Of a DNA stretch of 33,546 bases, positions 1 through 33,546 are shown piece by piece. Numbering within the stretch: position 1 is the stretch's first letter; the number at the start of each line of letters is the position of its first letter. The position numbers and the translations under genes were made by a program. Under the pieces are notes generated by a model. That model was not told where the DNA came from, did no database searches, and saw only the letters and a program-made list of their open reading frames with translations. This DNA is from Deltaproteobacteria bacterium (GTDB taxonomy: Bacteria; Desulfobacterota; Dissulfuribacteria; Dissulfuribacterales; UBA3076): assembly GCA_019310825.1 (NCBI GenBank), contig JAFDDO010000003.1, positions 1 through 33,546 on the forward strand, given 5' to 3'.

Positions 1-694
1 TCAGGTCAAGAAGCAACTCTGTCCAGGACAATTCGCTTTCCCTGAAGCCGCTCTCCAGGGCGAGCAGTTCTTTTTTGCCGTCTTTCGTGGCTCCAATGAT
101 CACCAGAAGGCATTGCCTTTCTTCCATCCGTACATTGCAATAGATACCGTCAGCCCAAATATATACGTACCGCTTATGAGACAAATCGCGTTTTTGCCAT
201 TGTTCCAAATCCTCTTGCCAGATGGTTTTGAGACGGCTGATAGTTGAGGCAGACAATCCGGGTGCATCTTTACCCACCAGTGCTGCCAGTGCATCGCTGA
301 AATCACCAGTGGAGATGCCTTTCAAGTAGAGCCACGGTATCAGTTCTTCCATACTTTTTGTCTTTCGGAGGTAAGGAGGCAATAAGGAGGAATTAAATCG
401 AATAGGCCCCGATTCGTGATCCGGTTGGCGATCCCTGGCACGAGGAACCTTAACTGATACCGGACCAATTCCGGTTTGAATTTCGCGCTCAGGAAGATAA
501 CCATTACGCACCACTCTTTGGTACTCCTGATTGTCCCTGAGCTCCCTGTACTGGGACAAAAAGCCTTCTATCTCTGCTTCTAAGGCTTCGGCCAACAACT
601 TTCTGGCTCCTGTGCGTAAGATATCGGTAATAAGGTCATCAACAAATGGCTCTGGCTTTTTAAACTCAATTACGTTATCCTTGACTTTAAACAT
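1..694 (-). CDS. IS256-family transposase, partial (3' end beyond window)
   Basis: Mutator/IS256-type DDE transposase, which catalyses cut-and-paste or copy-out movement of an insertion sequence. Reading the minus strand from ATG at 694 gives 231 uninterrupted codons that run off the window's left edge, so about the N-terminal 55-60% of a typical ~400-residue protein is present. Family hallmarks are the start MFKVKD, the segment VRNGYLPERE (63-72), SLLPPYLRKTKSMEELIPWLYLKG (103-126, where IS256 proteins are most alike), the helical region around residues 128-160, and YIWADGIY (178-185), whose D182 should be the first catalytic Asp. The second Asp and the Glu lie beyond the edge. A GTG at 709, in frame and preceded by GAGG, is an alternative start. 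There is no frameshift or stop in the visible part, so the element may be intact. Its upstream end abuts the truncated receiver domain. Confidence 0.9.
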   Translation of the reverse strand, partial: MFKVKDNVIEFKKPEPFVDDLITDILRTGARKLLAEALEAEIEGFLSQYRELRDNQEYQRVVRNGYLPEREIQTGIGPVSVKVPRARDRQPDHESGPIRFNSSLLPPYLRKTKSMEELIPWLYLKGISTGDFSDALAALVGKDAPGLSASTISRLKTIWQEDLEQWQKRDLSHKRYVYIWADGIYCNVRMEERQCLLVIIGATKDGKKELLALESGFRESELSWTELLLDL

Positions 695-745
695 CCTGGA
701 AGGATACACCGCCTAACCTCTCAAACACAACTTTCGATTATATCT

Positions 746-1087
746 CGGGATCTGACGACGGAGGTCCTTTCCGTTCATGGTTACAATGTGTTGCCGGCAC
801 AAGACGGCCTCGAGGCCATACATGTCTACAAGGCCTTTGAACACGATATTGACCTTGTGCTCTTGGACATATTCATGCCACGGATGAGCGGCAAAGAGGC
901 CTACGAGAAACTCAAAGAAATCAATCCTGATATCAAGGTATTATTCTGTAGCGGCCATGGCTCAAATCATGAAATATATGAAGCACCAAGAAATGGCGAT
1001 CTGCATTATGTCAGCAAACCTTTTAAAATAGACGAGTTAGTCAGGAAAGTGCGGCAGGTCCTGAACCATGAAGATGCGAGTATTTGA
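746..1087 (+). pseudogene. 5'-truncated response-regulator receiver domain (probable tail of a hybrid histidine kinase)
   Basis: Codons from 746 read R-D-L-T-T-E-V-L-S-V-H-G-Y-N-V and join in frame to a C-terminal receiver fold. That fold has the phosphoacceptor Asp in LLDIFMPRMSG, the switch segment VLFCSGHG and the conserved Lys in VSKPF, then the last helix ending NHEDASI. The normal start of a receiver (beta-1 and the acidic DD pair) is missing and no convincing start codon or ribosome site precedes it. Sequence between 695 and about 745 belongs to the end of the IS element or the junction. Receivers ending like this are common at the C-terminus of PAS/histidine-kinase hybrids. The simplest reading is that the IS256-type element inserted into such a gene and only the last ~110 codons remain. 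Expression from 788 (GTG) cannot be excluded, but the product would lack part of its acidic pocket. Confidence 0.75.
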
Positions 1088-1099
1088 AGTGCCTAAAGT

Positions 1100-1264
1100 G
1101 CCTAAACCTGGATTGAGCGATTAGCTGTTAGCCATTAGCGTTTAGCTTTGGAAAATCAGGGTATTACGTTAATTAGAAATAACACCTAATGGGTGAAGGT
1201 TTGTAATAGCAAAACATCCTGTAATCATTAAACTAATAGCTAATCGCTTAATTTAGGTAAGGTT
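1100..1264. repeat. Imperfect long inverted repeat in the gap downstream of cooC
   Basis: The left arm at 1100-1131 (core GAGCGATTAGCTGTTAG) is matched by the right arm at about 1233-1264 (core CTAATAGCTAATCGCTTAA). The pairing continues outward into CCTAAACCT and AGGTAAGG. Between the arms is a further run of TTAGC/GCTAA-type repeats. The left end begins with the tandem unit GTGCCTAAA GTGCCTAAA at 1090-1107, which recurs at the ends of the small elements near 26700 and 30300. No ORF is visible in this 210-nt gap. It is either a dispersed non-coding repeat or a transcript-end hairpin shared by the receiver fragment and cooC, whose 3' ends face each other here. Confidence 0.6.
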
Positions 1265-1300
1265 AAGAAATTTGTTTTCTTCAAACTTCACTCCAAAAAA

Positions 1301-2089
1301 TCAGAGGAATTTGTCAAAAATCCGTGTTATTACCTGTACTGCGTCAGTTTTGGTTGAGAGCTTTAGCAGAGATTCCTGGTGGAGCTCACTTTGAAAAATA
1401 TCGTCGCTTACTGGGATACAGCCTCCAAACAAAAGATCGGTTTTTTGTACAACCTCCTGTATCTGGTCCTCCAGTACTTTCGGCAGGTCCTTTGGCACCC
1501 TATTCACTACGAGCACTTTATTTCTTACTTCTAGTTTTAATGCCTTTGTAAGATCAGCTATGCGTGCCGCTGTGACTAACCCCCGGATTGAAGGATCAGA
1601 AACAACAAATAAGGTATGTATTTTCCGGAGATTCAGGCGGCTCAAGTGTTCCATTCCCGCCTCATTGTCGACTATGAGGTAACGGTAACTCCTGGCCAGC
1701 CCCTCTATTACTTGTGCCAGGATCGTGTTGGCCATGCAATAGCATCCGGGGCCTTCGGGCTGACCCATGGCCAGCAGGTCAAAACCTTTGGCCTCTATAA
1801 TGGCACGGTTTATATACATCTCCATATAGTCTCTTTTGGCCATGCCAGGAGGTGTCTCTGTCTTCATCCTCTCCCTGATATCTCCCAGGCTGGTCTCCAC
1901 TGAAAGGCCAACGAGCTCATTAAGATTTTCATTGGCATCGGCGTCCACGGCCAATACCGGAGTTAGACCTTTTCCCACAAGGTATCTGATCAGGAGAGCA
2001 CTGATGGTAGTCTTGCCGGTGCCACCTTTACCGGCCATGGCAAGAATCGGGGCCGTTCCAGGACTATGGATGTTAGAAATCAACTTCAA
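1301..2089 (-). CDS. cooC: CooC-type nickel-insertion ATPase for CO dehydrogenase
   Basis: MinD/SIMIBI-class P-loop ATPase that, in known CooC proteins, dimerises on ATP and delivers or inserts nickel into the C-cluster of carbon monoxide dehydrogenase. The 262 residues show a deviant Walker A, GKGGTGKTT (20-28), the DADAN motif (49-53), the CooC-specific CxC pair in GPGCYCMAN (C116, C118) that binds metal at the dimer interface, and VVNRVP late in the fold. Length fits the family. The start is a TTG at 2089 overlapping the upstream HHH gene by 17 nt. No strong ribosome site is visible, and another TTG two codons later is possible. No CO dehydrogenase gene is in the window, so its client enzyme must lie elsewhere. 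Its presence suggests a Wood-Ljungdahl or CO-oxidising metabolism. Confidence 0.88.
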   Translation of the reverse strand: MKLISNIHSPGTAPILAMAGKGGTGKTTISALLIRYLVGKGLTPVLAVDADANENLNELVGLSVETSLGDIRERMKTETPPGMAKRDYMEMYINRAIIEAKGFDLLAMGQPEGPGCYCMANTILAQVIEGLARSYRYLIVDNEAGMEHLSRLNLRKIHTLFVVSDPSIRGLVTAARIADLTKALKLEVRNKVLVVNRVPKDLPKVLEDQIQEVVQKTDLLFGGCIPVSDDIFQSELHQESLLKLSTKTDAVQVITRIFDKFL

Positions 2090-2477
2090 CAGCTAAGCAT
2101 GGGGCTATTGCCCCTAATAGTTTTGGATTCAGAGGGCTATTAATGGTATCAAGTTCATCGATAGAAAGGAGAAAACCAAGACTCTGGCGGAACTGAACGA
2201 CTCTGCATGCAGTAACCTCACCAATGCCAGGAAGCAGGGTCAGTTCCTCAAAAGACGCACTGTTTATATTTATAGGACGAAAAAAGAGCAACTCCCTTGC
2301 GCTATAAACATCCTGTACATTATTTGCAGTAACTGCTTTTTTAAGAGGAACCTGGGCCTGTCCTTTCTTATGTAAGGCCAACTGATGTTCTGCTAATAAA
2401 AAACAGCCAACTATGAGGACCAAGACAAGGATTTGTTCTACATATATATTATATTTTGAAAGGCTACAATTGCACAT
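2073..2477 (-). CDS. Membrane-anchored ComEA-like helix-hairpin-helix protein
   Basis: About 134 residues. After a short N-terminus with two Cys comes one hydrophobic segment (VEQILVLVLIVGCFLLAEH), a linker of about 40 residues, and a C-terminal helix-hairpin-helix pair: INSASFEELTLLPGIGEVTACRVVQFR, then a second hairpin DELDTINSPLNPKLLGAI. This layout matches ComEA-type proteins that bind incoming DNA on the outer face of the inner membrane, and many short HHH proteins of unknown role share it. The start is uncertain: ATG at 2477 was chosen because it sits just before the membrane segment, while an upstream TTG (2516) in the same frame lacks a ribosome site. The 3' end overlaps cooC by 17 nt, implying co-transcription, although no functional link between DNA uptake and CODH maturation is known. 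Confidence 0.75.
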   Translation of the reverse strand: MCNCSLSKYNIYVEQILVLVLIVGCFLLAEHQLALHKKGQAQVPLKKAVTANNVQDVYSARELLFFRPININSASFEELTLLPGIGEVTACRVVQFRQSLGFLLSIDELDTINSPLNPKLLGAIAPCLAVEVDF

Positions 2478-2527
2478 TTTTGTAACTCGAGAAAAATGAT
2501 GTCTTTCGGCGCTCAAGCAGCAGTTGA

Positions 2528-2562
2528 GGGTTACGAGTTGCGGATTTTAACCCACGTAACCC
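2528..2562. repeat. Short inverted repeat between the HHH gene and the enolase-superfamily gene
   Basis: GGGTTAC (2528-2534) faces GTAACCC (2556-2562) around a 21-nt spacer. The surrounding GTTACG/CGTAAC words repeat again at 2560-2568. It lies between two divergent genes, so it could be an operator or a remnant of an intergenic repeat. No other support. Confidence 0.35.
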
Positions 2563-2626
2563 GTAACTCCAAAAAACTAAATGTCTGTTGATAGTATATT
2601 TTTGTTACAGTAAGCTATGAATCATT

Positions 2627-3808
2627 ATGAAGCAATACGCAAAGATTGAAAAAGCAGAACTCTACGCATTAAAAATCCCATTTAAGATAGATTTTACCCA
2701 TGCAATGGCATCCCGCTCCTTTTCTGATTCCCTTATTTTCAAAATTGAGGGGCAAGGGAAAAGGGGATTCGGTGAGGCCATCGTACGAGATTATGTATCA
2801 GGCGAGATCGGAAAAGGTGCAGACCTACTGAAGAATGCCAAAAAAATCATAGCAAGAATCCTTGGACCCATTTTTGAAAAGAATATATCATGGGAAGATG
2901 GAAAAGAGTATTTGGATTCCCTTACCGTCGAATTACACGAACTCCCCCTGTTATGTGCAGTGGAAACAGCGATTCTTGACATGTTTTGTAATAGCTCAGG
3001 GGAAGACATCTATGACCTGTTAAAAAAAGAGCCTCTAAAACAATCAATTCAGTATGGTGGAATCCTTCCTATGCTCCCCCTATCAGCGGCAGAATATTTT
3101 CTGGATATATACGAAAAAGCGAATATACGTAATATACGGATCAAGGTCGGCACTGATTTAGATTACAATGAGGAAATACTTAAGCTTTCACGAGAAAAAC
3201 TAGGGAGGGACTTTGATTTAAGAATAGATGCCAATGCCTCGTGGTCATTAGAGATGGCACTTAATAATCTTAAATTATGCCGGAAGTATGGAATATTTCG
3301 GATTGAAGAGCCTTTTGGTCGGCATAGAGAGGAAATACTCTTTCTTCTTAAGGATCCGGAGAACCGCGATTTTCAATTTGTGGCAGATGAGTCAGCCCTT
3401 ACTGTCAGTGATATAGAAACTATGGCAAAAAATAGAAGTTACCACATGATCAATCTTCGTCTTTCAAAGAATGGAGGACTTCTCAAAATTCTAAAAATGG
3501 CAGAAATCGCCGAAAAAGAGGGACTTCTGTATCAAGTTGGATGTCACGTGGGGGAAACCGGAATCCTCTCTGCACTGGGCCGTGTAGTCGCATCTATCCT
3601 CCCAGAGGCAGTGTATGTTGATGGCTCTTATGATAGTTATCTTCTTTCAGAAAACATAACATCGGAGGATTTCTCTTTTGGTTTTGGCGGAGTGGCTAAA
3701 ATAATAAGGGGGCAGGGATTGGGTTTTACAGTAGATGAAACCAAGCTTAAGAGATTGAGTATTGGGAAAACGCAAGGTCTTCCAAGAATGGGAAACCACG
3801 GTATATGA
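2627..3808 (+). CDS. Enolase-superfamily (muconate-lactonising subgroup) enzyme, substrate unknown
   Basis: 393 residues with the two-domain enolase-superfamily architecture: an N-terminal capping domain (about 1-130) and a TIM-like barrel (140-370). The catalytic set of the MLE subgroup is visible. R-I-K at 171-173 sits in the KxK position (first Lys replaced by Arg), D201 in RIDANASW, E227 in RIEEPF and D254 in VADES are the three metal ligands, and K281 lies in LSKNGG. Known members abstract a proton alpha to a carboxylate, for example dipeptide epimerases, o-succinylbenzoate synthases and N-acylamino-acid racemases. Nothing nearby (no menaquinone or peptide genes) tells which. The C-terminus extends about 20 residues past the barrel. 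It starts at ATG 2627, with weak ribosome-site sequence upstream, and is followed 69 nt later by nfnA on the same strand. Confidence 0.85.
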   Translation: MKQYAKIEKAELYALKIPFKIDFTHAMASRSFSDSLIFKIEGQGKRGFGEAIVRDYVSGEIGKGADLLKNAKKIIARILGPIFEKNISWEDGKEYLDSLTVELHELPLLCAVETAILDMFCNSSGEDIYDLLKKEPLKQSIQYGGILPMLPLSAAEYFLDIYEKANIRNIRIKVGTDLDYNEEILKLSREKLGRDFDLRIDANASWSLEMALNNLKLCRKYGIFRIEEPFGRHREEILFLLKDPENRDFQFVADESALTVSDIETMAKNRSYHMINLRLSKNGGLLKILKMAEIAEKEGLLYQVGCHVGETGILSALGRVVASILPEAVYVDGSYDSYLLSENITSEDFSFGFGGVAKIIRGQGLGFTVDETKLKRLSIGKTQGLPRMGNHGI

Positions 3809-3877
3809 CTATTATTCCTCTTTAACTATGATAAGCGCAACACACTTAGTTTGATTTCACATTTTGGAGGTATGTTA

Positions 3878-4702
3878 ATGTTTGAGATCTTGGAACGTCA
3901 GGATATGGCCGATGGCACAGTGGTTCTTAATGAAATAAGTGCGCCCCTGATTGCCAAAAAGGCTAAACCGGGGCAGTTTGTCATCTTGAAAGCAAATGAA
4001 ACCGGGGAGCGCATTCCGCTCACCATGGCCGACACGGACCCGGATAAGGGTACCATTACAATAATATATCAGGTTGTTGGGAAGAGCACCACCCTGTTTA
4101 AGTCCCTTAAGATAGGTGAGGGATTTCAGGATGTTATTGGTCCTTTGGGGCAGCCTACACATATTGAAAAACTAGGCACTGTTGTGTGTGTTGGAGGGGG
4201 AACCGGTGTTGCTGTTTTGCATCCCATCGCTCGAGGGATGAAAGAAATCGGTAACCATGTCATTGCCATTATCGGTGCCAGAAACAAAGATCTCCTCATC
4301 CTGGAGGACAAAATGAAGGCCGCATCCAATGAGTTGCATGTCTGCACAGACGATGGATCATACGGCCATCATGGGTTTGTGACGGATGTACTCAAAGATA
4401 TCCTGGAAAAGGAAGCAGTTAAACTCGTTGTGGCAATTGGTCCTGTGCCGATGATGAAATTTGTGTGCAGTGTTACGGAGAAGTACAAGGTCAAAACTCT
4501 TGTTAGTCTGAATCCCATCATGGTAGACGGGACAGGCATGTGTGGTTGCTGCCGGGTGAGCGTGGGCGGTAAGACACGGTTTGCCTGTATAGATGGTCCT
4601 GAATTTGACGGGCATGAAGTTGATTTTGACGAACTGATGCAGCGCCTCCAGGCCTATAAGGAGCAAGAGTCTGTTGCATATAAGAAATTCCTGCATGAAT
4701 AA
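3878..4702 (+). CDS. nfnA: NfnA: FAD/[2Fe-2S] subunit of NADH-dependent ferredoxin:NADP+ oxidoreductase
   Basis: Small subunit of the cytoplasmic electron-bifurcating transhydrogenase that couples NADPH oxidation to reduction of NAD+ and low-potential ferredoxin (also annotated as sulfide dehydrogenase beta). The 274 residues show a ferredoxin-reductase-like FAD domain (KPGQFVILKANETGERIPLT), an NAD(H)-binding domain with VVCVGGGTGVAV, and a C-terminal iron-sulfur segment DGTGMCGCCRVSVGGKTRFAC. In structures of the family the [2Fe-2S] cluster uses an Asp and three Cys. Here the usual CGxC is CGCC, so one extra Cys is present. The start at ATG 3878 is preceded by GGAGG at 3866-3870 with 7-nt spacing; the upstream in-frame ATG (3872) is too close to that site. 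nfnB follows within 20 nt, as expected for a heterodimer. Confidence 0.93.
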   Translation: MFEILERQDMADGTVVLNEISAPLIAKKAKPGQFVILKANETGERIPLTMADTDPDKGTITIIYQVVGKSTTLFKSLKIGEGFQDVIGPLGQPTHIEKLGTVVCVGGGTGVAVLHPIARGMKEIGNHVIAIIGARNKDLLILEDKMKAASNELHVCTDDGSYGHHGFVTDVLKDILEKEAVKLVVAIGPVPMMKFVCSVTEKYKVKTLVSLNPIMVDGTGMCGCCRVSVGGKTRFACIDGPEFDGHEVDFDELMQRLQAYKEQESVAYKKFLHE

Positions 4703-4720
4703 GGTGTTATGGAGAATAAA

Positions 4721-6133
4721 ATGACAGAAAAATCACCTAAAAAAGAAAAGATACCCAGGCAGCCCATGCCTGAGCAGGATCCCCGGATCAGAAAACGGAA
4801 TTTCGAGGAAGTTCCATTGGGATATACAAAGGAACTTGCTGTAAAAGAGGCGGAAAGATGCCTGCAGTGCAAAAAGCCTTCTTGTATGGAAGGGTGTCCG
4901 GTGTCTGTTGACATACCAGGCTTTATCAAAAGCATAAAAGAGGGTGATTTCGCCAAAGCTGTCCGGAAGATATGGGAAAGAAACGCGCTTCCGGCCGTGT
5001 GCGGCAGGGTTTGCCCACAAGAGATCCAGTGTGAAGGCAAATGCATCCTTGGCAAAAAGGGAAAGCCTGTGGCGATTGGCAATTTGGAGAAGTTTGTTGC
5101 GGATATGGAACGGGAGCACGGCGATGGAAAACTCCCGCCCAAGAATGATCCAACGGGGAAAAGGATAGCCGTAGTAGGGTCCGGTCCCTCCGGCCTGACT
5201 GTTGCCGGAGACCTTATTCTCAAGGGTCATGAAGTGACAATTTTCGAGGCCTTTCACAAACCGGGCGGTGTTCTTGTATATGGTATTCCGGAATTCAGGC
5301 TTCCTAAAGATATAGTTTATTCGGAGGTAAGTACCCTTGAGAAATTGGGGGTAAAAGTTGAATGCAATACAGTGGTAGGAAGGACCGTTTCACTGGATGA
5401 ACTCTTTGAACAGGGCTATGATGCCATCTACGTCGGAGTGGGTGCCGGACTACCCCGGTTTCTGAACATACCGGGAGAAAACCTGATCGGTATATATTCG
5501 GCAAACGAGTATCTGACCCGGGCCAATCTTATGAAGGCATACCTGTTTCCTGAATACGATACTCCCCTTGCCAGAGGTAAAAATGTAGTTGTGTTTGGAG
5601 CCGGAAATGTAACTATGGATTCCGCACGGACTGCCATGCGTCTGGGTGCCGACAGGGTACGCATCGTTTACCGCAGGTCCCGGGATGAAATGCCTGCCCG
5701 ATCCGCAGAAATTCATCACGCAGAAGAGGAAGGCATTGAGTTTTCTCTCCTCACAGCGCCTATAAGGTTCCTGGGTGATGAGAATGCCCGTCTGACAGGT
5801 GTGGAGTGTCTCCAGATGAAATTGGGTGAGCCTGACGAATCCGGGCGACGGCGTCCCATACCCATAGACGGCTCAGAGTTCAAGCTGGAGTGCGACCTGG
5901 CGGTTATTGCTGTTGGTGCAGGGGCCAATCCCCTTTTGACCAAGTCAACCGAGGATTTAAAAGTCAACAAGTGGGGTTATATTGTTGCAGATCCTGAGAC
6001 AGGTAAGACTATGAAAAAAGGGGTATGGGCCGGTGGAGACATAGTTACAGGCCAGGCCACGGTCATTTTGGCCATGGGGGCAGGCAGAAAGGCCTCTGAT
6101 TCCATACATCAGTACCTTACATGGGGGTGGTAA
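4721..6133 (+). CDS. nfnB: NfnB: bifurcating FAD/2x[4Fe-4S] subunit of NfnAB (glutamate-synthase small-subunit-like)
   Basis: Large subunit carrying the bifurcating FAD, two [4Fe-4S] clusters and the NADP(H) site. The Cys-rich N-terminal domain has CLQCKKPSCMEGCP and CGRVCPQEIQCEGKC. It is followed by the FAD Rossmann motif VVGSGPSGLTVAGDL, GGVLVYGIPEFRLPK, the second nucleotide fold VFGAGNVTMDSARTA with the Arg-rich IVYRRSRDEMPA loop for the NADPH phosphate, and the terminal GGDIVTGQATVILAMGAGR. Length (about 470) is normal. GGAG at 4711-4714 supports ATG 4721; ATG 4709, 6 nt after the nfnA stop, is the alternative and would add four residues. The family overlaps GltD in sequence, but pairing with nfnA and the absence of gltB argue for Nfn. 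Confidence 0.93.
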   Translation: MTEKSPKKEKIPRQPMPEQDPRIRKRNFEEVPLGYTKELAVKEAERCLQCKKPSCMEGCPVSVDIPGFIKSIKEGDFAKAVRKIWERNALPAVCGRVCPQEIQCEGKCILGKKGKPVAIGNLEKFVADMEREHGDGKLPPKNDPTGKRIAVVGSGPSGLTVAGDLILKGHEVTIFEAFHKPGGVLVYGIPEFRLPKDIVYSEVSTLEKLGVKVECNTVVGRTVSLDELFEQGYDAIYVGVGAGLPRFLNIPGENLIGIYSANEYLTRANLMKAYLFPEYDTPLARGKNVVVFGAGNVTMDSARTAMRLGADRVRIVYRRSRDEMPARSAEIHHAEEEGIEFSLLTAPIRFLGDENARLTGVECLQMKLGEPDESGRRRPIPIDGSEFKLECDLAVIAVGAGANPLLTKSTEDLKVNKWGYIVADPETGKTMKKGVWAGGDIVTGQATVILAMGAGRKASDSIHQYLTWGW

Positions 6134-6150
6134 AAACAGAAAAAGAAATC

Positions 6151-6327
6151 ATGGAAATCAGGTTTTTCTGTCAGAAAGACAATTGCCATGTTGCTATCTC
6201 AAGGAACTGTATGCATCCAATGGATTACTGCCCTTACCGGCAGACATGTTTGATCCACTATCAGGAAAGGGAAAGGCACAAATCATCGAGAAAGAAGTAT
6301 CTTCAAAAATACGGGGAAGATGGTTAG
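6151..6327 (+). CDS. Small Cys-rich protein downstream of nfnB
   Basis: A 58-residue ORF beginning MEIRFFCQKDNC, 17 nt after the nfnB stop and on the same strand. It has five Cys (positions 7, 12, 20, 27, 33) with interspersed His (13, 22, 36), then a basic, hydrophilic tail (ERERHKSSRKKYLQKYG). The Cys/His spacing looks like a zinc or iron-sulfur binding site but matches no family I can name. An in-frame ATG at 6121 overlaps nfnB and seems less likely; the ribosome site for 6151 (AAAAAGAAA) is weak. Proximity suggests co-transcription with the transhydrogenase. I do not assign a function. It may be a real small metalloprotein, since the Cys-rich pattern is unlikely in a random ORF. Confidence 0.6.
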   Translation: MEIRFFCQKDNCHVAISRNCMHPMDYCPYRQTCLIHYQERERHKSSRKKYLQKYGEDG

Positions 6328-6358
6328 GAGCTGTCCGCGAATAAGTTGGACAACTCCT
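6326..6358. repeat. Hairpin between the small Cys-rich gene and surE
   Basis: AGGAGCTGTCC (6326-6336) and GGACAACTCCT (6348-6358) pair at 10 of 11 positions across an 11-nt loop. The left arm overlaps the stop codon of the small ORF and the right arm ends 9 nt before the surE start. There is no T-run, so it is not a classic intrinsic terminator. It might limit read-through or be a copy of a dispersed repeat. Confidence 0.5.
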
Positions 6359-6367
6359 TAGTGAGAT

Positions 6368-7123
6368 ATGAATATCCTTCTTACAAACGATGACGGAATA
6401 TACGCCCATGGATTGTACTCACTTTATGAAGTCCTTAAAGATGACCATGAATTGTTTGTTGTTGCTCCTGATAGCGAACGTAGTGCAGTGGGTCATGCAA
6501 TTACCCTGGCAGATCCTCTCAGGGTCCGCTCTTTAAATCGCAATGGTTCATTTTTTGGATTGGCTCTGAGTGGTACACCGGCAGACTGTGTTAAGCTTGC
6601 AGTGCATGAGCTGATTAAGAAGCCGATTGATCTGGTCATTTCAGGAATTAATCAGGGTGCTAACCTTGGTATAAACGTCCTGTATTCAGGGACAGTTTCT
6701 GCTGCTACAGAAGCAGCTATACTTGGGATAAAGTCTGCTGCTATTTCCCTTGACACATATCGAGACCCTGACTTTTGCTTTTCTGCCAAGTTTGCAAAAA
6801 GGCTTATTGCATGGCTCAATAAAATTGACCTTTCATCCGGAGTAGCGGTTAATGTTAATGTTCCTGCCTTGCCTCCTGATCAAATACTGGGAGTGAAGGT
6901 AACTAAACAGGGAACTTCACGCCTTGTAGAACAATTTGATAAACGAGTAGACCCCAGGGGTGATATATATTATTGGCAAACCAGCAGCGAGACCTTGGCA
7001 ACCAATGAAGACGATGACATAGACAGTATTGCCTTGAAGCAGGGTTATATTACCATTACTCCTATCCATTTCGATCTCACATCTTATTCGACCTTAAATT
7101 CTCTCCCTACACTACAAATTTAG
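6368..7123 (+). CDS. surE: 5'/3'-nucleotidase SurE
   Basis: Cytoplasmic metal-dependent phosphatase that removes phosphate from nucleoside monophosphates. The 251 residues match the family's usual length. The start MNILLTNDDGI carries the metal-binding Asp pair (D8, D9). APDSERSAVGHAIT supplies the conserved metal-binding Ser region, SGTPADCV and the late SGINQGANLGINVLYSGTVSAA complete the active site, and GYITITPIHFDLT near the end is the usual C-terminal strand. ATG 6368 is the family-typical start, although the ribosome site (GTGAG) is weak and a hairpin lies just upstream. The gene stands alone; in many proteobacteria surE sits with pcm or umpG, which are absent here. Confidence 0.95.
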   Translation: MNILLTNDDGIYAHGLYSLYEVLKDDHELFVVAPDSERSAVGHAITLADPLRVRSLNRNGSFFGLALSGTPADCVKLAVHELIKKPIDLVISGINQGANLGINVLYSGTVSAATEAAILGIKSAAISLDTYRDPDFCFSAKFAKRLIAWLNKIDLSSGVAVNVNVPALPPDQILGVKVTKQGTSRLVEQFDKRVDPRGDIYYWQTSSETLATNEDDDIDSIALKQGYITITPIHFDLTSYSTLNSLPTLQI

Positions 7124-7511
7124 TGCATTTTATGTCTGGGTTATCGTTAGAGGAGTTGTTTAAATACAATAAATTTGTAATAAATCACGATTTTTAATTT
7201 CCTGTCTAATAGCTTTCATTTTTTATCTTTTAAGCATTACCCCCGCGACCAGCTCTATGGTTCTTGGGTATTTCTACTGTCCTAGCCCATGATTTATCTT
7301 TAGTTTTGACAATTTTATAGCTATTGACAAGTTATGATTCTTTCTGTACTTGTATTACCGAATTTATTAATTGGCTTATCTGCGTCTGGATTAAGAAAAA
7401 ATGCTGCAATCTCTAAATTCATAATTCCCTTTGATGTAATTGGCGAAGAAGTGGAAATTACTATACAATCAATATACATTGATATTTCAAAAAATCAGAA
7501 AGGAGTTTATT
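7124..7511. other. A/T-rich gap with possible minus-strand gene remnant
   Basis: No convincing gene. A plus-strand ORF (7334-7534) overlaps the real HTH gene in another frame and has no ribosome site. On the minus strand, ATG 7422 to TAG 7321 encodes 33 residues (starting MNLEIAAFFLNPDADKPINK) after an AAAGGG-like site. A second open stretch in a different minus frame ends at 7230 and includes KSWARTVEIPKNHRAGRGG. The two could be pieces of one decayed small gene or chance. Two TTGACA words (near 7305 and 7324) are present but I could not match either to a well-spaced -10 box. Confidence 0.3.
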
Positions 7512-7787
7512 ATGACTGGAAGAAAGAGAAGTAGGCCGTATAATGTAGATGACGTACGATATGTGCATAAGCATTATGCTGAAATGACGGCTTCCGAGAT
7601 AGCCGACAAGCTAGGTATCAGCAGGTTCCAGGTATCAAAGATTGTCAGTGAACTGAGGAAGCACATAGATTTGCCTAAGAAGACTGTGCGTCGGCCTAAT
7701 CCAATTCTTAAGTTTCTGGAAGAAGAAGGTATTGCGCCAAAAGAGGCAGCCAAAACAAAAACTAAGGGAAAGCGCAAGAAGTCTTAG
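7512..7787 (+). CDS. Small helix-turn-helix protein with Lys-rich tail
   Basis: 91 residues starting at ATG 7512, preceded by AGGAG about 8 nt upstream. The N-terminus is basic (TGRKRSRP). The middle (residues 14-50) reads YVHKHYAEMTASEIADKLGI followed by SRFQVSKIVSELR, a good helix-turn-helix in which ASEIADKLGIS is the first helix and turn and FQVSKIVSELR the recognition helix. A Pro-containing linker (RRPNPILKFLEEEGI) leads to a Lys/Ala-rich tail ending KTKTKGKRKKS. The tail recalls histone-H1-like or HU-type extensions and should give non-specific DNA affinity. The gene is monocistronic: a 388-nt gap precedes it and a strong terminator follows. Its targets are unknown, and the sequence does not distinguish a local repressor from a nucleoid-associated protein. 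Confidence 0.8.
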   Translation: MTGRKRSRPYNVDDVRYVHKHYAEMTASEIADKLGISRFQVSKIVSELRKHIDLPKKTVRRPNPILKFLEEEGIAPKEAAKTKTKGKRKKS

Positions 7788-7817
7788 CATCCACAAGCTA
7801 TATCTGGAAAGATGAAT

Positions 7818-7853
7818 GCAGCTATATCAAATATGATGTAGCTGCTTTTTTTT
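7818..7853 (+). terminator. Intrinsic terminator after the HTH gene
   Basis: GCAGCTA (7818-7824) pairs with TAGCTGC (7839-7845) and is followed at once by eight T residues (7846-7853). It lies 30 nt after the stop codon of the small HTH gene. Confidence 0.85.
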
Positions 7854-7890
7854 GTTCAATTTATGATTACACTGCAAAAAAGTCTGAAAC

Positions 7891-8018
7891 ATGATTCCGC
7901 TCAAAAAGCCCGAGATGCAAGGCACGAAATTTTCCAGGAATGAAAAGTACTTATCGTACGTCGCAGTGGCTGGAAAATTGAAGCAACACTGCAGGTTGGA
8001 TTTTTACAGCGGAATCAT
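7891..8018. repeat. Dispersed inverted-repeat element, copy 1
   Basis: A 128-nt segment bounded by perfect 11-bp inverted ends, ATGATTCCGCT (7891-7901) and AGCGGAATCAT (8008-8018). Inside are GATGCAAGGC, GAAATTTTCCAGGAATGA, CGTACGTCGCAGTG and TGGAAAATTGAAGCAACAC in this order. The inner ATTTTCCA and TGGAAAAT can also pair, so the whole element could fold as a long hairpin. Copy 2 at 11620-11774 has the same words in the same order. An ORF crosses it (7891-8076), but the cross-copy pattern is non-coding. It lies between the HTH terminator and gatB. The remaining ~127 nt before gatB contain only its ribosome site that I can recognise. Confidence 0.8.
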
Positions 8019-8145
8019 TTATCAAAATCATAGTTTTATTTTGTGCAATGCCCGGAGCTGTGTTCCTGTTGATTGAGATGGCATGGCGTGTTAGGCTAAT
8101 GCGGCTTCGAGGTAAAGATGTAGCCGTTGTGAAGGAGTTTGGTTT

Positions 8146-9576
8146 ATGGAATATGAGGTAGTAATAGGTCTTGAGGTTCATGTCCAGTTGCAGACTGAAA
8201 CGAAGATTTTTTGCCCCTGTTCAACTACCTTTGGTGCGCTACCCAATACGCATTCATGTCCGGTATGTGTGGGAATGCCTGGAGTTCTGCCTGTGCTTAA
8301 CAGGAAAGTTGTAGAATTTGCCATGAAAATGGCACTGGCCACACATTGCAAAATAGCCCCTTTCAGCGTTTTCGCCAGAAAGCACTATTTTTATCCTGAC
8401 CTTCCCAAGGGTTATCAGATTTCTCAATATGATCTTCCTCTGGCTGAACGCGGTTGGATTGAAATCGCTATAAACGGACAGATCAAGAGAATCGGTATTA
8501 CCCGCATCCATTTGGAAGAGGATGCGGGTAAATTGATACATGATGAAAACAGGCCGGTTAGCTATGTGGATCTTAATCGGACAGGTGTGCCTTTGATTGA
8601 GATTGTGAGCGAGCCTGATATTCGAAGTCCTGAAGAGGCTGCTTTATATCTCAAGAAAGTGAGACAGCAGGTCCGTTATTTGGAGATCAGCGACGGCAAT
8701 ATGGAAGAGGGTAGTCTGCGCTGTGATGCCAATATTTCCTTGAGACCCAGGGGGCGGGAAGACTTTGGCGTCAGGACGGAACTCAAAAATATGAATTCTT
8801 TCCGTAACGTGCAAAAAGCATTGGAGTTTGAGATAAGGCGTCAGACAGCTCTTTTACTTGATGGTCATGGGATAGTGCAGGAGACCCGTCTTTGGGATAC
8901 AGCCAAGAGCGTAACAGTCGCAATGAGGGGTAAAGAAGAAGCACATGATTATCGATATTTTCCCGATCCGGATTTGGTCCCGGTCGAGATTGATAATGCC
9001 TGGATGGACAGTGTGAAGGAAGAACTGCCTGAACTGCCTGATGCAAAATGCGCTCGCTTTGAGGAACAATACGGTCTTTCAGACTATGACGCAGGAATCC
9101 TCACAGCCTCAAAGTCCCTGGCTGATTATTTTGAGGAATGCGTAGCCCTGTTTCCCAGTCCAAAAATTGTCAGCAACTGGATAATGGTAGAATTGTTCCG
9201 TCTTCTAAAACGAGAGAATCGGGAAATTGACGCCTGCCCGATACCTCCTGCCGGCCTGGCGGAATTGCTCAAGCTGATAGACAATGGCACTATTAGCGGC
9301 AAGATGGCAAAAGATATCCTTGAACAGGCATATGATTCAAAAAAGAGTCCTAAAAAAATTGTGGAAGAACAAGGGGTCGCCCAGGTGAGTGACGAATCCA
9401 CAATTAGCACTTTGGTTAAGCAGGTAGTGGACGCCCATCCAAAAGAGATAGAAAAGTGCAAGGCTGGAAAGACCAAGATCCTGGGTTTTTTAGTTGGACA
9501 GGTTATGAAGAAGACAAAGGGACAGGCCAATCCCCAAAAGGTAAACGAGCTACTGCGAAAGGCCATGGGCCTATGA
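8146..9576 (+). CDS. gatB: Aspartyl/glutamyl-tRNA(Asn/Gln) amidotransferase subunit B
   Basis: Kinase/tRNA-binding subunit of GatCAB, which activates misacylated Glu-tRNA(Gln) or Asp-tRNA(Asn) with ATP and amidates it with ammonia from GatA. It has 476 residues, the normal length. The N-terminal cradle domain shows [22 protein letters not shown]...[11 protein letters not shown] (the four-Cys zinc knob, C-x-C and C-x2-C), [30 protein letters not shown] and [18 protein letters not shown]. The C-terminal GatB/YqeY helical tail ends [25 protein letters not shown]. Start ATG 8146 follows AAGGAG (about 8 nt). gatA and gatC are not in the window. Its presence implies that Gln-tRNA and/or Asn-tRNA are made by the indirect route. 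Confidence 0.97.
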
Positions 9577-9627
9577 AAATAATTATTCACTTCCCCTCTG
9601 GCTGTCAAGGAATATGAACGGTTACCT

Positions 9628-10728
9628 ATGAAAAAAATTGCTGCTGAAAACTACAACTTGCCATTGACCCTGCTTCAAAGCAAAGGCAATACGTCTGTAG
9701 TACCGCTCAATTGGGAAAAGCACGTTCTTTATTTGTTAGACCAGAGGTTATTACCTCATGAGGAGACCTGGCTTTCGTATAGATCTGCAAAAGATGTTGC
9801 TCAAGCTATTAAGGATATGGTGGTGAGGGGAGCGCCGGCCATAGGGATCACTGCTGCTTTTGGCATGGTTTTGGCCGCTTATGGACTCAAGCATAAAAAC
9901 AGGGACTTATTTGTAGAAAAATGGCTGGAGAAAGCAGCTTTTATGCTTCAGGCCCGGCCCACGGCAGTAAACTTGAAGTGGGCAGTAGAGAGGCTAGAAA
10001 AGCTTGCGCGCAGGCATTATGAGCTGAGCCCAGGCGATCTCACAGCCATTTTAGAAAAGGAGGCCATTTCTATTTGGACAGAAGACGTAAGGGCCAACAT
10101 AGCCATAGGATTTCATGGTCAAGCCCTTTTACCGGAAACGGGCGGCGTGCTCACTCACTGTAATGCAGGCGGCCTTGCTACCGGTGGATATGGAACGGCC
10201 CTTGGAGTTATCAGGGCTGCCCTTTCTAGGGGCAAGAAGATCAATGTCATTGCCGATGAGACCCGCCCTTGGCTCCAGGGTGCCAGGCTTACGGCTTGGG
10301 AGCTTATCAAGGACGGGATAGCAGTTACTCTGGTTGTGGATGGAGCAGCTGGTTTTTTGATGCAAAAAGGACAGATCAAGGCTGTGGTGGTTGGGGCAGA
10401 TCGCATAGCAGCCAATGGTGATGTTGCCAACAAGATCGGGACCTACACCGTAGCTGAACTTGCCAGAGCTAATAACATCCCTTTTTATGTGGCTGCCCCT
10501 GTTTCCACAATTGATCCTTTCACCCCTTCCGGAGATCAGATACCCATAGAAAAGCGTGGGCCCGGAGAAATTACCACTTTTGCCGGAAAAAAGATTGCCG
10601 CCACGGGTGTGGAAGTTCAGAATCCAGTATTTGATATTACTTCTCACCATCTTATAACCGCCATAATCACCGAGTTAGGTGTGCTTACCCCGCCATACGG
10701 TCCTGCTATTTATGCCTGCTTCTCTTGA
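9628..10728 (+). CDS. mtnA: S-methyl-5-thioribose-1-phosphate isomerase
   Basis: Methionine-salvage enzyme that isomerises methylthioribose-1-phosphate to methylthioribulose-1-phosphate; related to eIF2B subunits. It has 366 residues. Signature segments are VRGAPAIGITAAFG (67-80), RPTAVNLKWAV, the catalytic Cys in THCNAGGLATGGYGTA (C178), DETRPWLQGARLTAWEL, and the catalytic Asp in VVGADRIAANGDVANKIGTY (D258). The last conserved element is PAFDVTP-like (NPVFDITSHHLITAIITE). The start ATG 9628 has no strong ribosome site. The 3' end overlaps the GAF-domain gene by 17 nt. No other methionine-salvage genes are nearby; in such genomes mtnA may act in an anaerobic or partial salvage pathway, or on ribose-1-phosphate-like substrates, which is inference. 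Confidence 0.94.
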   Translation: MKKIAAENYNLPLTLLQSKGNTSVVPLNWEKHVLYLLDQRLLPHEETWLSYRSAKDVAQAIKDMVVRGAPAIGITAAFGMVLAAYGLKHKNRDLFVEKWLEKAAFMLQARPTAVNLKWAVERLEKLARRHYELSPGDLTAILEKEAISIWTEDVRANIAIGFHGQALLPETGGVLTHCNAGGLATGGYGTALGVIRAALSRGKKINVIADETRPWLQGARLTAWELIKDGIAVTLVVDGAAGFLMQKGQIKAVVVGADRIAANGDVANKIGTYTVAELARANNIPFYVAAPVSTIDPFTPSGDQIPIEKRGPGEITTFAGKKIAATGVEVQNPVFDITSHHLITAIITELGVLTPPYGPAIYACFS

Positions 10729-11617
10729 GCATTTAGTCCGATTGGTTGCAAATTTTTTTGATTCCTTCACGGCTGCCCTGTTTGTCCGTAGTCACCAGGG
10801 AAATGATGATCTCCATTTAATGGCATGGGAGAGTCTCAGCCCTTATATAGTGCCTGGATGCAATATAGAGATTGGTCAAGGGCTGATAGGCTGGGTTGCG
10901 CGGGAAGGGAAAAGGTTGCACGCAACCCATTTCGATAGAGATACCAGGACCCTTGGTATCTACAGCAGAGACGTTGGTATAAAGGCATTTCTCGCAGCCC
11001 CCTTACTCGACGGTGAAGGGGTCTTGATGGTCGACAGCAAAAATCGTTATTCTTTTCCTGAAAAGAAACAGCGTATTTTAGAAGATTGTGCAATAATAGC
11101 TACTGATTTATGGTTTTCCTGGAAAAATCACCGTGAACTCCAGTTCTTTCGTCGTTGGAACAAATGGCACCATGGCCTTTCAGGAAAAATAGAGCATATG
11201 TTGATAAGCTTAAAAAAATTGTTAGGGCTTAAAAGTGGTCTTGTGGCCTTTCAAGAAATAGACAAAAATGTTTTTATAATTAAGGCTACCATTGGGCTAC
11301 CTCAAAAGATTAGTCTGGAAGGTCAGCGTTTTAGTGTGGAAAAAGGCCTTGTCGGTTGGCTTTTGAGATACAGAAAGCACTTGACGCTTGTTAGTCGCCA
11401 TGAAGCAGATAAACACAGATCTTATTTTTTATGGCCTGGTGAGCCCTTTGACAGAGGTCCAGTGCTGATAGGACTCTTTCAGCCAACTGAAGCAGGTGCA
11501 TTGGTGTGGATACTTACCGGAGATACAGACTTGTCAGATTGGCCGGGAGATCTTGCCGAACTCCTGGTTTTTTCTCTTGATCGAGTTATTAATGATTATA
11601 CTGTAATAAATCCTTAA
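10712..11617 (+). CDS. Tandem GAF-domain protein
   Basis: 301 residues beginning MPASLEHLVRLVANFFDSF, overlapping the end of mtnA by 17 nt, so translation is probably coupled. The first GAF domain (about 1-135) includes GLIGWVAREGKRLHATHFDRD and AFLAAPLLDGEGVLMVDSK followed by the closing helix. A linker helix (around WKNHRELQFFRRWNKW) leads to a second GAF-like domain (about 160-295) with KKLLGLKSGLVAFQEID and GQRFSVEKGLVGWLLRYRKHL. There is no output domain (no kinase, GGDEF, HD or HTH), no signal peptide and no membrane segment. GAF domains bind small molecules, cyclic nucleotides or cofactors; the ligand here cannot be read from the sequence. mreB follows 174 nt later with a repeat element in between, and the pairing with mreB is suggestive only. 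Confidence 0.82.
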   Translation: MPASLEHLVRLVANFFDSFTAALFVRSHQGNDDLHLMAWESLSPYIVPGCNIEIGQGLIGWVAREGKRLHATHFDRDTRTLGIYSRDVGIKAFLAAPLLDGEGVLMVDSKNRYSFPEKKQRILEDCAIIATDLWFSWKNHRELQFFRRWNKWHHGLSGKIEHMLISLKKLLGLKSGLVAFQEIDKNVFIIKATIGLPQKISLEGQRFSVEKGLVGWLLRYRKHLTLVSRHEADKHRSYFLWPGEPFDRGPVLIGLFQPTEAGALVWILTGDTDLSDWPGDLAELLVFSLDRVINDYTVINP

Positions 11618-11619
11618 AT

Positions 11620-11774
11620 ATGATTCTGTTCAAAATGCTTCGGATGCAAGGCGAGAGATTTTCGAGGAATGAGGCTTACCAGCGTATGTCGCAGTGACCT
11701 TTCTGCGTGCAACGCACAGGCCAGGTGAGAAAATCGAAGCAACACAGCAGATGGAGTATTTTCAGCAAAATCAT
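11620..11774. repeat. Dispersed inverted-repeat element, copy 2
   Basis: A 155-nt segment with imperfect ends ATGATTCTGTT (11620-11630) and AGCAAAATCAT (11764-11774). Shared internal words with copy 1 are GGATGCAAGGC, GATTTTCGAGGAATGA, CGTATGTCGCAGTGACC and GAAAATCGAAGCAACACAGCAG. It carries about 28 extra bases (around 11700-11730, CTGCGTGCAACGCACAGGCC) that themselves form a small palindrome, GCGTGCAACGCAC. It fills the whole gap between the GAF gene and mreB, ending 9 nt before the GGAG ribosome site of mreB, so it must be transcribed if the two genes share a message. Confidence 0.8.
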
Positions 11775-11791
11775 TAATGATTGGAGATGCC

Positions 11792-12820
11792 ATGGCGCTT
11801 AAGAACCTTAAAAATATGATAAAACAGGACCTAGCCATGGATTTAGGCACTGCCAACACCCTTATTTATGTTCAGAGGGAGGGGGTGGTCCTGAATGAAC
11901 CCAGTGTAATTGCGTGTTCAACTGACGGCTGGGTAATTGAGGTGGGGCTTGCTGCAAAAAAGTATCTAGGCCGTACCCCGGAGGGTATCACGGCAGTGCG
12001 TCCTATGAAGGACGGAATCATAGAGGACTTTGATGCAGTAAGTCAGTTAATAAAAGTTTTCTTGAACCGTGCGCAAGAACGAAGGGGGATCTTCTCGCCG
12101 AGAATAGTAATTTGTGTTCCTTCTAATATCACCCAGGTGGAAAAACGGGCTGTACTTGAGGCGGCCCATGAGGCCGGGGCCAAAAAAAAATTTTTATTGG
12201 AAGAAACCATGGCTGCCGCTATAGGTGCTGGGCTCCCTGTCCATGGAGAAAAGCCTCAGATGGTACTGGATATAGGTGGTGGGACAACTGAGGTGGCGGT
12301 AATAGCTAAGTGGTCTTATTTGCACTGCGAGACATTACGGGTGGCAGGGGATGAATTTGATGACGCCATCGTTCGTTGGTTGACCAAAGAACGTGATCTG
12401 GTGGTTGGTCTGACTACTGCGGAGACTATTAAATGGGATATAGGATCGGTCTGGGATGATGAAAAGGGGCTGGATCAAGAATACAGCGTAGGGGGAAAAC
12501 ATTTTCTGCGAGGGGTACCGGTAACGTCCGTAATTACTCCACGGGAACTGATGCCTGCTCTGGAGAAACCGCTGGATGCAATTGCCGAAATAATAGAGGA
12601 TGTGCTTGGGATTTTGTCTCCAGACATCAGAGCCTCGATAGAATCCAACGGCATAACATTGACAGGAGGTGGGGCTTTGCTGAGAGGCATTACTCAATTC
12701 TTGAGTTTAAGGACCGGTCTTACGTTTCACCTTACAAGTGATCCGCTGACAACTGTGGTCCAGGGTGCTGGGCGAACAATTGAGGCCTTTAAGGATTACG
12801 AAAGGGTTTTTATTAATTAG
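11792..12820 (+). CDS. mreB: Rod-shape protein MreB
   Basis: Bacterial actin homologue that polymerises on the inner membrane and guides lateral cell-wall synthesis with MreC, MreD, RodA and PBP2. It has 342 residues. Actin-fold motifs are phosphate-1 AMDLGTANTLIYV near the start, VCVPSNITQVEKRAVLEAA, phosphate-2 VLDIGGGTTEVAVI, and adenosine-site TLTGGGALLRGITQFL close to the end. Start ATG 11792 follows GGAG (11783-11786); an upstream in-frame ATG (11777) has no ribosome site. mreC and mreD do not follow: the next gene is convergent, 12 nt away. This is therefore either the main mreB split from its usual operon or a second paralogue. Confidence 0.94.
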   Translation: MALKNLKNMIKQDLAMDLGTANTLIYVQREGVVLNEPSVIACSTDGWVIEVGLAAKKYLGRTPEGITAVRPMKDGIIEDFDAVSQLIKVFLNRAQERRGIFSPRIVICVPSNITQVEKRAVLEAAHEAGAKKKFLLEETMAAAIGAGLPVHGEKPQMVLDIGGGTTEVAVIAKWSYLHCETLRVAGDEFDDAIVRWLTKERDLVVGLTTAETIKWDIGSVWDDEKGLDQEYSVGGKHFLRGVPVTSVITPRELMPALEKPLDAIAEIIEDVLGILSPDIRASIESNGITLTGGGALLRGITQFLSLRTGLTFHLTSDPLTTVVQGAGRTIEAFKDYERVFIN

Positions 12821-12832
12821 TAGGATCTGTGA

Positions 12833-13798
12833 TCAAGAACCCTCCCCCTTTTTTATTTCTTCATGAAATATTACTTTATTACCCCCTGTTTTTTTTGCGG
12901 CATACATTGAGTCATCAGCTTTACGTATAAAATCGTCAATATCTTCGCGCAATTCCTTGTTTGTTCTCCTGAAGCGGGAGACACCTATGCTAAGTGAAGT
13001 CTTACCTATGTCCTCGTTCAGGTAATTGCTCCGTATACGTTCTGCTATCTGGTTTACCTGCTCTGTGTCAGCCTGGGGAATCATTACAGCAAATTCATCT
13101 CCTCCATAGCGAAATGGAGTATCAACATTACGCCTGATGGAATTACCTAGCACCTTGGCCAAGCGCTGGAGCACATGTTCTCCTGCCTGATGCCCCAATG
13201 TGTCGTTCAGCTCCTTGAAATTGTCCAGGTCTAATATGATTAGAAAAAGAAAATAATTTTGGCGGGTGGCCCTTTGGGCTTCCTCTTCCAGCTTATTGTC
13301 GAGAAAGCGCCTGTTGTATAGGTCTGTAAGGACATCTCTTACGGAAAGTCGTTCCAACAGGGCTCTATATCCACGTTCCCTGATTATTCTGTTGAGCTTG
13401 GCCTCTAACTCGTCCAGGTAAAAAGGTTTTTGAATGAAGTCACATGCTCCAGCTTTAATAACGTCGGTGTAATTAAAGTCTCGACCATATCCTGTTATTG
13501 CTATCACATCGGTTTCAGGCCAAAATTTTTTGATATTCAGGATAAGCTCCATTCCATCCATCCTGGGCATCAGAAAGTCAGTGATTACGATGGTACTGGG
13601 GGACTGCTCCAACAATGATATGGCCTCCATACCGTCAGTTGCTGTACGACATTGGTGCCCCAAACGGGAAAGGAATTCTGCCAATAAGTTTAAGATGGTA
13701 GGATCGTCGTCAACAATTAGCAGTTGTTGTGTTTCTTGTGGCAGATTTTTTGGGATAAAATCTATTTGGCTTTCAGATGATTCTAAAATTTCAGACAA
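12833..13798 (-). CDS. Response-regulator diguanylate cyclase (REC-GGDEF)
   Basis: Makes c-di-GMP from two GTP when its receiver domain is phosphorylated (PleD/WspR-like logic). The N-terminal receiver has LLIVDDDPTI, the phosphoacceptor in VITDFLMPRMDG (D74 in this numbering), the Thr in AITGYG and the Lys in IQKPF. It is joined by a helical linker (LERLSVRDVLTDLYNRR) to a GGDEF domain with the intact active site YGGDEF (232-236). An RxxD product-inhibition site (R-N-V-D) lies five residues before it, so feedback by c-di-GMP is expected. The best start is TTG 13798, with GGAGG (13804-13808) 5 nt upstream; the longer reading from TTG 13828 has no ribosome site. It is divergent from the enhancer-binding activator at 14069 and convergent with mreB. 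Confidence 0.9.
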   Translation of the reverse strand: MSEILESSESQIDFIPKNLPQETQQLLIVDDDPTILNLLAEFLSRLGHQCRTATDGMEAISLLEQSPSTIVITDFLMPRMDGMELILNIKKFWPETDVIAITGYGRDFNYTDVIKAGACDFIQKPFYLDELEAKLNRIIRERGYRALLERLSVRDVLTDLYNRRFLDNKLEEEAQRATRQNYFLFLIILDLDNFKELNDTLGHQAGEHVLQRLAKVLGNSIRRNVDTPFRYGGDEFAVMIPQADTEQVNQIAERIRSNYLNEDIGKTSLSIGVSRFRRTNKELREDIDDFIRKADDSMYAAKKTGGNKVIFHEEIKKGEGS

Positions 13799-13837
13799 CA
13801 CAGCCTCCGAGACTTTATTGGTATACAAGGTTATCTT

Positions 13838-13851
13838 GAATCAATTGATTC
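13838..13851. promoter_or_regulatory. 14-bp perfect palindrome upstream of the diguanylate cyclase
   Basis: GAATCAATTGATTC is a perfect dyad located about 40 bp upstream of the TTG start of the cyclase gene, in the shared divergent region with the activator at 14069. Its size and place suit an operator for a dimeric regulator. This is a positional inference; no binding protein is known. Confidence 0.35.
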
Positions 13852-13859
13852 AGAAATTG

Positions 13860-13909
13860 CGAATTTAAGGAATTGATGGTTGTTTTATTGATTCCAATTC
13901 CTCAATTCG
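13860..13909. repeat. Inverted repeat in the divergent intergenic region
   Basis: CGAATTTAAGGAATTG (13860-13875) faces CAATTCCTCAATTCG (13895-13909), pairing throughout except for one bulged base, around a 19-nt loop. The style (GGAATT/AATTCC with A/T flanks) resembles the repeat at 22897-22961. No T-run adjoins it. The rest of the 240-nt gap up to 14068 is A/T-rich without a recognisable promoter. Confidence 0.5.
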
Positions 13910-14068
13910 AGATTATTTATAATAATTTAAAGAGAACAAAACAAGATATTCTTTGATTCTATAAAAATAACAACTTTGTTGATTTTGATTCGCCTCCTTG
14001 CTAAGATTAAATTGATTTTTCAGTTAATATTTTCAATCAAGGGTATTTTTCTTCAAGCCAAATAATAA

Positions 14069-15154
14069 ATGGACTTAATGATTGGCAATAGCCCACCTAT
14101 CAGGCGCATCAAGGATCTGATCAATCAGGTAGTGAACACCGATTTGAATGTCCTTATTTGTGGAGAAAGTGGCGTAGGGAAAGAACTGGTTGCCCGCACT
14201 CTACATGAGCTTTCTTCTCGTCGAGATTATCCTCTAGTCAAGGTTAACTGCGCTGCGCTACCAAGCGAACTTCTGGAAAGCGAACTATTTGGTTATGAGC
14301 GTGGTGCATTTACTGGAGCAGTACAACCAAAGCCGGGAAAATTCGAGTTAGCCAACGAAGGAACCATACTGCTTGATGAAATTGGCGATATGCCTGTTGC
14401 ACTGCAGGCCAAACTTTTACAGGTATTACAAGATTCTGAATTCGCTCGTGTAGGCGGGGTGAGGAATATTCATGTCAATACCTGGGTGATATCTGCCACT
14501 AATCACAACCTTAATGAAGATGTAAGAAAAGGGAGGTTTAGAGAAGATTTCTATTACCGAATCAATATTATAAAGATAGTGGTGCCACCCCTTCGGGACA
14601 GAAAAGAAGATATTCCATACCTTCTTGAACACTTTATCCGAAAGTACAGAGGCATGTCGAAGGGTGGAGTAATTGATATCTCCGGTAAACTTGAAAAGGT
14701 ATTTGCTGAATATAATTGGCCAGGAAATATAAGGGAGCTTGAGAACTATGTTAGAAGGTTGATAGTCCTTAAAGATCCTGATTTGCTTAAAGAAGAGATC
14801 CTTGGGTCTATGGGCCAACAGATGTCGGAAGATCGACCTATTGCTGAATTATGGACGCCGGATGAATCCCTTATAAATTCAGTGCTCGATAACTGCAGAC
14901 AAGAAATGCAAACACAGTTCCCATCTTTAAAGAAAATCCGGAAAAAGAGTCTGGCCCGCATTGAAAAGGTAGTAATAGAAGAGGCCATCAAGCGGACTAA
15001 TGGTAATCGCAAAAAGGCTGCTCAGCTACTCCAAATAAGTTACAAGGCACTTCTTTATAAGATAAAAGATTTTGGGGTAAAAGTGTCGGCCATAGATTCA
15101 TCTGACGATAGCTTGGAGCTAAAGCTGCCGAAAGAACTGGAGCCATTTGTATAA
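14069..15154 (+). CDS. Sigma54-dependent enhancer-binding activator lacking a receiver domain
   Basis: NtrC-family AAA+ ATPase that remodels sigma54-RNA polymerase. The 361 residues start almost directly with the central domain: IGNSPPIRRIKDLI, Walker A GESGVGKE (32-39), the sigma54-contact loop GAFTGA (79-84, intact), Walker B LLDEIGD (101-107), the arginine-finger region GRFREDFYYRI, and PPLRDRKEDIP. A C-terminal Fis-type HTH (VIEEAIKRTNGNRKKAAQLLQISYKALLYKI) follows a linker of about 70 residues. No receiver, PAS or GAF sensor domain precedes the AAA+ module, so activity must be constitutive or set by a partner, as with PspF-PspA. A second in-frame ATG at 14078 is possible. I saw no clear -24/-12 promoter in this window. 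Confidence 0.93.
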   Translation: MDLMIGNSPPIRRIKDLINQVVNTDLNVLICGESGVGKELVARTLHELSSRRDYPLVKVNCAALPSELLESELFGYERGAFTGAVQPKPGKFELANEGTILLDEIGDMPVALQAKLLQVLQDSEFARVGGVRNIHVNTWVISATNHNLNEDVRKGRFREDFYYRINIIKIVVPPLRDRKEDIPYLLEHFIRKYRGMSKGGVIDISGKLEKVFAEYNWPGNIRELENYVRRLIVLKDPDLLKEEILGSMGQQMSEDRPIAELWTPDESLINSVLDNCRQEMQTQFPSLKKIRKKSLARIEKVVIEEAIKRTNGNRKKAAQLLQISYKALLYKIKDFGVKVSAIDSSDDSLELKLPKELEPFV

Positions 15155-15176
15155 TTTTTTATAGTTGCAATGTAAT

Positions 15177-15214
15177 AGAAAAGCTTTTCCATTTGTGGAA
15201 AAGCTTTTCTTATT
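15177..15214 (+). terminator. Strong hairpin terminator after the sigma54 activator
   Basis: A perfect 14-bp stem, AGAAAAGCTTTTCC (15177-15190) with GGAAAAGCTTTTCT (15197-15210), and a 6-nt loop, lie 23 nt after the stop codon. The following T-rich tract (TATTTTGTT) is short but adequate. The stem itself is A/T-rich. Confidence 0.75.
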
Positions 15215-15357
15215 TTGTTAAAGACGCCCAGATATTAGGCTGCATTCTCAGCATTAAATTAGTAAAAAAAAATTTATTTTGGTATCTTATTTGCATTTAA
15301 ATTATCACTTAATAAATTATTCCCCCTAACATGACAATTTTTCCATAAGGAGACTCT

Positions 15358-16809
15358 GTGCAGCAAGGAGTCCATAGAGATCGGCGTCGATTTTTTCGAA
15401 TACCGTTAAATCTTCCGCTGTGTTTAAAAACAGGGCCCCTTGGATCTGCAACGAGTGTAGTTTCAACTGATCTGAGTCCGTATGGTATTCAAATTAAGTC
15501 TGATAGCCCTGTCAGTCTTCATGAGACTGTGACCATCAGGCCCGGCAAAAAAGGCCTCAAGACCGATTATGTTGCGAAAGGGCAAATTAAGTGGGTTAAA
15601 CGAGAAAAAGGCAAATTTAGAAGTGGAATAGCCTTTGAAGACGCAATTGATTGGCCTTTTTCTATTTCTGATCTAGGTAAAGGCATTGAGACTGAACTCA
15701 GCCGTTCGATTTATTTTCAATACATTTTAGACAGCCTGGATGATGGGGTTCTTATCTTTGATTCCAAGCTCAATATTGTTTCCTCCAATATTAATCAGCC
15801 ATTCTGCTTGCCAAGAGATCCTGAAAAACTCCGGGGAAAACATTTTACAGAGGTCTGTTCACTATTTAAGAATTCTAAAGGAGAAGGTTCTCTTAAAGAA
15901 CTATTAGATAAAGCCATGGTTGATAGAGAAGAGGTTAGGATAAGCGCTTTTCCTTGCGACTTGCCGTGGCTAAATGATACGGATTGTCATAGATATTATA
16001 ATATTTGGCTTTTGCCTTTAATCGGCCCTGGGGGTACAAAAGGTCTGGTTTTGCGCAATCGCGATGTTACTGCACTGCGCCGGCTCCAGGATAGGGAAAA
16101 AGCTAGGGAAGAGACCCAGTGGCAACAATACAGGCATTTCATTTTTGGTCAACTGTTCGATGATCTCCTTGAGGATATTGCAAATCCTTTATCTGCAATT
16201 ATTGGGCGTCTCGATCTTATGACTCAAAAAATGTCCAGCGCTGAAACTCCCATAGGTGAAACACAGGTCAAGGCTTGGGTCTCTGATATCAAGTCAATTC
16301 AGATCATAACAGGTCAAATAACGGAATTTTGTTGGGCCATTGCTTTTAGAAGGAAAAATGAGACAATAAAAGAAGCGGTGCCGTTTTCTTTGAATAGTTT
16401 AATAGAAGATGAGCTAAGAATTTTAGATCTCCATTTCTTTTTCAGGAAAATAGACAAGCAGGTATCATTATCTCCCGATCTTCCGCCACTTCATGTATGT
16501 TATTCAGAGTGGGCCAATGCGTTTTTAGCTCTGTGTCTAGTGCTGATGAGGCAGATGTCAACCCTCAGCAATATGCGGATGTCGATTCAGACTTTTAAGG
16601 AGAATGAAGACTTGGTCCTCCGCATCGTCCACAACGGTAAAGCCTTGAATACGCCTTTAGATAAAGATCCTGCCCTTAATATTTTGGCGCTCTTGAAAAA
16701 GAAATATGGAGTTCATATATACGTTTCAGGTGATTCGGGTTTTCAGACAGTGATACTTAAGATGGCAATACCAAAGATGCAAGAACCGTCAGGAAACTTC
16801 ATTTCCTGA
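15358..16809 (+). CDS. PilZ-PAS protein with degenerate histidine-kinase core
   Basis: 483 residues. Residues 1-100 form a PilZ c-di-GMP-binding domain with both motifs intact: RxxxR (R10-R14 in RRFFR) and DxSxxG (D38-G43 in DLSPYG). A PAS-like domain (about 117-240) has ILDSLDDGVLIFDSKLNIV and the closing GLVLRNRDVTALRR. The next part aligns with a HisKA dimerisation helix, but where kinases have H-E-I-x-N-P-L this has LEDIANPL, so the phosphoacceptor His is Glu272. The ATPase-like C-terminus lacks a clear N-box and has VHNGKAL where DxGxG is expected. It therefore looks like a pseudokinase that senses c-di-GMP. Start GTG 15358 follows AAGGAG with 6-nt spacing. No membrane segment is seen. 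It is convergent with the receiver gene at 16840. Confidence 0.8.
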   Translation: MQQGVHRDRRRFFRIPLNLPLCLKTGPLGSATSVVSTDLSPYGIQIKSDSPVSLHETVTIRPGKKGLKTDYVAKGQIKWVKREKGKFRSGIAFEDAIDWPFSISDLGKGIETELSRSIYFQYILDSLDDGVLIFDSKLNIVSSNINQPFCLPRDPEKLRGKHFTEVCSLFKNSKGEGSLKELLDKAMVDREEVRISAFPCDLPWLNDTDCHRYYNIWLLPLIGPGGTKGLVLRNRDVTALRRLQDREKAREETQWQQYRHFIFGQLFDDLLEDIANPLSAIIGRLDLMTQKMSSAETPIGETQVKAWVSDIKSIQIITGQITEFCWAIAFRRKNETIKEAVPFSLNSLIEDELRILDLHFFFRKIDKQVSLSPDLPPLHVCYSEWANAFLALCLVLMRQMSTLSNMRMSIQTFKENEDLVLRIVHNGKALNTPLDKDPALNILALLKKKYGVHIYVSGDSGFQTVILKMAIPKMQEPSGNFIS

Positions 16810-16839
16810 AGTCATCCGCCAAATCATCCTTTTTTTGCT

Positions 16840-17199
16840 TCATTTCGTTAAATTTCTGCGAACAGAGGACTTGAGATCATCTAAGTTGAAGGATTTAACT
16901 ATATAGTCATCTGAGGCCCACGATGCCAAATCCTGTTTATACTCAGGATAAGCAGAACTCAAGATAACAGGCACCCTTGGTTTTTTCTGTTTCATTTGAC
17001 GCAGCACTTCTATGCCGTCCATACCAGGCATATTGATGTCCAGGATGACAAGGTCCGGTTCCTGAGCGTCAAAGGCCTTAAGGGCATCTTCTCCGCTCAT
17101 CGCCGAGTAGACTTCATAGCCTTCTTCTTCCAACTCTTCCTTGTAAAGGAGATGAATACTCTCTTCGTCATCAACTATGAGTATTTTTTCTTTATTCAT
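16840..17199 (-). CDS. Stand-alone receiver-domain response regulator
   Basis: 119 residues forming a single CheY/Spo0F-like receiver. The acidic pair and Glu are D10-D11-E12 (VDDEES), the phosphoacceptor is D54 in VILDINMPGMDG, the switch Ser is in LSSAYP, and the conserved Lys is K102 in IVKSF (Pro of the usual KPF replaced by Ser). There is no output domain, so it passes signals by protein contact or within a phosphorelay. AAGGTG precedes ATG 17199 by 6 nt. It lies 74 nt downstream of galT on the same strand and could be the last gene of that array. Its other neighbour is the convergent PilZ-PAS pseudokinase. Either could be a partner, but the sequence does not show which. Confidence 0.9.
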   Translation of the reverse strand: MNKEKILIVDDEESIHLLYKEELEEEGYEVYSAMSGEDALKAFDAQEPDLVILDINMPGMDGIEVLRQMKQKKPRVPVILSSAYPEYKQDLASWASDDYIVKSFNLDDLKSSVRRNLTK

Positions 17200-17273
17200 G
17201 GATCACCTTCTTGGCTGCTTATTATTAATATTGATTATCCAGCAAATGGTTTGATGTAGGCAGTAGTACTTCA

Positions 17274-18275
17274 TTAGTCTAAATTGATTTCTCTGAGAAA
17301 CTGTGCGGACTCTTCAGGTGGGGTAGGATTGACATAAAATCCGGTACCCCACTCAAACCCTGCCATTGTGGTCACCTTGGGCATTATTTCTATATGCCAG
17401 TGATAGTGTTCCAGAAAAGGGCTGCGTAGCGGAGCCGTGTGCAACATATAATTGTAAGGGACTCCGGGGAGGGCTTTGTCAAGGCGCTGCATTGTCTCCA
17501 GAAATAGGTCTGTCAATAGGTGAAATTGATTATCGTCCATGGAAACATAAGAGGATTGGTGTTTCTTAGGCATCAGCCACATCTCAAAAGGCGAACGGGG
17601 TGCAAAGGGACAAATCGTGATAAAATTATTATTTTCACATACTATTCTTATGTCTTGGGACTTTTCCTGACGGATGATGTCACAAAAGATACAGCGTTCC
17701 TTAAATTCATAATAGTGCAAACTGCTTTGGATCTCTTCCTGTATCCGGTGAGGTACGATAGGAAGAGCAATAAGCTGAGAATGTGAATGTTCTAGAGAAG
17801 CACCTGCAGCCCGGCCGAAATTTTTGAAAACTATTATGTAGCGAAAGCGGAAATCCTGTGCCAAATCAAGCATCCGGTCCCTGTAGGCCCAAAAGGTCTG
17901 GATAAGCTGTTCATGAGACATCATGGGGATAGTTTCGTCGTGCCTAGGAGTATCTATTATAACCTCATGAGCACCGATGCCATTCATTTTATCGTAAATA
18001 CCTTCGCCCCGTTTGTTCAAATCTCCTTCTATAACTAGTGCTGGGAATTTGTTCGGGACTACCCTGAGGGTCCAGCCTGGTCCATTTGGTGAATAGTTCG
18101 ACCGTCCATAAGCCAGAACTTCAGGTGGGGTAGTATGTTCATTCCCTGGGCATAAAGGACAGAACCCTCCCTTAGTCTTGTCTTTTTCAATGACAAAATC
18201 GTATGGACGTTTCCCTCTTTCCTTGGCGATAATAACCCATCGGCCTATAATTGTATCCCTGCGTAGTTCGGGCAT
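17274..18275 (-). CDS. galT: Galactose-1-phosphate uridylyltransferase (GalT family)
   Basis: HIT-superfamily transferase exchanging UMP between UDP-glucose and galactose-1-phosphate through a uridylyl-histidine. The 333 residues show FCPLCPGNE (zinc Cys pair, C39 and C42), RVVPNKFPAL, GAHEVIIDTPRH, and the catalytic H-x-H in ASLEHSHSQLIALP, with H165 as the expected nucleophile (H-S-H rather than H-P-H). A second CxxC (RCIFCDI) and the late HWHIEIMPK follow. ATG 18275 with GAGG upstream is preferred to the in-frame ATG-like start at 18320, which would overlap the GH57 gene. It follows the GH57 gene by 10 nt. In this setting a role in alpha-glucan or sugar-phosphate turnover (including ADP-glucose-phosphorylase-like activity, seen in some relatives) is as likely as the Leloir pathway. 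Confidence 0.9.
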   Translation of the reverse strand: MPELRRDTIIGRWVIIAKERGKRPYDFVIEKDKTKGGFCPLCPGNEHTTPPEVLAYGRSNYSPNGPGWTLRVVPNKFPALVIEGDLNKRGEGIYDKMNGIGAHEVIIDTPRHDETIPMMSHEQLIQTFWAYRDRMLDLAQDFRFRYIIVFKNFGRAAGASLEHSHSQLIALPIVPHRIQEEIQSSLHYYEFKERCIFCDIIRQEKSQDIRIVCENNNFITICPFAPRSPFEMWLMPKKHQSSYVSMDDNQFHLLTDLFLETMQRLDKALPGVPYNYMLHTAPLRSPFLEHYHWHIEIMPKVTTMAGFEWGTGFYVNPTPPEESAQFLREINLD

Positions 18276-18285
18276 TTGGGATTCC

Positions 18286-20454
18286 TCAAACCAGCCAAAG
18301 CCTGCGTTCAAAGTCCTCATCAGGTACTTGAAGCACTATATAGCCCTCACGAGGCCATCTATCTCTAACCAATTTTTTTTGTATTATTTCAACATAAAAA
18401 GTCAATTCATCTTTGGGGTTGGAGTCCAGAAGTACAAAAGGTATTGCCACTTCTGCCAGTTCATTTAGAGCGCACCTTACTCCTGTTTCGTGAAAAACAA
18501 GAGACTTTCCGTTTTTTAAAAGCCTTAATTTTTCGTTAAAGGGGTCTATAAGCCTGCTGGTGATCAGTTCGATAATTATTGTAGCCTTAGATGAGACGGT
18601 TATTTTAAGGCCTAGATCCGGCTCCCAGACATCAAAGCTCCCCTCTCTGGGATCTATCCTCAGATAAAACGACTCAAGATCAAAGCCATATGCAATCTCA
18701 GCCAGCGGACTTGCTCCGGAATGCATGGCTCCCCCGTGGCTTCCCAAGCTTAGTGATCCTGCGCCTCTCCACTCGCCATAACAGCTCAAGCGTCCATCAA
18801 TTTGTGGGTGTATAAAACACGTTGGTTCAGTAGTAGGTATTGCTGGTCTTTGAGCCCTGAGCGGACTTAGCAGTTCATCAGGAACTGTCATATTAAGACT
18901 ATTATAGACCTTTTTGAGATGAGTCCGGAAAAGGTGGTCAAATTCATAGGCATAATCAGTCTCAAATTGGTCTCCATACCACCAGAACCAGTCACTGCCT
19001 TCAGCAGCAAAAATAGATTCCATGGCCATATTAACGGCCTCTTCAGTTATGTTTTCCTGTCTTTTAGCATTATCGATGGCCTTCCTTGCACGACCAAGAG
19101 CGTCCCATGCCCGGTTTTCATCCTGCCCACCAATCCAGATGCCGAAATCATGGTTTATCCAAGAGCCTGTATATAGACCCGGCAAGGTGCGTGTCGGCGG
19201 ATGATTTTCCAGATATTGACCAATGGTCACAAGTTCAAGCATTGGTTCTTTGATAATTGCATCATATAGGCCTGTCAAAAAGGATTCACCACCGTCATGA
19301 TAATACTCCCATGGATTTTCTCCATCCAAAATTATAGCAATAAAAGGGGAACGTTCCATTCCCTGAAGGCCGCTACAGATTTTCTTTAGCCTGGAGACAA
19401 AGTCAGTGATTGCAGCCTGAGGTTGGTTTTTCTGATAAACGAAGCCTATCAGATCTGAAAGCTTATGGTGGCGAAAGACCATGTCTGTGCGGCAGCCATT
19501 TATTTCCACTCTATAAGGCTGGAATAGACTTTGAGATTCTATTTTCTCAAGTGAATTGAATAGTATAGCTTCGTCTGTTGCTGTCCAGGAGAATCCAGCC
19601 TCTTCAATAATAGGGATAAGCTCAGGGGCAACGGAGCCTTCCGATGGCCAGAGTCCTACAGGGGTCTTCCCTAAGACCTCCTTACAGTAATGCCTACCTC
19701 TTTCCAGTTGTGTTCTGGCGTCTTCCGGGCAAGTAAATCGCAAAGGGAGTCTGGTCTCCTGCCTGGACCTTTTCCCAAAATCCGAATCGATTAGCAGGGG
19801 GAGAATAGGATGATAGAATGGACTGATACTGATCTCTATCTGTCCTTCGATCCATTTTGAACTATAACGGGGAATGAGTCCTTTCATAAGTTCAAGATGG
19901 AAGTCCAGGAGATTCATCTTTTCTTTCTCGCTGAAAGACTGTCCTTTTTGAAAAAGAGAACTTATCAAGGGGTAATTTCTCGATGAAAAACCGACCCAGG
20001 TGAGATTAAACCAGACCTGAAGGTCTAAATAGTCCTGAGTTGAAAATTTCTTTCTCACTTGGGAAAAATAAGATGGGCCAAAGTCCCTTCCTCGCAACTC
20101 GAGCAGTTGCAGGTACCTCTTGTAGGGTTCTACCATAGTGGGCCATTGGCAGCTGAAAAAATGTGTCAGGATGAATTCCTGGTCTGAAGGGGAAAGCTCG
20201 TTGGCAGGGCGACGGCTCAATTCCAGGAAGTCGTCGGTTTTGCCCTGTATATAAGACTGGATTTGGAGAAGAAGGGATGGAACAAGATTAAAAGTTACCT
20301 TTGCCTCAGGCCTGGAGTCCAGACATGCTATCATGTCAGAGTAAGCCTTTACAGCATGGAGCCTGACCCATGGCATCGCAAAGCGATCCCATATCGGGTC
20401 AAGATACAGAGGTTGATGCATATGCCAAAGAAAGGCAACATATAACTGCTGCAT
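18286..20454 (-). CDS. Glycoside hydrolase family 57 alpha-glucan enzyme
   Basis: 722 residues. The GH57 (beta/alpha)7 barrel opens with FLWHMHQPLY (motif 1). Motif 3, VGLWPSEGSVAPE, supplies the nucleophile E272, and motif 4, IILDGENPWEYYHDGG, supplies the acid/base D377. EGSDWFWWYGDQF (about 500-515) is the usual late motif. After the barrel comes a helical region and a beta-rich C-terminal domain of about 170 residues. Known GH57 members are alpha-amylases, amylopullulanases, 4-alpha-glucanotransferases and branching enzymes; the sequence alone does not choose. No signal peptide is present, so it should act in the cytoplasm, probably on glycogen. Its ATG overlaps the dksA stop codon (TAATG at 20456-20452), which fixes the start and implies translational coupling. 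Confidence 0.92.
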   Translation of the reverse strand: MQQLYVAFLWHMHQPLYLDPIWDRFAMPWVRLHAVKAYSDMIACLDSRPEAKVTFNLVPSLLLQIQSYIQGKTDDFLELSRRPANELSPSDQEFILTHFFSCQWPTMVEPYKRYLQLLELRGRDFGPSYFSQVRKKFSTQDYLDLQVWFNLTWVGFSSRNYPLISSLFQKGQSFSEKEKMNLLDFHLELMKGLIPRYSSKWIEGQIEISISPFYHPILPLLIDSDFGKRSRQETRLPLRFTCPEDARTQLERGRHYCKEVLGKTPVGLWPSEGSVAPELIPIIEEAGFSWTATDEAILFNSLEKIESQSLFQPYRVEINGCRTDMVFRHHKLSDLIGFVYQKNQPQAAITDFVSRLKKICSGLQGMERSPFIAIILDGENPWEYYHDGGESFLTGLYDAIIKEPMLELVTIGQYLENHPPTRTLPGLYTGSWINHDFGIWIGGQDENRAWDALGRARKAIDNAKRQENITEEAVNMAMESIFAAEGSDWFWWYGDQFETDYAYEFDHLFRTHLKKVYNSLNMTVPDELLSPLRAQRPAIPTTEPTCFIHPQIDGRLSCYGEWRGAGSLSLGSHGGAMHSGASPLAEIAYGFDLESFYLRIDPREGSFDVWEPDLGLKITVSSKATIIIELITSRLIDPFNEKLRLLKNGKSLVFHETGVRCALNELAEVAIPFVLLDSNPKDELTFYVEIIQKKLVRDRWPREGYIVLQVPDEDFERRLWLV

Positions 20455-20816
20455 TATATGCCTCTGGCCTTTTCCTCCCTTTCTTGCTTGGACTTGCACT
20501 CAATGCAACGGGTTGTGACAGGTCTGGCCGTCAGCCGTTTAGCACATATTTCTTCACCACAATCTTCACAGAGGCCATAAGTCTCATTTTCGATCCTCTC
20601 TAAGGCCTTATTGATTTTTTTTATGAGCTTTCTCTCCCTATCTCTGATACGCAGCTCGAAACTACGATCAGACTCTACGGACGCCCGATCTGTTGGGTCA
20701 GGAAAGTGGTTGTTCATGTCAGTCATCTCTTCCAGAGTCTTGTCCGCTTCCCCTAAAAGATCATCGAGTTTTTTCTGGAGTAGGCTGCGAAAATACTCCA
20801 GTTGGGCCTGTTCCAT
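20454..20816 (-). CDS. dksA: DksA/TraR-family zinc-finger RNA polymerase regulator
   Basis: Binds the RNA polymerase secondary channel and, with ppGpp, resets transcription of rRNA and amino-acid genes. It has 120 residues, shorter than E. coli DksA (151) but typical of deltaproteobacterial forms. An N-terminal coiled coil runs from about 5 to 75, with the tip motif DPTDRAS (D40, D43, A45), which corresponds to the functional DxxDxA of DksA. Next comes the C4 zinc finger, C83-x2-C86 (CEDC) and C104-x2-C107 (CIEC), with all four Cys present. The stop overlaps the GH57 start by 1 nt. The moaC stop lies 13 nt upstream. Confidence 0.93.
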   Translation of the reverse strand: MEQAQLEYFRSLLQKKLDDLLGEADKTLEEMTDMNNHFPDPTDRASVESDRSFELRIRDRERKLIKKINKALERIENETYGLCEDCGEEICAKRLTARPVTTRCIECKSKQEREEKARGI

Positions 20817-20829
20817 GCTAGTATTCTCC

Positions 20830-21315
20830 TCAGAACTTTCTTTTCCAGGTTCCGCTCTTTCCGCCGGTTTTATAATCTAGTTGTATTTTTTCAATAGTTA
20901 TATTTTTCTCTACTGACTTGCACATATCGTAAATGGTCAAAGCAGCAACTGAAACAGCTGTTAGTGCTTCCATTTCTACGCCAGTAGAGCCTTTTGCCTT
21001 TACACGTGCCAAAATTTCTATAGCATTTTTCTCTGAGTCCGGAGTAAAGTCAATCTCTATTTTTTGTAAGCTTAAAGGATGACAAAGGGGAATCAAGGTT
21101 TCCACTTTTTTGGCAGCCATGATCCCCGCTATCCTGGCCACAGCCAGAACATCGCCTTTTGAGATTTTACTGTCAATAAGAAGATTAAAGGCACTAGGTC
21201 CTATTATTACCTGACCTAAAGCAACTGCTTCCCTTTGGGTCATAGATTTTAGGCTTACGTCCACCATGTGGGCCTGCCCCTTCTTGTTCAGATGAAAAAA
21301 TGAGTTCTTGCTCAA
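20830..21315 (-). CDS. moaC: Cyclic pyranopterin monophosphate synthase MoaC
   Basis: Second step of molybdenum-cofactor synthesis: converts the MoaA product 3',8-cyclo-GTP to cyclic pyranopterin monophosphate. It has 161 residues, the usual length. Conserved segments are [39 protein letters not shown] (active-site Lys and His) and [23 protein letters not shown], then the C-terminal GGKSG. Start TTG 21315 is supported by GAGAGG 5 nt upstream, by the family's usual N-terminus, and by the 4-nt TTGA overlap with the dnaJ stop. No other moa/mog genes are nearby. The cofactor is consistent with molybdenum or tungsten enzymes such as formate dehydrogenase in an anaerobe. Confidence 0.95.
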
Positions 21316-22451
21316 GACGTCCTCTCATGACCGGAGTGCCCATGTGCTTCGGATCGTTTAAACAATTTACGAAAGAAGCCGCCTTCTTTTTTTTCTTTTT
21401 CGATATCTGCGAATTCCTGAAGCAGGGCACATTGGCGCTCTGTCAACTTGGCTGGTGTTACAACAGCAACTTCAATTATCTGATCCCCGGCTCCAAATCC
21501 TCTTAGATCAGGAATGCCAAGTCCTTTCAGCCTAAAGTGCTCTCCTGTCTGAGTTTCTGCCGGAATTTTTAAGTTGCGGGATCCATCCAGGGTGGATACT
21601 TCAACTTCGTCTCCCAGGGCTGCCTGTACAATAGAAATAGGAAGGCGAAAATATATGTCATTGCCATGACGTTCGAAAAAGTCATGGGGTTTTACGTGTA
21701 TTACTATATAGAGATCCCCCCTGGGCCCATCCCTGAGACCGGCCTCGCCCTCACTCCTCAGGCGCAATCTTGATCCTGTATCTACACCTGCAGGAATACG
21801 TACCCTCACCTTATGTCGTTCTCTTACTCTGCCTTGACCTTGGCATACCTGGCAGGGGTCTGTGATAATTGTTCCGCTTCCGGAACAATGTGGACAAGTG
21901 GAGGAAATCCTGAAAAACCCTTCCGACCTTATTATTTGGCCTCTTCCCTGGCAAGTAGGACAGGTAGTAGGACGGCTTCCGGAGGCCATACCTGTTCCTT
22001 TGCAGATGGAACAGGACTCAAGACGAACGATCTCTATTTCAGTCTCCGCACCTCTGGCAGCATCTTCAAATAAAACCTCAAGGTTGTATCTTAGATCTGC
22101 ACCCGCCTCTGGCCCCATGGATACGTCATGTTTTCGGTGAGTAGTAGAAAAACCGAACAGGTCTTCAAACAAATCGCCAAAGTTATTAAATATGTCTTGT
22201 GGTCCGGAAAAACCCCTAAAACCGTTCCCGGCTATTCCTTCGTAACCGTAAAGGTCATAGGTCTGCCTTTTCTGAGGATCTCTGAGCACTTCATAGGCCT
22301 CTGCCGCCTCCTTGAAGTATTCCTCTGCGTCTTTATCACCCTGGTTTTTATCAGGATGATATTTTAAGGCCAGCTTCCGATAGGCTTTTTTTAGTTCTTC
22401 AGATGAGCAGTCTCGGGAGACCTCCAATATCTCATAGTAGTCTTTTTTCAT
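21312..22451 (-). CDS. dnaJ: Chaperone DnaJ (type I Hsp40)
   Basis: Co-chaperone that delivers unfolded clients to DnaK and stimulates its ATPase. The 379 residues have the full class-I layout: J domain with the HPD tripeptide in KYHPDKN, a Gly/Phe-rich linker ([18 protein letters not shown]), and four zinc-binding CxxCxGxG repeats ([32 protein letters not shown]). The C-terminal substrate-binding beta domains include [22 protein letters not shown]. The tail is unusual in ending [12 protein letters not shown]. It is preceded 25 nt upstream by rpoZ and overlaps moaC by 4 nt. dnaK and grpE are not next to it; this may be the housekeeping DnaJ or one of several. Confidence 0.96.
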
Positions 22452-22476
22452 TGATAATGCCTACAAGCGGTCTTTT

Positions 22477-22740
22477 TCAACCTTCTGCCTGATTAATATC
22501 TGTCTGTAATGCTTGAAAAATTCGTTGCTCTTCTGCCTCTCGAGCCAATGCTTCCAAATTTTCAAATTTTACTTTGTCTTGGGCAATTTCTCTCAACGCC
22601 AAGACTATTTCCCTGTTTTTACATTTGACCAGGGGCTGGGCACCCTTGCGCAATTGCTTTACCCGCTCGATCGCAAGGTGTACTAATGCAAAACGGTTAG
22701 GCAAATTTTCCAAGCAGTCTTCTATTGTTATTCTCGCCAT
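22477..22740 (-). CDS. rpoZ: RNA polymerase omega subunit
   Basis: Small subunit that clamps the C-terminal region of beta-prime and, in proteobacteria, forms part of a ppGpp site. The 87 residues start MARITIEDCLENLPNRFALVHLAIERVKQL, with the NRFALV...A..R..QL signature of omega, followed by LALREIAQDKV. ATG 22740 follows GGAG in CTGGAGAATATA. It is the first gene of the minus-strand array, so the promoter should lie in 22741-22800, where TATGCT is a possible -10. Presence with dksA in one transcription unit puts two ppGpp-linked polymerase factors under common control. Confidence 0.93.
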   Translation of the reverse strand: MARITIEDCLENLPNRFALVHLAIERVKQLRKGAQPLVKCKNREIVLALREIAQDKVKFENLEALAREAEEQRIFQALQTDINQAEG

Positions 22741-23140
22741 TATATATTCTCCAGTTAAAAAATAGCATAGTATTAATAAGTGGATAGTGTTTTGGGCTTA
22801 AATTTTCAGGATTAAACCTCTCGCCCTTTCGGGATATCAGAAAGCCAAAAATACTGCATCATTTCGGCCAATACGATGTTAAACCGTAGGATATTTAACA
22901 AGGAATTTCGAATCATGAAGGATTTTAAAGTCATTCCCTTCGATATTCATAATTCCTTGTTCGATATTCAAATATCAGATCGAGTGGCCTAAACGACAAT
23001 CAAGGCCTTCCATTTGTTTTGTGACAGACCATTAGAACAAGATCTAGTATTTTGCAAGTGCCTTTTAGAAATATATTATTATAATATCAGTTTTAGTTGT
23101 CGCAATCCTTATTCAACATAGCTATCGTAACAGGACTAAT
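22741..23140. other. 400-nt divergent intergenic region between rpoZ and the TPR gene
   Basis: No gene recognised. The left part should hold the rpoZ promoter on the minus strand (TATGCT near 22770 as a possible -10). The centre holds the inverted repeat listed separately. The right part has a TATAAT at 23080-23085 in a run of A/T that could serve the TPR gene, but no well-spaced -35 is visible. Confidence 0.4.
22897..22961. repeat. Inverted repeat in the rpoZ/TPR intergenic region
   Basis: AACAAGGAATTTCGAATC... (left arm 22897-22920) faces ...GATTCATAATTCCTTGTT-type sequence (right arm 22938-22961). 19 of 24 positions pair across a 17-nt loop, with the outer 11 perfect (AACAAGGAATT/AATTCCTTGTT). 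Further TCGATATTCAAATATC words follow. There is no adjoining T-run, and it lies between divergent genes, so a terminator is unlikely. A dispersed palindromic repeat is the better guess. Confidence 0.6.
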
Positions 23141-25642
23141 ATGAGGAACCTTCTTGTAGGCATTTTTTCATATCTCATCATTTTAGCACTACCTGCTAAT
23201 GGACAGGATTTGGTAGAAATCTCTCAAAATAACATGCCGCAGGCAAGGATTCAGGTAACTCATGAGGCGGTTTCTCCTTCATGGCAGTTGGTCTGGGATG
23301 AAGCCAGGGAAATGGTGAAAAAAAAAGAACTTGATGGTGCTGTAGCCCTTTACAGAGAATTATTAAGAGATCGCCAAGGTCTTATAGAAGCCAGATGGGA
23401 ATTGGCTTTAGTTTTAATGCAGTTAAATAAAGAAAGTCAAGCCATACTTGAATTTGAGCATGTTGTGGAGGCCAGACCCGATGATGTCCAGGCGTTATTC
23501 ATTCTTGCAGAACTTCTAAGCTGTTCAGGTCAGTGTGATAAAGCTATTGTCACTTATAAAAATTTGGTGGCAGAACTCCGTCTCCGGGGAAAAGGCTTCC
23601 ACATTGCCAGAAATGAATTACTGAATATTCCTGAAGAGTTTACCTTGGTGAAGGTCTTAGAAAGCCTTGCCCGTTGTCTGGAATCCCAAAAAAGGCTTAA
23701 TGAGTCCATAACATATCTCCTAAAGGCTTTAGCCATAGAACCTGACCGAAAAGACCTTGAGTTTAAGCTGGCCTGTGGGCTTCTACATCTAAAAAGAGCA
23801 AAGAGCTCCTTATCTCACTTCAAAAAATTACTACCTCAATATGAAAATGATCCAGACTTTTTAGCTAACTATGCAAAGGCCCTTTTAGCTGTGGGAGATC
23901 GAGATAAGGCCATTAAGATATTTGAGAGGTTTGTGGCACTTTCCAGCGATAATGCTGGGGAAGATCACACAGGTAATCTTATATGGAGTGTTAATGAACT
24001 TGTCTCCTTATATTTGATGGAAGGAGACGTCCAGTCAGCAATTAAAGTCCTTGAGGATTTGAAATATAATCATCCGGAAGTGCTTGATAAACAGCTTTTG
24101 GCAACTTCGGGGCGTCTGTATTTTGCCTCACGTAATTATCTCAAGGCCCTTGAGACATTCAGGATTTTTCTGGGAGAAGAACCTGACAATAAAATGGGGT
24201 TGCTGTTTATGGCCCGCGTGTATGAGCGCCTTCAGCTCCTTACACCAGCCATTTCCATTTATAAGCAACTCTTACTTCTTGAGCCCAATCCAACCATTAC
24301 TATGCATTTGGTTGAATTGTTTTTAGAAACAGAAAATTTTGATCAGGCAAGCCTTCTAATTACTGATGATATGCGTAGTTGGCTCCAAAATGATATCAAG
24401 GGAAGAGAGCTTCTATTAGATGTCTATCTGAAAAATGGGAACGGAGAAGGTGTTGAAAAACTTTTAGACAGTAAAGGCGATTTCTTTAAGGATGATGACA
24501 TACTGGCCTCATATGTTTCTCTTGCCACATCGATTGGTTATACGAGTACCCAGATGAGATTTCGTTTATATAACGACGCGTTGCTTGCTTTGGCTGACCA
24601 AGCTGGAAAAAGGGAAGACCTCCTGCAGGTCGGTGTGAAGCTGCTTTTGGGTCTTGGTCAACAGGATATAGCTGAGGAAGTATTAAGGTATTGTTGGTCT
24701 AAGGGCCGGTCCCTGTGGTCTATTGACATGTTGATCGATAGTTACCTTGAGAAGAATAAGTATGAGAATGCTGTTGTTTTGCTTGAAGAGGCACTATCTA
24801 TTTATCCTTCTTCCGCAAGGCTTAAACTGAAGCAGGCCCATCTGCTTCTTAACATGGGTAAGGTCGACTTAGCGGGGGAAGTGCTTTTTTCAATTTGTGC
24901 AGGCGATAACTGGAAGTGGGGAAAAGAAAAAAAACTGCTGTGTGAGGGCTATGCCCTTGGCTTGGCAGGAAGATATGAAGAGGCACTCGATCTTTATGGA
25001 AAAATAATTCAACAGTCACCGAATCATCTGGAAGCACATAGAGGCAGATGGATCAATTTTGCAGCCTATGGATTGGGACAGGAGGCTGATGCAGAGGCCC
25101 TGGGTTTAGAAATAATTACAGGAATTGGGTATTCTGATCTTTCACACAACGGCGATAACGAAAAGTTTGTCCCAATGTTTGTAACAAATGGGAGATTGAT
25201 GCCGGCTCCTGGGGCCTACTTGAGTGAATTAGTACGAAGCAAGAAATTGTTATCACCTAAAGAGATTCTTAGTTCTCCATTCTGTGAAATGGAAGGAGAA
25301 GCATGCCCCTTACTGCTTGCTTTATCCTACGAACATTTTGCAAACTTTTCAGAAGCGGTTGTTATGTGGCTCTCTTTCTTAAAGAGACACGAGACTTACT
25401 GGCCCGGCTATGAACGTCTTGCACGGATATACGAGGATAGAGGTAAAGTAGACTCTGCAAAAAAATTACGGTACAGGACTTGCCACAAAATAAAACATCT
25501 GCGATTGTTTCTTTGTTACGGACAAGATTACAGCGAGCTAAGAACTATCTCTGAAGAAACCGGACCTTCGGGCTTGTGGATATGGCGAAAGCTTGATGAT
25601 ATAGCCCTTGAATCCTGGGAAGGAGTATTCTGTTCCGATTAG
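23141..25642 (+). CDS. Large secreted or periplasmic TPR protein
   Basis: 833 residues. The N-terminus MRNLLVGIFSYLIILALPANGQ is a signal peptide with a probable cleavage after Ala-Asn-Gly or Gly-Gln. The remainder is built of tetratricopeptide-type helical pairs: for example W-E-L-A-L-V-L-M-Q-L-N-K at about 90, FILAELLSCSGQCDKAIVTYKNL, YLLKALAIEPDRKDLEFKLA, ANYAKALLAVGDRDKAIKIFERF, ALETFRIFLGEEPDNKMGLLFMARVYERL and EGYALGLAGRYEEALDLYGKIIQQSPNHLEAHRG. The last ~200 residues are less regular and contain several Cys. TPR scaffolds of this size next to polysaccharide genes often help assemble export or secretion machineries, but no catalytic domain is present. The next gene, an epimerase, begins 73 nt later, so a shared transcript is plausible. 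Confidence 0.85.
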   Translation: MRNLLVGIFSYLIILALPANGQDLVEISQNNMPQARIQVTHEAVSPSWQLVWDEAREMVKKKELDGAVALYRELLRDRQGLIEARWELALVLMQLNKESQAILEFEHVVEARPDDVQALFILAELLSCSGQCDKAIVTYKNLVAELRLRGKGFHIARNELLNIPEEFTLVKVLESLARCLESQKRLNESITYLLKALAIEPDRKDLEFKLACGLLHLKRAKSSLSHFKKLLPQYENDPDFLANYAKALLAVGDRDKAIKIFERFVALSSDNAGEDHTGNLIWSVNELVSLYLMEGDVQSAIKVLEDLKYNHPEVLDKQLLATSGRLYFASRNYLKALETFRIFLGEEPDNKMGLLFMARVYERLQLLTPAISIYKQLLLLEPNPTITMHLVELFLETENFDQASLLITDDMRSWLQNDIKGRELLLDVYLKNGNGEGVEKLLDSKGDFFKDDDILASYVSLATSIGYTSTQMRFRLYNDALLALADQAGKREDLLQVGVKLLLGLGQQDIAEEVLRYCWSKGRSLWSIDMLIDSYLEKNKYENAVVLLEEALSIYPSSARLKLKQAHLLLNMGKVDLAGEVLFSICAGDNWKWGKEKKLLCEGYALGLAGRYEEALDLYGKIIQQSPNHLEAHRGRWINFAAYGLGQEADAEALGLEIITGIGYSDLSHNGDNEKFVPMFVTNGRLMPAPGAYLSELVRSKKLLSPKEILSSPFCEMEGEACPLLLALSYEHFANFSEAVVMWLSFLKRHETYWPGYERLARIYEDRGKVDSAKKLRYRTCHKIKHLRLFLCYGQDYSELRTISEETGPSGLWIWRKLDDIALESWEGVFCSD

Positions 25643-25715
25643 GAAATTCCCTCATTATTCCTTGATTTTTTCGAACGTTATAGATAAAAAGGTAAAGGTA
25701 GTATCTGGAGACCAT

Positions 25716-26687
25716 ATGCGTATGAATATTTTAGTGACCGGCGGAGCCGGTTTTATCGGATCTCATCTATGTGATTACCTTATTTCTAAAGGAGAGTATG
25801 TCTCAGTCATAGATGATCTTTCCACCGGCTTCTTTGAAAATATAGTCCATCTGCAGGATAATTCGAGGTTTCAATATATAAATGACACTATCCTAAACAA
25901 AGATAGGATGAATAGTCTTGTTCAGCAATGTGACGCAATAGTCCATCTTGCTGCTGCTGTAGGTGTCAAATATGTCGTAGAAAATCCGCTTGCCTCTATC
26001 GAAACCAACATCTGCGGGACTGAAATCGTGCTTAATCTGGCCAACAAGCACAAGAAAAAAATACTCATAGCATCAACGTCAGAAGTCTATGGGAAACATA
26101 TGCATGCCCCTCTGAAGGAGGATGACAATTTAATTTATGGTCCTCCCACTACCATGCGCTGGAGCTATGCAGCTTCGAAGCTTATAGATGAGTTTACTGC
26201 GCTTGCATATCATCGTACTAAAAAGCTCAAGGTGGCTGTATTCCGTTGCTTCAATACAATAGGTCCCAGGCAGACAGGTATCTATGGGATGGTGGTACCC
26301 AGGTTTATTCAGCAAGCACTGAGGGATGAGCCTATATCAGTTTTTGGTGACGGCCAGCAGACTCGGACATTCACTTATGTTGGGGATGTAGTAGAGTCCA
26401 TATGCCGACTTATGGAGTGCGAAAAGGCAATCGGTGAAGTAATAAATATAGGAGGCACAGAGGAAATTTCTATATCAGAGCTTGCTAAGCGTATCAAGTC
26501 TCTTGTTGGGAGTAATTCCGAAATAATCTATATTCCTTATGAACAGGTCTACGGCAAAAACTTTGAAGACATGATGCGCAGGGTTCCTTCATCTGAAAAG
26601 CTCAACCACTTAATAGATTTTGTTCCACAAACGCCTTTTGATACGATTCTTGAAAAAACTGCAGAATATTTTCGTTCCATTATTTAG
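25716..26687 (+). CDS. NAD-dependent nucleotide-sugar epimerase/dehydratase
   Basis: Extended short-chain dehydrogenase of 323 residues. The NAD-binding motif is TGGAGFIG (8-15), the catalytic Tyr and Lys are Y151 and K155 in SYAASK, and STSEVYG supplies the active-site Ser/Thr. RCFNTIGPRQTGIYGMVVPRF and FGDGQQTRTFTYVGDVV are typical of UDP-glucose 4-epimerase, dTDP-glucose dehydratase and UDP-xylose synthase relatives. The exact reaction cannot be settled by eye; the conserved GPRQ and GMVVPRF segments favour an epimerase or decarboxylase acting on a UDP-sugar. Start ATG 25716 follows GGAG with 5-nt spacing; a longer ORF beginning at 25608 would overlap the TPR gene and is not preferred. Context points to surface-polysaccharide precursor supply. 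Confidence 0.85.
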   Translation: MRMNILVTGGAGFIGSHLCDYLISKGEYVSVIDDLSTGFFENIVHLQDNSRFQYINDTILNKDRMNSLVQQCDAIVHLAAAVGVKYVVENPLASIETNICGTEIVLNLANKHKKKILIASTSEVYGKHMHAPLKEDDNLIYGPPTTMRWSYAASKLIDEFTALAYHRTKKLKVAVFRCFNTIGPRQTGIYGMVVPRFIQQALRDEPISVFGDGQQTRTFTYVGDVVESICRLMECEKAIGEVINIGGTEEISISELAKRIKSLVGSNSEIIYIPYEQVYGKNFEDMMRRVPSSEKLNHLIDFVPQTPFDTILEKTAEYFRSII

Positions 26688-26699
26688 AATGACTGGAAT

Positions 26700-26805
26700 A
26701 GTGCCTAAAGTTGTGGTGCGCATTTTTAGCGCAGTTAATATAAAAATAACCAAAACCAAACTTGCTGAATAGATAGAACATAGCGACACCTTAACTTTGG
26801 GCACT
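26700..26805. repeat. Miniature element with 19-bp terminal inverted repeats, copy A
   Basis: The ends AGTGCCTAAAGTTGTGGTG (26700-26718) and CACCTTAACTTTGGGCACT (26787-26805) are inverted copies at 16 of 19 positions. Just inside the left end, GCGCATTTTTAGCGC forms a small hairpin. A shorter, recognisably related copy lies at 30224-30303. It has no coding capacity and fills most of the gap between the epimerase and the fused glycosyltransferase. Confidence 0.75.
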
Positions 26806-26877
26806 TTAAGCTCAATTAACTAAAAATTTTTGCCACAAAAAATACGAAATTTAGAACTAATGTACTAATTGTATTTT

Positions 26878-28791
26878 ATGTCGATTACCCTTCTTGATGC
26901 AGGCCTTTTTTTTCTTTACTCCTTTGGACTGAGTGCGTTCCTAATTCCATGCGTGATATGGTTCTCAAAACGCATTGGTTTTGTAGCTCAGCCCAGGGAG
27001 GATCGCTGGCATAGGCGTCCAACGGCCCTTCTGGGAGGCATTGCGTTATTTTTGTCGTTTATGCTTCCCAATTTGTTTCTCAGGGAAATCTCACCTCCCA
27101 TGCTTGTCTTGACTCTGGGAGCAAGTGCCATGTTTTTATTGGGGTTGGTTGATGATGTCCACGACTTGTCGCCTCAAAGCAAATTTATAGGACAATTAAT
27201 CATCTCTGCTCTGATTGTGGCTGGAGGAGTGAGGATACAAGGACTGGGGCATCCCGCCGCATCTATAATTTTAACACTTTTTTGGTTCGTAGCTATCACC
27301 AATGCGGTCAATATTCTGGACAACATGGATGGTTTGGCAGCTGGCATTTCGTTTATAGCTGCCTGTTCACTTTGGGTTTATAGCCAATTTGGAGGTCCTA
27401 TTCTATTAGGTCTGCCAGCTATGCTCCTTGCAGGAGCTACGGCTGGATTTTGGATATATAACTTTAATCCCGCCAAAATATTTATGGGAGATTGCGGAAG
27501 TCTCTTCTTGGGCTTTCTCCTGGCCGGTTTGACCGTAACAGGTACTTGGACATCAGGGCTACCTGATCCAGCATCTGGAGGTTACACTGGAGTTACTAGT
27601 TTGGTACTAGTGCTGGTCGTCCCTGTGGCTGTCCTGATTATACCACTCTTTGACACCGCCCTTGTATCCTTTACCAGGGTCCAGACCGGACGACCTATTT
27701 CTAAAGGAGGGCGTGATCATACCTCTCATCGCATGGTTTTGCTGGGATATTCAGAAAAAAGGACTGTGTTAACACTCATGGCATGGGCGGGAAGCATATC
27801 AGCCTTGGCATTATATCTGTCATACCAGAGTGCCCAGGGACTTTTGGTTATGCTGAGTGTGGTGGCGGTAATTTCCTTGTTTTTCGGAACATTTCTTACA
27901 CACTTGAATGGCACTGTTTATAATAGCAAGGCAGAGGATTCAGATACCACATTTCGACGCTCCTCACTTTTATCCCAAGTGCTTAACAAAAAGCAAATTC
28001 TCCAGGCAGGGGTGGATACTGTGCTTATAACCATCGCCTATCTAACTTCTTATCTTCTTCGATACGACGGTGTTATTAATTTGTGGAATCAACAACTTAT
28101 AGAGAAATCTCTTCCTTTGCTCATCCCTATCAAGCTATGCTGTTTTTGGATCTTTGGGCTGTATAGAGGTCAATGGCGGTATGTGAGTATTGGAGATATG
28201 TGGCAGATTTTTAAGGCAGTTGTGGTCAGTTCTCTAATTATTGTTGGATTGCTTTTATATATTTACCGTTTCGAGGGTTATTCTAGAGTTCTTTTCCTGA
28301 ACGATGCCCTATTGACCTTGATAATGATAGGTGGCGTCCGTTTACTTATGCGACTATTTAAGGAATATTTCAGTCTGCAAGCCGAGCGTAGTAATTCAAT
28401 ACCCATTCTAATAGTTGGGGCGGGGGATGGCGGGGATCTGTTTCTAAGGGAACTTAGGCACAATTCAAATCATGATTATCTGCCAGTGGGTTTTATTGAT
28501 GACGATCCCGCGAAAAAGAACCAGATAATCCATGGTATCAAAGTCTTGGGAACCAGAGAAGAAATACCTGGCATTGTTAAAAAATATGGAATTCAAAGAG
28601 CCTTTGTGTCTATAGTGTCGGCATCAGAAAGCCAAATTGAAGGAATTTTTGATATCTGTAAAAAGGGTGATGTAAAGTGTGATAGAGTGCGACCGCTTTT
28701 GCCAATAGTGAAATCCAGAGAAAAAAAACCAGCCTGTTCAAAAAAAGACAAGGTCGTACCTTTTAGGCCCAGGATGAGGAAAAGAAAATGA
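26878..28791 (+). CDS. WecA/MraY-like polyprenyl-P sugar-1-P transferase fused to a CapD/FlaA1-type N-terminal module
   Basis: 637 residues in two parts. Residues 1-345 form a multi-helix polyprenyl-phosphate N-acetylhexosamine-1-P transferase with all family motifs: the Asp pair at 92-93 (VDDVHDLSPQSKF), NAVNILDNMDGLAAG (142-156), FMGDCGSLFLG (202-212) and the His loop GGRDHTSHRM (277-286). Residues 370-610 match the front half of CapD/FlaA1/PglF-type proteins: membrane helices (SYLLRYDG, FWIFGLYRGQWRY) and a Rossmann CoA-binding-like fold with LIVGAGDGG (511-519) and GFIDDDPAKKNQIIHGIKVLG. The catalytic short-chain epimerase half of CapD is absent, and the protein ends in a basic tail. It should start lipid-linked glycan synthesis at the inner membrane. 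ATG 26878 was chosen over an upstream TTG. It overlaps the aminopeptidase gene by 4 nt. Confidence 0.85.
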   Translation: MSITLLDAGLFFLYSFGLSAFLIPCVIWFSKRIGFVAQPREDRWHRRPTALLGGIALFLSFMLPNLFLREISPPMLVLTLGASAMFLLGLVDDVHDLSPQSKFIGQLIISALIVAGGVRIQGLGHPAASIILTLFWFVAITNAVNILDNMDGLAAGISFIAACSLWVYSQFGGPILLGLPAMLLAGATAGFWIYNFNPAKIFMGDCGSLFLGFLLAGLTVTGTWTSGLPDPASGGYTGVTSLVLVLVVPVAVLIIPLFDTALVSFTRVQTGRPISKGGRDHTSHRMVLLGYSEKRTVLTLMAWAGSISALALYLSYQSAQGLLVMLSVVAVISLFFGTFLTHLNGTVYNSKAEDSDTTFRRSSLLSQVLNKKQILQAGVDTVLITIAYLTSYLLRYDGVINLWNQQLIEKSLPLLIPIKLCCFWIFGLYRGQWRYVSIGDMWQIFKAVVVSSLIIVGLLLYIYRFEGYSRVLFLNDALLTLIMIGGVRLLMRLFKEYFSLQAERSNSIPILIVGAGDGGDLFLRELRHNSNHDYLPVGFIDDDPAKKNQIIHGIKVLGTREEIPGIVKKYGIQRAFVSIVSASESQIEGIFDICKKGDVKCDRVRPLLPIVKSREKKPACSKKDKVVPFRPRMRKRK

Positions 28792-30221
28792 ATGAAAAGC
28801 GTCTTTCTAAAACCGAGTGGAAACGCCTTGAAAAGGACCTATGCCGCAGCCGAAAACCTGTTTGGCCCCAGCTTACAGCCAAAGATCGAGAAAAGGCCCT
28901 TTTGTATTCAGACAAGTATAAGGACTTTATAAGTAAGGCAAAGACCGAACGGGAGTCTGTTAACATCATTGCAAACATGGCGCAGGAAAGGGGTTTTGTG
29001 CCGTTCGAACAGGCCGCGCCAGGGTCCGGCCGGGTCTTGTGGACCTTTAGGGGGAAGGCGGCTGCCCTGGCCGTAACAGGTAAGGAACCTGTCAGTAATG
29101 GGGTCAGGATCATTGCTTCACACATAGACTCACCCCGTTTGGACCTGAAACAGAATCCCATCTATGAAGATTTGGAGATGGCTTTTTTGAAAACTCATTA
29201 TTACGGAGGGATCAAGAAGTTTCACTGGGTAGCCCGTCCTCTCGCTATCCATGGGCTAGTACTGAAAGAAGATGGAAGCGCAATTCCTATCGAATTTGGT
29301 GAAGATCCTCATGATCCTGTGTTTACGATAAATGATCTTTTGCCACATCTTGCCCGTAAGGTGCAGGGTGAGAAAAAGATTTCAGAGGCCATACCGGCAG
29401 AGAAGCTTAATATATTGATAGGGGGTTTACCTCTTTTAGGCCCCGAAGACCTGAAGGATGGCGTAAAATTACGTATTTTAAGGATTCTGAACGAAAGATA
29501 CGGCCTAGTGGAAGAGGATCTAATAAGTGCGGAATTGGAAGTTGTCCCTGCAGGTGGTTCAAGGGATGTGGGTCTGGACAGGGCCTTTATAGGTGGCTAT
29601 GGGCAGGATGATAGATCTTGTGCATATGCCTCTCTTTATTCCATTCTTGAACTTGAGGAACCCCAAGTTACCTCAGTTGCCCTGTTTCTTGACAAGGAGG
29701 AAATAGGTAGTGACGGAAATACAGGGGCTAAATCCAGTTTTTTTGAGGTGGTGTTGTATGATCTCATGCGAAACGGGGGACTTCAAGTCGAAGCAGATAG
29801 CCTCGTACGAATGCTTATTGCGTCCAAGGCCATTTCAGCAGATGTTACGGCAGGCATAGACCCTGATTATAAAGAAGTCCATGAAGAACATAATGATGCA
29901 CTGATTGGACACGGGGTTTGCCTGACGAAATATACCGGCTCAGGAGGAAAATATTCAGCAAATGATGCTCATGCTGAATATGTTAACTGGTTGAGACGCG
30001 TCTGGAACGATGCCAAGGTCGTCTGGCAGGCCGGAGAGTTAGGAAAAGTAGACGAAGGCGGAGGAGGTACTGTAGCTAAATATCTCGCCCAGCGCGGTCT
30101 AGACATTGTCGACACAGGACCTCCTCTGCTCAATATGCACTCGCCCTTTGAGGTTGCACATAAGACTGATCTGTTTATGACCTATAGGGCATTTGCTGCT
30201 TTTTATAAGGCAGGGGATTGA
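28788..30221 (+). CDS. M18-family aminopeptidase
   Basis: Dinuclear-zinc cytoplasmic aminopeptidase (DAP/ApeB type), usually forming a tetrahedral dodecamer and trimming acidic or basic N-terminal residues. It has 477 residues, the family length. Metal and catalytic residues are visible: the first His in IIASHIDSPRLDLK, the bridging Asp in GGYGQDDRSCAY, the base and metal-binding Glu pair in FLDKEEIGSDGNTGA, an Asp in TAGIDPDY, and the last His in HSPFEVAHKTDL. ATG 28788 overlaps the stop codon of the upstream fusion gene (ATGA), so the two are probably translated together, though they share no evident pathway. The N-terminal ~40 residues are charged and variable, as in bacterial relatives of this length. 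Specificity is not readable from sequence. Confidence 0.93.
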   Translation: MNEKRLSKTEWKRLEKDLCRSRKPVWPQLTAKDREKALLYSDKYKDFISKAKTERESVNIIANMAQERGFVPFEQAAPGSGRVLWTFRGKAAALAVTGKEPVSNGVRIIASHIDSPRLDLKQNPIYEDLEMAFLKTHYYGGIKKFHWVARPLAIHGLVLKEDGSAIPIEFGEDPHDPVFTINDLLPHLARKVQGEKKISEAIPAEKLNILIGGLPLLGPEDLKDGVKLRILRILNERYGLVEEDLISAELEVVPAGGSRDVGLDRAFIGGYGQDDRSCAYASLYSILELEEPQVTSVALFLDKEEIGSDGNTGAKSSFFEVVLYDLMRNGGLQVEADSLVRMLIASKAISADVTAGIDPDYKEVHEEHNDALIGHGVCLTKYTGSGGKYSANDAHAEYVNWLRRVWNDAKVVWQAGELGKVDEGGGGTVAKYLAQRGLDIVDTGPPLLNMHSPFEVAHKTDLFMTYRAFAAFYKAGD

Positions 30222-30223
30222 TT

Positions 30224-30303
30224 AGTACCTTTTATGTGGTGCGCACTTTCGGCGCGGTTAATATTGATAGATTGAACGAATACAAACCTTAACTTTAGGC
30301 ACT
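30224..30303. repeat. Miniature element, copy B, with extra end-like sequence downstream
   Basis: An 80-nt relative of the element at 26700. The left end AGTACCTTTTATGTGGTG is degenerate, while the right end ACCTTAACTTTAGGCACT (30286-30303) is well kept. The internal TGTGGTGCGCACTTTCGGCGCGGTTAATAT aligns with copy A, including the GCGC...GCGC hairpin with a different loop. A further AACTTTAGTTCACTTAAGGCACT at 30307-30329 looks like another end. It lies between the aminopeptidase and thyX, which breaks what would otherwise be a continuous gene run. No gene is seen in this 153-nt gap. Confidence 0.7.
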
Positions 30304-30374
30304 TACAACTTTAGTTCACTTAAGGCACTATTCCGCTTTATCCTGGTTAGGTGATTGAGTAATTTGGTGATTGC

Positions 30375-31343
30375 ATGAAAGTCATAGATCCTTCCTTTAG
30401 TGTATTGGACGAATTTTTTACTCATGGAAGGCTGCTTGAGCAGATCGAGCTCTGCGGACGGGTCTGTTACAAGAGTGAAGACCGGATATCTACGGAGTCA
30501 GCCAAGCCTTTTATCAAAGGAATAATAAAACGGGGTCATGAATCAGTGCTTGAGATGGCCCAGTGCGTGCTTGAGATAGAGGTGGACAGCGAATTCACCA
30601 TGCACAAGTTTTTTGAGAGAATACCAAGGTTTTGCCAGGTTGATAAGTTGGAACGCAAGCAGTATCTGCTGTCTGGGAATCCAAGGGTCTTTAGGGACCT
30701 TGCCCGGCACCACCGTGATTTAAAGGTTGTGAAGGCTGTATTGAAAAAACTTACCGAGTTCCATCCAGTTTTATTTGAGGATCTGGTTCCACGGTTTGGC
30801 TGGATACCGCAAGATGGTATTGTTGTTCGTGTGCTGCCTTCGGAGAAAATTGAAAATCTGCCTTTGGAACAACTTATTAGACACCGGACACTTCTGGTTC
30901 ATCTAATAATTAACCGGGCAGTTTCCCATGAACTGGTGCGCCATAGAGTTGCATCATATCTTCAGGAATCCCAACGTTATTGCAGATATGGTGAAACCCG
31001 CTTTGGAGGCGAGGTGGTGTATATCCGACCTTGTTTTTTCAAAGAGGGATCTAATGAATACCGGTTATGGTTAGATGCGATGTCACAAACAGAGAAAATT
31101 TATCTTAAACTCCTTGAGACAAACTCTCCCCAGGCTGCCCGTACTGCGCTGCCCAACTCCTGTAAGACCGAAATCATGGTCCACGCCACCCTTGAGGAAT
31201 GGATGCATGTTATGCGCCTTAGGGCATCAAGGGCAGCCGATCCCTCAATGCGGGAAATTATGTTGGCCCTTCTCCCAGAATTTGTAAGACGATTTCCAGC
31301 AATCTTCGGACCTATCAGAGATTCCATTGGTCTAGAAAATTAA
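30375..31343 (+). CDS. thyX: Flavin-dependent thymidylate synthase
   Basis: Makes dTMP from dUMP using methylene-tetrahydrofolate, FAD and NAD(P)H. The ThyX motif RHRx7S is present as RHRVASYLQES (189-199), followed by QRYCRYG. Earlier conserved pieces are the N-terminal C-G-R-V-C-Y-K segment, GHESVLEMAQ (54-63, folate and FAD site) and FTMHKFFERIPRFCQVD. The C-terminus has ARTALPNSCKTEIMVHATLEEWMHVMRLR, with the catalytic-site Arg and Asn regions, ending PEFVRRFPAIFG. At 322 residues it is longer than the ~220-residue classic ThyX. The extra ~90 residues lie in the middle (about 100-185), as in other large anaerobe and deltaproteobacterial forms. Start ATG 30375 lacks a strong ribosome site. 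No thyA is visible. Confidence 0.95.
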   Translation: MKVIDPSFSVLDEFFTHGRLLEQIELCGRVCYKSEDRISTESAKPFIKGIIKRGHESVLEMAQCVLEIEVDSEFTMHKFFERIPRFCQVDKLERKQYLLSGNPRVFRDLARHHRDLKVVKAVLKKLTEFHPVLFEDLVPRFGWIPQDGIVVRVLPSEKIENLPLEQLIRHRTLLVHLIINRAVSHELVRHRVASYLQESQRYCRYGETRFGGEVVYIRPCFFKEGSNEYRLWLDAMSQTEKIYLKLLETNSPQAARTALPNSCKTEIMVHATLEEWMHVMRLRASRAADPSMREIMLALLPEFVRRFPAIFGPIRDSIGLEN

Positions 31344-31356
31344 AGGATCTATCTAT

Positions 31357-32985
31357 ATGCAGTTCAAAACCGATTTTCTGATTATAGGGAGCGGAATAGC
31401 CGGGCTGAGCCTAGCAATAAAACTCGCCCCACTTGGACAGGTAACAGTGATCACGAAAAAGACCGAATCCGACACAGCTACAAATTTGGCTCAGGGCGGC
31501 ATAGCCAGCGTTTTCGGCACTGATGATAGCTTTGACCTGCACCAACAGGATACGCAACGCGCAGGAGATGGTCTATGTCATGAAGACATAGTCGAGATGA
31601 TAGTCAGCCAAGGCCCTGACCATATAAGGAAGTTAGAAGACCTTGGATTGGAATTCAACAGGGAACCGCACAATCCTGACATGCTGGATCTGGGGAAGGA
31701 AGGAGAACACTCCAGCCGCCGCATAGTGCACGTTGGGGATTTTACCGGGCGATCCGTTCAGAGAGTCTTGATGGATAGTGTTGACAGATTGCCTTCTGTT
31801 GAGGTCTTTGAAGACTATGTTGCAGTTGACCTCATCATCGAAAGCATGATCAAGGCATATTCGCCCGGCAGCATAGAGAAGGAACGTTGTCTGGGGGCTT
31901 ATTTGCTGGAAGTAGCAACAGATAAGATTCACACTTTCCTGGCCCCTATAACAGTGCTCGCCACGGGCGGGTCCGGCAAGGTTTACCTGTATACCAGCAA
32001 TCCTGATGTAGCCACAGGTGATGGTATAGCTGTAGCCTACCGTGCTGGAGCCAGGATTGCCAATCTGGAATTCGTTCAGTTCCATCCCACCTGTCTTTAT
32101 CATCCTAAGGCCAAAAACTTTCTTATATCAGAAGCGCTTAGAGGAGAGGGCGCCAAGCTGCTGGACCCTGGATACAGGCCCTTCATGGAAAAATATGATC
32201 CTCAGCAAAAGGAGCTTGCCGGAAGAGATATAGTCGCCAGGGCCATCGATACTGAATTAAAGAATAGTGGAAAAGATTGTGTATATCTGGATATTAGTCA
32301 CCGGTCTGCTGATTTCATCCGGGAGCGTTTTCCAAATATCTATGAGACCTGTCTGGGCTTTGGAATCGATATTACAAAGGAGCCGATACCGGTTGTGCCG
32401 GCGGCCCACTATATGTGTGGAGGGGTGATTACTGACAGCCACGGGGAGACAGACCTTGAAGGCCTTTTCGCTTTGGGAGAAACTGCATGCACTGGTCTGC
32501 ATGGTGCCAATCGGCTTGCGTCAAACTCCCTTCTTGAAGCCCTTGTCATGGCTCACCAGGCTTCTCTAAAGATCAGTGAGATATTCCCTGGTTTGAAAAA
32601 AAAATTATTTCCCCCAGTGCCTACCTGGGAAACCAGGGGAGCTGTTGATTTAAAAGAGGCTGTTCTTATCTCTCACAATTGGGATGTAATTCGGCGTCTG
32701 ATGTGGAACTATGTCGGTATTGTCCGCAGCACGAAAAGACTTAAACTGGCCAGACAGCGCCTTTCACCGATTCTTAAAGAGATCCGGCAGCACTACTGGG
32801 AATATATCCTCACCCGTGATTTTATAGAACTGAGGAACCTTGTACAGGTTGCAGAGCTCATCATTATTTCAGCCAGTAAGCGAAAGGAGAGCAGGGGGGG
32901 GCACTTCACCATAGACTATCCTTACAAAGACGACTGGAACTGGCGTAGAGATACAATTATTCAAAGGTTTCGGAAGGAGACGTGA
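31357..32985 (+). CDS. nadB: L-aspartate oxidase
   Basis: FAD enzyme that oxidises L-aspartate to iminoaspartate, the first step of de novo NAD synthesis; fumarate can serve as acceptor in anaerobes. It has 542 residues. The FAD-binding motif is LIIGSGIAGLSLAI at the start. Family segments are TNLAQGGIASVF, EGEHSSRRIVHVGDFTGR, ATGGSGKVYLYTSNPDVATGDG, FVQFHPTCLYHP, LISEALRGEGAKLLD, VVPAAHYMCGGVITD and ALGETACTGLHGANRLASNSLLEAL, then the helical C-terminal domain. These separate it from succinate dehydrogenase SdhA, which it resembles. It starts 13 nt after thyX and its stop overlaps the next gene's GTG by 3 nt (GTGA). nadA and nadC are not in the window. Confidence 0.96.
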   Translation: MQFKTDFLIIGSGIAGLSLAIKLAPLGQVTVITKKTESDTATNLAQGGIASVFGTDDSFDLHQQDTQRAGDGLCHEDIVEMIVSQGPDHIRKLEDLGLEFNREPHNPDMLDLGKEGEHSSRRIVHVGDFTGRSVQRVLMDSVDRLPSVEVFEDYVAVDLIIESMIKAYSPGSIEKERCLGAYLLEVATDKIHTFLAPITVLATGGSGKVYLYTSNPDVATGDGIAVAYRAGARIANLEFVQFHPTCLYHPKAKNFLISEALRGEGAKLLDPGYRPFMEKYDPQQKELAGRDIVARAIDTELKNSGKDCVYLDISHRSADFIRERFPNIYETCLGFGIDITKEPIPVVPAAHYMCGGVITDSHGETDLEGLFALGETACTGLHGANRLASNSLLEALVMAHQASLKISEIFPGLKKKLFPPVPTWETRGAVDLKEAVLISHNWDVIRRLMWNYVGIVRSTKRLKLARQRLSPILKEIRQHYWEYILTRDFIELRNLVQVAELIIISASKRKESRGGHFTIDYPYKDDWNWRRDTIIQRFRKET

Positions 32986-33546
32986 AAATAGGCAAACCAC
33001 AGTCTTTAGGGCGCATGGTCTGGGGGTTTGCTATCCTTATTTCGATTCTTATCTTCTGGCTTTGCTGGACCTTTAGGCATGAGCTATGGTTTCTCTGGTG
33101 TGGCCTTTTACAGGCATTTGAACATAGAGAGTCTGTACGAGCATATGCTCTCTCTTGGGGTCATGTGGCACCTTTTGCCTTTATCTCACTGCAGGCCCTT
33201 CAGGTCGTGATATCTCCTATCCCCGGCGAGGCAACTGGTTTTATCGGTGGTTTTCTGTTTGGAAAGTGGGCAGGTTTTTTTTATTCCACCGTTGGTCTTA
33301 CCTTGGGATCTGCAATTGCCTTTTTTCTATCTCGCCAATTTAGGCGCTTGGTAAGATCATGGCTTATCCGTTCTCGTTCATACCGCAGGTTTGATCATCT
33401 GGCCGACCACCAGGGACTTTTCATCTTCTATATATTGTTTCTGTTTCCCGGATTTCCAAAGGATTTTCTGTGTTATCTTCTGGGATTGAGCCGTATGCCA
33501 TGGTTGGCTTTTATTGCTATAGTCATACTGGGTCGTATGCCTGGAA
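32982..33546 (+). CDS. VTT/DedA-type membrane protein, partial (3' end beyond window)
   Basis: 188 codons from GTG 32982 read to the right edge without a stop. The start overlaps the nadB stop (GTGA), and GGAAGG lies just upstream. An N-terminal hydrophobic helix (WGFAILISILIFWLCW) is followed by the VTT (TVP38/TMEM64, SNARE-associated) core. The first re-entrant motif is SPIPGEATGFIGGFLFG, next GFFYSTVGLTLGSAIAFFLSR, then the second motif FPGFPKDFLCYLLGLSRMPW. Proteins of this superfamily act in membrane-lipid scrambling or as transporters (for example undecaprenyl-phosphate recycling by DedA members); the TVP38 branch is less well defined. The extra Lys after FPGFP is as in TVP38-type relatives. 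No function beyond membrane transport or lipid handling is claimed. Confidence 0.87.
   Translation, partial: MKIGKPQSLGRMVWGFAILISILIFWLCWTFRHELWFLWCGLLQAFEHRESVRAYALSWGHVAPFAFISLQALQVVISPIPGEATGFIGGFLFGKWAGFFYSTVGLTLGSAIAFFLSRQFRRLVRSWLIRSRSYRRFDHLADHQGLFIFYILFLFPGFPKDFLCYLLGLSRMPWLAFIAIVILGRMPG

Follow-up and report, generated by a model that had tools for sequence, protein, structure and literature searches.

A PilZ-PAS pseudokinase and a receiver-less sigma-54 activator as a probable phosphorylation-independent switch for PEP-CTERM matrix proteins in Dissulfuribacterales

Introduction

What does a protein do that joins a PilZ domain and a PAS domain to a histidine-kinase body from which the catalytic residues have gone, and with which partner would it work? 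The question is raised by an open reading frame in the window studied here, a stretch of 33,546 nucleotides (contig JAFDDO010000003.1 of assembly GCA_019310825.1) from a bacterium of the order Dissulfuribacterales. Two names, SeepSRB2 and UBA3076, occur in the titles of metagenome-assembled genomes (MAGs) from its genus. The members of Seep-SRB2, itself a genus of Dissulfuribacterales, live as partners of methane-oxidising archaea, with aggregate formation as a central feature (PMC10553843); the main text of that paper makes no mention of PEP-CTERM, exosortase or c-di-GMP. According to Haft et al. 2006 (PMC1569441), further regulators of the PEP-CTERM/exosortase system were left to be found. 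The initial annotation of the window took the protein for a c-di-GMP-responsive scaffold that might hold a true kinase or one of two receivers encoded nearby. The analysis below retains the pseudokinase and assigns it a different partner.

Results

A PilZ-PAS protein on a conserved, degenerate kinase body

The features of the locus are collected in Table 1. The reading frame begins at a GTG codon, with AAGGAG lying five bases 5' of it. A PilZ domain with c-di-GMP motifs and a PAS domain had both been read from the letters alone, and both readings hold: each domain scores above its Pfam cut-off, the receptor motifs RxxxR and [D/N]xSxxG are present, and RxxxR is invariant in the 24 orthologues of the family alignment from which all residue counts here are taken. 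R9, R10, R14 and G43 are invariant in the 24 rows, as are several DHp and GHKL positions. Position 38 is D or N, and S40 is a serine in 15 of the 24, so that affinity for c-di-GMP may vary between orthologues. Further along the protein, Pfam finds a sub-threshold trace of HisKA at residues 265-295 (E 0.11) and no match to HATPase_c. By its motifs, the window protein is probably a c-di-GMP-type PilZ domain, expected to bind the messenger, on a true pseudokinase.

Table 1. Features of the pseudokinase locus, in window coordinates
Feature	Position	Strand	Remarks
Stand-alone sigma-54 activator (bEBP), 361 aa	14069..15154	+	Pfam Sigma54_activat 1.3e-67, HTH_8 9e-13
Distal upstream-activator dyad, predicted, GAAAAGCTTTTC (palindrome)	15178..15189		about -103 from the -24 box; invariant in the genus
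Proximal upstream-activator dyad, predicted, GAAAAGCTTTTC	15198..15209		about -83 from the -24 box; 20 bp from the distal dyad
Predicted sigma-54 (-24/-12) promoter of the pseudokinase gene, TGGTATCTTATTTGCA	15280..15295	+	orthologous site in 23/25 gaps
Ribosome-binding site AAGGAG	15347..15352	+	direct reading of the sequence; region conserved in the genus
Pseudokinase reading frame (PilZ-PAS-DHp-GHKL)	15358..16809	+	483 aa; E272 for His; N, G1, G2 and lid lost
PilZ domain, residues 8-95	15379..15642	+	R10xxxR14, D38xS40xxG43; Pfam E 8.7e-6, above cut-off
PAS domain, residues 124-242	15727..16083	+	Pfam PAS_4 E 1.5e-5, above cut-off; PAS-like secondary structure in the model
DHp-like two-helix region, residues about 250-335	16105..16362	+	E272 at the phospho-acceptor position; alignment and model
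GHKL-like region, residues about 340-470	16375..16767	+	HNG for DxGxG, without lid, without G2; alignment and model

The loss of kinase motifs extends well beyond this one protein. At residue 272, where the initial annotation had noted Glu in place of the phospho-acceptor His, the alignment has Glu in 22 of 24 members, Asp in one, Asn in one and His in none. A histidine (H425) replaces the G1 aspartate in 24/24 orthologues, giving HNG for DxGxG; the second N-box Asn is absent throughout the alignment, and both N-box asparagines are lost within the order. The early remark that no clear N or G1 box could be seen is thereby extended to the family, from which the ATP lid and the G2 box are deleted as well. 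None of the 24 aligned proteins combines a His at 272 with a complete N/G1/G2 set. At the equivalent places most active relatives in the phylum have the His, an NIIxNA-type N-box, DTGxGI and GxGLGL.

Of 148 related genomes, 31 have a match to the family at E<=1e-10, though the weakest of these matches (in G058 and G130) are ordinary active kinases. A search of the genome contigs with the single sequence found no relatives; the alignment-based search found 25 named ones. The tree sets the pseudokinases of the order apart from the active kinases with high support, a family from outside the order (f28) being closest to the active ones, and this is consistent with an old loss of the kinase motifs. 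The pseudokinase is conserved over the whole order, and within the genus it has a dN/dS of 0.35 as a whole and of 0.26 over the GHKL region; the dead domain is therefore under constraint. From alignment and tree we read it as an old conserved pseudokinase family, not a single decayed gene. Kinases that are half degenerate, with the H-box His retained and the G2 box and lid altered or missing, occur at L166:5133-6251, L167:4655-5398 and L168:734-1474, the second of these among genes that look flagellar by sequence.

An AlphaFold2 model built from the 24-sequence alignment (mean pLDDT 80.5, pTM 0.55) consists of PilZ, PAS, a long two-helix DHp and a GHKL-like alpha/beta layer. Its best matches among PDB structures are LOV/PAS histidine kinases, with E down to 2.7e-15, and the predicted fold is therefore histidine-kinase-like in both DHp and GHKL, not unrelated to that class. 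A chain of the NifL-NifA complex stands at rank 10 in the list of structural matches and the DivL pseudokinase (4q20) at rank 32; the place of NifL reflects the PAS-kinase fold of the model and alone does not single NifL out. With the single protein sequence a PDB search gave no match, and with the family profile PAS-kinases scored best.

A receiver-less sigma-54 activator as the probable partner

Directly upstream lies the gene of a sigma-54 activator that starts at its AAA+ domain and continues into a Fis-type helix-turn-helix (HTH), without an N-terminal regulatory domain and without a receiver. All 26 activator orthologues have GAFTGA and Walker B, and 24 of them a canonical Walker A pattern. 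Within the order, the activator occurs in 26 of 27 genomes with the pseudokinase versus 0 of 19 others (Fisher 5e-12); in G018, the sole exception, a contig end truncates the locus. The two genes lie on different contigs in G040 and G042, and both are present there. They are also missing together: G002, of the same genus, and G010, of the same family, lack both, with the flanks and both receivers intact and the REC-GGDEF gene adjoining that of the lone receiver once the pair is missing. Outside the order, G062 and G099 each have both genes in different flanks, and in the family f28 activator and pseudokinase are the only conserved neighbours in the stretches read.

The PilZ-PAS half of the protein is also found joined to transcription activators. 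In G335 and G186 (L170:2786-4828 and L171:2652-4724) single polypeptides have the order PilZ-PAS-PAS-sigma54-HTH, their PilZ-PAS part being matched by the family profile at about 1e-23; they are, in their own right, candidates for proteins through which c-di-GMP would control sigma-54 transcription directly, within one polypeptide. At L169:3369-4871 (G371) PilZ-PAS is fused to a BTAD (SARP-like) transcription activator domain. Since the unit is fused to a sigma-54 activator and to BTAD, there are transcription activators elsewhere whose sensory half is PilZ-PAS. By linkage and joint inheritance, the partner of the pseudokinase is probably the activator at 14069-15154, with which it may be in physical contact. 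The general expectation that the pseudokinase is an allosteric partner of some other protein is thus supported.

Control DNA between the two genes

The gap between the genes contains a tandem pair of GAAAAGCTTTTC dyads that is unique in its own genome even when three mismatches are allowed. Over the order the dyad has the consensus GGAAA-N4-TTTCC and keeps its place, at -82 to -86 in 20 of 21 gaps and at -102 to -107 in 19 of 21. Compared with dinucleotide shuffles, a -24/-12 site downstream of it is significant (p<=0.05) in 23 of the 25 orthologous gaps; family f28 has a perfect promoter of this type (TGGCACCTTTTTTGCT), and in one of the two failures, G045, the gene start is over-called and a pattern search shows dyad and promoter. 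A search of the 350 bases upstream of the activator gene itself gave neither a sigma-54 promoter nor the tandem-dyad layout. Further exact copies of GAAAAGCTTTTC occur in the genus, but as they lie inside coding sequence they were discarded as regulon sites.

The layout is as expected for activator sites. Two dyads and a -24/-12 promoter keep their distances constant throughout the order, which makes the pseudokinase gene a probable target of the activator. These genomes encode other activators, and the assignment of the dyads to the product of 14069-15154, which we take as their likely ligand, therefore rests on adjacency and phyletic association.

PEP-CTERM surface proteins as the predicted regulon

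In the genome of the window there are 18 strong sigma-54 sites, versus 7 for a reversed control. Three of them, beyond that of the pseudokinase, are likewise preceded by dyads of this kind, similarly spaced, and each stands before a gene whose protein ends in a PEP-CTERM-type signal, one of these genes lying directly after pgaC and pgaD. Across 47 genomes, sites that combine the upstream dyads with the promoter number 4.5 per genome with the pair versus 1.2 without (reversed-pattern controls 0.6 and 0.5; p=1.7e-7), and the enrichment has p=0.008 once two own sites per genome are removed. PEP-CTERM genes stand behind 16 of 29 such sites (17 with the VPES variant), whereas none was found among 517 neighbourhood ORFs or behind 21 other sigma-54 promoters; the 29 are intergenic sites with a complete gene behind them, PEP-CTERM was called by a fixed expression written after examples were seen, and the counts include orthologues, representing about eleven independent groups. 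Some of the genes behind dyad and promoter are not PEP-CTERM genes. In family f9 a conserved gene for a basic protein of about 97 amino acids is repeatedly so placed, at L295, L296, L300 and L304, and a second conserved gene, for a protein of about 150 amino acids, has the same layout in front of it at L284, L297, L301 and L305.

The sorting enzyme follows the pair. Exosortase is found in 22 of 27 pair-bearing versus 4 of 19 pair-less genomes of the order (p=7e-5); in five MAGs of the order that carry the pair (G004, G007, G031, G036 and G037) it was undetected. In G062 (L276:1-6000, contig C13) the arrangement has become an expanded array, in which three successive PEP-CTERM genes each have a near-identical dyad and sigma-54 promoter of their own, and a further copy of the element closely follows the exosortase gene. 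PrsK, the known PEP-CTERM kinase, is above its cut-off only in G004, G005 and G006 of the order members searched. The window also encodes, at 23141-25642 (+), a TPR protein that resembles PrsT (TIGR02917, 110.8 bits, cut-off 312.2), next to nucleotide-sugar and WecA-like polysaccharide genes.

Discussion

A proposed switch and its alternatives

The explanation that we favour, with fair confidence, is that the pair at 14069-16809 is a transcription switch that works without phosphorylation, resembling NifL/NifA with PspF-like feedback, gated by c-di-GMP through PilZ and controlling PEP-CTERM matrix proteins. The stand-alone activator would bind the two tandem GGAAA-N4-TTTCC dyads and turn on the -24/-12 promoters before the pseudokinase gene and before genes for PEP-CTERM (exosortase-sorted) surface proteins. 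The PilZ-PAS-pseudokinase would supply the sensory input that the activator is without: c-di-GMP on PilZ, together with a second signal at PAS, would change the DHp/GHKL body, which would then grip or release the AAA+ domain of the activator, as NifL does with NifA. As the activator would drive the gene of its own partner, the loop would be autoregulated like that of PspF and PspA. The feedback is most likely negative, and we favour an anti-activation that c-di-GMP would either relieve or impose.

The pseudokinase might instead be a target of the activator and not its regulator, serving downstream as a c-di-GMP effector on another protein, for example in polysaccharide synthesis. Its gene does have the same upstream sites and promoter layout as the PEP-CTERM genes, and membership in a shared regulon could explain the co-inheritance. 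Against this, no other target is known to show such coupling with the activator, which extends to location, presence and absence alike; the activator itself lacks a sensory domain; and PilZ-PAS is fused to an activator elsewhere. We judge this reading to be fairly unlikely.

The partners first proposed, a true kinase or the receivers at 12833 and 16840 for which the protein would be a c-di-GMP-responsive scaffold, are a good deal harder to defend, and the proposal is now quite improbable. Both receivers do lie near the pseudokinase in much of the order, and the structural matches include DivL, a pseudokinase described in PMC4211667 as sensing the phosphorylation state of a response regulator. 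The lone receiver is nevertheless found in almost all members of the order, those that lack the pseudokinase included, is on another contig in G062 and G024, and belongs to a conserved dnaJ-moaC-dksA-(GH57)-galT block; REC-GGDEF (12833) is away from the pseudokinase in several orthologue loci; and in G002 and G010, as noted, both receivers persist without the pair. On these phyletic and linkage grounds the two receivers are rejected as partners. The lone receiver, at 16840-17199 (-), is itself strongly conserved, with 92-99% identity in the genus, 75-87% across the order and a dN/dS of about 0.10.

It is very improbable that the tandem dyads are a mere terminator of the activator gene with a fortuitous likeness to promoter architecture. 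In the genus the repeat can, as read from the sequence, fold into a near-perfect hairpin with T-rich sequence after it; other families, however, have separate dyads in the same phase to the promoter (about -83 and -104), which led us to reject the terminator reading, the same layout recurs before unrelated PEP-CTERM genes, and the promoter is significant (p<=0.05) in nearly all of the orthologous gaps. That the protein is a cryptically active kinase, using another residue and an unusual ATP site, is scarcely credible: the fold is retained and some DHp and GHKL positions are invariant, but the order as a whole has lost the His, both N-box asparagines, the G1 Asp, the lid and G2, and there is no Pfam HATPase_c match.

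Comparison with known systems

Of the systems with which the proposed switch may be compared, NifL-NifA of Azotobacter vinelandii is the closest in working. NifL joins PAS to a kinase-like DHp/GHKL body that carries out no phosphotransfer; it acts by binding NifA at the AAA+ domain, so that the NifA hexamer is blocked (PMC12998174). Here, too, a PAS protein with a DHp/GHKL body and without phosphotransfer is encoded next to a sigma-54 activator that it may contact. Unlike NifL, the window protein has PilZ instead of a redox PAS tandem and has lost the motifs of the nucleotide site; its activator is without a GAF domain, the activator gene comes first, and the predicted targets are PEP-CTERM genes, not nif. 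The NifL model TIGR02938 does not match the window protein at E<=0.001 and gives the f28 orthologue 34.6 bits versus a cut-off of 242.5. The protein is thus NifL-like in working and is not NifL.

PspA is a partner that PspF transcribes and that sets PspF activity in trans. The activator of the window resembles PspF as a receiver-less, stand-alone AAA+-HTH protein with GAFTGA that would drive its partner's gene; it differs in having a PilZ-PAS-pseudokinase as that partner and not PspA, and it is below the cut-off of the PspF model (TIGR02974, 267.4 versus 443.6 bits). DivL of Caulobacter, already met among the structural matches as 4q20, is likewise a pseudo-histidine kinase that signals by contact, as the window protein may do; it works on receiver and kinase partners and has no PilZ. 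FleQ binds c-di-GMP itself. The likeness to FleQ is in the proposed c-di-GMP input to a sigma-54 activator, and the difference is that here the messenger would enter via a separate PilZ protein.

In proteobacteria PEP-CTERM genes are preceded by a 17-nucleotide upstream motif that ends in TTTACA (Haft et al. 2006, PMC1569441). The PrsK-PrsR system of that study shares with the pair a sigma-54 activator and an upstream site with a -24/-12 promoter before PEP-CTERM genes; in contrast to it, there is here neither a receiver nor an active kinase, and the site is GGAAA-N4-TTTCC, not the 17-nucleotide motif. The PrsK model TIGR02916 does not match the window protein, and the activator, which has no receiver, scores 302.6 bits versus a cut-off of 502.6 with the PrsR model TIGR02915 and is not PrsR.

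Significance for the order

A literature search, with most subscription journals outside its range, returned no paper on a PilZ-pseudokinase or on the pairing of one with a sigma-54 activator; a wiring in which c-di-GMP would be linked to sigma-54 via a dead kinase is absent from the literature searched. The pair is a candidate for an additional PEP-CTERM/exosortase regulator with its own DNA site. To the broader proposition, that it represents a new class of c-di-GMP-gated, phosphorylation-free switch of NifL/NifA type which in Dissulfuribacterales, the SeepSRB2-type partners of methane-oxidising archaea among them, replaces PrsK/PrsR in the control of PEP-CTERM matrix proteins, we give an even chance. 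The probable function of a degenerate kinase has here been reached via its gene partner and a promoter. The protein has lost its kinase chemistry and is coupled to an apparent switch for matrix genes, so that its control of matrix building in these seep bacteria probably proceeds without phosphate transfer; for a genus in which one genome is labelled SeepSRB2, the pair marks a point at which matrix proteins are likely to be controlled.
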